From the NCBI GenBank assembly GCA_032622095.1, contig CP136066.1, positions 206,854,978-206,918,977 of the forward strand: 64,000 nt of DNA. Reading direction: 5' to 3'. Source of the DNA: Siphonodentalium dalli (Eukaryota; Mollusca; Scaphopoda; Gadilida; Siphonodentaliidae). Below the pieces are notes generated by a model. That model ran no database searches. It was not told the DNA's origin and worked only from the letters and a program-made list of their open reading frames with translations. A program made the translations under genes and the position numbers. Positions 1-64,000 of the stretch are shown piece after piece (position 1 is the stretch's first letter; every line of letters starts with the position of its first letter).

Positions 1-2025
1 CCCTCCCCCCCACCCCCTCCTCCAGCTCATGTCCCCTCCCGACCGGGCTCCAGACTCCCAAGTCTTAAGTTGGAATTTCACAACCGACATCTCCAACTTT
101 CTCAATTGTTGAAAATTTCCAATCTCACAAGTGCCTTTTTATAAAACTATTTAGACATGTTTGAAGCCCAAATATCCATGGACCCAAAAACACCATATAT
201 GTATGTCAGATTAATCAGTAAGGTAGTTCCAAGGTAGATGTTTTAATGAATTTTATATTTTAATGATTTTATTAGACACAGAAGTGTTACGTCCCAATAG
301 CCCCGTCATTTCTTGACAGGTTGACCTCATTTTAACAAATATATATCTCAGTCACCAAAGGACCTTCCATACTATACGTAAGCTAAATAGTCCAACCTCT
401 CGAGAAGAAATTTTAAGAATTACTGCAGAGACAAATAGTTATGTCCATGGTCCTGCCCGTTTTAACCTGGTGACCCAATCTGAATAAACTTGAATCCCAG
501 TCACCAAAGAACCCTTCATACTAATTATCAGTAAAATAGACCTGATGGTTCTTGTGAAGGAAGCATATTAAGAGAGAAACTGTCCTTCACTTGGCCCCTA
601 TTTGACTAGGTGACCCCATTTTTTAAAATCTGAATTGTAGTCAAACAAGAACATTCCATGCTAAATAAGCCAAATAATTCTTGCAAACATATTTTAAGAA
701 TTACTATGGAGTGAAATAGTTATGTCTCTGGCTCTGCCCTTATTTGACTTTGTGATCCCATTTTCACAAACCTGTCACCCAAGGTAATTTCATACCAAAT
801 ATAAGCAAATAGGCCATTTGGTTCTTGCATAGAAATTATATCATGAATTACTATGGAGAGAAAGAGTAATTTAGCTGGCCTTGCACCTACTTGACCTGGT
901 GATCCTGATTGAACAAATCTGAATCCCAATCACCAAAGGAGCCTCAATATTAAATATGAGCTAAATAGAGCTGGTGGTTCTTTCAAAGGACACTTTTCAA
1001 GTTTGCCAAATATGTTCTAGTGAGGTGGTGGATGTGGGAGTGTTAAATGTCCTGTTGAAAGATTTGAACAATACATATGATAGATTGTTGTTGTAATTGG
1101 GAATTAATTACCTCTAGCAGATCTCCAGGGAATGTTTATAAAAATGTCAGATTTCACTTGACGTGTGTAGACATACCCTGCATACAGTTAGAGCCAAAGT
1201 AAATGCTTCTTATTAATGATTCTCTGTCAAGAATTTGAGTAAATATTATTTTTGGGACCAGGGTGGCAGAAGCAGTGAACTTGAGTGTAGGGCCAGGGGG
1301 CACAACCTTCAGAAATATAATGGCATTAGTTTTTCAATTTTCAAAAAATGTTAAACAATATATATTGATCATGGAGTTAAATACATATTTGTTTTTTAAT
1401 ATTCTTTTATTTTTTAATATATAATTTTTTTTTTTTTTTTTTTGGTTAAAGAGTTAAATCTAAAAAAAAAAATTGGAGTTATGTCCCTGGCCCCGCTCAC
1501 ATTTGACCCAGTGACCTGATTTGAACAAATCTGAACCCCAGTCACACAAGGATCCTTCATACCAAATATGAACCCATATGGCCTGATGGTATTTGAGAAG
1601 AAGTCATTTTAAGAATTACTATGGATAATGGAGGGAAAGAGTTATGGCCCTGGCTTCGCAACTATTTCACCAAGCGAACTGATTTGAACAAATCTGAATG
1701 TGAGTCACCTAGGGAACATCCACACCAAATAGGAAACCATTCGGTCTTATCGTTCTGTAGATTATGTTTAAAAGAATTACTATGGTGGGAAAGAGTTATG
1801 GCCCTGGCTTCGCAACTATTTGACCCAGTGACCTCATTTGAACAAATCTGAATGAGAGTCACCTAGGGAACATCCACACCAAATATGAACCCATTCAGTC
1901 TTATGGTTCCAGGGGAGAAGATGTTCATAGAATTGTTGACGGACGGATGGACGGTACGACGGACGGGCGAGGAGTGATGACTATAGCTTCATCGGAGACT
2001 TCGTCTCAGGTGAGCTAAAAACTCC
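1..2025. repeat. Degenerate tandem repeat block (~140-bp unit)
   Basis: No gene is visible. From about 280 to 1010 and again from 1490 to 1935 the same phrase recurs about eight times in diverged form: CAGTCACCAAAGGA, then a TCATACTAAATATGAG-like stretch, then GGTTCTTG, then a TTTAAGAATTACTATGG-like stretch. The block ends in a GACGGACGG tract near 1935-1970 and the phrase GGTGAGCTAAAAA near 2010. Short ORFs here (for example 1621-1851) are simply the repeat read through. The first 150 bases are C-rich and resemble the TTGGAAATTTCC-type repeats at 21.3-22.4 kb. Confidence 0.7.
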
Positions 2026-2096
2026 CCAGCCCCAGGGGAGGCCACCAAAGCCTCACAGTTTGGAAGATGCTTTCATCATATATTAAAGGCCCACTT

Positions 2097-2516
2097 AATT
2101 TTCGAGTCGCCGATTATTTTTTTATAGTGACTTGATATAACAATCTATGCCATAAAATATGATTAAAATACTATAATATAAAAAAACCATCTGTGTCTCA
2201 GAAGATGCCCAAAGAGAAATAGAAACTGCTGAAGACTTCCACCCTCTCGCACCCATAATTCAAACTTTTTCAATGAAAGGGGAAGAACTCTATGTTTAAT
2301 ATATAGAATTATTCCCCCCTGCATTGAAAATATTACTAATTTTTACTTCAATCTTGATGACAAAACGCATTGGCAACAACACGTCCACAGTTTATTACAC
2401 CGGATAAGTGGATAATACAATGTTTTGGAGCTTCCTCTTTCAAATGGTATATAATATGGCATATACAAATGTATTTTATATAAAGTAATCTGGGGTTTCG
2501 AAAATTAAGTGGGCCT
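2097..2516. mobile_element. TTAA-type MITE, family 1
   Basis: A non-autonomous inverted-repeat DNA element. It starts AGGCCCACTTAATTTTCGAG and ends with the inverted copy, and TTAA lies directly outside both ends (2093-2096, 2517-2520), as for piggyBac-like targets. An internal hairpin around TTTAATATATAGAATTATTCCCC is shared with the copies at 11652-12138 and 20783-21260 and with the partial copy ending at 8734. No coding capacity. Confidence 0.85.
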
Positions 2517-2742
2517 TTAATTGTGCCTCATATAATTCGGCAGTACAAATACACCAGTGCCAGCATCAGAGTATAATATGGTATAATGCATGTAACTATA
2601 AATAATGTTCAACTCCTAATGTTTTCCATTTTTGGCATTGCTAGTAGTAGTACTACTGTACTAGTACAGTAGTAGTAATTGCCGTATGTAGACATGTATA
2701 TCACTATATGAGGACTGGTTGATGTTGTGATTTGACCAGGTC

Positions 2743-3120
2743 AGGGAGAACCCAAAATCGATGTACTAAACTTCGATTTGTGTGAAAAATCTCGATCGAG
2801 GTTCTTCGAGACCATGTGTCAGATCACTGGTCAAAACATACACCCATGATATAAGGGGAAACACTCTAAACCAAATATGATACTAATTGAAGTAATATAG
2901 TGTGGAGTATTTCATCTTACAGTTACACCTGTGGGAGGCCAAATTCACATTTAATAATTAATTGTGCTTAAGCGCAATCAAGCACAATTAATTATTAAAT
3001 GTGAATTTGGCCTCCCATAGGTATAAAATGAAATACTCCACACTATATCACCAGTGCCGTGGTGACATGGTCTCGAAGAACCTCGATCGAGGTTTTTTAC
3101 ATCGATTTTGGGTTCTCCCT
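2743..3120. mobile_element. Foldback element with hairpin core
   Basis: Two arms of about 150 bp are inverted copies of each other. They begin AGGGAGAACCCAAAATCGAT and end in the complement, with shared inner phrases CTCGATCGAGGTTCTTCGAG and GTGTGGAGTATTTCAT. At the centre (about 2935-3027) is a nearly perfect palindrome around GAATTTGGCCTCCCA. A transcript would fold into a long hairpin. No ORF. Confidence 0.85.
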
Positions 3121-3183
3121 ACAGCCAGTACAGGTCCTGACCTAGCTCCAGGGAAGCTCTAAAGATTTACACTCTTTAGAGCT

Positions 3184-5326
3184 TCAGATTGGGTCAGTAG
3201 TGGCCGGATCTGATGCTCATACCTTTTCTAATTACAGGCGACAAAGGACTCGTGGTCGCAGATTCTGCTTGGTTCTCTTATTATGGTGACAATAAAGACA
3301 AGATTCCACCAAAAGTTCCGATATCCGCGCCTTCATGAGCTAAAATAAAGACTTTTGTCATTTGTGCAAAAGAAATTGTTGTCTGTCTGTTTACGGAAGC
3401 GATATTTCACCACATGTTAATGCTGTTTGTCATGCGCAGTTCAATGTTTCATGATGGTCAATAAAACGTGTACTCCACCCCGAAGACGACTGTTGGAAAT
3501 GTGTACTTGGAAGATATTATGGAAAAACTAAATTCTTTTGCTAAATGTTATGCTACTATGCCAATATATTACATATGTAATAAAAATATTACCGAAAAAT
3601 TATCAACATATACTTTTTAATAGAATTGTTGCTTCGAAAATATACTATTTAAAACCTGTACTCCAAGCCAGAATGAGAAAAAGTGTAGCCGAGTTAGATC
3701 ATGCTAAATTATTACCCACTTCTACAAAATGTTGTATTATACTTTCAACAAGTTGTAGAAATATATTGGTGATATGAAGTAATTATTTTATTCAGTGAAA
3801 CATAATCAGTTCTCACATTTGTCATGCATGGTGTCAAAAATGACATAATCACATCGTCGCGCATTGATAGCTGCGCGAACTGTGTTTGTATTCTAACACC
3901 CATAAGGTTTGCTTTCGTGTGCCTATTGCGTATATATATACAATAACAACATTTGTTCAAAATAAGCTTTAGTTATCAGAATCGATTTACTGCAACAGAC
4001 TAATGCTATAAACCAGTCAACTGTATGGTAAAAAAAAGTCTCAAAACTTGTTAGGCCTATTTATGAACAATAAAATGGCGATATATTATCACTAAAGTGT
4101 CACTAAATAGGTTATTATAATTAGCGTTTGTTTCGCTAATATGAAAACATGTTACACCTAAAAATATTTGCTTTTGGAAAAGAGCATTCCGTGTGAGTCT
4201 ATTCCTGATATGGTATAAATAAATAGCGTTTGTTTCACTACTGTGCGAACAACGGACGACCAGATGATGGTGCAAGTTTGTAGCTGTTAGTGCAGGGGGA
4301 AAACCAGGACAAAGAAAACTATAACAAAACGGCTACCATGAAGTCTGCTTATCCCAATCCCAGATACAGGACGAGAGTAGGTACCGTAATTAAACTGAAC
4401 AAATAGACACTGAATGAAAAAAAAAAAACCGATATTGGCCAAATGTATGAGTCGGATCCGGAGTAGGGCAGTAGGCCTACACTTTTTAATGCTATTTCGA
4501 TGTACACTTTATTATAATAGGAGAATGATTGTTTTGTTCAACTTTTAATGAAGTTAACAATGGTATAAGTATATATACCGTATAGTGATGCAATTATACC
4601 ATATATCTTCCGAGTACCGGTACCGGTATACACACAATTTCCCCGAGTCGGCGTCAGGGCCGGAGTATGTCATTTTTTGACACCATGACAAATGTGAGAA
4701 CTGATTATGTTTCACTGAATAAAATAATTACTTCATATCACCAATATATTTCTACAACTTGTTGAAAGTATAATACAACATTTTGTAGAAGTGGGTAATA
4801 AAGCATGATCTAACTCGGCTACACTTTTTCTCATTCTGGCTTGGAGTACACTTTTTAAATAGTATATTTTCGATGCAACAATTCTATTAAAATTAAAAAG
4901 TATATGTTGATAATTTTTCGGTAATATTTTTATTACATATGTAATATATTGGCATAGTAGCATAACATTTAGCAAAAGAATTTAGTTTTTCCATAATATC
5001 TTCCAAGTACACATTTCCAACAGTCGTCTTCGGGGTGGAGTACACGTTTTATTGACCATCATGAAACATTGAACTGCGCATGACAAACAGCATTAACATG
5101 TGGTGAAATATCGCTTCCGTAAACAGACAAACAATTTCTTTTGCACAAATGACAAAAGTCTTTATTTTAACTCATGAAGGCGCGGATTTCGGAACTTTTG
5201 GTGGAATCTTGTCTTTATTGTCACCATAATAAGAGAACCAAGCAGAATCTGCGACCAGGAGTCCTTTGTCGCCTGTAATTAGAAAAGGTATGAGCATCAG
5301 ATCCGGCCACTACTGACCCAATCTGA
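3184..5326. repeat. Large inverted duplication (arms ~660 bp)
   Basis: The arms 3184-3847 and 4666-5326 are near-identical inverted copies separated by an 818-bp unique loop. The right arm contains the last exon and 3' region of the small minus-strand gene at 5625-5162. The left arm is the same material on the + strand. The arms differ by scattered substitutions and a few small indels. No terminal target duplication is obvious, so this looks more like a segmental inverted duplication than a transposon. Confidence 0.9.
3238..3348 (+). pseudogene. Duplicated orphan terminal exon of the small membrane-protein gene
   Basis: This is the inverted copy of exon 2 of the minus-strand gene (5272-5162). 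It follows an intact acceptor (TTCTAATTACAG) and in phase 0 reads ATKDSWSQILLGSLIMV and on to LHELK and a stop, 36 residues. It differs from its twin by three substitutions, two of them synonymous in this frame (TCG/TCC, CTA/TTA) and one replacing N with Y. A possible AATAAA lies at about 3460-3465. No copy of exon 1 precedes it, so it is an orphan exon unless another upstream exon lies outside the window. Confidence 0.6.
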
Positions 5327-5625
5327 GTCTCATACATGTGTATATCATGTATGTGACTCAACTGGGTCTAGTCCTGACCTGTTGACAGTCTGATAAATTC
5401 ACAATTTTATAGACATACCGAAGCAAATGTAAACCACAATGCCAAAAAGCAATCAAGCCATTTTCTTGAAAACGTTGTGAAAATAGCACCGGCATCTGGT
5501 AATGGTATTGTTCCTGCTTTCAGCAGAATGCAGGCGACAATCGGAGCCAGCAACACCAACGTTCCAAAATAAGCTGCCAGAAATAAAATAAATGAGAAAA
5601 TGATAGCCTTAACACAGGCGATCAT
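5162..5625 (-). CDS. Unrecognised small membrane protein, two exons (105 aa)
   Basis: Exon 1 runs 5625-5419 from an ATG and encodes 69 residues. The intron (5418-5273, 146 bp) has donor GTATGT and acceptor TTACAG. Exon 2 is 5272-5162. Both splice sites are phase 0 and the joined frame is open. The N-terminus is strongly hydrophobic (KAIIFSFILFLAAYFG, then a second stretch LVLLAPIVACILL). A SRKWLDCFLALWF segment follows, and exon 2 adds another hydrophobic stretch, QILLGSLIMVTI, with a basic tail. The substitution pattern between the two exon-2 copies supports this frame. The layout loosely recalls the N-terminal anchor of acyltransferases, but no catalytic motif is present. I do not recognise the family. 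A related exon 1 lies at 14769-14578. Confidence 0.55.
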
Positions 5626-5626
5626 T

Positions 5627-6013
5627 TTCTGGTTCAGTCAATCAGACAACTAGCATAATCTAATTTATGTAAGAATACATAAATAACGTTCATTTTTGTA
5701 TATTTTTACATTAACGATTTTTTTTTAAGGGCTGGTGTTATTTCCCTATTCGAATTGGCTTATTCGCATTTTCGATCAATTAAACTTGCAAACTATTCTC
5801 TTACAACTGAAACGGAAAGAAACGGTCTCCCAAACCCGGCCATCTCGGTTTTCAGTATTCATTACAATTAACAACTTTATACACACCAAAGTCCTAGGAA
5901 TCACTGCAGATTATAAAACTAATTAATAGTAACAACTAAACAATACTTTATAAATATATAAATCCTTTTTTTTATAATATATAAAACACAAGTTAGGAAA
6001 CACTGAACGGTGT
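5627..6013. other. Presumed upstream region of the small minus-strand gene; no gene seen
   Basis: AT-rich sequence upstream of the minus-strand ATG at 5625. The phrase AGTCCTAGGAATCACTG near 5890 matches the terminal inverted repeat of the foldback transposon at 44785-46911, so a remnant of that family may lie here. No TATA box can be assigned with confidence. Confidence 0.35.
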
Positions 6014-6017
6014 TTAA

Positions 6018-6487
6018 AGGTACTCAACCCGTAAAGAGGGTCCCCATCTCAACAGATTCCAACAACAACAATCCGATCAGAGGGTCCTATATTACTATTT
6101 ATTTGGCTTTGGGGGTAAAAAATATTTGATTCGAGTCGAGGAACCCATCAAACAAAGCTCAGAGTTATTAGATATTGATTTTTCAAATTTGTTATGTTCT
6201 CGAGATGAGTACCAATAACTGCCGTAATCTGCTCTGGATGTGTACTCCAAATCTATTCAAACAAACAAGGATGAATAACTCTAAAATCAAGTGGTAATTT
6301 TAACGCAATTTTGACTGAGTTCTGGGCCAGATAGTATTCCCGATAATGAAAAATAATAGATTTCTAAAATCGATATCTAACAAATCTGAGCTTTGATGGG
6401 TGACTTCCTCGACTCGAATCAAATATTTTTGACCCCCCGAAGCCATTGAAATAGTAATTGAGAGGAGTTTTATCGGGTTGAGTACCT
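6018..6487. mobile_element. TTAA-type MITE, family 2
   Basis: Starts AGGTACTCAACCCG and ends in the inverted GGGTTGAGTACCT, with TTAA outside each end (6014-6017, 6488-6491). Long internal inverted stretches share TATTTGATTCGAGTCGAGGA. Related copies lie at 9684-10145, 13063-13499 and 53094-53247, with a partial one at 57740-57905. Non-autonomous, no ORF. Confidence 0.85.
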
Positions 6488-6491
6488 TTAA

Positions 6492-8509
6492 ATTAACAAA
6501 CTAGCTGTTGTCTCACAAACAAAAACTTTGATAAAAGGTGATAAAGGCCTATATGTTTGTTCAACGAAACACCCACAGGGTGTTATTTGTCACCAGCATA
6601 TTATAGTTTTATAATCAGAAAGAAGTGAAACAAGAAAACCATAGTCAGAAATGGTAACGCCAACTACATCATATTATCAGGCATATATAAAATATATTGC
6701 ATCTTTATAATGTAGTGATTGTGAAAAAAAATGTCTATATAGGTAATGCCTATGTAGTATGTACATATGTATAGTTGATTATATGTAATTTTGTGTATAT
6801 GTGTATAGTGTGTGCTTGGTGAGAAAGCATATGAACCCATTTTAAAATCGGAAGTGCCAAACTAAAGTTATATAAATTATGAAATATGTACACACATTCG
6901 TCACACTCATTGCCAACAAAATGACAAACGGCTTGACGATTGACATGTTAATATGTTGACGTGTTGCCAGCTCGCGGCAAAACACTAAACTGTTATTTTC
7001 TAGGTTCTCTTATACGACATTATAATTGCTTTCGGCTGGCATGTATCTTTTCTTTGTTATTTGTTCTAATTTCTATCGAAATAGAGGTCTGCAATGACTG
7101 ACAAGCCAATATACGGCGGCTGGACACTGAATGATTTAAAAAATAACATCGAGAGCCATTTTGAAATAATTACCGATAAGGTCTCATTCACCACCGATTA
7201 TGGAGACTAATTATTCATAATGCCTTCAAGGTTTCGTGAAAGCACCACCTCAGAATTCCGTTAAAGCAACTAATCCTTCAAATCATTACAACAACTGCTG
7301 CTGATCACTGAAAGTTTCTCATTCACCACAACAGAAAACAATCTAAATGCGGACCAAAAATTTACTAACTGATTATTAAATACACTGCGGATCGATACAT
7401 CGCAATAAGACCGTAGTCTACATTCAAACGAAGACATATGTTCACAGTGTTGAGTTGTCGGGGTTATTTCTGACACAACCAAGGGGTAATAAAAACAAAT
7501 ATCACAACATCGATATGTTGGCTTTAAGAATAATAAAATTATAACCTTCTTTAGACATAATTACAAGTCTGGACACATTTCATTTATAGTGAAATAGAAT
7601 ATGTAGGCTGTATTAACGATCGTGGCGGTAGATGCTTACCCTGGGCTAGTGTCCGAAATCACCCCGTAGGAATTTTTAGGGCACACAAAAGGGTGTTTCC
7701 AATGTGAAAAAAGCCAAAAGGTTGAGTTTTGTGAAATATCAAAGCCAGCCAATTAACGCAATATATAGCTGGGCTACTGTATCGATATAATATTATCACG
7801 AGTGTCCATCCACCTGGTGATGCATACAAAGCTTCCTAATCACTAATATGGGCATAAAACACTCAGAAAATTAGCAACAAGGTTAGCACAGCACAATACA
7901 ACTAAGTGATACAATTCCCAATATATTTATGTTTCCGAATTAATTTGTTATAAATATGTTGATTGAAAAATATTTGCATCACACATCTTGTCCTACCTCG
8001 AACCACCCACCCACCCACACACCCCTCCCTGTGTCTGGACTCTGTCTACAGACCCCCCCCCCCCCCCCGTCCCCGAGAAGTGCTGATTTTACCCATCTGA
8101 AGTGCTATATGTTGTCTTCCTGGGGAGAAAATATCGTGGCGCTACATGAATGCTACTCTGCGCCAACTCTTGAATGGTAATGTTCTCATCAAGTGTACGC
8201 GTTTATCATTATGTCAGTCCCGAGTATTTTTCAGTTCCGGGGGGGGGGGGCATTTTATCCCCATTTAGTGGAAATTGCCGCCCCCCGATGCATTGAGAGC
8301 CGGAGCGTGCATGATAATTTTGCAGTTCCCGGGGGTGGGGGACTTTACCCTAATTGAGTGGCTAATTGTTCTTAGGCTGTTAACCCTCCAAAGGAGAGAC
8401 ACTTTGGAGGGGTGGTGCAATAGTGCAACTCAAGATATGCAAATATTGCCTCTCCCCAGAACAATATTGCACCTCGTCTTTTTAGAGTGTATCACAAGAA
8501 TGACCGTCG

Positions 8510-8510
<1 letters not shown>
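6492..8510. other. Intergenic, AT-rich; one small ORF and C/G tracts
   Basis: Only one weak small ORF is seen. ATG at 7094 opens 38 codons (MTDKPIYGGWTLNDL and so on, ending in TYDGD-like residues before TAA at about 7210), which I do not recognise and which could be chance. A run of 16 C lies at about 8053-8068 and a G run at about 8239-8249. No repeat family could be followed through the rest. Confidence 0.35.
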
Positions 8511-8543
<33 letters not shown>

Positions 8544-8734
8544 TTGTGGCACCCATGCAGAATGCAACAGAATTAAAACTTTTTCAATGGAAGGGGAAGA
8601 ACTCTATCTTTAATATATAGAGTTATTCCCCCTGCATTGATACATATAATGTAAAGCTTCCTCATTCAAATGGTATATGCTATGGCATATATTTTATATA
8701 ATGTAAACTGGGGGTTCGAAAATTAAGTGGGCCT
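8490..8734. mobile_element. Partial TTAA MITE, family 1, with an expanded C tract
   Basis: The right-hand part matches the family-1 copies (a GAATGCAACAGAATTAAAA-like stretch, the TTTAATATATAGAGTTATTC hairpin, end TTCGAAAATTAAGTGGGCCT, then TTAA at 8735). The left terminus is missing. The short C-rich patch of the 11.7-kb copy is here an unbroken run of about 33 C (8511-8543). Confidence 0.7.
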
Positions 8735-8738
8735 TTAA

Positions 8739-9683
8739 ATTTTGCTACATGCAACAGAATCGCGTTCATACCAGCTGCAGGGTGAGTTTTTGAAACCATT
8801 CGATACGGTAACAATTCCATTTTGTTTTCATGATTGAGTTACAACGTGACTGCATGTCTGGTCTATATACATGCTGCATGGATCACATATAAATCCGGTT
8901 ATTAAGTCTGTAGCTTGTAGAAGATACTTCATTTCTCTTCACAAAAAAATGCAAAGTAAATTTGTTATATCCAATTAACTGATTGGGAATGCGACGTAAA
9001 TTCCAGCGAATCAGATTGCATTCCATGCATATTACCACACGCGAATGATACATTAAACTTACTGAAGCAAACGTCATCCAGAGAGCCCGTAGTCACGTCA
9101 ATTACTAAGCGACACACGTGGACCATGTACTTATATTTTAATACGGAAAGCATAAATTAAAGGACAAAATCAATGGGAAAAATACAGTTCCAATGAAGTA
9201 TGCAGATCGCACATTAGCGTGAGAAATGTAAACTCTTTATATCTCCCATTGGTCTAATTTATAACTGTACTTTATATTTCAGACTTGGCACGTATTCACA
9301 AAGTGGTGTGAATATGTATAAGAATTTATTGACGTAAACATTTGTAACACTTATCAATTTATATATAGCATTTGTATGTGGCATACATATGAGAGCAAAG
9401 CGTATTGAAGAAGTGGACTGCATATATATATATATATATAGATTATAGATAATATAGATAACACAATGTTCCGAATTAGCGCTGAACGTATCATTGACCG
9501 GTGGTGACACTATGACACAGCTAGATGATGACCTACATGTATAACCAATGAACTTTGATCTGGTAAATGTATGCAGATAGAACTGGATACAAGGACTACA
9601 CCCCCCCCCCCCCCCCCCCCCCCCCACTACAGCACGATTGACTATATATCTTGCAATTTGTTCACCCCAAGATTAAATGTTAA
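8739..9683. other. No gene seen; TA microsatellite and 25-C run
   Basis: AT-rich spacer. A (TA)n tract lies at about 9421-9440 and a run of 25 C at 9601-9625. Overlapping short ORFs on the minus strand run through these tracts and have no protein-like character. Confidence 0.4.
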
Positions 9684-10145
9684 GGTACTCAATCCGAATT
9701 ATCGTTCGCAAATTACTATTTCCTTGGCTTCGGGGGTAAAACATATTTGATTCGAGTCGAGGAACCCACCCATAAAAAGCTAGGAGTGACCAGGTATCGA
9801 TGGTTTGAAATCTATTATTTTAATTTTAATTGGCCCAGTAAACTGTCGACGAGAAGAACTGATCTGACCAGATAGCGGATGAAGATCGATAACTCTAAAA
9901 TCCAGTGGCTTTTTTTGTGTCAGATATTTGACAACTGGCAAAATTTCGTTGAACAAAACGTTGATAAATAACAGTTTTTGGGCAATTTTATACTATAGTA
10001 GACTGTGGTTAGCATTATTTTTGGGCAATTAATCGATTCTGATAACTGAAGCGTATTTTGAAGAAATGTTGTTGTTGTTGTTGTTGTTGTTGTATATCTT
10101 GATGATATGGGGACCCCACCCCCCCCCCGATCGGATTGAGTACCT
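9684..10145. mobile_element. TTAA-type MITE, family 2
   Basis: Starts GGTACTCAATCCGAATTA and ends TCGGATTGAGTACCT, flanked by TTAA at 9680-9683 and 10146-10149. It contains a (GTT)n tract near 10065-10092 and a C run near 10120. Same family as 6018-6487 and 13063-13499. Confidence 0.85.
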
Positions 10146-10442
10146 TTAATGCATGACCCTCTCACCTAATCGGATCATTAATTGAAGTGTTTCTTGCAAA
10201 AAATCAAAGTGGTGTGTAAAAAAAAAACTACATGTATGTACAGGTAAAAACTATGTACAGGTATGTATATTCGCCTGCTTAATTGTCACTCAGGCAGCCC
10301 ATGCATTAACGGATTAAGTATCATCCAGCATATCACAACTGGTATATTTTAGAATGTAAGTCAACAATTGATCAGTCCACGCAAACACATTTCACAGTTG
10401 AGTAATGCCATAAATCGGAGACATACGATTCCCCCATTATAA

Positions 10443-10470
10443 TCTCATATATATTTTGAAGACCTCTGTT

Positions 10471-10502
<32 letters not shown>

Positions 10503-10828
10503 ATTAATACAAATCTACGATTCTCGACCGATCGGGACGAACTTGGTACGTGTGTGTAGTTTGACCAGGCGGTGAACGTTGTCGTATTGGCGAGCCCGTG
10601 CGGCGCCCGCTTCGCGCATGCGCAGACGAGATCTCGGAACGGGTGGAGCTATCGACTTGAAATTTGCTATGTGAATGTATCTTGCCCCGGATACGAATTT
10701 TATCGGGTCGCCGAGCCCGTGCGACGCCAGCTTCGCGCATGCGCAGACCAGATCTCGGAAACGGGTAGAGCTATCGACTTGAAATTTTGTTTTTGAATAG
10801 CCCGGACAACGTCGGGCTCATCGGCTAG
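10443..10828 (+). mobile_element. Helitron-like element, type A (first of two in tandem)
   Basis: Starts TCTCATATATATTTTGAAGA directly after an A and ends in a short GC hairpin (GCCCG, 8-nt loop, CGGGC) followed by CATCGGCTAG, the CTAG end typical of Helitrons. Inside are a (TCTG)n tract and ~122-bp core repeats carrying GGGTGGAGCTATCGACTTGA and a GCATGCGCAGAC-like phrase. The next copy begins immediately after CTAG. There is no transposase, so it is non-autonomous. ORFs across it are repeat shadows. Confidence 0.75.
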
Positions 10829-11330
10829 TCTCATATAGATTTTGAAGACCTCTGTTTGTTTGTTTGTCTGTCTGTCTGTCATTTATACAAATCTACGATT
10901 CTCGACCGATCGGGACGAAACTTGGTACGTGTGAGTAGTTTTACCAGGCGGTGAACGTTGTCGTATTGGCGAGCCCGTGCGGCGCCCGCTTCGCGCATGC
11001 GCAGACGAGATCTCGGAAACGGGTAGAGCTATCGACTTGAAATTTGCTATGTGAATGTATCTTGCCCCGGATACGAATTTTAATCGGGTCGCCGAGCCCG
11101 TGCGGACGCCAGCTTCGCGCATGCGCAGACGAGATCTCGGAAACGGGTGGAGCTATCGACTTGAAATTTGGTATGTGAATGTATCTTGCCCCGGATACGA
11201 ATTTTATCGGGTCGCCGAGCCCATGCGACGCATGCTTCGCGCATCCGCAGACCAGATCTCTGAAACGGGTAGAGCTATCGACTTGAAATTTGGTTTTGAA
11301 TAGCCCGGACAACGTCGGCTCATCGGCTAG
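10829..11330 (+). mobile_element. Helitron-like element, type A (second of two in tandem)
   Basis: Follows the previous copy with no spacer (CTAG then TCTCATATAGATT) and ends at CATCGGCTAG before a host T. It has three core repeat units rather than two. The A before the first copy and the T after this one match the A/T insertion site of Helitrons. Confidence 0.75.
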
Positions 11331-11651
11331 TAGCATATAAAATGACTTGATTGTGGTGGTTATGTGTACATTAGATCATGCCAATGAATCTCTATTCTGG
11401 CTAACGCCCGTAGCGATCATATTGCACCATGCCGTACAAAACCTGGGAACTTTTGAAGTTTTGACAAGGAACCTTATAAAGTCGAAAAATAACGCTGGGA
11501 ATATAATCCTTTGTTAATACCTGTATGCTTAATAGTTTATTGATCAGTACAATAGGTGAAGGTCCCACCTTGAGATTACATTATTTAAGGAATTTGTGTG
11601 GACCAAGGTCGCACACAAAAATATAATCATGGAATTTATCAGGGTAATTAA
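11331..11651. repeat. Dispersed repeat arm
   Basis: The segment 11370-11480 (containing AACGCCCGTAGCGATCAT and TACAAAACCTGGGAACTT) recurs inverted near 12440-12550 and again at about 52380-52475. The pair at 11.4 and 12.5 kb brackets the two MITEs between them. Family unknown, no ORF. Confidence 0.5.
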
Positions 11652-12138
11652 AGGCCCACTTAATTTTCGAGTCGCCGATTATTTTGTTATAGAGACTTGA
11701 TATAATGGTTTAATAACATATCTAAGCCAATAACAAGCGATAAAATATTATTAAAATACTATAACTCATCACTATTTGAAACATCTGTGTCTCAGAAGAT
11801 GCCCACAGAGAAATAGAAAACTGCTTAAATCATAGAATGACCCCCACCCCCTGTGGCACCAAGAATGCAACAGAATTAAAAACTTGTTCAATGCCAAGGG
11901 GATGAACTCTATCTTTAATATATAGAGTTATTCCCCATGCATTGAAATAGATACTGCTTTTTTACTGCATCTTATGACGAAAACCAGTTGGCTACACAAC
12001 AAAAGACAAGCAGTTCCTCAGTTTATTACTCAATAAGTTATTATAGCAATGTATTGGTAGATTGCCTCTTTCAACATGTATAATAAGATGCATATATTTA
12101 TAAAATTAATCTGGGGGACTCGAAAATTAAGTGGGCCT
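11652..12138. mobile_element. TTAA-type MITE, family 1
   Basis: AGGCCCACTTAATTTTCGAG at the left end and its inverted copy at the right, with TTAA on both sides (11648-11651, 12139-12142). Same internal hairpin as the 2.1- and 20.8-kb copies. Confidence 0.88.
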
Positions 12139-12222
12139 TTAATTCAATGTGTTTTTGTTTGTTTTGCAATATCGGCTCACAAAAGTCACTAAAAGCATGA
12201 AATTTCGAGCTTGAACCCCATA

Positions 12223-12348
12223 CAGTAATGCCCTAATTAATCGACTCCTTTAACCACAGCAGAATTATGGGTAACTTTTCAGGATTTAGTCGGAAATTAC
12301 CCATAATTATGTTGTGGTTAAAGGAGTCGATTAATTAGGGCATTACTG
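12223..12348. mobile_element. Hairpin MITE with TA target (Tc1/mariner-like ends)
   Basis: A nearly perfect 126-bp palindrome starting CAGTAATGCCCTAATTAATC and closing with its complement, flanked by TA on both sides. The CAGT terminus and TA target fit Tc1/mariner-type non-autonomous elements. Relatives: 35543-35663, 35710-35838, 35885-36001, 61517-61669. Confidence 0.85.
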
Positions 12349-12635
12349 TACTTTGAACTAGATTGTCGAGGGAAAATATAAACAAAGACATGTATTCCCT
12401 GGCTTGTTTGCTCAATGTTATACAGTTCCCTGTCAGAAGGGTTCAGAATATCAAAAAGTTCGTAGGTTTTGTACTGCATGAAGTGGAATGATCTCTACGG
12501 GCGTTAGACAGAGTACATGCAGATTCATGGCATGATCTATGTATACATATGCAGCTAAAGTTTCCAAGTTCGTTCAAGGTGCAAAGAGCATAATTATATA
12601 AAGCTTGATGTCTGACCCGGTAGATAATATATAGA

Positions 12636-12782
12636 GGATCTCACATGAGTTTCTATTTTATACGGAATTTATCAACCGAGTTCACTAAATTCGATTTGAG
12701 CCGAGGTTTACCGAGGCTCAAATAGAATTTAGAGGACGAGGTTGATAAATTACGTATAAAATAGGACGAGTGTGAGATACCT
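12636..12782. mobile_element. Small foldback element
   Basis: Imperfect palindrome. Left arm: AGGATCTCACATGAG then TTCTATTTTATACG. Right arm: CGTATAAAATAGGACGAG then TGTGAGATACCT. The centre carries GAGCCGAGG and its complement. No ORF. Confidence 0.65.
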
Positions 12783-13062
12783 TTTATCACATGATCAAAT
12801 AAACCCGAAGCAACGCGAAATATTCATCGAAAACAACAATCACAAACTACAGCGATCGCAAGTTATTTGAAGAACGCCGTGACGTCATCGCACGCGCTGA
12901 TATTAAACGTGTCTATTACCGATAATTATGAAACTGCTTTTATGGCCAAATTATGTGATAAAATATATTACTAGGGTTGCATGTACTTATCATATGTATC
13001 ATCAGTGTAATAAATAATATTTAAGTGCAAAGTGCATGCAGCCACAGAATGGGTGGACTTAA

Positions 13063-13499
13063 AGATGAATAATCCGAATTAACGCTCCAAAATTACTATT
13101 TATTTGGCTTCGGGGGTAACAAATATTTGATTCGAGTCAAGGAACACACACGTCAAAGCCCAGAGTGATCAGATATCGATTTGTGAAATATATTACTTTT
13201 CACCACCGATACTTTTTGGCGGCCTGACGAGAATACTGTCCCGGACCAAATTGCGGATGAAGATGGATAACTCTAAAATCAAGTGGATTTGGGTATTAGA
13301 TATTTGATAATTCGGCCAAATTTCGTTGAACAAAATGTTGATAAATAACAGGTTTTGGGCAATTTTATACTATAGTTGTCTGTGGATAGCATTTTTTTGG
13401 GCAGTTAATCGAGTCTGATAACTGAAGCGGCATTTAAAAAAAATGTTGTTGTTGTTGAAATCTGATGATATGGGGACTATCGAATCGGATTGAGTACCT
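13063..13499. mobile_element. TTAA-type MITE, family 2
   Basis: Flanked by TTAA (13059-13062, 13500-13503). The left end is diverged (AGATGAATAATCCGAATTA), the right end is canonical (TCGGATTGAGTACCT). The body matches the 9.7-kb copy closely. Confidence 0.8.
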
Positions 13500-13587
13500 T
13501 TAACCATGCAGTGCCTACTGTCCTACTCTCATGCTGATATATAAGTGTATTTTGTTGAGTTCAGCATACCTTGTGTAATATATATAA

Positions 13588-14268
13588 CTAGAAGGTGACC
13601 CGACTTCGTCCGGGCTATTCAAAAACCAAATTTCAAGTCGATAGCTCCACCCGTTTCCTAGATCTGGTCTGCGCATGCGCGAAGCTGGTGTCGCACGTGC
13701 TCGGCGACCCGATAAAATTCGTATCCGGGGCAAGATACATTCACATACCAAATTTCAAGTCGATAGCTACACCCGTTTCCGAGATATATAGCCCAATGTC
13801 ATTTGCGGATACCTCGGCCGGTGATGAGTTAACGCGACACAGTCAAATGCATCGGCAGGGTGAGAGTTAACGTAATCTAACTTTATGACCTCTGACGACG
13901 TCATAGAAATTACGCATTGATTTTATCCCGATAAAAGCATCGGACCACTTGTACCTAATAATTGAGGCAGATAACTAAAACGGATACATACATATTATAT
14001 ATCGTTGGAAAGAGGACACGCCACAGATTCTAACCGTGCAAATTATATGACTGGCAATTTATTATTCGCGCTATATCGAATCGATTTGTGAGCACCGAAC
14101 TGAAATATATTAGCGCAAAAACGGCGTAAAAACAGATTTGACCTCCGCACGTGAAAAGTTGACCTCGCACGGACAAATAAATATGCCTATGTTCGTCTCC
14201 GGCCGAAAACACATCCAAATACCAAATTTCATCGAAATTGGCTTAGTCGTTTTCGAGTCCATCGATTT

Positions 14269-14310
<42 letters not shown>

Positions 14311-14345
14311 AACAAACACACAGATCTTTCAAAATATATAATAGA
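13588..14345 (-). mobile_element. Helitron-like element, chimeric B/A type
   Basis: On the minus strand it begins TCTATTATATATTTTGAAAG and ends in the type-B terminus (GCCCGGACGAAGTCGGGTCA, then CCTTCTAG). The unit next to that end is the type-A core repeat (CTATCGACTTGAAATTTGG). The central part matches the interior of the long B copy at 41878-42792. It includes a (CA)n tract at about 14272-14306 on the + strand. Two related families seem to have exchanged parts. Confidence 0.7.
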
Positions 14346-14577
14346 TTAATATACCGGTATATATATATATATATATTTGTATGTTGCTGAGTTCAACATG
14401 TATACATTGTGTGGTAATAACATCATAATATATATATATATATATACTCTCGTGATAATATACAAGTATATTTTACTGAGTTCAACATACCTTGTGTGCT
14501 AATAACAGAGGTAAAACCCACTGGCGTGTATTCCATCGCAATTTTGCGAAACAACTTTAATGCGGAAACATACTTAC
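14346..14577. other. Microsatellites and a short local repeat
   Basis: (TA)n tracts near 14356-14378 and 14429-14448. The phrase GAGTTCAACATACCTTGTGT occurs here and, slightly changed, near 13558 and 14392. No further exon for the minus-strand exon at 14769-14578 could be recognised. Confidence 0.4.
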
Positions 14578-14769
14578 GCAAGAGTAAACACCCCAGAATC
14601 CGGCTGAACAGTCGATGATATGCTTGGACAAACATCTCATCAATTTGCTGCTGAAGAAAACAACGTCGATCAAAACAGCCGGTGTTGCAACGATGAGCTG
14701 AAAGAAAGCAGCCAAGCTCAGGGAAACACAAAATATCACAGCTTTTGCAATTCTCCATAACGCGAGCAT
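14578..14769 (-). CDS. Putative first exon related to the small membrane-protein gene
   Basis: ATG at 14769 opens 64 codons that end at a strong phase-0 donor (TCTTGC, then GTAAGTATG). The protein aligns by eye with exon 1 of the gene at 5625-5162: KAVIFCVSLSLAAFF here against KAIIFSFILFLAAYF there, then SKHIIDC against SRKWLDC, each followed by a tryptophan-containing tail and the same phase-0 exon end. It is either a paralogous gene whose second exon I could not find or an alternative first exon for the exon at 5272-5162. Function unknown. Confidence 0.45.
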
Positions 14770-15414
14770 CGTAAAATCATCACGTACAAGGAATTAAGGA
14801 ATTAAGAATGTACTCAACAGTAAACTCCTCATTTGCTCATCTTGATAACTGGAGGTTTGACAGGTCAAATTCTTATCGCGACATGCATAACAGTGTTTTC
14901 ATGTACGTACACATGTTTGCTAATAAACATTAAAACAACATTCCGAAGTAGCCAGTTTTATGCATAGAGTTTATTCTAGCATGGATTCGCTATATGAATT
15001 TTTCAATAGTATTGGATATTATGAAAACGCATTGAACTGTGAAATGTGGTGACTGGTTTATGTCGCGAGTATTCTGACCCTCTTTGAATTGACTACAGTA
15101 CTGTGACGTTGTCATGGTATAACATTCCTTTTTATATGAATGCATGGCTGTATGACGCATGTATGTCTGTCTAGTGTATATCTCACTGCATGTTACAATG
15201 TTGTACCATGTACCTGGATTAACGTACTTGGTTGTACAGTGAAGCCCAAAAACAGTAATCGTGTCGTCTCGCATCGGTTATATTTCGACAATTTACCTCA
15301 TGTTACGTTAATATGTTGTAGCATGTTAATAGTGGACGTACGCTGGCTTAATTCTTGAGATGCAACTTTATCCATCTCTAATTTAATTTTGCTTCTCCTG
15401 TTTCTCCGAACTAG
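14770..15414. other. No gene seen
   Basis: Upstream side of the exon at 14769-14578. Short ORFs on both strands overlap each other and have no recognisable motif. No repeat family could be assigned. Confidence 0.35.
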
Positions 15415-16904
15415 CTCATGTTCATATTAGTGCAGCGGCCAAATCGAAAAAGAGCTCTAGTTTTCGAGATACCCCTACCCACGGTAGAACAAGTTAAAAC
15501 TACCTTTTTTTTAAAGGAGAAATATATACTCTTTACGAAAATGATAGTGAAAAATAACGGAATTGGTGGTGGCTATTCTCAAATTGACGATGAACGATAC
15601 CCACCAGTGACTTTTCCCAGAAATTAACGATTTTGGTAAAGTGAGCACTGCGGCTATGTCCTAAGTTATTTGCCCACATTGTTGGTGTTAAAATGACTAC
15701 AGCATACCATATTTGTACCTGATATGCAAGAAGTGTTGGTTAATTTGGATTTTCGTGCCATTTGGAGCCGAAACATTTATTTTTTATTGAAAAATCACTC
15801 TTTTTCAAAACAATTATATTTTTCGAACATTATCATTCAAACGTAAATTGCAATAATATTGAAATATTTAGGTCATATGGTGTAGTAGTTATCTAACAAG
15901 CATATGAAGGAAGAAGTTAATAACAATTTTGAACGGTTTGCGAGATATTGGATTTTAGCTACCCCTCCCCCAAACACGTTTTTGGTCGAAAAAAATACAT
16001 ATTTTTGATAATGTCATTACAAACATTTTCGAATTGATCTGAATGGGACCCAATATGAATATTGTACTGAAAGTGTTGTCCAGAGATGCCGTTTAATCGA
16101 TTAAAGATGTGTTCAGGCTTTCAGACCCCCAGTTACAACAACAACAACAATTAATTTTGCATGCATTAACATCGATGTTAAGTACTAAAACCTTTGTTAT
16201 AAACAACGTGACCAACTATATAACATATGGCTCAGTAGTTATCTGGACAACACAAGTAGAAAGAATTTGATAGAAATTGAAAAATAACGGAATAGGTGGT
16301 GGCTATTGTCAAATCGACGATGAGCGATACCTTCCAGTGACTTTTTTCCAGAAATTAACGATTTGGTAAAGCGAGCCCTGTGGCTATGTCCTAGCATATT
16401 TGCCCATATTGTTGGGGTTAAATTTACTACATCACACCATACTTCTACCTGATATGAAAAAAAGTGTTGGTTAATTTTGATTTTCCTGCCATTTGGAGCC
16501 AAAATATTTATTTTTTGCTGAAAAATCGCACTTTTTCACAAAAATATTATTTTTCGAACATTATCATTCAAAGGGATATTGTTATAATGCCCAAATATTT
16601 AATTCTTATGGTGATGCAGTTATCTGCCAAGGATGTGCAGAAAGAAGTTAACATAAATTTAAAACAATTTGCGAAATAATGGATTTTAGCTACACCTCCC
16701 CCAAACACGTTTTTGGTCGAAAAATTACATATTTTTGTTCAGAACTTTACAAAATTTCCAATTGATCATACTGGGACCCAACATAATTCTTTTGCTGAAA
16801 ATTGAGCCCGGGGACATTGCTAAGTGATTAAAGACGTGTTCAGGCTTCCAGACCCAAAATTACAACAACAACGCATTTTATTTGCTATTACATACAATAA
16901 GTGT

Positions 16905-17040
16905 CGCATATCAATCAACCAATCAATAGTTTATTCTCAAAAAAACAATAATGGTATACAGAGATTACAATAATTGGACAGCTGGAGAACCCAGCATGTC
17001 CGACGTATATATGCACAAGTACTACAGTCGCGTTTAAGAT
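16905..17040 (-). mobile_element. 3' tail of a LINE (non-LTR retrotransposon)
   Basis: Read on the minus strand, the segment ends with ACCATTATTGTTTTTTTGAG, AATAAACTATTGATTGG and then TTGATTGAT, the short tandem-repeat tail common in CR1/L2-type LINEs. Only the 3' end is present and there is no reverse-transcriptase sequence. Confidence 0.5.
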
Positions 17041-17639
17041 TGAAATGCACTAGTTTGAACTATGGCCAATTGAGTAATCACATTAAAACGTCCCCTCTCT
17101 GTCATTGTGGCAAATAAAAAAAGCATATCATTACTTTTTGGAATACAGTGGTCCTAAGACTGAACTTCTATGCGCCATACTGAATGTAATTTTATCAGAA
17201 ATACTCTGTTTATGTACAGCAACTCAGTCAGCGCGAATATATTAAAATAGTTGACGGGGTTCATAATCAGACATTTATCTCGAAAACAAAGCGATTTCCA
17301 TAATGCTGCCATTTGTTAAAACTTCGTGAAAAGCATTGAAACCCTGCTGAGCGCGAAATTTACCACCTCCAGATCGTCTGCAATCTCACGGCGACGGGCG
17401 TATCAATGACGAAAACAACATTATCTGTGTAGCATTGCGTCCAATCAGCTCCAACGAAACTATGTGACAGTGTATATCATTGTATCCAATCAGTTCCAAC
17501 TGGATTACATCATAATTTTCCCCATACAATCTCCCTCCCAGATAAATTGTTTACCTCCGGATAGAACTACCACATACTTATATATCGCATAGTTTCGGCC
17601 ACAATATATGTTGATATTGAATTCATAATCCCTTCAGTA

Positions 17640-19370
17640 CATGATGAGTTCAAGACCTCACGAACGGCGGGCTCGCGAGACCATTGCCATTCGGCCACAA
17701 TCTCGGGTAATATGGATAGCTTATGCCTTGTGCTAGTGTTGTGTTCAAGACTTCAGCTAGGGATGGAGTCCCCTGAGAGAAAAATTTAGCCCTTTCATTT
17801 GCTGACCATTTGTTGTAAAGTGCCATAGGCTATCGGGAACAATCTCATCCATAACAGATTCGTATTGCCAGATAATAATCCCATTTGTCCACAATTTCAG
17901 TTAACATTGAGAGCATATCATTTTGTTAAGACTTCAAGTTGGATAGTGGGGTCCTCAAGGCATAGAAAATTCGCCTTCTTGTTTGCCAGCCGCTTTTTGT
18001 AAAGTGTTCCAGGATTTCGAGGGAACCAAATCACCCATATATCAATTGATAATTCCATGACAGCAATACCTCTCGATCACACACTCAGCTAAGTATGAGA
18101 GAATATAACTTCAGTTCATGCTCTGATCAAGATATTAAATGGGTTAATGGGGTCCCCCCAACACAGTGAGTATTCGCCTGTCTCTTTCATCAACAACTTT
18201 TTGTAAAGTGACCCAGACATTCAAGACCCTGGTATACTATACTCTTTATATAGCGTCCATTTCTCTACACACGCAGTTAATAATAGGAGCACATCCTTTC
18301 GGTTCATTGTGTGTCCCAAGACTCCAAATGGGGTAGTGTGGCCTAACACATTACATTTCGTATTTGCCAGCCGACTTTTATAAAGTGTTCCAGGATTTCG
18401 AGAACAAAACCACCCATACAAATTGTAAATAATACATGAGAGCATATATATTCGGTTCAGTGTGTGCTAAAGAGTTTAGAAGGGTTATGGGTACCCAAAA
18501 CAGTGAGATTTCGCCTTCTCTTTGCTAGCCACTTTTTGTAAAGTGTCCCAGACATTGGGAAGCCAGCCAACCCACCCATCGTGCAATGAAGAGGTATATT
18601 TCCCGAATTACATACCATTTGTCCACACCCCAGTTAATATTGAGAACATGTCCATCCATTAGTGTGTTTAAGACTTTAAATGGGGTAGGGTGCTCAAAGA
18701 AAATATTCAGCTTTGGTTTTTGCCAGCCGCCTTTTGTAAAGTACCCTAGGATTTTTGGAACCAAACTACCCATATAACATGTATATTCCCTGATAGCACT
18801 ACCTTTCGTTCACACTGTGATTTAACAATAAAAGCATGAATATTCGGCGCATGGTGTGTTCATTACTATTTTTGCCCACATCCTCAGTTAATATTTACAG
18901 CAATCATTTCAGTTCGTGATTTGTTCAACTTTAACACTTCAATTGTGTAGGGGGGGGGCTAAAACAGCAAATTCGTCTTTCTTATATAACAGCCACTTTG
19001 TGTAAAGCGACACATGCACAACCCATCCATACAAATTATGTATTCTCTGATAGAACTACATTCCCGTCACACTCTCGGTTAATATAGAGAATTAGAGACC
19101 ATATAGCTTAATTTCGTATTGCGTTGAAGTCTTTAAATTGGGTAGAGTGTTCTTGAAAAATATAACAAATTCGCCCTTCATATTTGCCAAGCAAAGTGCC
19201 ACACTGTTTCGGGAACAAACCCATCCATAAACATTGTATATTTCCTTATGTAATTGTCCTTTATAATTACATGATTCTTAATACTAAGATAATATTTTGT
19301 TCAGTTCGTGGTGTGTTCAGGACGTCTAATAGGGCGGGGGAGCAACAATGATTTTGTTCTGTATGATTAT
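17640..19370. repeat. Diverged satellite, ~185-bp unit, about 9 copies
   Basis: The phrase CAGCCACTTTTTGTAAAGTG recurs with changes near 17985, 18190, 18370, 18525, 18725 and 18985, together with a TTCGCCTTCTT-like phrase, CCAAACCACCCATA and a GTTAATATTGAGAGCAT-like phrase. Units are diverged and unequal in length. ORFs across it are repeat shadows. Confidence 0.75.
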
Positions 19371-20782
19371 GTTAGTCTATATTATGTGTCGTTTTGAACA
19401 AATACTTCAGTTGCTCAAAGTCGATATGTGTTAATATAAAATTACATGTCATAAATAAAATATTGTGTTGTTGTTGTTGTAACTTGGGGTTTAATTGGAA
19501 ACCTGAGGTCATCTAAAACCAGGCTCGCGTTGTCTATGGATCAGGTTTTCATCACACGAATAATGATTAGATGCTCATTGGAATAATTTAGAAAGGTCTG
19601 TCTTGTTATCATAAATATGTAGTTTTTCTACCAAATCGCGTCTGGGGAGCGGTACCTAATTCCAATATCTTGAAAACCGTTGACAATTTCTGTCAAATTC
19701 TTTCTACTTGTGGTGTCCAGATAACTACTGAGCCATATGAATTATATAGTTGGTCACGTATTGTTTATAACAAAGGTTTTAGTACTTAACATGCAAAATT
19801 AACTGTTATCAATAAAAATAATTGATGTTGTTGTAACGGGGGGTCTGAAAGCCTGAACACATCTTTAATCGATTAAACGGCATCTCTGGACAACACTTTC
19901 AGTACAAGATTCATATTGGGTCCCATTCAGATCTATTCGAAAATGTTTGTAATGTCATTATCAAACATATGTATTTTTTTCGACCAAAAACGTGTTTGGG
20001 GGAGGGGTAGCTAAAATCCAATATCTCACAAACCGTTCAAAATTTGTGTTAACTTCTTTCTTCATATGCTTGACAGATAACTACTACACCATATGGACTA
20101 AATATTTCAATATTATTGCAATATCCGTTTGAATGATAATGTTCGAAAAATAGAATATTTTTGAAAAAGAGCGATTTTTCAACAAAAAATAAATGTTTCG
20201 GCTCCAAATGGCACGAAAATCAAAATTAACCAACACTTCTTGCATATCAGGTACAGATATGGTATGTTGTAGTCATTTTAACGCCTACAATGTGGGCTAA
20301 TAACTTAGGACGTAGCCGCAGGGCTCACTTTACCAAAATCGTTCATTTCTGGGAAAAGTCACTGGTGGATATCGTTCATCGTCGATTTGAGAATAGCCAC
20401 CACCAATTCCGTTATTTTTCACTATCATTTTCGTCTACATTATATATTTCTCCCAGTGTTTCTCCTTCAAAAAAAGTTGGTTTTAACTTGTTATACCGTG
20501 GGTAGGGGTACCCGACCACTTTTGGCGTTTGGCCGCTGTAGCTATATGTGCCCTGCTGCGACAACACTAACATGAGTAAATACTAAGGTATGTGCTCATG
20601 CATGGTATTGTCGCACCAGGGGACGTGCTCATGTTTTGTTGATTTTCATTTGTTGTTAGACTGGTCGTTTCGGGGTAAATATGCCAGACTCAATTCAGCC
20701 TTGAAATTTAATGTTTATCTCTTGGTCCTGCCAGTAGGAATCCGGTATGTTTTTGAAGGCTACTTTTTCGTCACAAGATTAA

Positions 20783-21260
20783 AGGCCCACTTAATTTTCG
20801 AGTCACCGATTATTTTGTTTATAGTGACTTGATATACGGTTTTAATAACAATCTGTGACATAAAATATGATTTAAATACTATAATTCATCACCATTTGAA
20901 ACATCTGTGTCTCAAAAGATGCCCATAGAGAAATAGAAAACAGCTGAAATCATATAAATATTTTCCCCGTTTTGGCTCCCAGAATGCAACAAAATTCAAA
21001 CTAAAGATGAATTTTCAATGGAAGAGGAATAACTCTATATTTAAAATATAGAGTTATTCCCCTCCATTGAAAATAATACACTTTTACTACAAACTGGATG
21101 ACAAAAAACGCGTTGGTAACTCAACAAAAACAACGATTCACACTTTATAACACCAGATAAGTTGATAATACAATGTTTTGGAGCTTTCAAATTCTATATA
21201 ATATTGCATATATTTTATATTTATATATGTGATCTGGAGGTTCGAAAATTAAGTGGGTCT
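20783..21260. mobile_element. TTAA-type MITE, family 1
   Basis: AGGCCCACTTAATTTTCGAG at the left, inverted end (TTCGAAAATTAAGTGGGTCT) at the right, TTAA on both sides (20779-20782, 21261-21264). The hairpin core TTTAAAATATAGAGTTATTC is present. Confidence 0.88.
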
Positions 21261-21329
21261 TTAAGTAATTCCATAGCCCTGGCTCTCTTATATAGACTGG
21301 ATAAGTATTTTCTCACGTATATAACCATG

Positions 21330-22410
21330 TTGCTCCCAGAGACGTGGCGACAGGTGGGATTTGGGGGGGGGGGTGTCTCATTCACCCCCCCCCCCCCCCA
21401 ACTTTGGTCAAAATTTACAACAGTTGGAAATTTCATACCTGCCAAAACATTAGTTGGAAATTTCACACCAACAATAGGTTGAACATGTTCTTGTAATTTG
21501 ATTTTCAAACAATTTATTGGGGGGATTTAATTATTTTTGGACCAATATTTGCATATTTTCCTATTTTTGGTCAAAATTTTGGACTTAAATGGTCATCAGT
21601 TGGAAATTTTCCAACCTGAGGGGATGACAGGTTGGAAATTTCCAACACTTGGAAAGCTTGTGTCCTGGTCCCTCCCCCGTGGCCAGTCAAAAACTGCTAG
21701 TTAATTTAAGCAAACAATATTATCATACATTTGGTCAACATTGTCATTGGAATTGTCAACAGTTGGAAATTTTCCAACCTAAGTGGGGTGTCAGGTTTGA
21801 AATTTCCAAGTCTAGGATGACTTGAGGCTAATCTAGATGCTGGGATTTTGCGATTTTCTGGTTCAGATTTCAAAATTTTCCAACACCGGGCCGAACCATG
21901 GTCTAATTTAGTTTAACAAAACAATATTTTACTACATTTAGTCAAACTTGTGGACTGAAATGGTCATCAGTTGGAGAATTTTCCAACCTGAGGGGGAGTA
22001 TATGAGATTTTAAATTTCCAACACTATAGGAAAGCTTCAGTTGAGGCCAGTCAAGATGCTAGGATTTGCGATTTTCTTGTATAGTTTTCAAAATTTTCTC
22101 ACACCGGGCGGCCCGGTGTGTCCTGGTCTCTTGCTGGTAGCGTGTGCATTTGTCTGGAGTTAAACCACTAGATGTTAGGATTTATGCAATTTTCAGTTTA
22201 AAAATATCTGAATCCATGATACCGGCAATATAGAACCATGGTTTATGAATATATAAGATATTAGGCCTGAGAACTGATGTGCAAGGGGTGGGGTGCAAAT
22301 GGAATTATGAAATACTTGTGTTTGGTCTGATTCTGATTCAATGGGGGGGGGGGGTGCAGTTGGAATTTCCCAAGGTGAACAACCCCCCAACGGAGACCCA
22401 CTAGCCACGT
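21330..22410. repeat. Degenerate short tandem repeats with G/C runs
   Basis: CAGTTGGAAATTTTCCAACC and variants recur near 21420, 21598, 21760 and 21968, with spacers TGTCCTGGTC and ATTTTGCGATTTTCTTG. Runs of G and C (21363-21374, 21386-21400, about 22343-22354) interrupt it. No coding capacity. Confidence 0.6.
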
Positions 22411-23592
22411 CCCTGGTTGCTCCTTCCAGAAATAGTTTGTAGCCTAATTATGCCATCTGCTCTCAATAACAATTAAAATGGCAAACGACGTCATTTGAAT
22501 GGAAATGAGAAGAAAATACTTTATTTGGGAATTCTTGAGTTGCACCGAGGTCTATACACATCAGGCGTGTAAGCAGAACGACAGAGGGGGTGTTGTCGAA
22601 CTACATGCATATAAGCCCTATATATATAGACTGCCTGATCTTATCTATATACGAATATTATATATACCACTCGGACATTGGTCCATAGAGAACGCCATGC
22701 ATGCACCACCGTATTCCATTTAATTGATAGTCACCAGTCGCAAGTTTCTCTTTTTATACCCTGATCCGCCCCATTACCGTTACATTATATTGCATTGCCC
22801 TTAGGCATCCGGTACAGTACCTGGATAACCATTAACCTAGTATTAGACCTGTGATTAAATACTAATTTTAATTACAGAATTTTTCATTTCCATCATTTTC
22901 AAAAAGCATTTCATTACCATTACTTTCAAAGGTATATAACTCATTATCGTACACACATTTATAAGCCTGTAATTGTGATAATGCCCCCAATAGCAATAAA
23001 TACGCTAACCACAAATGAGCTATATACACTAGTTTACAGGATTTTTTCAACAAAGAAACTAAGTCCTGGTTATAATAGGATTGTTTGTTGCCGTACTAGA
23101 TGCTAATAGTCAGTGCACAAGTAACCAGACAAATCAACACGATTGAAAATTGCAAAGAAGTGAAACACTGAAATTAAAACCAACACGGGTTTGTGTCACT
23201 GCCGTCCAATATATCAATCCCACGTGCACTGCCCAGCGCGACGCGATGCGTTCACGATCAGGTGAGACTAGCCAATCAAAATTCTGAATTGCCGATGCGA
23301 TTTCATCACTCGATGAGCACCAGTATTGAGTGACAGATGACAGGCCCATTCCTTAACCCATACATGCGACCGAATGCGACCCAGTGATCTCGCTTATAAA
23401 AGTGAACGCCATAATTTGATCTTGAGTGGAAAAATTGCAGATGGAGCATCCAATGCGCATGCCCACGACAATGTCGTAGCCAAATCGTAGCGATCAAGCA
23501 CTGTTTGATTTTTACCAGGGAAATCGTGGCGTGACCTTGGAAACGCGCGCGATCGTAGCTGTCACATGACCATTGTCCCACTGGTCATGTTG
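22411..23592. other. No clear gene; GC-richer stretch ahead of the Myb-like fragment
   Basis: 22411-23060 is plain AT-rich sequence. From about 23200 the DNA is richer in GATCG/GCGAT phrases (GCCGATGCGATTTC, AAATCGTAGCGATCAAG, GCGCGATCGTAGCTG). Similar phrases return inverted at 23940-24065, so the Myb-like fragment between them may belong to a DNA transposon. Confidence 0.35.
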
Positions 23593-23600
23593 TATAAATA
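23593..23600 (+). promoter_or_regulatory. Possible TATA box
   Basis: TATAAATA lies 24 bp upstream of the ATG at 23624. The spacing would put transcription start almost at the ATG, so this is suggestive only. Confidence 0.3.
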
Positions 23601-23623
23601 CCACGAAAAGAAAAAATTCAAAA

Positions 23624-23787
23624 ATGGCGCAAAGTTCACAAACTTCTTGGACTTACAAAAACGAGGCCACATTGGTGAAGATGTGGCACGGCAGGGAGTG
23701 CGGGTCTATACCACATATCAGCCATCTGCTATGCAGACAAAGAGAAGAGGGCTGCCGCAATTGTTGAAATTGGGGCAGTGGAGTTGA
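23624..23787 (+). pseudogene. Myb/MADF-like DNA-binding domain fragment
   Basis: ATG at 23624 opens MAQSSQTSWTYKNEATLVKM, then WHGREC. The W...EA.L..MW pattern is the first helix of trihelix, MADF and Myb/SANT-like domains. After the cysteine the frame at hand loses similarity and stops at 23767, while the next frame reads LYHISAICYADKEKRAAAIV, then EIGAAVELTG, which fits the rest of such a domain. The piece looks like a frame-broken copy. Harbinger-type DNA transposons carry a companion protein of this kind, and GATCG-rich inverted sequence lies on both sides, so a Harbinger remnant is more likely than a host transcription factor. Confidence 0.5.
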
Positions 23788-24554
23788 CAGGTACAAGAAT
23801 GTCAAAATAAAAAATTATTCAATTTCACTTGAACTTTCAAGTTCAACTTGTTACATGTAGTTTAGAAAATTGAGATACATGCCATGTATATGTATAGAAT
23901 TGCATAATGCGGAGAATGTGATACAACATTGTGCTATGATGTGATCGATCACGTGCATAAAATCGTAGCTGCATACATCGCAGCACCGTAGCGTCTGCGG
24001 GCAAGTCACTTTTCTCCATCTGCGATTTTCCCCACTTACGATTTTAATCGCAGCGTGTGCGGTGGCACTTATCCGTTGAGCGGACAAGGTTACAGTCATA
24101 GACTTCCTTCATCTATGTTACAGTGAAGTAATTCGATTGGTAGCGCCCTCCAACGGATTTTGGACCAAGATGCAGGAGATAATTAAAAAAATTCTGGGCG
24201 CTGGTTGGTTAATATAGTTTCGACATTTAAACATAAAATACATGCAATTACTCCTCTTGAAATTTCAGACTCAAAACAAAACATTGGCACATTGTAAAGC
24301 ACGTGGTTCCTAGATTGAATTTTTTTGGTGGGAGGTAAAAAATGTCAATATTTTTTTCATGCAATTCTGACTCTAGATTATAAATCCCAAATTTAAAGGT
24401 ACATTTCATGCTCGACGATATGATTTTTGTCATGCAGAAACTTTGCGCAGATGCCAATCCTGGTGATCATGTACTCATTTATCACAATTCGTGGATAGTC
24501 AGGGCTGCAGGCCATTATATGTTAACACTGAGGCCTATGGGAAATAATTACTTC

Positions 24555-24680
24555 ACTGTAACCACAAGTCGCAAAGCTTTTCGCTCTGCGTCTTGGCGCT
24601 GTTCCGGCTAGCTGAGCCCGGGTCGCTTGTGAGTTGTGTGGCCGTTCTGACAAGAACTTAGCCACCGAGCCACCCAGGCT
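24555..24680 (-). mobile_element. SINE-like fragment with tRNA-related head
   Basis: Read on the minus strand from 24679: GCCTGGGTGGCTCGGTGGCT, an A-box-like stretch, followed about 50 nt on by GACCCGGGCTCAGC, a B-box-like stretch. The head resembles a tRNA but is too diverged to be a working tRNA. The 3' limit is unclear. Confidence 0.4.
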
Positions 24681-24699
24681 AAAGTGGGGCTTTGTGCAT

Positions 24700-26008
24700 C
24701 TATGACTACAAGAAAACTAAGATGCATGCATCAGGTCACCCATGAACTATTTAGCAATAGAATAATTCAGTTCGGTTGCGGTTTCACAACGTTACAACTG
24801 ACATACGATTACACAAGACACACCTTGAATGTGGAACTGTGTAAGAGTGAATATTAATGTTCTAAATCCCATGTTTCACCTTTAGTTGTGATTGGGGGGG
24901 GGGGGGTGTCGTACTTTATTAACACGCAAGTAGTGTAATTAAGTACGGGTAATTAGAAGTAACAAATCGTTTAGTTTCTATCGTATAGACTGAAAGGGGT
25001 GAGCAGATTATTGGTGATGAATGTTCTCGTTAGCTGTCAATATAATATGCATATTTGCCCCGTTACGTTTATACACTGTAGCATTGGCGGGCCAGAGTGT
25101 GTTGACATGTTAATTGTTTGGTTCATTAATAACAGATCAGCGGGGATTTGTCGTGAAAACGTACACGTATACGTGGAAATATGCTACGGTTACGGTTAAA
25201 TTGATGGTTCTTCTATTACACCACCGTGTATACTTGGTTTAAATAGGTATATTATATAGGGACGTGTGCTCAATTTTGGTGTGGACCGATGATCGAAAAA
25301 ACTAAATCGGAGGTAAATGTCGCAGGCCGGAGGACCATTTTTTCAATAATTTTTAAAGAAATTGAGCAGTTGCAACAGAAGCAGCAAAAAAGGGTGTACA
25401 ATTGGCAAATGATGAGGGGCGGTGTGATGTGTAACTAGGATTTAAATTAGATATGCAATTTGGAGATTATTGGATGAGGGATGTTATATTAATTATATTA
25501 AAGGGACGAGAGGGTTTAGTTGTCGAAAATATTTGTTCCAAACACCGTAAACAGATCAATATTAAAACGCATACATTTTGGTTCAAATATACGATCACTA
25601 TCCCTTAAAGGAATACGGTCCTGAAAAAAATAATATTATTTTCTTTCAATATACCGATAATATATATATAAAATGTCCATTGGGCGCATATAATCTAATA
25701 TTCGGCCGCCAATCGTTATTTTTATAACGATTCAAAAAAATTCCGAAGTTAGCCGAAGATTTTGTTGTAGACGAAGTCACGTGATCATCAGCCCGATCAC
25801 GTGATTGTCACATGTAAACAGAAGCATAGCACGTGATCGATCACGTGGTAACTCATTGACAACGCATAGATACGCGACGGCGGTATTTTAAGTTTGCATG
25901 TAGTCGATCGCGGCCTTTGACGATTGTCGCGTTATCACACTGCGAATGCAAAACTTCGCCGAAACATCGCCTTTCTCGTAATTAAATGTCGATCTTTATC
26001 GTGTTATT
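24700..26008. other. No gene seen; CACGTG cluster and G run
   Basis: A G run lies at about 24894-24906. Four CACGTG hexamers lie within 70 bp (25778, 25798, 25830, 25842), three of them in the phrase CACGTGATC or its complement. They could be bHLH (E-box/CLEAR-like) sites of a promoter whose gene is not evident. Confidence 0.4.
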
Positions 26009-28615
26009 ATTATACTTCCATGTTTTAACATGGAAGTATATTGTAATTCTTCTGGCTTTTATTATTATTTTTTTTCTTCTTATTATTCCAATAACACCCT
26101 TATATCTCGGGAACGGCTGAACCGATTCACCTGCGGTTTTTTTCTTCAGTATAAAACCTTGGAAGATCTCGGTAAATAGCCTATTGAGAATTTCGTACGA
26201 CCTTGACCTTCGGAGTTATCGCCATTTTGTTGATATTTGGGGGTTTTTCGCGACACAAAAGTAACTTGCAAAATCGATGTTTGAATTCTTATATCGTCAA
26301 AATGGCTAGGCCTATTGATTTGAAGTTTGGTGCATGCATAGCCATTGAGTATACGAAGTCGATGTACAAATAGGGAATTTCGTCTGACCTTGACCTTTGG
26401 AAACAACGCTCTTTATCGGTTTTAGTGTTGTTATCGTATCTCCTCATAAACGGCTTGAGATATCGAGTTCGGACTTTTTTCATTATTTTCGCATGTATGT
26501 GTGTTATGAACCGCCGAAATATGATAGGGTTTACACTTCCGGTTTAAAAGTTCGCTACTGGTCGAAGGATAAAACAACGCTCTTTATAGGAAATCCAGAA
26601 CGGCTCGAGATATTGAGTTGGGACTTTTTGCATGATGTGCAGCAAACTCTGTGCTCTCGAACGATATATATAGTTAACAGATTTCACTTCCGGTTCGGGA
26701 GAACGGGCGTGTGGGTATGTATCTCAAAACTATTTTGGCGCAGATTTTGATGAAATTTATTGGACATAATCTTTAGTTGTCGATTACCACTATTCCGCTC
26801 AGATTTTTAAAATCGGACCTAAACTTCTCGAGTTATGGCTGCTTAAAAACCTAATTTTTATGGGGTTTTCGGACCCCAATAATGACTTGTAAAATTGCAA
26901 AATCGATATTTGATTTCTTATACCGCCGAAACGGCCTGGCCAATTGATTTGAAATTTTGTATCTGCATAGCCGGTGGGCATTTGTTGTCGATGCATAAAT
27001 AAGGAATTTCGTCTGACCTTGACCTTTGGAAACAACGCTCTTTATCGGTTTTATTGTTGTGAAGAGATCTCCTCCTAAATGGCTTGAGATATCGGGTTCG
27101 GACTTTTTTCATTATTTTCGCATGTATGTGTGTTATGAACCACCGAAAAATTATAGGGTTTGCAATTCCGGTTTAAAAGTTGACCCTGGGTCGAATAATA
27201 AAAGAACGCTCTTTATTGGAAATCTAGAACGGCTTGAGATATTGAGTTGGGACTTTTTGCGTTATGTTCATCCAACTGTGCGATGTATAAAGATATATAT
27301 AGTTAACGGATTTCACTTCCGGTTCGGGAGAACGGGCGTGTGGGTATGTATCTCAAAACTATTTTGGCGCAGATTTTGATGAAATTTAGTAGACATGATC
27401 TTTAGCTCTCGCTGACCACTATTCCGTTTATATTTTTAAAATCGGACTTAAACTTCTCGAGCTATGGCTGCTTAAAAACCTGATTTTTATGGGTTTTCGG
27501 ACCCCTAGAATGACTTGCAAAACTTCAAAATCGATGTTTGATTTCTTATATCGTTGAAACGGCGTGGCCAATTGATTTTAAATTTTGTACCTGCATAGCC
27601 ATTGAGCATTCGCGGTCGATGCATAAATAAGTAATTTCGTCTGACCTTGACCTTTGGAAACAACGCTCTTTATCTGTTTTATTGTTGTTAACGTATCTCC
27701 TCCTAAACGGCTTGATATATCTGGTTCGGACTTTTTCATTATTTGCGCATGCACATGTGTTACAAACCATCGAACAATAATAGGGGTCGCCCACCCCCGG
27801 TTTAAAAGTTGACCCTGGGTCGAATTATAAAAGAACGCTCTTTATACGAAATCCAGAACGGCTTGAGATATTGAGTTGGGACTTTTTGCGTTATGTTCAT
27901 CCAACTGTGCGATGTATAAAGATATATATAGTTAACGGATTTCACTTCCGTTTATGGAGAATGGGCGTGTGGGTATGTACCTCAAAACTGTTCTGGCGCA
28001 TATTATGATGAAATTTGGAGGATATAATCTCTAGTTGCCGCTGATCACTATCCCACTCGAAGTTTTTAAATCGGGCTAAAACTTCTGGAGTTATTGCTGC
28101 TTAAATACCTGATTTTCTGGGAGGTTTCGTGCCACCATAATGACTTGCAAAACGTGTTTTGATTTCTTATATCGTCAAAACGGCTCAGCCAATTGATTTG
28201 AAGTTTTGTACCTGCATAGCTATTGAGCATACGCAGTCGACAGACTAATAGAGAATTTCGTCTGACATTCTTCTTTGGGAACAACGCCCTTTATCTTTGT
28301 TATTATTTTTAAGGTATCTCCCCCAAAACGGCTGGAGATATCAGGTTCGGACTTTTTGAATTGTTTGCATCAGATTCTGCGCTGCATAATGATGTATATA
28401 TGTTACGGTTTTTACTTCCTATTTGGGAGAAATGGCGTGTTGGTAAGTGTTTCAAATTGTTTTTGGTGCATATTTTGATGGAATATGGTGGATAGAACCT
28501 GTGGTGGTCGAGTATTACTATGAGCTATAGTATCACCATACTGATATGTGTCTCCCGACACTGACACTTTATCGGGTGGCACAATTTCCGTCATTGGTGG
28601 ACATGGAAGTATCGA
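26009..28615. repeat. ~628-bp tandem array, 3-4 units
   Basis: TTCGTCTGACCTTGACCTTT recurs at about 26380, 27009 and 27637, with a diverged copy near 28259, spacing 629, 628 and 622. Each unit also carries CGGCTTGAGATAT twice and AACGCTCTTTAT twice, 171-172 bp apart. The block opens with a palindrome (ATACTTCCATG, short loop, CATGGAAGTAT) at 26009-26039 and closes near an inverted CATGGAAGTAT at 28603, so it may be an element with short terminal repeats. Matching ORFs at 26397-26750 and 27026-27379 are repeat shadows. Confidence 0.8.
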
Positions 28616-29682
28616 AATTGCTGTGCAATTACAGTTTCATTCTAGTTACTATTATTATATGTATCGCGATGTGTTGTTACTATAAAGCCATGCCCGTATA
28701 TTATTCAGTTTTGCGCGCATTTATCTATATAAACGCGTGCTCGTGTTTATATATATGTTTTCGTTACCGGAATAGTCCAAGTTATATTATATATGCATAT
28801 CAAGATTGCATATATACGCGAAGACTTGCACAGTTATTAGGCAATTATCATCTCGTAAACATTCCAATTTCCAGATGCCATTAGTCGTGTGTCAATAAAG
28901 AGCGTTTCGTTTTAATTATCGTAACGCGGTAAAACAACACACAATTGGTTTATTGCTGTCGGATTTAATCAATTATAATCAAGTCATTCATTACCAATAT
29001 GATATGTTCATTTTTCCTTGGTTATGAATCATGTAATTATTTGGGCAATATGGTGTTTATATATATTTCGGAATATTGCTTCCCCCACCCCAAAACAATC
29101 TAGCCGACTGTCACTGATGGAAATTCACTACATCTATGCATCGTTATTGACCTATTAAATTAGCACTCTAGCGATGCGGTCTATTGAATATCCAGGTCAT
29201 AAATCGACCTCTATGTGGCAATTACGCATAACAATAGGGTTATAAACATCCAATCATATATAACACTTTTTGAAGGAGGGATAATAATCCGGTTTAATAT
29301 GGAATCACATATTCAAGTGCTCTTTATTCGCAATATATCGTAATAGTGAACGCTCTTTATTGCGTCAAGGTAAAGGGACTCGACTTAGAACAGTTGTCAT
29401 CGTGATTTTTTTTACTGATTACACCAATACAGGTCAATACATGTACACGAACTTCCGATATGAATGCTTTATATATCCTTCCAAGTCATAGCAATTTCCG
29501 CTTTATTAAACTCTTTTTATTCATACCATATTAGGAAAACTCTTAACATGGAACGCTCTTTATGGAGCCATGGTGAAGGAAATGGGGAATCGACTAAGAA
29601 TAGTTGTTATCGTGATTTATTCAACATACTCTCCACTTTAACTGCAATTGTATGTATTCGTAACCATGACTGACTTGTCAAA
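28616..29682. other. No gene seen; scattered AACGCTCTTTAT motifs
   Basis: AT-rich. Exact 12-mers AACGCTCTTTAT at 29349 and 29552, and one reversed at 28895-28906. The ~70 bp after the copies at 29349 and 29552 are also similar (TCGACTTAGAACAGTTGT against TCGACTAAGAATAGTTGT). Confidence 0.45.
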
Positions 29683-29901
29683 TTAAACGCTCTTTATTTG
29701 GTATATGTAATCGGTTTCTGATGATTGCGCAACGGGTTTCCCACAGAAATCCCGCCAAATGGCACGTAAACGAACATCGTTTGGAAATGAATACAGCATT
29801 ATACCTAACTGAGAGTCACTAGACCGGCCACAGCCGAAAACACTGCATTTATATGGCAATGTTACGAATGAATGATTGTAAATACGGGACACTCGGGGCA
29901 T
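29683..29901 (-). CDS. THAP-domain zinc-finger exon or fragment
   Basis: On the minus strand an ATG at 29901 opens MPRVSRIYNHSFVTLPY and then KCSVFGCGRSSDSQLG, followed by MLYSFPNDVRLRAIW. This is the N-terminal half of a THAP domain: C-x4-C, the F-P of the SFPND segment, and the invariant tryptophan after the LR. The later C-x2-H ligands are not in this reading frame, so the domain must continue in another exon or is cut short. THAP domains bind DNA and occur in host factors and in P-element-like transposases. No neighbour decides between these. The ORF ends in an AACGCTCTTTAT motif read backwards. Confidence 0.6.
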   Translation of the reverse strand: MPRVSRIYNHSFVTLPYKCSVFGCGRSSDSQLGIMLYSFPNDVRLRAIWRDFCGKPVAQSSETDYIYQIKSV

Positions 29902-31050
29902 ATATACGGAAAATTAAAACAACATCGTGAACACGCGCCCGAATAGAGTTCACATGCCTGCTCATGTTTTTATAAGCTTTATTTTTGACACGAAAGTGTT
30001 ACCTATCCCGCTCAATCGGCCTTCTATAGTTTTTTTGTCAAAACAATAACTTTCCAAACAGCGCTTAAGACAAATCACAAGTGAATATAACTCACCGCGC
30101 GATGACAATTAACCATGTGTACACAATGCTATTGATATGCCCCGCAGTAATTCCATCACGCTCACGAGCTGATGTCTATTCCGGATTTTCCATCGTCATA
30201 TAGGTAGACACAAATAACTCCGATTCCGTGTTTTTAATTAGTTTACCTCGCTTGACGTCATGCGAGGTTTTTGCGACGGAGATAGCCGACAACCGGTGGC
30301 GGTATTATTTATTTATTTCTCGGCTTAATTATTACGCGATTTTTATGGGACTTGGATTATTGTGATCACAATAGGGGTGGCTTTCCGATAGAGTTTTGTT
30401 GTTTCATGAGCACTGTAATCCCTTAAACATCATGCTTACATAAAGACCTACTAAATTTTACATAAACAAGAGTCTGATTGTGTTATAGAAGGCAGCATAA
30501 TGCTACTGGCTAATCACACACAAATGGTATAAACGCTCTTTATTATTTCCAAATAAGGAATTGAGCAACAAAGAACGCTCTTTATGTTTACCATCATAAT
30601 ATAAAGAAACACCAGGAAAGTAACTTTTTATGCTTTGTTTACACAACAGTCGGCAAATTTACGACTATAACATAATGTTTATGAGATATTTCTCATTTGT
30701 ATATTAACAAAGTCTGTCTATATTTGAATATTATTTCGTTTGTAGCGGTGGAAATATGTTCACATGATACCCACCAAGGCCTTCATACCTTTAAGGTATA
30801 CTACAACTGTTTTTCTTTTCAATAGCAGAATACAGAATGCTATTAAGAAGTGACACAAAACACAGAACATTTGTTTTAATTATAAGTATTAAGAAGTGAG
30901 AGATATGTGAGTCAAGGAAACCAGTAACGAAAGGCAATATTAACATGATTTGTCAGAGAATAATTGTTTACGTTCGAATGAATATGTACTGGAAACAAAC
31001 TGTCTGTACCAGACTTTCATAAACACAAATTATGTATTAATGATCATTAA
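29902..31050. other. No gene seen
   Basis: AT-rich spacer with two further exact AACGCTCTTTAT motifs at 30532 and 30574. Upstream side of the THAP exon. No core promoter can be assigned. Confidence 0.35.
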
Positions 31051-31074
31051 TGGTGTAACGACATATTTCGTTCT

Positions 31075-32370
31075 TTAATGTCTCAAATGAAAGTGTCAAT
31101 GACACTGTAGCTCAACTTTGAGAAGAAGTTAAATTTGTGTGATGAGCAATGAATGGAAAGATTTAGAATTGAATTTGGAAATCCAAGATGGCCACTGGCA
31201 GCCATGTTTTTTTGTCGGAATGTCCCCAAAATGACTCATTCTCATCTACATTCCAATTTCAACAGCCATGAAAAATTTCATGATGATCAGACTAAAGGTA
31301 CGACCTGTAGCCCGTGCTAAAGGATTTAGTCATACAAAGAGTAAAATCCAAGATGGCTGCTGGCAGCCATGTTTTTGGGTCAAATGATCCCAAAATGACT
31401 CGTTCCCATCTACATGTCATTATTAACATTCTTGACAAATTTTATGATGATCAGACTGAAAGTACGACCTGTAGCCCGTGCTAAAGAATTTAGTCATACA
31501 AAGAGTAAAATCCAAGATGGCTGCTGGCGGCCATGTTTTTGGGTCAAATGGTCCCAAAATGACTCGTTCCCATCTACATGTCATTATTAACATTCTTGAC
31601 AAATTTTATGATGATCAGACTGAAAGTACGACCTGTAGCCCGTGCTAAAGAATTTAGTCATACAAAGAGTAAAATCCAAGATGGCTGCTGGCGGCCATGT
31701 TTTTTGGCCGAATAACCCCAAAATTACTCGTTCCCATCTACATGTCAATATTATCATCCATGACAAATTTCATGATGATCAGACAAACAGTACGACCTGT
31801 GGCCCGTGCTAATGGATTAAATTTTGAAATCCAAGATGGCCACTGGCGGCCATTTTTTTTGTCCGAATGACCCCAAAATGACTCGTTCCCATCTACATTC
31901 CAATTTCAACAGCCATGACAAATTTTATGATGATCAGACTAAAGTTAAGACCTGTAGCCCGTGTTAAGATTTAGTCATATAAAGACTAAAATCCAAAATG
32001 GCTGCTGCGGCCATGTTTTTTGGCCGAATGACCCCAAAAGGACTCGTTCCCATCTACATGTCATTATTAACATTCTTGACAAATTTCATGATGATCAGAC
32101 AAACATTACGAACTGTAGCCCGTGCTAATGGATTGAATTTTGAAATCCAAGATGGCCACTGGCGGCCATGTTTTTTTTCTCCGAATGATCCCAAAATTAA
32201 TAATCTGGTCTAAATGTTGATGTCAACAGCTATGACAAATTTCATAATGATCCGACCAAAGGTACGACCTGTAGCCTGCATTGTTGACGCCTTACGTACA
32301 CACATACACACGGACGACAAAGCCATGGCAATAGCTCAAACTTTACAATTTAACGACATTTTCGGTCTTT
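31075..32370. repeat. ~160-bp tandem repeat family
   Basis: About seven units of AAATCCAAGATGGCTGCTGG, then CGGCCATGTTTTTTGG, a CCCCAAAATGACTCGTTCCC-like phrase, ATGATGATCAGAC and GTACGACCTGTAGCCCGTGC. It opens with GTGTCAATGACACTGTAGCTCAAC and ends with GGACGACAAAGCCATGGCAA, then TAGCTCAAACTT. The same family lies inverted at 57971-59858. The ORF at 31998-32213 is a repeat shadow. Confidence 0.85.
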
Positions 32371-32381
32371 AACAGTTTAAT

Positions 32382-32679
32382 AGGGGCCCCCGGTGGTCCA
32401 GTCGGTAGAGTGCCAGGTGTTTACGTCGTCCCAGGCCGTCCAGCGCTGACGAAGCTGGTTCTAACCCCACCATAGGGAGGGTGACCGGAATCGTGTATCT
32501 GGGCAAGTTTGTCAATTGCTTTCCGGGGGTCGGTGGTTTCTACACGCAGTGGAACAACTTCCCGGTGAAATTGAGCCTCTGCGTGGTCTTTCCTCCACCC
32601 GTAAAATTGACAACGTCGTTTGTGGCCCAGCGGCTAGAATGACGATAAACCCTAATAAACAACAGCAACAACAATTAAT
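32382..32679 (+). mobile_element. tRNA-derived SINE
   Basis: The head reads GGTGGTCCAGTCGGTAGAGT, with a good RNA polymerase III A box (TGGTCCAGTCGG), and 60-70 nt later GGTTCTAACCCC, a good B box. A tRNA-unrelated body follows, then a tail AATAAACAACAGCAACAACA. The 8-bp AGTTTAAT at 32374-32381 is repeated at 32680-32687 as a target duplication. It interrupts the TTTAATGACATTTTTCGGTC repeats around it. Confidence 0.85.
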
Positions 32680-32870
32680 AGTTTAATGACATTTTTCGGT
32701 CTTTATAATATCTCAAGATATAGGGGGTATTTGGATCTCTAGTTTAACGACATTTTTCGGTCTTTATAGTTTAACGACATTTTTCGGTCTTTAATATCTC
32801 AAGATAGAGGGGCCCTTAGGGGGTATTTGGATCTCTAGTTTAACGACATTTTTCAGTCTTTGATAGCAAA
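32680..32870. repeat. Short tandem repeat CATTTTTCGGTCTTT
   Basis: TTTAACGACATTTTTCGGTC recurs near 32345, 32685, 32740, 32768 and 32838, and TATCTCAAGATA plus GGGGGTATTTGGATCTCTAG twice. It appears to be the 3' flank of the ~160-bp family. Confidence 0.7.
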
Positions 32871-33592
32871 ATGGAAGAAGTACATATTTGGAAGATGTGG
32901 TGGCCCTAAAAAGGAAAGTTGTTTGGTGGTCTTGAAATGCAGTTTTTCTTAACAGTCTTCCTTGATTAAAGTGATGTGAAACACTCCGGCAGACACCGGG
33001 CAGAGTGATCAAATAAATAGAAATTAAGAATAATCTTTCTCAAAGTAGTTATTTGTTACGAATATTAATCCAAATGGATGTTACACAACGTCATTCTTAT
33101 ATATTAGTTAAATGCAATGACTCTCGATGGCAAAATGATTTTTGTTTAATTACAGCCGATAGTTGCGCCCCGAATCGAGATGTAAATATTTACAATTTGG
33201 AGTAGTTCAGACGATGTTCTATATGAAGTGGTGTGGTAGATCTTTTTGGAAATTTTCAGTGATGTTAGTAGAATGATAACATTCCCCACGTTGGAAAAGT
33301 GCCTGAGCACTAACTTATCAATTTCTCGCTCCCGAAAAATTCCATAATATGTCTTTAAACATATATATAAATCTCCGAAAAAAAAAATTCTAAAGCATTA
33401 AACGATTTGCTATATTTCCACTAGGGCATATATTTCATCTGATTTTGCGAGAATCCATATATACTTTTTCATGAGAATCCAGGGTAATTTGCGAGAATCT
33501 AGATTTGGATTCTCGCCGAAATATAAGCCCAGATTTCACTCTGAAGTGTGCCTAAATGGCATAAATTGTACCTTGGTTCCCATGTTCGCTAT
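32871..33592. other. No gene or repeat recognised
   Basis: AT-rich single-copy-looking sequence. No ORF, RNA gene or inverted repeat that I can support. Confidence 0.3.
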
Positions 33593-34314
33593 AAACTAGC
33601 TTGAAATTCGCAAACCAATGAATTTTTTTTCTTCAGAAAATTTACATTTTTATGATTCGCGACATAAATTGTCACCAATAAAAACAAATTTGATTCATCG
33701 TGGAAGTTAGTCGGTGACTATAAATAATGTCACCATTCAACTGAATGTTGTTGAATTCTATTGAGATGTGGAGCAGACAATATATTGGGAGGCTCGGAGG
33801 CTCCATAGCATGAGGCACCCACCCCCTTTTTCGTATGCCGTATTCCATGCCCTGTTATGAGGTACGCCGTATTTCCGGCCCCTCTGTTAGGAGGTATTCG
33901 GTATTCCAAAAATACCGGTGTACGTACGCCGACCTTCCAAAAAATGAAGTTTTCATATATTTTTATGTATTCCATATGGTATTCCGTATTCCAACTTCTG
34001 TGTTAAGTGGTATTCCGTCTTCCATGGGGGGTGGGGGTGGGGGCCTCTAGCATCTGCTCCTCAATCCTTACCAGATGTCAGTAAAAGTTTCCCATTTCAT
34101 TATTTCAGTTCTTTAGCAATCTTAATCATTATATGTAATGCCCTGACCATGCTCAATACTAGCTTGAAATTGGCGAAACAATGAATTTTTTTTCTTCAGA
34201 AAATTAACATTTTTATGACTCGCGACATAATTGTCATCAATAAAAACAAATTTTATTCATCGTGGAAGTTAGTCGGTGACTATAAATAATGTCACCATTC
34301 AACTGAATGTTGTT
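33593..34314. repeat. Direct ~160-bp duplication with an insertion between copies
   Basis: 33593-33752 and 34149-34314 are direct copies (ACTAGCTTGAAATT, GACATAAATTGTCACCAAT, CATCGTGGAAGTTAGTCGGT, CACCATTCAACTGAATGTTG). A third, partial copy starts near 34498. Between the first two lies 33758-34062, bounded by ATTGAGATGTGGAGCAGA and the inverted ATCTGCTCCTCAAT, with GTATTCCGTATTCC-like internal repeats. This is probably a small inverted-repeat element. Confidence 0.6.
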
Positions 34315-35540
34315 GAGCATATTTCAACCCATTTTGGAAGTTTAAATGAATATTTTCTTCACACTCAAAGTCAATTGACAAATTTCAGGATTTTAGCCTG
34401 CTTCGTTGGGACCAAATATTTGTTGTGCACACTGAAGGAACGTCTACCATCACTCGATAGGCCAGATTATGCCCTGACCATGCTATAAAGTATTAAACTA
34501 GCTTGAAATTGGCAAAACTATGATTTTTTTGGTTGAACAAATTTACATGGGAATCTCCATAGAAAACGGTTATATTTCGATAAAAACGAAAGTAATGCGA
34601 AATGAAAGTCGGCACTGGCCAGAATTGTGCAGAATAACATATGAGTCAAGTTATATGCGAATATTTGACCTCATTCGATTAAATAGTCTCGTATTTAAGG
34701 AATCAATGCCAATGGCGCTCGGACATGTGGAAATTTTTTCCGTCGCACTCGCAGACTGTAAGGCGGAATTGTGAAATGTAAACACCATTACCTTTTGTGA
34801 GAATAACACAAGCGCAGACTTTATCAAAGTAATGCAATACACAACAACAAAAAGGATAAAACGGATATAAACACGGTATAAGTGAGAATAAACGTGGAAA
34901 CAGTTGACAACATTTGTTCGGTTATTCGGCAAAACCGAAGGTATAGATTTATGGTCACTAACAAGAAATTCAATTAATTGAGGAAAAACACCCACTGTCC
35001 TGAGTGGTATTGATAAGCTGTTGGGGGGGGGGGGGAGAGATATTAATTGTGTTAAAGTGCAATGGGAAGTAATTGCGGTTAAGGGTAATAAGAAATGTCT
35101 TATTGCATTCTCATTGGGCTTAATCATAATTAGAGATTCCTTAAGTTATTGCGGTTAATCGAAATTGTCTATTAAATGTCAATTTTGATTCCCATAGAGA
35201 TCATCAATGATGTCTATGCGCAGGGTCGACGTGCCAATCTTCTCTATTTGGATTCCAATTGTTGGCTCATTAAATATGCACATATGCTTAAGATACAGTC
35301 GTGCACGAAGCGAGCTCCCGTAAGTCGGGTTTTGGATCCCATGCAGTTAATGAAAATATCATTGAAATAATCAGTTTCCCCCAATAAACAACCATATATT
35401 CAATATACATGTTTTGGAGCAGAATTAGGCAGTCCATATTGGACGCCATCATGGAATTTATTTTTTTTGGTTTAATTTTCACACATATTTATTAGTTATG
35501 TGGATGGAGTTCTCATTAAACCTCACATCCTTATATTGGT
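34315..35540. other. No gene supported
   Basis: The longest ORF of the region is on the minus strand (35127-34651, 158 codons), but it runs through a G/C run near 35025 and has no family motif. A + strand ORF at 34520-34774 overlaps it. Neither is convincing. Confidence 0.3.
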
Positions 35541-35542
35541 TA

Positions 35543-36001
35543 CAGTAATGCCCAAAGTAATTGACCACTTAACCACATCAGAATTATTGGTAATTTTTCA
35601 GCATTTAAAATCCTGACAAATTACCCATTATTCAGCTGTGGTCAATTACTTTGTACATTACTGTATGAGGATTGAGTTATCATTACACCTCAAATCCTTA
35701 TATTGGTTACAGTAATGCCCAAAGTAATTGACCACTTAACCACAGCAGAATTATGGGTATTTTTTCAGCATTTAAAATCCTGACAAATTACCAATAATTA
35801 TGCTGTGGTTAAGTGGTCGATTACTTTGGACATTACTGTATGAGGATTGAGTTATTATTACACCTCAAATCCTTATATTGGTTACAGTAATGCCCAAAGT
35901 AATTGACCACTTAACCACAGCAGAATTATGGGTAATTTTTCAGGATTTAAAATCATGAAAAAATACCCATTATTTTGCTGTGGTTAAGTGATCAATTACT
36001 G
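35543..36001. mobile_element. Three hairpin MITEs in tandem (TA target)
   Basis: Copies at 35543-35663, 35710-35838 and 35885-36001, each beginning CAGTAATGCCCAAAGTAATT and folding back, each flanked by TA. The spacers between them are the same phrase (TGAGGATTGAGTTAT, then ACACCTCAAATCCTTATATT), so the element and its flank were duplicated in tandem rather than inserted three times. The third copy has a shortened right end. Confidence 0.85.
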
Positions 36002-36866
36002 TATGTAGATGGAGTTAAACCTCACATCAGTGTGTTGGGGATTTGGACCTTGACTTGGGACCTTTTGTTTTTAACGCGACAAATGCGCGTACACCTTATA
36101 CACAAATTTCTTATGTAACCAGAGTTTTTCTTGGATAAGATGAGTTTGAAGCCTGCTTACATTTCAAAATGTTGTCAGTTTTATATTGTCTGCAGCGGAA
36201 CTCAACGCGTTGAAGCAAAAGTTAGAAAAGATAAAATGTGTACGTAATGAGACTACAATACAACTGAAAAAATAAACTGAGGGAGGGGTGGGCGATACAG
36301 GGAACTAAGGGTTGAACCGATATAAATTTGTAGAGCGATAACGACCGATGTTGACATAATATGCATCTGAACTCTACTGTTGCAACATGGCTATAAAATA
36401 GGGGGGTGTCAGAATCTTAGTCATCTCTATATAGTGCCAGAATAGTCATCTATAAGATGTTGGGTTGGTTATATGGACTCGGAGAAAAAGTGGTTTGTAC
36501 CGATGAACTGACATAAATTAGTGGAGCGATGTTGCATCGCGACTGTACTAAAGCAGCAATGATGTAAAATGGGGGGGGGGGGGGGGGGAGTCTGAAATTA
36601 TCTATCTCTATAGATGGCACCAGGATTATATAGATAGGAATAGCAATTGATATACGTATACAGTATACTATAGTAATACCATAGACATATAAGTACAAAT
36701 ATCACGTGATAAAATATTACGTTACGTGAATATACCGATGAAAGAAATAAATAAATTGGACCGGGATTAGAGGTTGGGTTGGTTATATGTGGATAATTGG
36801 ATATGGAATTCATACCGATGAAACGATACAAATTAGTGGAGCGATAATGACCAATGTTGACACTTA
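36002..36866. other. No gene seen; long G run
   Basis: A run of about 19 G lies near 36570-36588. The phrase GAACTGACATAAATTAGTGGAGCGAT recurs in part near 36500, 36825 and 37250, hinting at an old ~350-bp tandem repeat. No coding signal. Confidence 0.35.
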
Positions 36867-37199
36867 CCGCTATACTTAAAGTAATTGACCACCAGCAACG
36901 TGGTGTCACCCCGTTAATACTGCGGTACTATACCGCGGTATCCTCCAATACCGCGGTACTGATACCGCTTGTTAACGTATGTGGGAGTAAATACCTCCCC
37001 TCAAAGTGTTCCATGAAAATCACTGCGGTATTCAAAAAAATTAATGCGGTGCCCGCTAAAAGACCGCGGTATCATCGCCCAATACCGTAATTCCACTGCC
37101 ATGGCCGCCTCGATACAGCTACCGTTTATTACCGGTATCACCGTGGTCATGACCGGGGTATCACCCCGTTTTTCTGGTCAATTACTTTGAGAATAGCGG
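36867..37199. mobile_element. Inverted-repeat element rich in CCGCGGTAT palindromes
   Basis: Ends CCGCTATACTTAAAGTAATT and the inverted AATTACTTTGAGAATAGCGG, flanked by TA. The terminal AAAGTAATTGACCA is shared with the hairpin MITEs at 35.5 kb. The interior holds repeated ACCGCGGTAT-type palindromes (near 36930, 36950, 37060). Confidence 0.7.
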
Positions 37200-37424
37200 T
37201 AGTCAGGCTACGCGCGGGAGAAAATAGGGGTTGATACGATAGACCAAAATAAATTTGTCAGGTGATAATGACCAATGTTGACCTATAAAGTAACGCGACT
37301 ATACTGTCGCATAATTATCAGGTGTAACCGGTCAAATATGAACTCTAGTGACCAATATAGAACAGGTCAGAAAACATTCGCAGGGCCCTAATTGGCCTAA
37401 AATTTATTTAACACTCCATTTGCC

Positions 37425-37760
37425 ATTATTGGCATTAAAATTGATTTATGTCGATAAAACTGTCATTTTTCAAAATTTTAAGCTGAGACTTGGAGTGTGT
37501 TGGTGGGATAGCTACATATTCGTAAAATGACAGAGTACAGCACGCAATTATGTTTTAGATGGAAGAAATGAATTTTGTTCAATGATAAAATTTAACATGG
37601 AAATTTGAATTTACCATTAACATCGATTTATGTCGATAAAACTGTCATTTTTCAAACTTTTAGGCTGAGACTTGGTGTATGTGCGTGTGATACATATATG
37701 TTCCTAAAATGACCGAGTCCAGCGCGTAATTATGTTTTAGATGGAAGAAATTGAATTTGA
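37425..37760. repeat. Tandem duplication of ~145 bp (two copies)
   Basis: 37430-37575 and 37617-37755 share TTTATGTCGATAAAACTGTC, GCTGAGACTTGG, AAAATGACAGAGT/CCGAGT and AATTATGTTTTAGATGGAAG. No ORF. Confidence 0.7.
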
Positions 37761-38124
37761 CATTTTCACAAAAACACGCCAATTCCGAATCCAGATGACC
37801 TACTTGCAGACGAGCGCTCGTTAATATTCATGCCAAGAAATACAGGCGTCAAACTCATCTTTTTGGAAGGTTAATCCGATATACACATATTGAAATAATC
37901 CTTCCAGAACACCTTCCAAGATATAGAAGAATATTTTAATAGATTAGGACGCCAAAACAGTCGTAATGAAAGAATTAAAATGCACATCGCGTCCGCTTCG
38001 ATTGTCATCGGCATTGGAATTAGGTTGGCGATTATCGCAATACGATAGGGGAACACTTTTACGTTCGTACTCATATTTCACCAATTTTTGTACCTGGCTT
38101 GCCTGTCCTGAGTTTCACGGCAAA

Positions 38125-38244
38125 ATGGCCAATTTGATTCTATTTGTCGTTATATACATATTTATCACCCCATTTATTATTAATTTTCATAAAAATAAAA
38201 TAAAAGAAGCTGAAGATGACATGTTTAAAATGTTTGAAGCATGA
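38125..38244 (+). CDS. Candidate small ORF with a transmembrane segment (39 aa)
   Basis: ATG at 38125 has a good start context (CAAAATGG). It encodes MANLILFVVIYIFITPF, a clear membrane segment, then a charged tail (HKNKIKEAEDDMFKMFEA) and TGA. The frame is also open upstream to 37966. It could be a single-pass microprotein or the last exon of a larger gene. I do not recognise it, and an AT-rich genome produces hydrophobic ORFs by chance. Confidence 0.3.
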   Translation: MANLILFVVIYIFITPFIINFHKNKIKEAEDDMFKMFEA

Positions 38245-38907
38245 ATTTGGCGATAAATAGTTTTCAGAGTACGTTATACTTGCGATAGTTACGTTACGCA
38301 CACAGTTGGGGAATTAGACCATTGTATCTGTTTTGCGCATGCGCAAGTCACTTTCCATATTTGGAATTTCCATTTGTGTTCCATTTGTGTTAACATGATC
38401 ACCGATCAATCCATTAACAAACAAATTACCACGCAATTATCTTAGCATAAAAATATATTGTAATTTATGCAACTACGACCCTGGTAACCCTGATAACTAA
38501 TAAAATATACCGGCCAATTCATTTTAAGATCGTTATTTCACTTTGCTTTAAGCATAAATACACTCTTAAACGCACATAAACGACCCATTGGCGTTAAAAT
38601 TAAATATACTCGGTATTTATTATATTAGTTTTTTATTGCTCAGTATAGAGTTAGACCCTTGACACCTGTCAATATATTTGGGCTGAATTCATATGATGCG
38701 GTATTATTCCTCGAAATAAACAACAAAGCAGTCGTTACTTCGAAATGTCGTTTGGGCTAACATTTACACAAATCCTTCGCGTGTTCTCCTCAATTGGCAC
38801 GCATGTTCTCAGTCGACACACAGGTTATCCCAGAAAGTGGTGTGAAATAAACACCCAAGGTTTGGGTGAAATGACTATGACTATGATTATTTATTCATAA
38901 CTCAATA
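38245..38907. other. No gene seen
   Basis: AT-rich spacer before the Helitron-like array. A possible AATAAA lies near 38500. Confidence 0.3.
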
Positions 38908-39582
38908 TCTCATATATATTTTGAAGACCTCTGTATGTCTGTCTGTCTGTCTGTCTGACTGTCTGTTTGTTTGCCTGTCATTAATACAAATCTACGATTC
39001 TCGACCGATCGGGACGAAACTTGGTACGTGTGTGTAGTTTGACCAGGCGGTCGTCGTTGTCGTATTGGCGAGCCCGTGCGGCACCCGCTTCGCGCATGCG
39101 CAGACGAGATCTCGGAAACGGGTGGAGCTATCGACTTGAAATTTGGTATGTGAATGTATCTTGCCCCGGATACGAATTTTATCGGGTCGTCGAGCCCGTG
39201 CGACGCCAGCTTCGCGCATACGCAGACGAGATCTCGGAAACGGGTGGAGCTATCGACTTGAAATTTGGTATGTGAATGTATCTTGCCCCGGATACGAATT
39301 TTATCGGGTCGCCGAGCCCGTGCGACGCCAGCTTCGCGCATACGCAGACGAGATCTCGGAAACGGGTGGAGCTATCGACTTGAAATTTGGTATGTGAATG
39401 TATCTTGCCCCGGATACGAATTTTATCGGGTCGCCGAGATCGTGCGACGCCAGCTTCGCGCATGCGCAGACCAGATCTAGGAAACGGGTAGAGCTATCGA
39501 CTTGAAATTTCGGGTTGGGTAGAGCTATCGACTTGAAATTTGGTTTTTGAATTGCCCGAACAACGTCGGGCTCATCGGCTAG
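38908..39582 (+). mobile_element. Helitron-like element A1
   Basis: Starts TCTCATATATATTTTGAAGA after an A. It contains (TCTG)n and four ~122-bp core repeats (GATCTCGGAAACGGGTGGAG, ATCTTGCCCCGGATACGAAT) and ends with hairpin GCCCG...CGGGC and CATCGGCTAG. The first member of a six-element head-to-tail array. Confidence 0.8.
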
Positions 39583-40197
39583 TCTATTATATATTTTTGG
39601 AAGATCTGTCTGTGTGTCTGTCTGTGTGTCTGTGTGTTCGCGATGGACTCGAAAACGGCCGAACCTATTTTGATGAAACTTGGTATGTGGGGGTATTTTC
39701 GGCCGAGAACTGGCATAGGCCTATTAATTTGTCCGTGCGACGTGACCTTGACCTTGAAATCTGGTAATTTCAAGGTCAAACGCCCGAATATCACGGGATT
39801 TCGACGAAACTTGGTATGTGGGGGTACTTTCTTATGGCGAGTCTCTTAAGCATATTCATTTGCCCGTGCGACGTGACATTGACCTTGAAATCGGGTAACT
39901 TCAAGGTCAAATCGCCAATTTTGATGGGATTTCGACGAAATTTGATACGTGGGGTTACTTTTGTCCACTGATTGTTTTGGACGGGTCCAATCGTGACCCC
40001 GACCAGACCTTGACCTTCAAAATGATCAATTCAAGGTCAAATCGGGTAAAACCGGATGGATTTCGACGGGCACGTTTGTCGGGTACTTTTGTCCGGGCAG
40101 TGTTTTTGGACTGGTCAAATCGTGACCCCAATTGACCTTGACCTTCAAAATGGCCAATTAAAGGTCAAAGCCCGGACGAAGTCGGGTCACCTTCTAG
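39583..40197 (+). mobile_element. Helitron-like element B1
   Basis: Starts TCTATTATATATTTTTGGAA directly after the CTAG of A1, carries a TCTG/TGTG tract and repeated TGACCTTGACCTT/AAGGTCAA stretches, and ends with hairpin CCCGGACGAAGTCGGG and TCACCTTCTAG. Nearly identical to B2. Confidence 0.8.
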
Positions 40198-40219
40198 TCT
40201 CATATATATTTTGAAGACC

Positions 40220-40257
<38 letters not shown>

Positions 40258-40732
40258 ATTAATACAAATCTACGATTCTCGACCGATCGGGACGAAACTT
40301 GGTACGTGTGTGTAGTTTGACCAGGCGGTCGTCGTTGTCGTATTGGCGAGCCCGTGCGACGCCCGTGCGGCGCATGCGCAGACGAGATCTCGGAAACGGG
40401 TGGAGCTATCGACTTGAAATTTGCTATGGGAATGTATCTTGCCCCGGATACGAATTTTATCGGGTCGCCGAGCCCGTGCGACGCCAGCTTCGCGCAGACC
40501 AGATCTCGGAAACGGGTGGAGCTATCGACTTGAAATTTGGTATGTGAATGTATCTTGCCCCGGATACGAATTTTATCGGGTCGCCGAGATCGTGCGACGC
40601 CAGCTTCGCGCATGCGCAGACCAGATCTAGGAAACGGGTAGAGCTATCGACTTGAAATTTCGGGTTGGGTAGAGCTATCGACTTGAAATTTGGTTTTTGA
40701 ATAGCCCGGACAACGTCGGGCTCATCGGCTAG
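40198..40732 (+). mobile_element. Helitron-like element A2
   Basis: Type A, fewer core repeats than A1, ends CATCGGCTAG and abuts B2. It contains the same odd repeated phrase as A1 (GGGTTGGGTAGAGCTATCG). Confidence 0.8.
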
Positions 40733-41346
40733 TCTATTATATATTTTGGAAGATCTGTCTGTGTGTCTGTCTGTGTGTCTGTGTGTTCGCGATGGACTCG
40801 AAAACGGCCGAACCGATTTCGATGAAACTTGGTATGTGGGGGTATTTTCGGCCGAGAACTGGCATAGGCCTATTAATTTGTCCGTGCGACGTGACCTTGA
40901 CCTTGAAATCTGGTAATTTCAAGGTCAAACGCCCGAATATCACGGGATTTCGACGAAACTTGGTATGTGGGGGTACTTTCTTATGGCGAGTCTCTTAAGC
41001 ATATTCATTTGCCCGTGTGACGTGACATTGACCTTGAAATCGGGTAACTTCAAGGTCAAATCGCCAATTTTGATGGGATTTCGACGAAATTTGATACGTG
41101 GGGTTACTTTTGTCCACTGATTGTTTTGGACGGGTCCAATCGTGACCCCGACCAGACCTTGACCTTCAAAATGATCAATTCAAGGTCAAATCGGGTAAAA
41201 CCGGATGGATTTCGACGGGCACGTTTGTCGGGTACTTTTGTCCGGGCAGTGTTTTTGGACTGGTCAAATCGTGACCCCAATTGACCTTGACCTTCAAAAT
41301 GGCCAATTCAAGGTCAAAGCCCGGACGAAGTCGGGTCACCTTCTAG
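40733..41346 (+). mobile_element. Helitron-like element B2
   Basis: Near-identical to B1 over its full 614 bp, which points to a recent duplication of the A-B pair. Ends CACCTTCTAG. Confidence 0.8.
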
Positions 41347-41368
41347 TCTCATATATATTTTGAAGACC

Positions 41369-41406
<38 letters not shown>

Positions 41407-41877
41407 ATTAATACAAATCTACGATTCTCGACCGATCGGGACGAAACTTGGTACGTGTGTGTAGTTTGACCAGGCGGTCGTCGTTGTCGTATTGGTGAGC
41501 CCGTGCGGCGCATGCGCAGACGAGATCTCGGAAACGGGTGGAGCTATCGACTTGAAATTTGCTATGGGAATGTATCTTGCCCCGGATACGAATTTTATCG
41601 GGTCGCCGAGCCCGTGCGACGCCAGCTTCGCGCAGACCAGATCTCGGAAACGGGTGGAGCTATCGACTTGAAATTTGGTATGTGAATGTATCTTGCCCCG
41701 GATACGAATTTTATCGGGTCGCCGAGCCCGTGCGACGCCAGCTTCGCGCATGCGCAGACCAGATCTCGGAAACGGTAGAGCTATCGACTTGAAATTTGGT
41801 TTTTGAATAGCCCGGACTTGAAATTTGAGTTTTGAATAGCCCGGACAACGTCGGGCTCATCGGCTAGTCTATTATAT
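41347..41877 (+). mobile_element. Helitron-like element A3
   Basis: Type A, close to A2 but with small differences in the core repeats, ends CATCGGCTAG. Abuts B3. Confidence 0.8.
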
Positions 41878-42792
41878 ATTTTTGGAAGATCTGTTTGTTT
41901 GTTTGTTTGTTTGTTTGTTTGTGTGTAATCGATGAACTCGAAAACGGCCGACCCGATTTCGATGAAACTTGGAATGTGGGGGTATTTTCGGGCCAGGAGT
42001 AACATAGGCCTATTGATTTTCAGATCCGAGGTCAACTTTTCACGTGCCGAGGTCAAATCTATTTTTGCGCTGTGTTACGGGACTTTCATTTGAGTTCGGT
42101 GCTTACAAATCGATTCGAAACAGCGCGAATAATAAAATGCCAGTCATAATAATGACACTGTGAGAATCTTTCGTGTTTCCTCTTTCCAACGATATATAAT
42201 GCGTATGTATCTGTTTTAGTTATCTGCCTCAATTATCAAGAAGTGGTACTATCTTCCATCAGGATAAAAACAATGCGTAACTTCTATGACGTCGTTAGAG
42301 GCCATAACGTTAGATCACGTTAACGCTTAACCGGCCGATGCATTTGACTGTTTCAGACGTCTTGGCGATATCTCGGGCACCGATGGTAATTTATCTTTAC
42401 GTTGAAACTTGATAATTAATGAGCGTGTGTATACGAGGCGCGTTTATATACTTGAGTGGAAATCAAATCGGGTTAAACTGGCGGATTTTTACGGACGAAA
42501 TTTGATGCATAGGGTATCTCGGTATCCGCTGGGCCGATTTCCCGGTATCCGCTGGGCCGGTTTCCACCATTTTTGGGGTGTTGGTGTTTGACCCCACCTG
42601 ACCTTGACCTTCAAAATTGTCAATTCAAGGTCAAATCGGGTAAAACCGGATGGATTTCGACGGGTACTTTTGTCGGGTACTTTTGTTCGGGCACTGTGTT
42701 TTGGACGGGTCAAATCATGACCCCACTTGACCTTGGCCTTCAAAATAGACAATTCAAGGTCAAAGCCCGGACGAAGTCGGGTCACCTTCTAG
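41878..42792 (+). mobile_element. Helitron-like element B3 (longer form)
   Basis: Type-B ends but a longer interior (about 915 bp) that shares its middle (a TTTCCAACGATATATAATGC-like phrase and a TTATCTGCCTCAATTAT-like phrase) with the minus-strand element at 13588-14345. Ends CACCTTCTAG before a host T, closing the array. The A before A1 and this T are the expected Helitron A/T insertion site. Confidence 0.8.
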
Positions 42793-42927
42793 TAACATAT
42801 ATTTTTACACAATTAATTTATACACACAATGAGTTATTGGGGATGGCATAACCTGTAAAGGTTGTCTTCCTGCCGTCCCCAAAACCGGAGAATATAAAGA
42901 AATCATAGAATTATGTTAATTACTTAA

Positions 42928-43514
42928 AGGGGTACTGTACGCCATTTTCATTAAATTTCCGGTGACAACAACGATCTAATATCGATAATATATAGAAACA
43001 TAAGTAATTTGAGTCGAAGATGTATTCTGTAAACGCTCAGGTTAATAGGCTATCTTAAAATTTAATAATTTAAAAGTTAATAATTTGATATAAATTGAAT
43101 TTATGACTGGAGCCATAAAATGGCGTCAATTAAATTACGAACTACCGTACCGTAATCAAAAACAGTAATTGAGGGATACTGGATTTTAAACCGATCGCAC
43201 ACACGATCGCTTAAAATATTATGATGATACGGGGAGAACACTCAAGCCACTCACTGACTAGCGATGATACAATAACTTAAATGATTATGTGGGACTAGTA
43301 TGCATATAATAAAACTTTTATTTGATTCATTTGGTTGAAAACTTTACAAAAATTACTCGACAACGACAATTTGTATTTTTGCATTCCGGTAAATTTGTCA
43401 TCCGTAACATGACTTCGTACTCAACATACTTTCAAATAATGGAAAAATTGTTACCTTATTCTCCGACTCGGAGACTATAGAAACCAACAACAACATTTGG
43501 CGTACAGTACCCCT
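42928..43514. mobile_element. TTAA-type MITE, family 3
   Basis: Ends AGGGGTACTGTACGCCA and the inverted TGGCGTACAGTACCCCT, with TTAA on both sides (42924-42927, 43515-43518). 587 bp, no ORF. Unrelated internally to families 1 and 2. Confidence 0.85.
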
Positions 43515-43619
43515 TTAAATATATATATAGAATGTTTATATTTGTTTCGAAAAGAAGAAACATTCAAGTAATAATATTCGTCCATCGCTCAGCTAATAAC
43601 ATAGAATGTATAATATATC

Positions 43620-44330
43620 AGTGCAATGTTTTGAGGAGATGATCTATCCTTGGAGTACCGGATTGCTCCAGCAGTATATACCCTCTGCTGGCGGTACCTC
43701 TGAAGCTGGACCTCACCAGCGACCTACCATCCGGTACGGAGACTTTTTTTGGACCTCTGGGACCAGAATCCAAAGAAGAGGCGGTAGAAGAAGAAGACCC
43801 CTCCAGGAAGAGAAGGGACGCCGACAGAAGAGCCAAGTGGAGACAGGGGCAAGATGAGAGATCGACGTCCAGCTCCCCTCCACTTGGCTGTTGAAGCGGT
43901 CGTCAACGACATCACACCAGCTAGCAGGGACACCGTTGATCTGCCGGAGGTCGTCATCGAGGCTAGCGAAGACAAGGACGCCGACACCACCCGGACGTGC
44001 CCGCGCCGCCAGCTTTGATGTGGAGATGGACACTCTACCACCTCGGACACCGGAATTCCATCTAAACCCGGTGTCCCCCATCTCCACGGGCAGCAGTAAC
44101 AACAACAACAACAACACCATCAGCTCCGGACGGCGTTTCGGATGTGTGAGAACTGATAGAAACTAGGACACAACAGGAAAGAAATTCAGCACGGTTAGCA
44201 GCCAGGTTCCCAGTAGAATCCTATCACTCCGAAGACACAGGCCCCCTGCTCCACCTCAGCAGCAACAGAAATAACAATTTTACAGAAAGAAGAAAAAGCC
44301 GAAGAAAGAAAAAAATCAAAATAGCTCATT
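43620..44330 (+). other. GC-rich coding-like segment, broken, family unknown
   Basis: This stretch is clearly richer in GC than its surroundings and reads like old coding DNA, with charged, serine- and proline-rich peptide in more than one frame and a (AAC)n glutamine/asparagine tract near 44097-44116. No frame is open throughout. It ends in an A-rich tail with AAGAAGAAAAAG near 44290. I could not assign it to any family, so it is recorded only as a probable fossil of a mobile or captured gene just upstream of ARL2. Confidence 0.4.
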
Positions 44331-44598
44331 CCATTTCATGTTCATCTGTCATGCGTTTTGTAGTTTTATCTCCATGACCCAGCATGACCCTTTCAAAACT
44401 TCAAAGTGGGTTGTACATAGGAAAGGGGTTCCGCCCATTTCGAATCCTCCCTGGGTCCAGTCCCAAAACCTCGAATAAAAAAAAAAAAAATGACCGGATG
44501 CGAGTGCGTGAACCTCTGGTTCCCGGACATTATCTTGTTCGCTGATATCGTTTGGCAATTCCCGATTCAAATTGTTTGTTTTCAACATTTTTTTTCAG

Positions 44599-44720
44599 AA
44601 CTTTACATTCGTCATCAATGATTACAGAATAAATGCCGATCATATTTAACTAAAAATGGGACTTCTTACTATACTTAAAAAGATGAAACAGAAAGAGAAG
44701 GAAGTCAGACTCTTGATGCT
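44599..44720 (+). CDS. ARL2: ARL2 exon 1 (coding from 44656) with possible 5'UTR acceptor
   Basis: The ATG at 44656 (TAAAAATGG context) starts 65 coding bases, ending ...LLML plus two bases. Upstream, CATTTTTTTTCAG ends at 44598 and looks like a true acceptor, so the 5' leader may continue from an upstream noncoding exon. No TATA box is seen between 44330 and 44590. The donor GTATCTTTTA is U12-like. Confidence 0.85.
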
Positions 44721-47700
44721 GTATCTTTTAATTTTTATCGATTCAATATTAATAATAAAAATTAATATTAACAATAACATTAACCACAGTCCCTAGGAAT
44801 CACTGTTAGTTGAATAAAATATTATTTAATAATATTAACGAAGTGGCTAAAGAGCGGTATACCGCTCTTTAGCACTGAGGGCTAAAGAACGGTATACCGC
44901 TCTTTAACGATGAGGGCTAAATAGCGGTATACCGCTCTTTATAGCCGGACACTAACGACCAAGCAGTACGGATGATAATGTAAGACCGTTCGTTATCGCG
45001 CCAGGACCATGTAGGGCCTATAGCTAAATATCGGTATATACCGGTGTACACCACTCTTTAGTATATGACAGGTACACCGTTCTTTGGCGTTTGTCACGTG
45101 CATAGCAGGGGTCGGGGTCGATTCGGTCCAGGGCTGTTTCGGCTGGGCTTGTTCGGCCGGGCTTGTTCAGCCCATGGTTTGGGCCGAACAGTCTCACCTA
45201 AAAATGTTTTTATCAGTAGGATATTTGGATGTTTATATATATTTTTCTTTTGTATGTTATTTTATTATTATAATAAAGCGTTTAATATTTTGATTAAAGT
45301 GTATAAAAGGGTAGCATTGCTCTAGTTTATATTATATATATTGATCTTATGATTTGATTTAATATTCTTACCTGTGATTTGTCTGTGAGAAAGATGATAA
45401 TAAAGTTGTAGATATATGTTACTATATAGATTGTATCTACCTTTTTACACTCAGAACGGCTTCTGGCATGTTTGTTTGGACAAGATAAAACGGTGATTGA
45501 TCTGAGTTGAGAATCACTCAGTTGGTGAGTTGAGACTTGTTCATGCAATCACAACAAGAGTATTATTATCACATTATATAAACCAAAAATTTCTTCTTCT
45601 TCACCATATTTTTATTGAACTACAAAAGTACAAACAAATTTAATGAAATTTCGTCTTCTTCACCATATTTTTATTGAACTACAAAAGTACAAACAAATTT
45701 AATGAAATTTCGTCTTCTTCACAGCTTGGCACAGGCGGCTTAACATGAAGGGGAGCAGATTGTCTTTCTACCCGCTGATCCAAGTGCTCCAAAAAGAAGC
45801 TGCACATATCGAGGTAGCTGTAGCAGCGAGGGACCTCGAAACCGACATAAAGCAGAAGTACACGAAGATTGACAGAGACCTTGTGGCGATAATGGGTATC
45901 ATACAAAGACGGCACCATCAAGACAACCGAATTCCTGAAGGATGTGAACGCGATCTACAAGAATGGCCAATCCAAGAAATAAAGAAGAAGAATAAAGAAG
46001 AAGACCTACGCAAAGAAGAAGAAGAAAGAAGAAGACCTACGCAATGTTTTAATATTTATAAATAAATAATGTATTGACTGATTTTTCCATGTGTTATCTT
46101 GTTTTTAATCATTAAATAACCAGATGTTTTATCATGTAAACTGTATATATTTACTGTTTTAACTTGTTTTTAATCAATAAATGTTCATATCTTTCATCAT
46201 ATATTCACGTTATTGTTCGAATTTGTTGCAGTGTTAATTACTATGTGTGTATACCCATTACTATTGTTGCGAATAAAACGTTAATTGCAAACATAAATCT
46301 CCATTGTCATCAAAAGACCGGTCCCAAATCAAAGGCAATTAACATGCCGTCCAATTAACACCCACACTACCTAATTACCCGATTTGAATACGGGCCGAAC
46401 AAGCCCGGCCGAAAGAGCCCTGGACCGAAAAGTCGAAGACCGAAAGAGCCCTGGACCGAATCGACCCGCTCCCCATAGCAGTATACCGTTCTTCAGCGCC
46501 AACGCTGAAGAGCGGTATACCGTTCTTTAGTACCAACCGCTAAAGAGCGGTATACCGTTCTTTATCGTATCAGGGCCATATAGCTAAAGAGTGGTATACC
46601 ACTCTTTAGCGTTCGGTACTAAAGAGCGGTATACCGCTCTTTAGCACCAAACGCTAAAGAGCGGGATACCGTTCTTTAGCGTGTCAGGCCCATATAGCTA
46701 AAGAACGGTATACCGCTCTTTAGCGTTTGATACTAAAGAACGGTATACCGCTCTGTAGCCACGGCCTAATATTAAATCAATATATTATAGTTAGTTATTA
46801 TATTAATATATATATAGCTTATATCTGTATAGAAGAGGTAATGTATCTAGATCTATTTGTTATATTTTAATCAAATTTAATATTATATGGACAGTGATTC
46901 CTAGGACTGTGCATTAACAATCATTTCAATGTCAACAGCTTGAACAGGTCTGGCAAATGTGAGAATAGAGCTACAAAGTTTTATTATCTAACCTAACTGA
47001 ATTCAGCTATATATTCTACTCTCAAACTGGCTGTTTATCGATAATTAACTAGAAATGCTAATTTGCGCATCTAAACTAGGTTTAGTCCGTAAACCTGACT
47101 TACATCTACACTACAGTACAGCACAGAAGTTGGAATCACTGACTTTTATGCCATTTTTTTAGATTTTTTTTGAGTTTTAACAAATGCATAAATCTCAGGG
47201 TTTTCGGCATATTTAGTTAGAAAAATCATTGATCTACAATCTTACCGCGAGCATAGCATCTATTCGTTGATTTATTCCAGGTTTTATCGCACGTTAAAAT
47301 TTTTTTTTCACCTGTTAGCTTGGTGGTACCGCCGAAGTTTGCCGGACCTCCTCGTGTGTCTTCGGCAAATCGGGTAGTACGAAAACTGGTATTCGGAGCC
47401 AGAACATTGTTATCGGTCAAAACAATCAGCCCATGGCAAAGGTCTATTAAAAGTATCAGGTTCTGCCTTCCCAGCTGGTCCATTAAGCGTTGTTTCATTG
47501 TGTAATATGGTCATTTGAGTGTTAAACAGAATAAAATGTCAAGAAAGGGATTTTGGTGTCATTAGACGCAGAATAACACATCCAAACTATCCAGAAATTC
47601 AAGTTGGCGTTCAACATAGCCACCGAAACTAATAAATAGCTAGGGCAAATTACTCACAAAGTCAAATTGACCAAACACGAATACAGTCTCGATATGGACA

Positions 47701-50700
47701 TCTGATTGTAAACAATATGCTTTGGGTGTGCATGGCTGAGAATGTGTCGACATTTCAAGATGGCTACCAAAATGGTCGTCGAAAATTGTCAAAATTTGAG
47801 TGATATCAATATCAGTATGATTAAATAATTAGCCAGTACAATTTTCCAACGTATTGATTCCCATTTATCGGGACAACAATTTTTCAAACAAAGCAGTATC
47901 TTCGTTAGATTCAAACCTGATTCAAACTAAGAGGGCATTTTGCAATTATGGCGAGCGATGAGCTTAATTGTTTTCAAATATGTACGAAAAAACAGATGTC
48001 AATAGCTACGTGCAGACATGATTATCGATGAACGATTGCCAGTAAACATATGGTCCCGGTGGTTCATTCAGCAAATTGTGTAGCGCAAAAAATGCATGAT
48101 ATGACATACCAGCTGGCATGATGCTACGCTGAAACCAGGTAACATATTCTGATATATAATCACGCATAAGAGCGAATATTTCCCATTACAATTCACACAA
48201 GAGTCACACAACACCCACGTGCGCTTATATACTTTGAATTCTAGCTGGTTTATTTGCATCATACGCGGCACTTCACCCATAAGTGTAGTGTAAACGTAGC
48301 TGTGGATATAAAATCGATCTGACTATATACCTATCGTGTTCCCGGCCATTCAAGTGTACCCTCACAACAAGAGAACACTGTTTATTCGAGCGGGGATTAT
48401 GTCCGTCTTTCCTGACGATGTATGGTAATTACAACTCACATGGTCCCAATGAGGGAGTATTCACTCTTATTTGATGATTGATCTATATAAATCGCCTATA
48501 AATACGAATATTCCCCTCCGCTCACCGCAACTTATATGCTATCTGCATTCGTGCACGAAGCATATGTTTGATACTGACTCAGAATAGATTATTCTTCAAC
48601 AAAATTGATATGCAATGTTTGTATTTGCATGTTATAAGTGGGGAAAAAATTTGTAATAATGGAAAAGCCCATGGAGGTACTGATTGAAGATCCAACCTCC
48701 CAACTATTCGAGAGCGTTCAGCTCTGTTTGAATAGTTGGGTCCACCAACTAAACTAGGTTAAGCGTTCTCCAATCACTTTCGAACATATCAAAACTGTCA
48801 CTTGTTTTGTAACAAAGTGTTGTGTTTTGTCTATAGTGATGCTCCGATAATGAAAAAGCCCATCGGACCGATTTCCGATAACTAGAGGCACAATCGGCCG
48901 ATTTCCGATTCCGATGTTTATATATATTTGTGTTTGTTCCCATAATGGACCTATATACACTCATTGGCCTCCCTATCCCGGCATAATTTTAATGCCAAAT
49001 ACATCAACTCAAAGAAATATATACACACTGTCGCGAAAGTATTTCCGCTGATGTCAGCTGTGCGCTGCCTTTGATGTATACCGGTAGTTGTTTTGACAAA
49101 GAGATCAAAGGTGCCGACTCAGATTTACGTTATGACCGTGTGTGGAAAACTTGCACGTCTTGATTGAATACTTGTAAGTTGCGACAATGTTTGCCTCCAA
49201 GTTCAACATGGAGCTAACCATATTTTATTGCATGCGATGCAACTTGTAATGAGAGCATCACTATAACAATGGCAACTCGTGGAGCGAAAATAAAACAATT
49301 TGGGACTACTTCACCACATTGTCCCCTACAGATGAAAAAGTTAATTATGCCCCTCACATTGGTCATTATTGAAGACAGTTCTGATCGTGGATTATTATGG
49401 TACTATTAGATAATAGTCTGTTTGTTTTTCAAGAGTTATCTATCCTGGAAACGCTCTAACATACGAGATAAACTGTCGGCGCCTTTCCGAGTGCATTTTG
49501 TTTAACTGTAAATATGATTTTTCCTTGAAGTCCTATTTCATCGTTAATTTGTGTATTGTATAACTTAAGTTGAGCAAATATAGAGGAATATACATATCTT
49601 CTATAGCTGTGTATCAGTGAACGGATCAATAGGTACTATTAAATAAAACACACGCGAAAAGGCACATACTGTTATCCCATAGGTTAGCACGTTTCCACGA
49701 TAGATTACTCTTGAAAAACATACGAAGACAACACTTTGGGCCAGTGCCACTTCACATTAAAAGATGCTAATTTTATTTTAAATGAAACGGTAGTGTTCTG
49801 TAAGGTCACCTCAGGTCATCACTCTGCACCAAGCTAGTGTACCATTACTCGTATGATCGACTTGATATTCGTACATAATTTAAATGCAACATTGACTTAT
49901 TACTTCCGATATAGGCAGCTCTGAATGCTTTTCTCACGAAAAGCCGGACTCTTCAAACTCAATAAAAAATAATTATTATAAAAAATAATAATACCCATTG
50001 TACGGTATCTGAACTTTACAATCGTACATGATTCCACAACAAATCATAACTGCTTCACCAAGAAACAGCAGCACTTTCTCAAAATAAGGACACCAGATTC
50101 ATGCGGTTATACTTTTAATTAAGAGATAATTTTTTATTGGCATTTTCCCAATTTTGTCATGTTGCATAAAACTTACTGACTGGAGGGTATGTAAATCTAT
50201 AGCTGAATTCAGCTATTGTAGCTGAATTTTCACATTTTCCAGACCTCATCAATGACTCAAATTCAGATATTGTGAAAATAAAAATACTGATTCAAAAATA
50301 ATAAATTGTCTCAATTTCAAATTCAATGGCTTGATCTGAACCAATCAGTGAATGAGATTGAGTTGAGAATGGTAATCTCAATACCACATGAGATGGAATC
50401 CACTCTGGTCACTATGTTCAACCTGTGAGAAAGACTCCCTGTGGTGTAGACAGTCTAGATTATAGTAGATAGTGTTCACTGCTGTCTACAGCCGTGTAAC
50501 AAGTCAGTGCTACTAAGTAAGGCTGAATTGGTCAGTGTCACATGGTAACCAGGTATTGTGCAAAAAGTCACCCAGCATCTGAAAGTCGATTCAAGCTAGA
50601 ATAATCGGTCCAACTAAACAACAAACACAAACAAAGGCAGGTCCAAAAAGTGGAATATATGGGTGGAATATATGGGTGGAATTGGGTTGTTGGTGCATAG

Positions 50701-53700
50701 AGGTCCATTCTATGTGTTTAATATTATATTTGAACACCAACCTACTAAACAACGAACACAAACAAACATAAGATTGGCTGTAGTCCAAAGCCTCTCTTTG
50801 TTACTTACACATCATTGAGTAGTTTTTATTGTAAGGTAATTGTCATTCACAGATGAAATGGTCACTTTCACCCCATTTCGTTCAGTTGGGTATCCAGCTT
50901 TTTAAAATTTTCAGTTGGGTACCCAGCTTTTTATAAAATTTACCTTTGGGTACCCAGCTTTACGAAATCTCAGAACATGATTTAATTACTGATTTCTGTC
51001 AGTTGTTTTCGATGTGAATCTGTTAAATTTGTTAGCACTTGTTTATATGACATATATTCGGTCACGATAGCAGAGAAGAATTGTAGGCATAGGACATGTG
51101 TCCTCCTGTTCTGTATCCTCAAAACAGAATCAAGGCCGACATGCTCTAAACTTGAATGTATAACGATAAGAACAAAACGAATGTCCTTGAATTAGCCGTA
51201 ATGCCATCAAAATCTGCCCGCAAAATTCCACTCATAATTAATTCGCAATTTGAATGCCTCTAAGTATTTCATAAAGATGGGTAACCAAATGTAAATTTTA
51301 TGAAAGCTGGGTAGCCAACTAAAAATTAAAAAGAGCTGTGTACCAACTGAACGAAAGGGGATGACAGTGACCATTTCAGTATCAGCCTGGAGAGTAACAA
51401 CATGGGAAACAACAAAACCACCATTAAATAATATGCACAAATATCTCTACTTAAATCATCTATTCTTAATTGCTCCATTTCAATTTAGGAGCCTGCATTC
51501 TTACTACAATTTGCTTCAAAATCTAAATATTTTAAGAAAGTGTAAATCAAATGAAGTGGCTATTCTGATTGGACCTCTTTACCTGCACTCGGAAGGTACA
51601 TTCCAAATGGCAATTGTACATGTACCACTGATTTTTTCCCTATCTAAATAGCAAGCTGGTAGTGTTATCAAAATAACTTAGTCTTTGGCATAGAACAAGC
51701 CTTCTCAGTCCACAACAGCTTGGGATATCGGTTGGGTTGATGCCATCAAGACAACAAGGGGAGATTTAAATAAAGAAGTTTAATTTTCATCGGAAACTCC
51801 AAACGAACCTGCTGTAGAGCGAATTCATTATTGATGGATATGGTTTCCTGAGGATTAATTATTCCAAACATATACACCAATATTGTTTAGATATTCTGAT
51901 AGGGCTATGTTAACCCTCTAGTCTCTGCAAATTTGACTCAACAATTTCCAATAGAACTATATTTATTTGGCTTTATCTGACACCACACAAATTTGGGAGT
52001 TCCCAAAGTTTTCTGAATATTTTTACTACTAATATCAAAAATGAAAGTTCCTTAACAATTGTATGCAGGGGACTTGACAATGCTGGAAAAACAACAATAC
52101 TTAAGAAATTCAATGGAGAAGATATTGACACAATCTCACCTACCTTGGGATTCAATATCAAAACATTGGAACATAGAGGGTAAGTGTATAACATCATTAA
52201 TCATTTCAGCTACTTTATTATTCGTAAGTACTGGCACTCGACGGTACCCAAATAAACTTCATAATAATCAAACAGATGTATAAAATTTTAAACAACAAAA
52301 AGTTTGAAGCCTGAAATTATTTCTTATATATGTGAGGCTCCCTATGGGAGATATTTTTTCATCTTTATAAGGTTCCTTGTCAAAACTTCAAAAAGTTCCC
52401 AGGTTTTGTACTGGTGGAATATGATCTCTACGGGCATTAGCCAGAGTAGAGATTCATGACATGATCTAGTATACATGTATTCTATCTATTAAATGACCAA
52501 TTTGTTCAATTAAAGATGTATCTCACTATCTCTTCCCTGAACTTTCTGTATAGATTTTGGGGGGGGGGGGGGGTGGGTATACAATAATCATTTTGCGTCA
52601 GATATAACAGACAACAGGAGCTTCTGTTGTTAGGAAATCATGTTTTTCTCAAATTATTTTCTACAATCACATCACATCACATCAAACTCGTGCAATAACA
52701 TTAAACAGTTTCCAGACTTATGTTAATCTATCTGTATATAAACGGTGCAAACATGGCAAGCTTCCTATGTAGTATGTATATTACTTTTATTTCCAGATTC
52801 AAATTAAATGTGTGGGATGTTGGTGGACAGAAATCACTGCGATCATATTGGAGGAACTACTTTGAGAGTACAGATGGTTTAATATGGGTTGTTGATAGCG
52901 CAGATCGAATGAGACTTAATGACTGTAAGCAGGAACTCAAAGCTCTCCTAGTAGAAGAGGTAAATAGCATCTGCTAACGAGTGTGTTGTCTCTCTGTTTT
53001 GGTACTGTGATTCGTATTGTACTGCCCACTATAAAGTATGCTGGAGTCACTCTTGTGGATATGATTTTGTCTGGTCTTTATCTAGTTATTTAAAGGTACC
53101 ACATCTCCAAAAATTAACAGACTTCAAAAATCGATATCTGATCACTCTGAGCTTTGATAGGTGGGTTCCTCGACTCGAATCAAATATTTTTTACCCCCGA
53201 AGCCAAAGAAATGGTAATTATGGGGTGCTTAATCGGATTGAGTACCTTTAAGAGGACTAAACCAATTTTTTTACCTACATTGATTCATGCAGAATGATTC
53301 ATATTCATTGGTGGGAAAAGTTCAGATAATAAGTTCAACAAACGACCTATGGTTGTTTTGTTGAATTTTTTATCTGAAAATTTCTAAAGGGAACTACTTG
53401 TCAATGAGTACTTAGTATAGAAAGGGTTTACCCTTTACCCAACAGAACGGCCCTGTGCCAATGCAGGTCGCCTCGCATATATAAGAGAATGCATTGGCTT
53501 AACACATTAAAAATTATAAAATTGTTAAAGAATGTAAGAAAAAATGGTAAAAAGTGTTAAAAAAAGATTTTTTTTAGGCCAATGCATTCTCTTATATATG
53601 CGAGGCGACCTATGGTCGACTCGCATATATAAGAGAATGCATTGGCACAGGGCATAACTGTAATTATCACAATGTGGTCAAGGAGCCGGTTCCAATGATA

Positions 53701-56700
53701 TCCATATTTGTATGGTTCTATTGAGACAGTCCGAAGATATTTTAGGCTGTTGAAGCTTTATTTGGCCGGTTTGTTGGGTATTATATAAAAGGGTTAAAGG
53801 GGCCTGAGGCACTCGCATTCGGTAAATGTGCAAAAAATATATAAATCTGTAAAATCATCACCACCAAGAAGAACATGGAGAAATAGATAAAGTTTATTCT
53901 TATTATTCATTATTGATAGTTCTACAATAACAACATTTCACGTGTGGAAACCATTGTTATGTAGACAAAACTATGACAGTGATGTGTCAACAAACATCGC
54001 TAATAATGTAGTTAACCCTTTACCCAACAAACCAGCCAAAACCGGCCAAATAAAGCTTCAACAGCCTAAAATATCTTTGGTCTGTCTCAATAGAACCATA
54101 CAAATATGGATATCAATGGAACCGGCTCCTTGACCACATTGTGATAGTTACAGTTATGCCCTGTGCCAATGCATTCTCTTATATATGCGAGTCGACCATA
54201 GGTCGCCTCGCATATATAAGAGAATGCATTGGCCTAAAACACTTTTTACCATTTTTTCTTACATTCTTTAACAATTTTATAATTTTTAATGTGTTAAGCC
54301 AATGCATTCTCTTATATATGCGAGGCGACCTATGGTCGACACGCATATATAATAGAATGCATTGGCACAGGGCCCTTCTGTTGGGTAAAGGGTTAAGTTG
54401 AAATATTTTAGTCTAAATATGATTTTCAGAATATTTTTCAATGCTTTGACCGTTTTCAATGTTTACTGTCAAGCTTTGATTAACTTTGGTATACTAATGG
54501 ACTAATTGGACTTTTATCGGTAATCCCACTGTAACAATGGTTCTGACATGGGAATCTAATTATAATTAGTGGAGAGTTAATATCAATAATGAAAATAAGA
54601 ACAATGTCAACCTAGTTTTTCATGATAGTTGTATTTAATACAGAATTTTATGTTAATTCGCATGAATCCAATTTGAAGCCTTGAATCCCTTTAGAGTTAC
54701 ACAAACTGTTCAACCTTCTTATCATATTAACTATATTCTATATACCATTGGAAAGAGAAGCTCTAGAATATTGATATATGAATGTTATTTGGTTCTCATA
54801 TGGTGTGGATATTCAATCATGACTACTTGTAATTCCAGAGACTGGCAGGTGCAACGTTACTGGTGTTTAATCATGACTACTTGTAATTCTAGAGACTGGC
54901 AGGTGCAAAGTCACTGGTGTTTAATCATGACTACTTGTAATTCCAGAGACTGACAGGTGCAACATTACTGGTGTTTAATCATGACTACTTGTAATTCCAG
55001 AGACTGGCAGGTGCAACATTACTGGTGTTTAATCACGACTACTTGTAATTCCAGAGACTGGCAGGTGCAACACTACTGGTGTTTAATCACGACTACTTGT
55101 AATTACAGAGACTGGCAGGTGCAACATTACGGGTGTTTAATCATGACTACTTGTAATTCCAGAGACTGGCAGGTGCAACGTTACTGGTGTTTAATATGAC
55201 TACTTGTAATTCCAGAGACTGGCAGGTGCAACATTACTGGTGTTTAATCATGACTACTTGTAATTCCAGAGTCTGGCAGGTGCAACATTACTGGTGTTAA
55301 AATCATGTCTACTTGTAAATCCAGAGACTGGAAGGTGCAACATTACTGGTGTTTAATCATGACTACTTGTAATTCCAGAGACTGGCAGGTGCAACATTAC
55401 TGGTGTTTAATCATGACTACTTGTAATTCCAGAGACTGGCAGGTGCAACATTACTGGTGTTTAATCATGACTACTTGTAATTCCAGAGACTGGCAGGTGC
55501 AACATTACTGGTGTTTAATCATGACTACTTGTAATTCCAGAGTCTGGCAGGTGCAACATTACTGGTGTTTAATCATGTCTACTTGTAAATCCAGAGACTG
55601 GAAGGTGCAACATTACTGGTGTTTAATCATGACTACTTGTAATTCCAGAGACTGGCAGGTGCAACATTACTGGTGTTTAATCATGACTACTTGTAATTAC
55701 AGAGACTGGCAGGTGCAACATTACTGGTGTTTAATCATGACTACTTGTAATTCCAGAGACTGACAGGTGCAACATTACTGGTGTTTAATCGTGACTACTT
55801 GTAATTCCAGAGACTGGCAGGTGCAACATTACTGGTGTTTAATCATGACTACTTGTAATTCCAGAGACTGACAGGTGCAACATTACTGGTGTTTAATCAT
55901 GACTACTTGTAATTCCAGAGACTGACAGGTGCAACATTACTGGTGTTTAATCATGACTACTTGTAATTCCAGAGACTGGCAGGTGCAACATTACTGGTGT
56001 TTAATCATGACTACTTGTAATTCCAGAGACTGACAGGTGCAACATTACTGGTGTTTAATCATGACTACTTGTAATTCCAGAGACTGACAGGTGCAACATT
56101 ACTGGTGTTTAATCATGACTACTTGTAATTCCAGAGACTGGAAGGTGCAACATTACTGGTGTTTAATCATGTCTACTCGTAAATCCAGAGACTGGCAGGT
56201 GCAACATTACTGGTGTTTAATCATGACTACTTGTAATTCCAGAAACTGGCAGGTGCAACATTACTGGTGTTTAATCATGACTACTTGTAATTCCAGAGAC
56301 TGACAGGTGCAACATTACTGGTGTTTAATCATGACTACTTGTAATTCCAGAGACTGGCAGGTGCAACATTACTGGTGTTTAATCATGACTACTTGTAATT
56401 CCAGAGACTGACAGGTGCAACATTACTGGTGTTTAATCATGACTACTTGTAATTCCAGAGACTGGCAGGTGCAACATTACTGGTGTTTAATCATGACTAC
56501 TTGTAATTCCAGAGTCTGGCAGGTGCAACATTACTGGTGTTTAATCATGACTACTTGTAATTCCAGAGACTGACAGGTGCAACATTACTGGTGTTTAATC
56601 ATGACTACTTGTAATTCCAGAGACTGGCAGGTGCAACATTACTGGTGTTTAATCATGTCTACTTGTAATTCCAGAGACTGTCAGGTGCAACATTACTGGT

Positions 56701-59700
56701 GTTTAATCATGACTACTTGTAATTCCAGAGACTGACAGGTGCAACATTACTGGTGTTTAATCATGACTACTTGTAATTCCAGAGACTGGCAGGTGCAACA
56801 TTACTGGTGTTTAATCATGACTACTTGTAATTCCAGAGTCTGGCAGGTGCAACATTACTGGTGTTTAATCATGTCTACTTGTAATTCCAGAGACTGTCAG
56901 GTGCAACATTACTGGTGTTTAATCATGACTACTTGTAATTCCAGAGACTGGCAGGTGCAACATTACTGGTGTTTAATCATGACTACTTGTAATTCCAGAG
57001 ACTGGCAGGTGCAACATTACTGGTGTTTGCTAACAAACAAGATCTCAACGGAGCTTTAGCCGTCCAAGAAATAAAAGATGTAAGTGTGAATCATGCTAAA
57101 TTATTGTAGTCAAACCAGCAAGTGAAATCAGTTAGGACAATGCTGGTTTTATGTCGAAATCCATTGTATATACAGTTTTATAACAGACTTTACACCCAGA
57201 CCCAGTGGCAGTATTTTTCTTCTGTTTTAATTGAGTTTATCCGAAATATCTTACTAACCTAAAAATCAATACATGATGCTACATATTTAGGAAAGAATGA
57301 CATATTACGGTCATAATGATGTATTATAACATTATTAAACATTTATTATTAAACATTTATGTTAAATTACGCACGGAATCCGCCGTGTAATTTACTTTTA
57401 GAGAAAACGTAATTTATTCCAAAGTAAAATCTGGCAATGTTCGGCTTATATACCGACAATTGACTACACCCATAAACAACACATTTGAGACCATGTGCGC
57501 TGTTATTTTAATCCAACATCCCATCACTGTTATGATTATAATTTAATTGTAAGTAACTGGTCCTATATTATTAGTTAACATTTCTTAACCTGGAAGTCTC
57601 GTGATGTATATGTAATTTCCAATTTTTAAATTACCAGATATACATGAAACAATTGATTCAATCGACAATCACGTGGTCGTGTTTACATTTACCACACGGC
57701 TGTCAATTCGCGAAGTCGTGTGACAAAATGCTGTTATATAAAACGTCTTGGAAAATTTTACACTAGAGTTGACTGTGGTTAGCATTATTTTTTGGTAATT
57801 AATTGATTCTGATAACAAAAGTGTTCTTTGAATAAATGTTTAATGTCATTGTTGTTGTTATTGGAATCTGATGATATGGGGACCAACGAATCGGACTGTG
57901 CATTATGTTCAACCAAGTAGCAGAGCGATGAAGTTCTGTTCAACCTCGTCACTCCTTGTCATCCTTTTTTAGCTCAACTGGATGAAGTCAAGCTTGAGCT
58001 ATTGCCATGGGTTGGCATCCGTCTGTCAACAATTTCCTTAGGCTCACCCTACAGGCCACATCCCTCATCTGATCATCGCCAAACATCAATTGGATCTTCA
58101 GGGTGACCTCTAGATGGGAGCCATTGATTTTTTCCCAAATTCGTTAAAAAACATGGCGACCAGCAGTAGTGCTGGGCGGTATTTCGGTATACCGATTATA
58201 TAATCGGTAATATTTTCAATACCATAATTTTTGTCCATAATCGGTAAACCTTGATGACGGTATTATCGTGGTTACAGGTAATACCGGCCCATTACTGGGT
58301 ACATTGTGGTTTACCTTTATCGGAATACAAAGAAACTACTTGGGTTCTCTTCACCATAGTTATCTTTCAGTTGAAAGATACTGTTCATTCTTCACTTATG
58401 TCACTTCTTTCTTGATGACATTTGCCAAAAAGTGCATTCCTTTGCTATCAAATATTATATTGCAAGTTATGATTGCATCATTCTGAGCTATTTTTAAACC
58501 ACTGAATTATTTCCCGCGGTGTTTTCGAGTGGGAATTATTGATCACGTTCATAAACGTGGATTTATATGTATCATTTATAATAATTCAACCGGGAAGTGA
58601 ATAACAGTCTACAAGTTAAGTACCTTGAAAGTAATACACATTATTTCTCGGCATTTAATAAAAACATTATACATATTCACACCCGGCGGAACATTCCAAT
58701 ATCAACTTAACAGCACATGCTCTGGGCGACTCAGTCAGGGTTATTTCAAAGCTCTTGGATGTATCCGCTGAATGATGCTTCCATAACTCACAATTATTAC
58801 CTGTATTTGAGATCAGCACACCTTGCCATGAATCCATGCATGCAAACAAATGATACATTGCCACTGTTTGTTAATCCATAATTTTTAAAACGGAGATTTG
58901 GATGTGTGTGTTTCATCATTTATTGTAAGCTATTCGATTTCCTCCAAAAAACAGTTGACTTGTGTACCAAACGATCACTACTCAGCAGGGGTTTTAAGTG
59001 ATTAGTTGAAATAATCGGTAATACCGTATACCGCGGAATGGTTTTAAGATTACCGCAGTATTTTTATGCTTAAAAACCGCCCAGCAGCTATTTTGGATTT
59101 CAAATTTGAATCCATTTATTGGAGAAATGTTTTGAAAATGTACAGGCATGTTTAGGATCACCTCTAGATGGGAGCTATCAGTTTTAGCGATTTTCGATGA
59201 AAAACATGGCCACTGGCAGCCATCTTGAATTTTACTCTTTGCAGATCACATCCATCATCTGATCGCCACAAAACTTCATATGGATCTTCGGGGTGACCTC
59301 TAGATGGGAACCATCGTTTATTTCCGAAATCGTTAGAAACATGGCCGCCAGCATCCATCTTGGATTTTACTCTTTTCTAAATCCTTCAGCACAACCTACA
59401 GGCCACATCCCTAATCTGATTGTCATCAAACCTCTAGATGGGAGCCAATGATGTTTTCTGAAATTCATTAATAAACATGGCTGCCAGCAGCCATCTTGGA
59501 TTTTACTCTTTGCATCACTAAATCCTTTGGCACACCCTACATTCTACATCCCTCATCCAAACTTCATATGGTTCTTTGGGGTGACTTCCAGATGGGAGCT
59601 GTCCAATTTTTCAGAAATTTGTTTACAAAAACATGGCTGCCTGCAGCCATCTTGGATTTTACATATGAATCCATCGGCACACCCTGCAGCCCATATTTAT

Positions 59701-61031
59701 TGGAGAAATGTTTGAAATAAAATTAATTTCATTTACACAATACAATCCATTTACTGAAACTTTTTGACTTTCCTTCTTTACCATTCTATTAACTGCTCAG
59801 CATAAGATTATTAATACCTCCCCAAGTTGAGCTACAGTGTCATTGACACTTTCATTCAAATTATGTAAACATTGTGATCAAATATATTTTCCACATTAAA
59901 TTACCTCTTTCAATGGCAACTTGTTTGTTTGTCGTTCAGAACAAATATCATGTCTTCTGTGCAATATATCACTTTACTGTCATAATTGTGATAGCTTATT
60001 ACAGTAATTTGGGATTTTAGATGAATGGGTCAACAAAGCTTTCACTCTGATATATAACTGTATATACACAGGACTTCGGCGTAAAACCAGCATTGTCCCA
60101 ACTATCAGGGATGTTTAGCAAATGGATAATTCTGTTTTGGACAGCTGATTGACTTTTTCCATCCATATGTCAAGGCATATATCTCAGCCTCAGATCTGAA
60201 TGAAATTTGGTACGGAGTTTCACCATCGAGAGAGGTTTCAAAAGATTGCCCATGAACGATGAATGTTCACATTTTCAGTTCTAGCGTTATCCCTCTTCTT
60301 TGTCTGTAATTAATGGGTTTTTCTGTCCATCCACCTGAGTATATCTCAGCCATTGGATTAAAGGATTCTAATATAATTTGATAGGATGTTCACTATCACA
60401 AGGGCTATCAATGAAGTCAAGTCTGAGTTTATTGTGCCTGTCTTTTGCAGAATGAGGTCCCCAGAGGGTGAAATTAGTGACGCTATCCCGCATAGCAGGC
60501 TAGCATCACTAAATTCACCCTCTGGGGACCTCATTCTGCTTAGGCCTCATCTTCTCTGGAAAGTTACTATATTATCAAATATCTATAGAAACTTCTTCAC
60601 ATAGATTCTATTTATTTTTAGTTTCGTTTTTCTATATCCCCAAATGGCATAATCGAGGTTCCCAATGTGTGTACATCGCAATATTCACCATTTGGGAACA
60701 AGTTTCAATCCGAGTATGTCTCCGATAGCAGATGAGGGATAGCGTCACTAAATTCACTCTCTGGGGACCTCATTCTGCAAATGACAGGCACACTAAACTC
60801 ACGCTATCAATGAAGTGTTATTGATGTTTGCATTTTACCTTTTAGATTTATTCTCTATTGTTTATTTTTACAGTTAATCCCATTTTTTATTTTCAGGCTA
60901 TGGAGCTCAATGAAATAAAATCTCACCACTGGCTCATTCAGGGATGTAGTGCCGTCACTGGTGAAAATCTTCTTGAAGGAATCGATTGGCTTATAGACGA
61001 TATAAGTTCCAGGATATTTACATTGGACTAA
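44656..61031 (+). CDS. ARL2: ADP-ribosylation factor-like protein 2 (ARL2), five exons, 184 aa
   Basis: ARL2 is a small GTPase. In animals it acts with tubulin cofactor D in making tubulin dimers, binds BART/ARL2BP and releases lipidated cargo from PDE6D. Coding exons: 44656-44720, 52069-52179, 52797-52959, 56999-57079, 60897-61031. All junctions are GT-AG and phases match (2, 2, 0, 0), giving 184 codons, the same length as vertebrate ARL2. Motifs: N-terminal [17 protein letters not shown]-loop GLDNAGKTT (residues 23-31); switch I T47; WDVGGQ with Gln70; NKQD (125-128); CSA (157-159); C-terminus [10 protein letters not shown]. Gly2 is present, although ARL2 is not usually myristoylated. Introns are loaded with repeats, including a 41-copy minisatellite that overlaps exon 4. 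Identity is secure. Confidence 0.97.
44785..46911. mobile_element. Foldback DNA transposon with palindrome arrays at both ends
   Basis: Flanked by the 7-bp direct repeat CATTAAC (44778-44784, 46912-46918). Terminal inverted repeats begin CACAGTCCCTAGGAATCACT. Inside each end is an array of ~28-bp palindromes (GCTAAAGAGCGGTA followed by its complement): three or more at 44850-44945 and about eight at 46480-46760. A second inverted pair follows (GATTCGGTCCAGGGC near 45120 against GCCCTGGACCGAATC near 46450). The centre has a ~65-bp direct duplication (about 45600-45720) and a coding-like piece (45745-46065) with no recognised domain. Inserted 64 bp after ARL2 exon 1. Superfamily unknown. Confidence 0.8.
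46919..48833. other. ARL2 intron 1 sequence; one candidate antisense exon
   Basis: Mostly AT-rich with no repeat family recognised. See the separate entry at 47312-47498. Confidence 0.35.
47312..47498 (-). CDS. Candidate unrecognised exon, antisense in ARL2 intron 1
   Basis: ATG at 47498 on the minus strand opens [12 protein letters not shown], then a hydrophobic stretch ([15 protein letters not shown]) and [16 protein letters not shown], ending at a plausible donor (CTAACAG, then GTGAAA). GC content is higher than the surroundings. The frame stays open beyond the donor to 47226. I do not recognise the product. It could be the first exon of a nested gene or a captured fragment. Confidence 0.3.
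48834..49370 (+). mobile_element. hAT transposon remnant with BED zinc-finger piece
   Basis: TAGTGATGCTCCGATAATGA at 48834 and the CGATTTCCGAT repeats after it resemble a hAT terminus. About 440 bp on, one frame (about 49274-49370) reads [20 protein letters not shown], the start of a BED zinc finger (S-x-x-W-x-Y-F). The cysteine and histidine ligands are degraded and a stop follows. Only the left part of the element is present. Confidence 0.5.
49371..50853. other. ARL2 intron 1 sequence; no feature recognised
   Basis: AT-rich. GGTGGAATATATGGGTGGAA occurs as a short tandem near 50655-50680, and a phrase with ACTAAACAACAAACACAAAC is repeated near 50613 and 50745. No coding signal. Confidence 0.3.
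50854..51378. mobile_element. Foldback element in ARL2 intron 1
   Basis: Left end TGAAATGGTCACTTTCACCC and right end GGGGATGACAGTGACCATTT, then CA, are inverted. GTTGGGTACCCAGCTTT is tandemly repeated three times on the left (50887-50970) and its complement appears near 51295-51340. Confidence 0.7.
52069..52179 (+). CDS. ARL2: ARL2 exon 2
   Basis: 111 bp. Completes the leucine-glycine junction and encodes the P-loop ([14 protein letters not shown]) and switch I ([15 protein letters not shown]). Acceptor TATGCAG, donor GTAAGTG. The following intron (52180-52796) is an ordinary U2 type and includes a run of about 16 G near 52559. Confidence 0.97.
52797..52959 (+). CDS. ARL2: ARL2 exon 3
   Basis: 163 bp encoding [17 protein letters not shown] through ELKALLVEE, with the switch II glutamine (Q70). 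Acceptor TTATTTCCAG, donor GTAAAT, phase 0 at the end. Confidence 0.97.
53094..53247. mobile_element. TTAA-type MITE, family 2, internally deleted
   Basis: Starts AGGTACCACATC and ends TCGGATTGAGTACCT with TTAA on both sides. Only 154 bp, against 440-470 bp in the full copies. Lies in ARL2 intron 3. Confidence 0.75.
53429..54395. repeat. Nested ~970-bp palindrome in ARL2 intron 3
   Basis: Arms 53429-53810 and about 54015-54395 are inverted copies bounded by TACCCTTTACCCAACAG. Each arm contains its own pair of inverted CCAATGCATTCTCTTATATA units. 53579-53646 alone is a nearly perfect hairpin around GCGAGGCGACC. Flanking sequence at 53270-53430 also recurs inverted near 62030-62350. Confidence 0.85.
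54815..57028 (+). repeat. 41-copy 54-bp minisatellite built from the ARL2 intron 3/exon 4 junction
   Basis: 2214 bp = 41 x 54. Each unit is 24 nt of intron end (AATCATGACTACTTGTAATT, then CCAG) followed by 30 nt that are the first ten codons of ARL2 exon 4 (AGACTGGCAGGTGCAACATT, then ACTGGTGTTT). The last unit is the genuine acceptor and exon start, at 56999. One -1 and one +1 indel (near 55194 and 55290) cancel out. Units vary at a few positions (GGCAG, GACAG, GAAGG, GTCAG; TGACT or TGTCT), with signs of higher-order duplication. ORFs of up to 152 codons here are read-through in a non-ARL2 frame. Confidence 0.97.
56999..57079 (+). CDS. ARL2: ARL2 exon 4, head shared with the minisatellite
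   Basis: 81 bp, 27 codons: [20 protein letters not shown] and AVQEIKD, donor GTAAGTG, phase 0 at both ends. Supplies the NKQD guanine-specificity motif. The first 30 bases are the last unit of the 54-bp array. The remaining 51 bases are unique. This is the only acceptor in the array followed by a complete exon. Confidence 0.95.
57740..57905. mobile_element. Partial TTAA MITE, family 2
   Basis: Matches the right half of the 9.7- and 13.1-kb copies (GACTGTGGTTAGCATTATTT, then TTTGGTAATTAAT; GATGATATGGGGAC; CGAATCGGA), but the left end is absent. Lies in ARL2 intron 4. Confidence 0.6.
57971..59858 (-). repeat. ~160-bp tandem family, minus orientation, with nested insertion
   Basis: The minus-strand version of the array at 31.1-32.4 kb (CATCTTGGATTTTACTCTTT, ACATGGCTGCCAGCAGCCAT, and the ends AGCTATTGCCATGG and GAGCTACAGTGTCATTGACA). 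At least five units. It is split by the hAT-like element at 58167-59091. Confidence 0.8.
58167..59091. mobile_element. hAT-like non-autonomous element nested in the tandem family
   Basis: Ends TAGTGCTGGGCGGTATTTCG and the inverted ATTTTTATGCTTAAAAACCG, then CCCAGCAGCTA. TGCTGGGCGGTAT-type ends are typical of hAT relatives. The interior (CGGTAATACCG phrases, a palindromic TATAATCGG) encodes nothing. It clearly inserted after the tandem family formed. Confidence 0.65.
59859..60424. other. ARL2 intron 4 sequence with a short degenerate repeat
   Basis: ATATCTCAGCC with neighbouring GGAT..TTTGATA-like phrases occurs near 60180 and 60345, like the degenerate tandem repeats elsewhere. No coding signal. 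Confidence 0.35.
60425..60800. mobile_element. Inverted-repeat element, copy 1 (ARL2 intron 4)
   Basis: Ends GAGTTTATTGTGCCTGTC and the inverted GACAGGCACACTAAACTC. Just inside the left end is a perfect-stem hairpin at 60447-60539 (GCAGAATGAGGTCCCCAGAG and complement). A single arm of the same sequence lies inside the right end. The same element lies 257 bp further on, at 61057-61451. Confidence 0.75.
60897..61031 (+). CDS. ARL2: ARL2 exon 5 and stop
   Basis: 135 bp: [43 protein letters not shown] and TAA at 61029-61031. Contains the CSA (G5) motif. Acceptor TTATTTTCAG. The first possible AATAAA downstream is near 61787; another is near 62222. Copies of one MITE lie on both sides of the exon. 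Confidence 0.97.
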
Positions 61032-61056
61032 CTAAAGGATTCCATTTCTATGTTTG

Positions 61057-61451
61057 CAAGCCTGCAAATAGTGTGTCTGACATTTGCCAAATGAGGTCCC
61101 CAGAGGGTGAATTTAGTGATATTATCCCGTACGGCAGACTAGCTTCAACAAATTTACCCTCTGGGGACCTCATTCTGCTTAGGCCTCATCTTCTGGGAAG
61201 TATCTATAGTCGCAAATTAACATTGTTTTAGTTTTTCCCTTTTGGGAAGATTCTATATCCCCTAATTTGCAGAAGATAAAATGCATAATCGAGGCGCATG
61301 GGTGAACATCACACTTTAACTGGGGAAATTAATTCTGATCCTAGGTCACCCAATGCAGTTGATGTTGCTAGCCCGCTGTGGGATAGCATCACTAAATTCA
61401 CCCTCTGGGGACCTCATTATGCAAATGAAAGACACACTATTCGCAGGCTTG
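61057..61451. mobile_element. Inverted-repeat element, copy 2 (ARL2 3'UTR)
   Basis: Ends CAAGCCTGCAAATAGTGTGT and the inverted ACACACTATTCGCAGGCTTG. Hairpin at 61090-61174 (AATGAGGTCCCCAGAGGGT and complement), single arm near 61376-61424. It starts 26 bp after the ARL2 stop codon, so it should be inside the 3'UTR unless a proximal poly(A) site exists. Confidence 0.75.
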
Positions 61452-61516
61452 TACGTTTGATCATTATTTGTAATTTCACTATTTCATCAGCTCTCACCAT
61501 TTTACATTCAGATATA

Positions 61517-61669
61517 CAGTAATGCCCAAAGTAATTGACCACTTAACCACAGCAGAATTATGGCGAGAGCTTTCCGATGAATGGCAACAAGCCATATTTC
61601 CGACTAAATCCTGAAAAATTACCCATAATTCTGCTGTGGTTAAGTGGTCAATTACTTTGGGCATTACTG
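61517..61669. mobile_element. Hairpin MITE with TA target
   Basis: CAGTAATGCCCAAAGTAATT and its complement with TA on both sides. The loop carries ~30 bp extra (GAGCTTTCCGATGAATGG) compared with the 12.2- and 35.5-kb copies. Confidence 0.85.
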
Positions 61670-62530
61670 TAGGTAATCACTCTATATCTTAGACTGAAGC
61701 TCCTCTTTGACCGAAACAACATAAGATAGTCTCGGGGACAAAACGAAATGGTACATCAGTGTGGAATGATTACTGTTAACATCAATAGAAAATAAAGATA
61801 TTTGTTTTTTTATCTCATTCTCTAATATATGTGAGGCACCCTATTGGAGACTTGTATATATAGGAAAATGCACTGGCACAGGATCTTTAATGCTGCACCA
61901 TCGCATCTCCCGTCATGAATGGATTAAATATTGTCTCGAAGTGGAACTTCAGCCTAACTAGCTCATTTGCATTGCCATTTGACACATTCTTTACAATTAC
62001 TACAATACTCTTTGAAAAGTAGTTCCCTAAAAAAAATGTTCAGATAATAAGTTCAATAAATGGCCATAGTATCTGAACATTTCCTACCAATCAATAGGAA
62101 TCATTCTGCGCTTTTATTATATGTTATCTGACTGTCGTCTGCTTATTTCCTGAACATCCCTCCAGATGAAAAATAGACCATAGCCACATATACTGTTATA
62201 ATGATTTGGAGAATCTATTCAATAAATAAAGGCTTAACCCTTTCTATACTAACTACTCATTGATGAGTAGTTATCCCATAGAAGTTGTTCAGATATTAAA
62301 TTCAACAAACGACCACATGTAATTTTTTGAACATATTATCTGAACATTTCCCAACAGTGAATATGAATCCTTCTGCACTTGTATTAATTTTTTTCGTATG
62401 TCTGTCGTCTGCTCATTTTTTATGGACACCCCTCCAAATGAATGATAGACTATTCCAATGTATACTTTTATAACTGAATGTGAGAATCCATTCAGCATAT
62501 AAAGGGTTAAACTTAAATATTCAGACTGAG
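61670..62530. repeat. Two diverged ~245-bp repeat units
   Basis: TGTTCAGATAATAAGTTCAA and GTTCAGATATTAAATTCAAC, each followed by ..ATCTGAACATTTCC and a run to CTTTTATTATATG/CTTGTATTAAT, mark two units near 62035 and 62285, each ending at a TTCAATAAATAAAGG- or TTCAGCATATAAAGG-like phrase. A single inverted copy lies at 53270-53430. AATAAA near 61787 and 62222 are possible ARL2 poly(A) signals. Confidence 0.5.
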
Positions 62531-63379
62531 GGCCTCAGCTGCTTTTCATAATCCATTTGTTTGCTTTTACACACTTTATCAAAAGAAATACTCTCTTTCT
62601 GCCCAGTGTAATCAGTACATTTCCATGGATATATGAATACAAAACACGGATAACCAAATGTGTGTAAACCATGGATAACCGAATGTAAACCATGGATAAC
62701 CGATTATACGAACCAAGATAACTGAGTAAGTAAAACAGAACGCCATGCATACTTTTATAGCAGGGACCAGCCTAAGGGGTGACTTGGGAGACATCTTCTC
62801 CCTAAAATGTGCCACTTCTGTCTATTTATGTCCCAGTGACAAGATGTAGAAGAAGTGTATCATCTTAGTAAACATATTTTTGTGCTGGAAATGGTACAAC
62901 TTTGTTCCATAATTTAAGACTGTGATATTTTGAGTTTGAATTAAATTTTAGCTTTAGCATTTGTGTTTATCTTTTGTCAACAAGGGAGAAGTGTCAAGGA
63001 ACTGTGATAACAGCTTTGTTGTATCGTCTTGTATACATGTCAAATTTTGTTTATTCCACACCCAGTATATAAGGCCCAACACATAATCTTGGGAGTTTCA
63101 GAAACCTCCTTGATCACATAGGAAAGGAAGAAATGTTCATGCTACATCAACTCAGAATATTCAAACTGATCAAAACTCTGTCTGTAATATATCTACAATC
63201 ATGTTCCGGAATCTGTCAGCATCCTGAACGTGGCTTGTTACAATCCAAGACACAGTATGGGAAACCACCTTGTTCTTTGTACATGTACATATGAATGGGG
63301 GGGGGGGGGGAAGAAGCAAATTGTAAGATGACACTTAGGAAATAAACATAATCTATTTCGTTGGATATTCTTGGATTAG
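62531..63379. other. No gene seen; ~20-bp repeats and a G run
   Basis: AACCATGGATAACCGAATGT-like units recur three times near 62645-62705. A run of 13-14 G lies near 63297-63311. No coding signal. Confidence 0.35.
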
Positions 63380-63643
63380 AGCTTGAAACAGTTTGTGATC
63401 GAGCCGACCGTTTTCATGCCCGAATATCAAACGAAAAAATTATATGTTTATTTCCATTGTAATTCAATCCACCAAAAAATAATGAAAGAATTTGCACGAA
63501 ATGCACTTTTGATCAGGATTACATGCCATGAAGTGAGATCCTTTTTCGGTGATCAAATATCTGGCCATGGGTATGTTCCATGGGCTTACTCGGAACAGCT
63601 GAGATCCAATTTGCTGATGACATGTCAATTAAAGAGGAAATGA
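63380..63643 (+). CDS. Candidate exon of an unrecognised gene
   Basis: Opens after TTCTTGGATTAG, a possible acceptor, and reads LKQFVIEPTVFMPEYQTKKL, then YVYFHCNSIHQKIMKEFARN and ALLIRITCHEVRSFFGDQIS, then GHG. A good donor (CATGG, then GTATGT) at about 63571 would end the exon there; otherwise the frame runs to 63643. Just downstream another frame reads AEIQFADDMSIKEEMRNEFS, then KHPLVSR, between AG and GTATTT. The composition is protein-like, with beta-strand-like segments, but I cannot place it in a family. It would be the next gene after ARL2. Confidence 0.3.
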   Translation, partial: SLKQFVIEPTVFMPEYQTKKLYVYFHCNSIHQKIMKEFARNALLIRITCHEVRSFFGDQISGHGYVPWAYSEQLRSNLLMTCQLKRK

Positions 63644-64000
63644 GAAATGAATTCAGCAAACATCCTTTAGTATCTAGGTATTTAATATTCTAAATGGACT
63701 TGTATTTTCCATAGAATATGGATGCAAGTTGGTATTATAAAACAATATAATGAAAATCAATCCTTTTATGCTTGACTGCCATATTAAATGGTATTTTGCA
63801 CCGAAAATTTTAATGATATTCTGTCCGTTTCAAATTGTGTAATCTGCTACCACACAAATGAAAACAATTTGGTATCTGGAAATCACATGAGAATCGCCAG
63901 GTTCAACCACACATACATGTAACGTGTGTTACCATTGCCAACGAAAGTCACCTGACTCATGTGACCATTCCGCCTACTCAAACCGTTTAGAAGTTTTGTG
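63644..64000. other. No further feature recognised
   Basis: AT-rich sequence to the end of the window. The possible downstream exon mentioned for the candidate gene (about 63597-63688) is the only coding hint. Confidence 0.3.

Follow-up and report, generated by a model that had tools for sequence, protein, structure and literature searches.

A 41-unit minisatellite, probably a mirage, at the junction of intron 3 and exon 4 in an ARL2 gene

An ARL2 gene was found to carry, at the junction of intron 3 and exon 4, a minisatellite of 41 units in which the splice acceptor and the start of the exon are repeated. The gene lies in a window (the whole stretch of DNA that was analyzed) of 64,000 nucleotides. 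Taken as a whole, the array is probably a minisatellite of the kind called mirages in amphioxus, in a gene spliced mainly to the last acceptor, with leak to the other acceptors removed by nonsense-mediated decay and with no selected function for the repeat.

The array and its host gene

The five ARL2 exons (Table 1) join into a coding sequence (CDS) of 555 nt with a single, terminal stop. The predicted product of 184 aa was aligned without gaps over 184 aa to ARL2 in the PDB (E = 3.1e-106). Because this frame is intact, exon 3 must join AGACTGG...GCTAAC, and we infer from it that acceptor 41 is in use. The intact CDS would be consistent with regular splicing that the array leaves undisturbed. 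The genome may hold another intact copy of ARL2, and accurate splicing at this locus would then be less critical.

Table 1. Features in the window and their positions
Feature	Position	Strand	Remarks
ARL2 exon 1, coding part	44656..44720	+	Ungapped ARL2 alignment
ARL2 exon 2	52069..52179	+	Ungapped ARL2 alignment
ARL2 exon 3	52797..52959	+	Donor GAG/GTAAAT; ungapped ARL2 alignment
ARL2 intron 3	52960..56998	+	4039 nt; array makes up 2184 nt (54%) of the intron
Fold-back (terminal inverted repeat) element	53427..54396	+	In intron 3, 5' of the array
40 decoy units	54815..56974	+	24 nt intron end and 30 nt exon 4 start each; acceptor form CCAG, ACAG, or CTAG; internal CAG/GT or AAG/GT
Unit 41, true intron 3/exon 4 boundary	56975..57028	+	Sequence equals array consensus
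ARL2 exon 4	56999..57079	+	81 nt; donor GAT/GTAAGT; ungapped ARL2 alignment
ARL2 exon 5, coding part (stop included)	60897..61031	+	Ungapped ARL2 alignment

When TRF was run on the window, the array was placed at 54815-57028, with a period of 54, 41.0 copies, 96% matches, and a score of 4111. The 54-bp unit consists of the last 24 nt of intron 3 followed by the first 30 nt of exon 4, and the units are arranged head to tail. By segmentation, 39 of the 41 units were 54 nt long, with 53 nt in unit 8 and 55 nt in unit 10. A 25-nt core across the acceptor, searched with at most three mismatches, gave 41 matches, all inside the array, against none in 100 shuffles. Thus, the 41-copy array phased to exon 4 that the initial annotation had described was borne out by all three approaches. 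The last unit had been taken as the true acceptor and exon start, which agrees with an exon 4 beginning at 56999 in an intact joined CDS aligned to ARL2. The AG said to be kept in every unit was indeed present immediately 5' of the exonic part in 41/41. The unit had also been described as repeated exactly 41 times; the count stood, but the exactness did not, with at least one change in 29 units. A total of 45 edits separated the 41 units from the array consensus, and 12 units, units 40 and 41 among them, were identical to it. The last 51 nt of exon 4 and its donor are the only parts of that exon and its splice site that lie outside the array.

For the fold-back element farther upstream in intron 3, the outer arms of 39 nt were 95% complementary, and the inner arms of 201 and 94 nt were 98% and 100% complementary, respectively. 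Its folding energy was -650 kcal/mol (z = -61 versus 20 shuffles). No needed link between this element and the array was seen. Searches of the window gave no match in Rfam and no tRNA with ARAGORN, and Pfam gave no match for six other long ORFs, taken from a list of 21 that were 110 aa or longer. Three sequence patterns, one from the unit and two from other repeats in the window, had no match in a set of viral contigs, and one of them had none in a set of genome contigs; these sets are described as viral, bacterial, and archaeal, so the result carries little weight. The repeats of the window may be molluscan in character.

Splice signals and decoy products

The array probably began when the junction of intron 3 and exon 4 was duplicated in tandem in a working ARL2 gene, and unequal exchange or slippage would then have raised the number of units to 41. 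The motif TGGTGT near the left array edge was considered as a founder microhomology and dropped, since the 60-nt flanks on the two sides showed no above-chance likeness to the unit (309/500 and 464/500 shuffles scored equally high).

Splicing would run mainly to the last acceptor via exon definition, because only unit 41 precedes the rest of exon 4 and the GTAAGT donor, and the 40 other units would be carried as intron. With 12 of the 41 units identical, the true acceptor would have to be told apart by sequence past +30 or by its last position. The information past +30 would have to be the remaining exon 4 sequence and its donor. Decoys 12 and 13 have the same sequence as the true site between -100/-101 and +30. 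Nothing within this span of 130 nt (about 100 nt upstream and 30 nt of exon) therefore separates them from the true site, and splice choice must use information beyond it. Competition experiments with duplicated acceptors were reportedly carried out by Reed and Maniatis in the 1980s, and the ARL2 array is an extreme natural form of this classic test. In the passages of PMC9225289 considered, long flanking introns favor proximity across the exon; the introns flanking ARL2 exon 4 (introns 3 and 4) measure 4039 and 3817 nt. For competing 3' sites in exon-definition genes, the same passages describe the upstream preference as reduced, without stating that it is reversed. Decoy use could therefore be substantial.

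Direct use of a decoy acceptor was predicted to give a truncated product of 128 to 158 aa for all 40 decoys. A product of about 128 residues had been proposed, and this length was obtained for 38/40; because of the 53- and 55-nt units, decoys 7 and 9 would instead yield 158 and 141 residues, respectively. For the 15 decoys among the 16 of 41 acceptors listed, the stop lay 87 to 2193 nt upstream of the last exon junction, which supports the earlier suggestion that decoy products are likely sensitive to nonsense-mediated decay. Leak to the decoys would be cleared in this way.

Within the exonic part, CAG/GTGCAA occurs in 38/41 units and its AAG form in the other 3. Paired with U1 as a 9-nt duplex only, these gave -6.8 and -5.3 kcal/mol, compared with -6.9 and -5.1 kcal/mol for the real donors of exons 3 and 4. 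CAG/GTGCAA had been called a weak donor; by this 9-nt measure it pairs about as well as the exon 3 donor, although it lacks a G at +5. Therefore, the decoys are not without donor-like partner sites. On the acceptor side, the exon 4 site holds 9 pyrimidines among the 16 positions from -20 to -5, the fewest in the gene (10, 12, and 13 at the other three), and so was not a strong site from the start. The possibility that acceptors are hidden in RNA structure was not supported, since units 39 to 41 fold worse than shuffles (z = +1.86; 197/200 at least as stable).

A TTAAT at -23, which is a branch point only by consensus match, spans the joint between units (exonic TTT and intronic AAT). It precedes 39/41 acceptors and is missing before acceptor 1. 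This consensus is not matched in the span scanned at one of the real ARL2 acceptors, that of exon 3.

Unit variation and alternative readings

The units carried 11 distinct alleles in the exonic part and 8 in the intronic part, 1 of the latter being a deletion. Variation touched 18 of the 54 unit columns. When array positions were compared at shifts of 54 to 1619 nt, the longest exact stretches shared were 215 nt (a shift of 7 units), 192 nt (6 units), and 188 nt (3 units). Units 1 to 10 held 7 of the 10 private alleles (binomial P = 0.003, post hoc test). Both patterns are taken as signs of unit turnover. Part of the copies are labeled by variants, and ordinary RNA reads could therefore measure copy use.

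It had been proposed that copy number could tune ARL2 output, with decoy acceptors competing for splicing and their products lost to nonsense-mediated decay. In favor of this are the 40 decoys with an AG, of which 11 have the same sequence as unit 41, and the truncated product predicted for each decoy used directly. However, synonymous changes made up 2 of the 11 exonic alleles, against 28 of the 90 changes that could arise, and nothing indicates that the decoys are being maintained. Neighboring column pairs were wholly invariant in 26 of 53 cases, so the invariant AG is not special; selection keeping the AG in decoys was rejected, with no signal in the allele and column-pair counts. The decoys look neutral, with no detectable coding constraint, which is evidence against a maintained tuning device. 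In addition, the passages considered of PMC3087553 and PMC3902484 report or suggest that regular splicing is undisturbed by published mirages. Tuning by copy number is thus unlikely.

A different route would be self-mending splicing of the Rogers type, in which a decoy acceptor transcribed early is used and its 10-nt AGACTGGCAG is joined to unit 41, AG/GT to AG/GT. Most of the array would be spliced out as a second intron, leaving the mRNA unchanged or with a single codon altered. The AGGT that the Rogers model places within the duplicated exonic segment was found at exonic positions 9 to 12 in 41/41 units and is the sole AGGT of the CDS; the U1 pairing given above also fits this route. The self-mended product was predicted to be 184 aa for all 41 units, including 40/40 decoys. 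A wild-type product is expected for 21 of them (20 decoys, and unit 41 as a trivial case), and the product of the other 20 decoys, each with one base changed in the 10-nt piece, would differ in one residue; the decoy alleles in the first 10 nt of the exonic part are G7A, A3T, C8A, and G7T. However, the route must take CAG/GT, 10 nt 3' of CCAG, as the acceptor of unit 41, while the first AG past the branch point is the usual choice. A 10-nt microexon is smaller than usual for exon definition, and the donor lacks the G at +5. We therefore consider self-mending improbable, even though the boundary-spanning duplication in potato, in the passages of PMC4974935 considered, did yield an intron. Equally doubtful are the claims that go with it, that 41-way acceptor competition is tolerated because AG/GT splicing into the last unit repairs any decoy entry, and that some ARL2 transcripts carry an exon 4 made of the 10-nt piece of an upstream unit and the rest of unit 41.

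If self-mending were true, unit-specific variants in the mRNA would reveal a minisatellite giving rise to a new intron. Reads of the form GAG/AGACTGACAG/GTGCAAC...GCTAAC would be expected, in which a decoy piece with the G7A allele is followed by unit 41. The initial annotation had held that splicing must either choose the 41st acceptor or skip from unit to unit. Choice in one step is not needed, since entry at a decoy CCAG followed by AG/GT-to-AG/GT joining is predicted to be workable. In unit-to-unit skipping, each retained 10-nt AGACTGGCAG shifts the frame if the next acceptor is CCAG.

A 2.2-kb array of 54-bp units is beyond sizing by short reads, and its exact repeats reach 215 nt. PMC3087553, in the passages considered, notes one mirage that was apparently misassembled in a genome draft. 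Nevertheless, an assembly artifact in the array or in its number of units is improbable, and so is a nonfunctional copy at this locus, since the 19 distinct alleles (1 deletion) and 1 inserted base stand in a nonuniform order, unlike a copying error, and the CDS is intact.

Relation to known boundary-spanning repeats

The initial annotation had presented the array as a type with no described case. In fact, mirages have been published in amphioxus (PMC3087553 and PMC3902484) and a boundary duplication in potato (PMC4974935). The comparisons below rest on the passages considered of each source.

Comparable cases are found in the human genome, where splicing changes have been linked with minisatellites, namely, internal tandem repeats that lie at exon-intron boundaries (PMC2812944) and the VNTR in an ABCA7 intron (PMC5954066). 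Unlike the ARL2 array, neither is described in these passages as a 41-copy repeat of an acceptor and the start of a coding exon; the morpheus genes in PMC2812944 have a repeat of up to 39 copies, which is not described there as an acceptor repeat. A study of minisatellites near alternative splicing in Caenorhabditis elegans (PMC4039745) deals with regulatory motifs rather than copies of a boundary.

Another case is the duplication in the potato RdRp gene (PMC4974935). Like the ARL2 unit, it comprises an intron end and an exon start, and its upstream exonic piece gives the donor of a new intron. It has two copies, with the new intron backed by RNA-seq, whereas ARL2 has 41 copies and, at most, a hypothetical new intron.

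The array is best compared with the amphioxus mirages, which are boundary-spanning minisatellites in Adh3, the globin genes BflGb6 and BflGb9, TnC, and PGBD5 (PMC3087553 and PMC3902484). As in these, a unit of minisatellite size is repeated head to tail in the ARL2 array, and this unit crosses the border between an intron and an exon in a protein-coding gene. Many amphioxus units keep AG/GT signals; in ARL2, both the acceptor AG and the internal AG/GT are present in 41/41 units. The BflGb6 mirage is composed like the ARL2 array, with the last part of an intron followed by the first part of the exon after it. Amphioxus units are partly homogenized, except for those at the cluster edges. Length polymorphism and RT-PCR results have been described for the amphioxus mirages, and the ARL2 array was analyzed in one sequence. 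The array is probably an amphioxus-type mirage, a kind already known. Its copy number exceeds that of the published boundary cases compared (BflGb6, PGBD5, and potato RdRp, in passages of PMC3087553, PMC3902484, and PMC4974935): 41 units of 54 bp stand against 6 and 3 units of 150 to 160 bp in two BflGb6 haplotypes and, in PGBD5, against 60-bp units numbering 2 or 7 and 108-bp units numbering 3 or 6, depending on the assembly. All mirages considered under that name come from cephalochordates; such a host is not treated here as defining, and if the present host is not a lancelet, mirages are not peculiar to cephalochordates.

The ARL2 gene and its 41-copy array

Joining the five ARL2 exons gave a 555-nt frame of 184 residues, which aligned without gaps, end to end, with ARL2 in the PDB (E 3.1e-106) and matched Pfam Arf (E 3.6e-75). 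ARL2 donors paired with U1 at -1.3 (exon 1), -9.7 (exon 2), -6.9 (exon 3), and -5.1 kcal/mol (exon 4). The very weak exon 1 donor (44720, GCT/GTATCT) is nevertheless needed by the joined frame. The exon 4 acceptor is pyrimidine-poor, with 9 of 16 positions against 10, 12, and 13 at the other three ARL2 acceptors.

Tandem Repeats Finder (TRF) gave the array, whose unit comprises the last 24 nt of intron 3 and the first 30 nt of exon 4, the top score in the window's table. Our own segmentation also yielded 41 units (39 of 54 nt, unit 8 of 53, and unit 10 of 55). The 41-copy array described in the initial annotation is real in the sequence. With up to three mismatches allowed, the unit core had 41 matches in the window, all inside the array, and none in 100 shuffles. 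Exon 4 starts with AGACTGGCAGGTGCAACATTACTGGTGTTT, whose 10 encoded residues have a 10-residue counterpart in the PDB ARL2 chain, from which we infer that the exon is ancestral and that the intron 3/exon 4 boundary was multiplied.

Features of the ARL2 locus and other repeats in the window
Feature	Position	Description
ARL2 exon 1	44656-44720	in joined reading frame
ARL2 exon 2	52069-52179	in joined reading frame
ARL2 exon 3	52797-52959	in joined reading frame
ARL2 exon 4	56999-57079	in joined reading frame
ARL2 exon 5	60897-61031	in joined reading frame
ARL2 array	54815-57028	41.0 copies, 54-bp unit
Open non-ARL2 frame of the unit	55254-55763	18-residue repeat, at most 169 aa between stops
Fold-back element, intron 3	53427-54396	nearly 1 kb, inverted repeats nested in one another; RNA folding energy -650 kcal/mol
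35-bp-unit arrays, intron 1	44845-44941, 46477-46759	palindromic core AAAGAGCGGTATACCGCTCTTT
164-bp repeat	31168-32276	about seven copies, with CCAAGATGGC...GGCCAT
Separate arrays of related 116-124 bp tandem repeats	10970-11301, 39069-39510, 40376-40660, 41514-41808	CGAGCCCGTGCGACGCCAGC...; TCTG microsatellites nearby
Two similar 118-aa open frames	26394-26750, 27023-27379	starts 629 bp apart

The fold-back element is probably a MITE-like transposon. Text similar to the 164-bp repeat was seen by eye, dispersed at about 58.0-59.7 kb. The spacing of the 118-aa frames hints at a direct repeat too long for TRF, whose period limit is 500 bp.

Variation and turnover of the units

The whole array carries 45 edits relative to the consensus. 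Twelve of the 41 units, including units 40 and 41, are identical to it, and 10 differ solely by G7A, at position 7 of the exonic part. The open non-ARL2 frame of the unit, into which this common variant puts a TGA, is probably accidental. Cells off consensus numbered 16/984 in the intronic part and 28/1230 in the exonic part. Two of 11 distinct exonic alleles were synonymous versus 28 of 90 possible changes, a weak test with so few alleles. The acceptor AG is kept in all 41 units, which is unremarkable because 26 of the 53 pairs of adjacent columns show no variation at all. The 40 decoys upstream of the true acceptor show no visible sign of being kept.

Variation rises towards the 5' end of the array (correlation -0.30, one-sided permutation P 0.027), where the first 10 units hold 7 of the 10 private alleles (binomial P 0.003). 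Exact matches of up to 215 nt link positions several units apart, a sign that blocks of more than one unit were duplicated.

Predicted outcomes of splicing into the array

Direct use of a decoy is predicted to give the initially proposed product of 128 residues for 38 of 40 decoys (158 for decoy 7, 141 for decoy 9). Nonsense-mediated decay acts on stops well ahead of the last junction; among the 15 decoys looked at, the stop lies 87-2193 nt ahead of it, and decay of these transcripts would be expected. Decoys 12 and 13 match the true acceptor exactly from 100 and 101 nt upstream, respectively, through 30 nt downstream, so no signal inside that span can separate them from it. Discrimination can come only from the 51 further exon 4 nt with the donor GAT/GTAAGT, from more distant sequence, or from site order. 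The RNA of units 39-41 was less structured than shuffles.

The best reading, which we hold to be quite probable, is a mirage, that is, a minisatellite that spans the acceptor, has little or no effect on fitness, and still lets splicing get through to the last copy. The boldest reading left is that a decoy acceptor could be used and the decoy AG/GT then joined to that of unit 41. AG/GT occurs at exonic positions 9-12 of all 41 units and AGGT nowhere else in the 555-nt CDS. All 41 units are predicted to yield a protein of 184 residues by this route. For 21 of them (unit 41 and 20 decoys) it would be identical to the wild type; for the other 20, whose 10-nt piece is off by one base, it would not. 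By simple U1 pairing, the unit donor (-6.8 kcal/mol; -5.3 in three AAG units) resembles that of exon 3 and exceeds that of exon 4, although the exon 2 donor is far stronger and the exon 1 donor weaker. Counting against the route, it needs both an AG 10 nt beyond the normal acceptor and a 10-nt exon. One such piece followed by CCAG, the normal acceptor, would shift the frame (127 residues), three would restore it with a 10-residue insert, and a 24-nt piece ending CTG/GTGTTT (U1 -3.7) would insert eight residues in frame (192 aa).

Comparison with known mirages

The initial view that no such case had been described does not hold, as several reports describe such cases, including amphioxus mirages and a potato boundary-spanning duplication (PMC3087553, PMC3902484, PMC4974935). 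PMC3087553 attributes the name to a report on Adh3, with units of 10-72 bp and somatic instability; the Adh3 data and the RT-PCR of PMC3087553 itself are said to suggest that regular splicing is undisturbed despite AG/GT signals in many repeats. A further report cites troponin C and adds PGBD5, which it could back with cDNA solely for the N-terminal 83-86 residues and for which assembly error was weighed (PMC3902484). In potato, a two-copy duplication produced a new intron (PMC4974935), and human exon-intron boundary repeats have been linked with new introns (PMC2812944). When introns are long, preference is reported to go to the sites that lie nearest to each other across the exon, but at 3' sites the upstream preference is described as reduced (PMC9225289). 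The ARL2 array is striking in scale, with 41 copies versus at most seven in the available text of published mirage accounts (PMC3087553, PMC3902484), and its host, if not a lancelet, also sets it apart from the known mirages.
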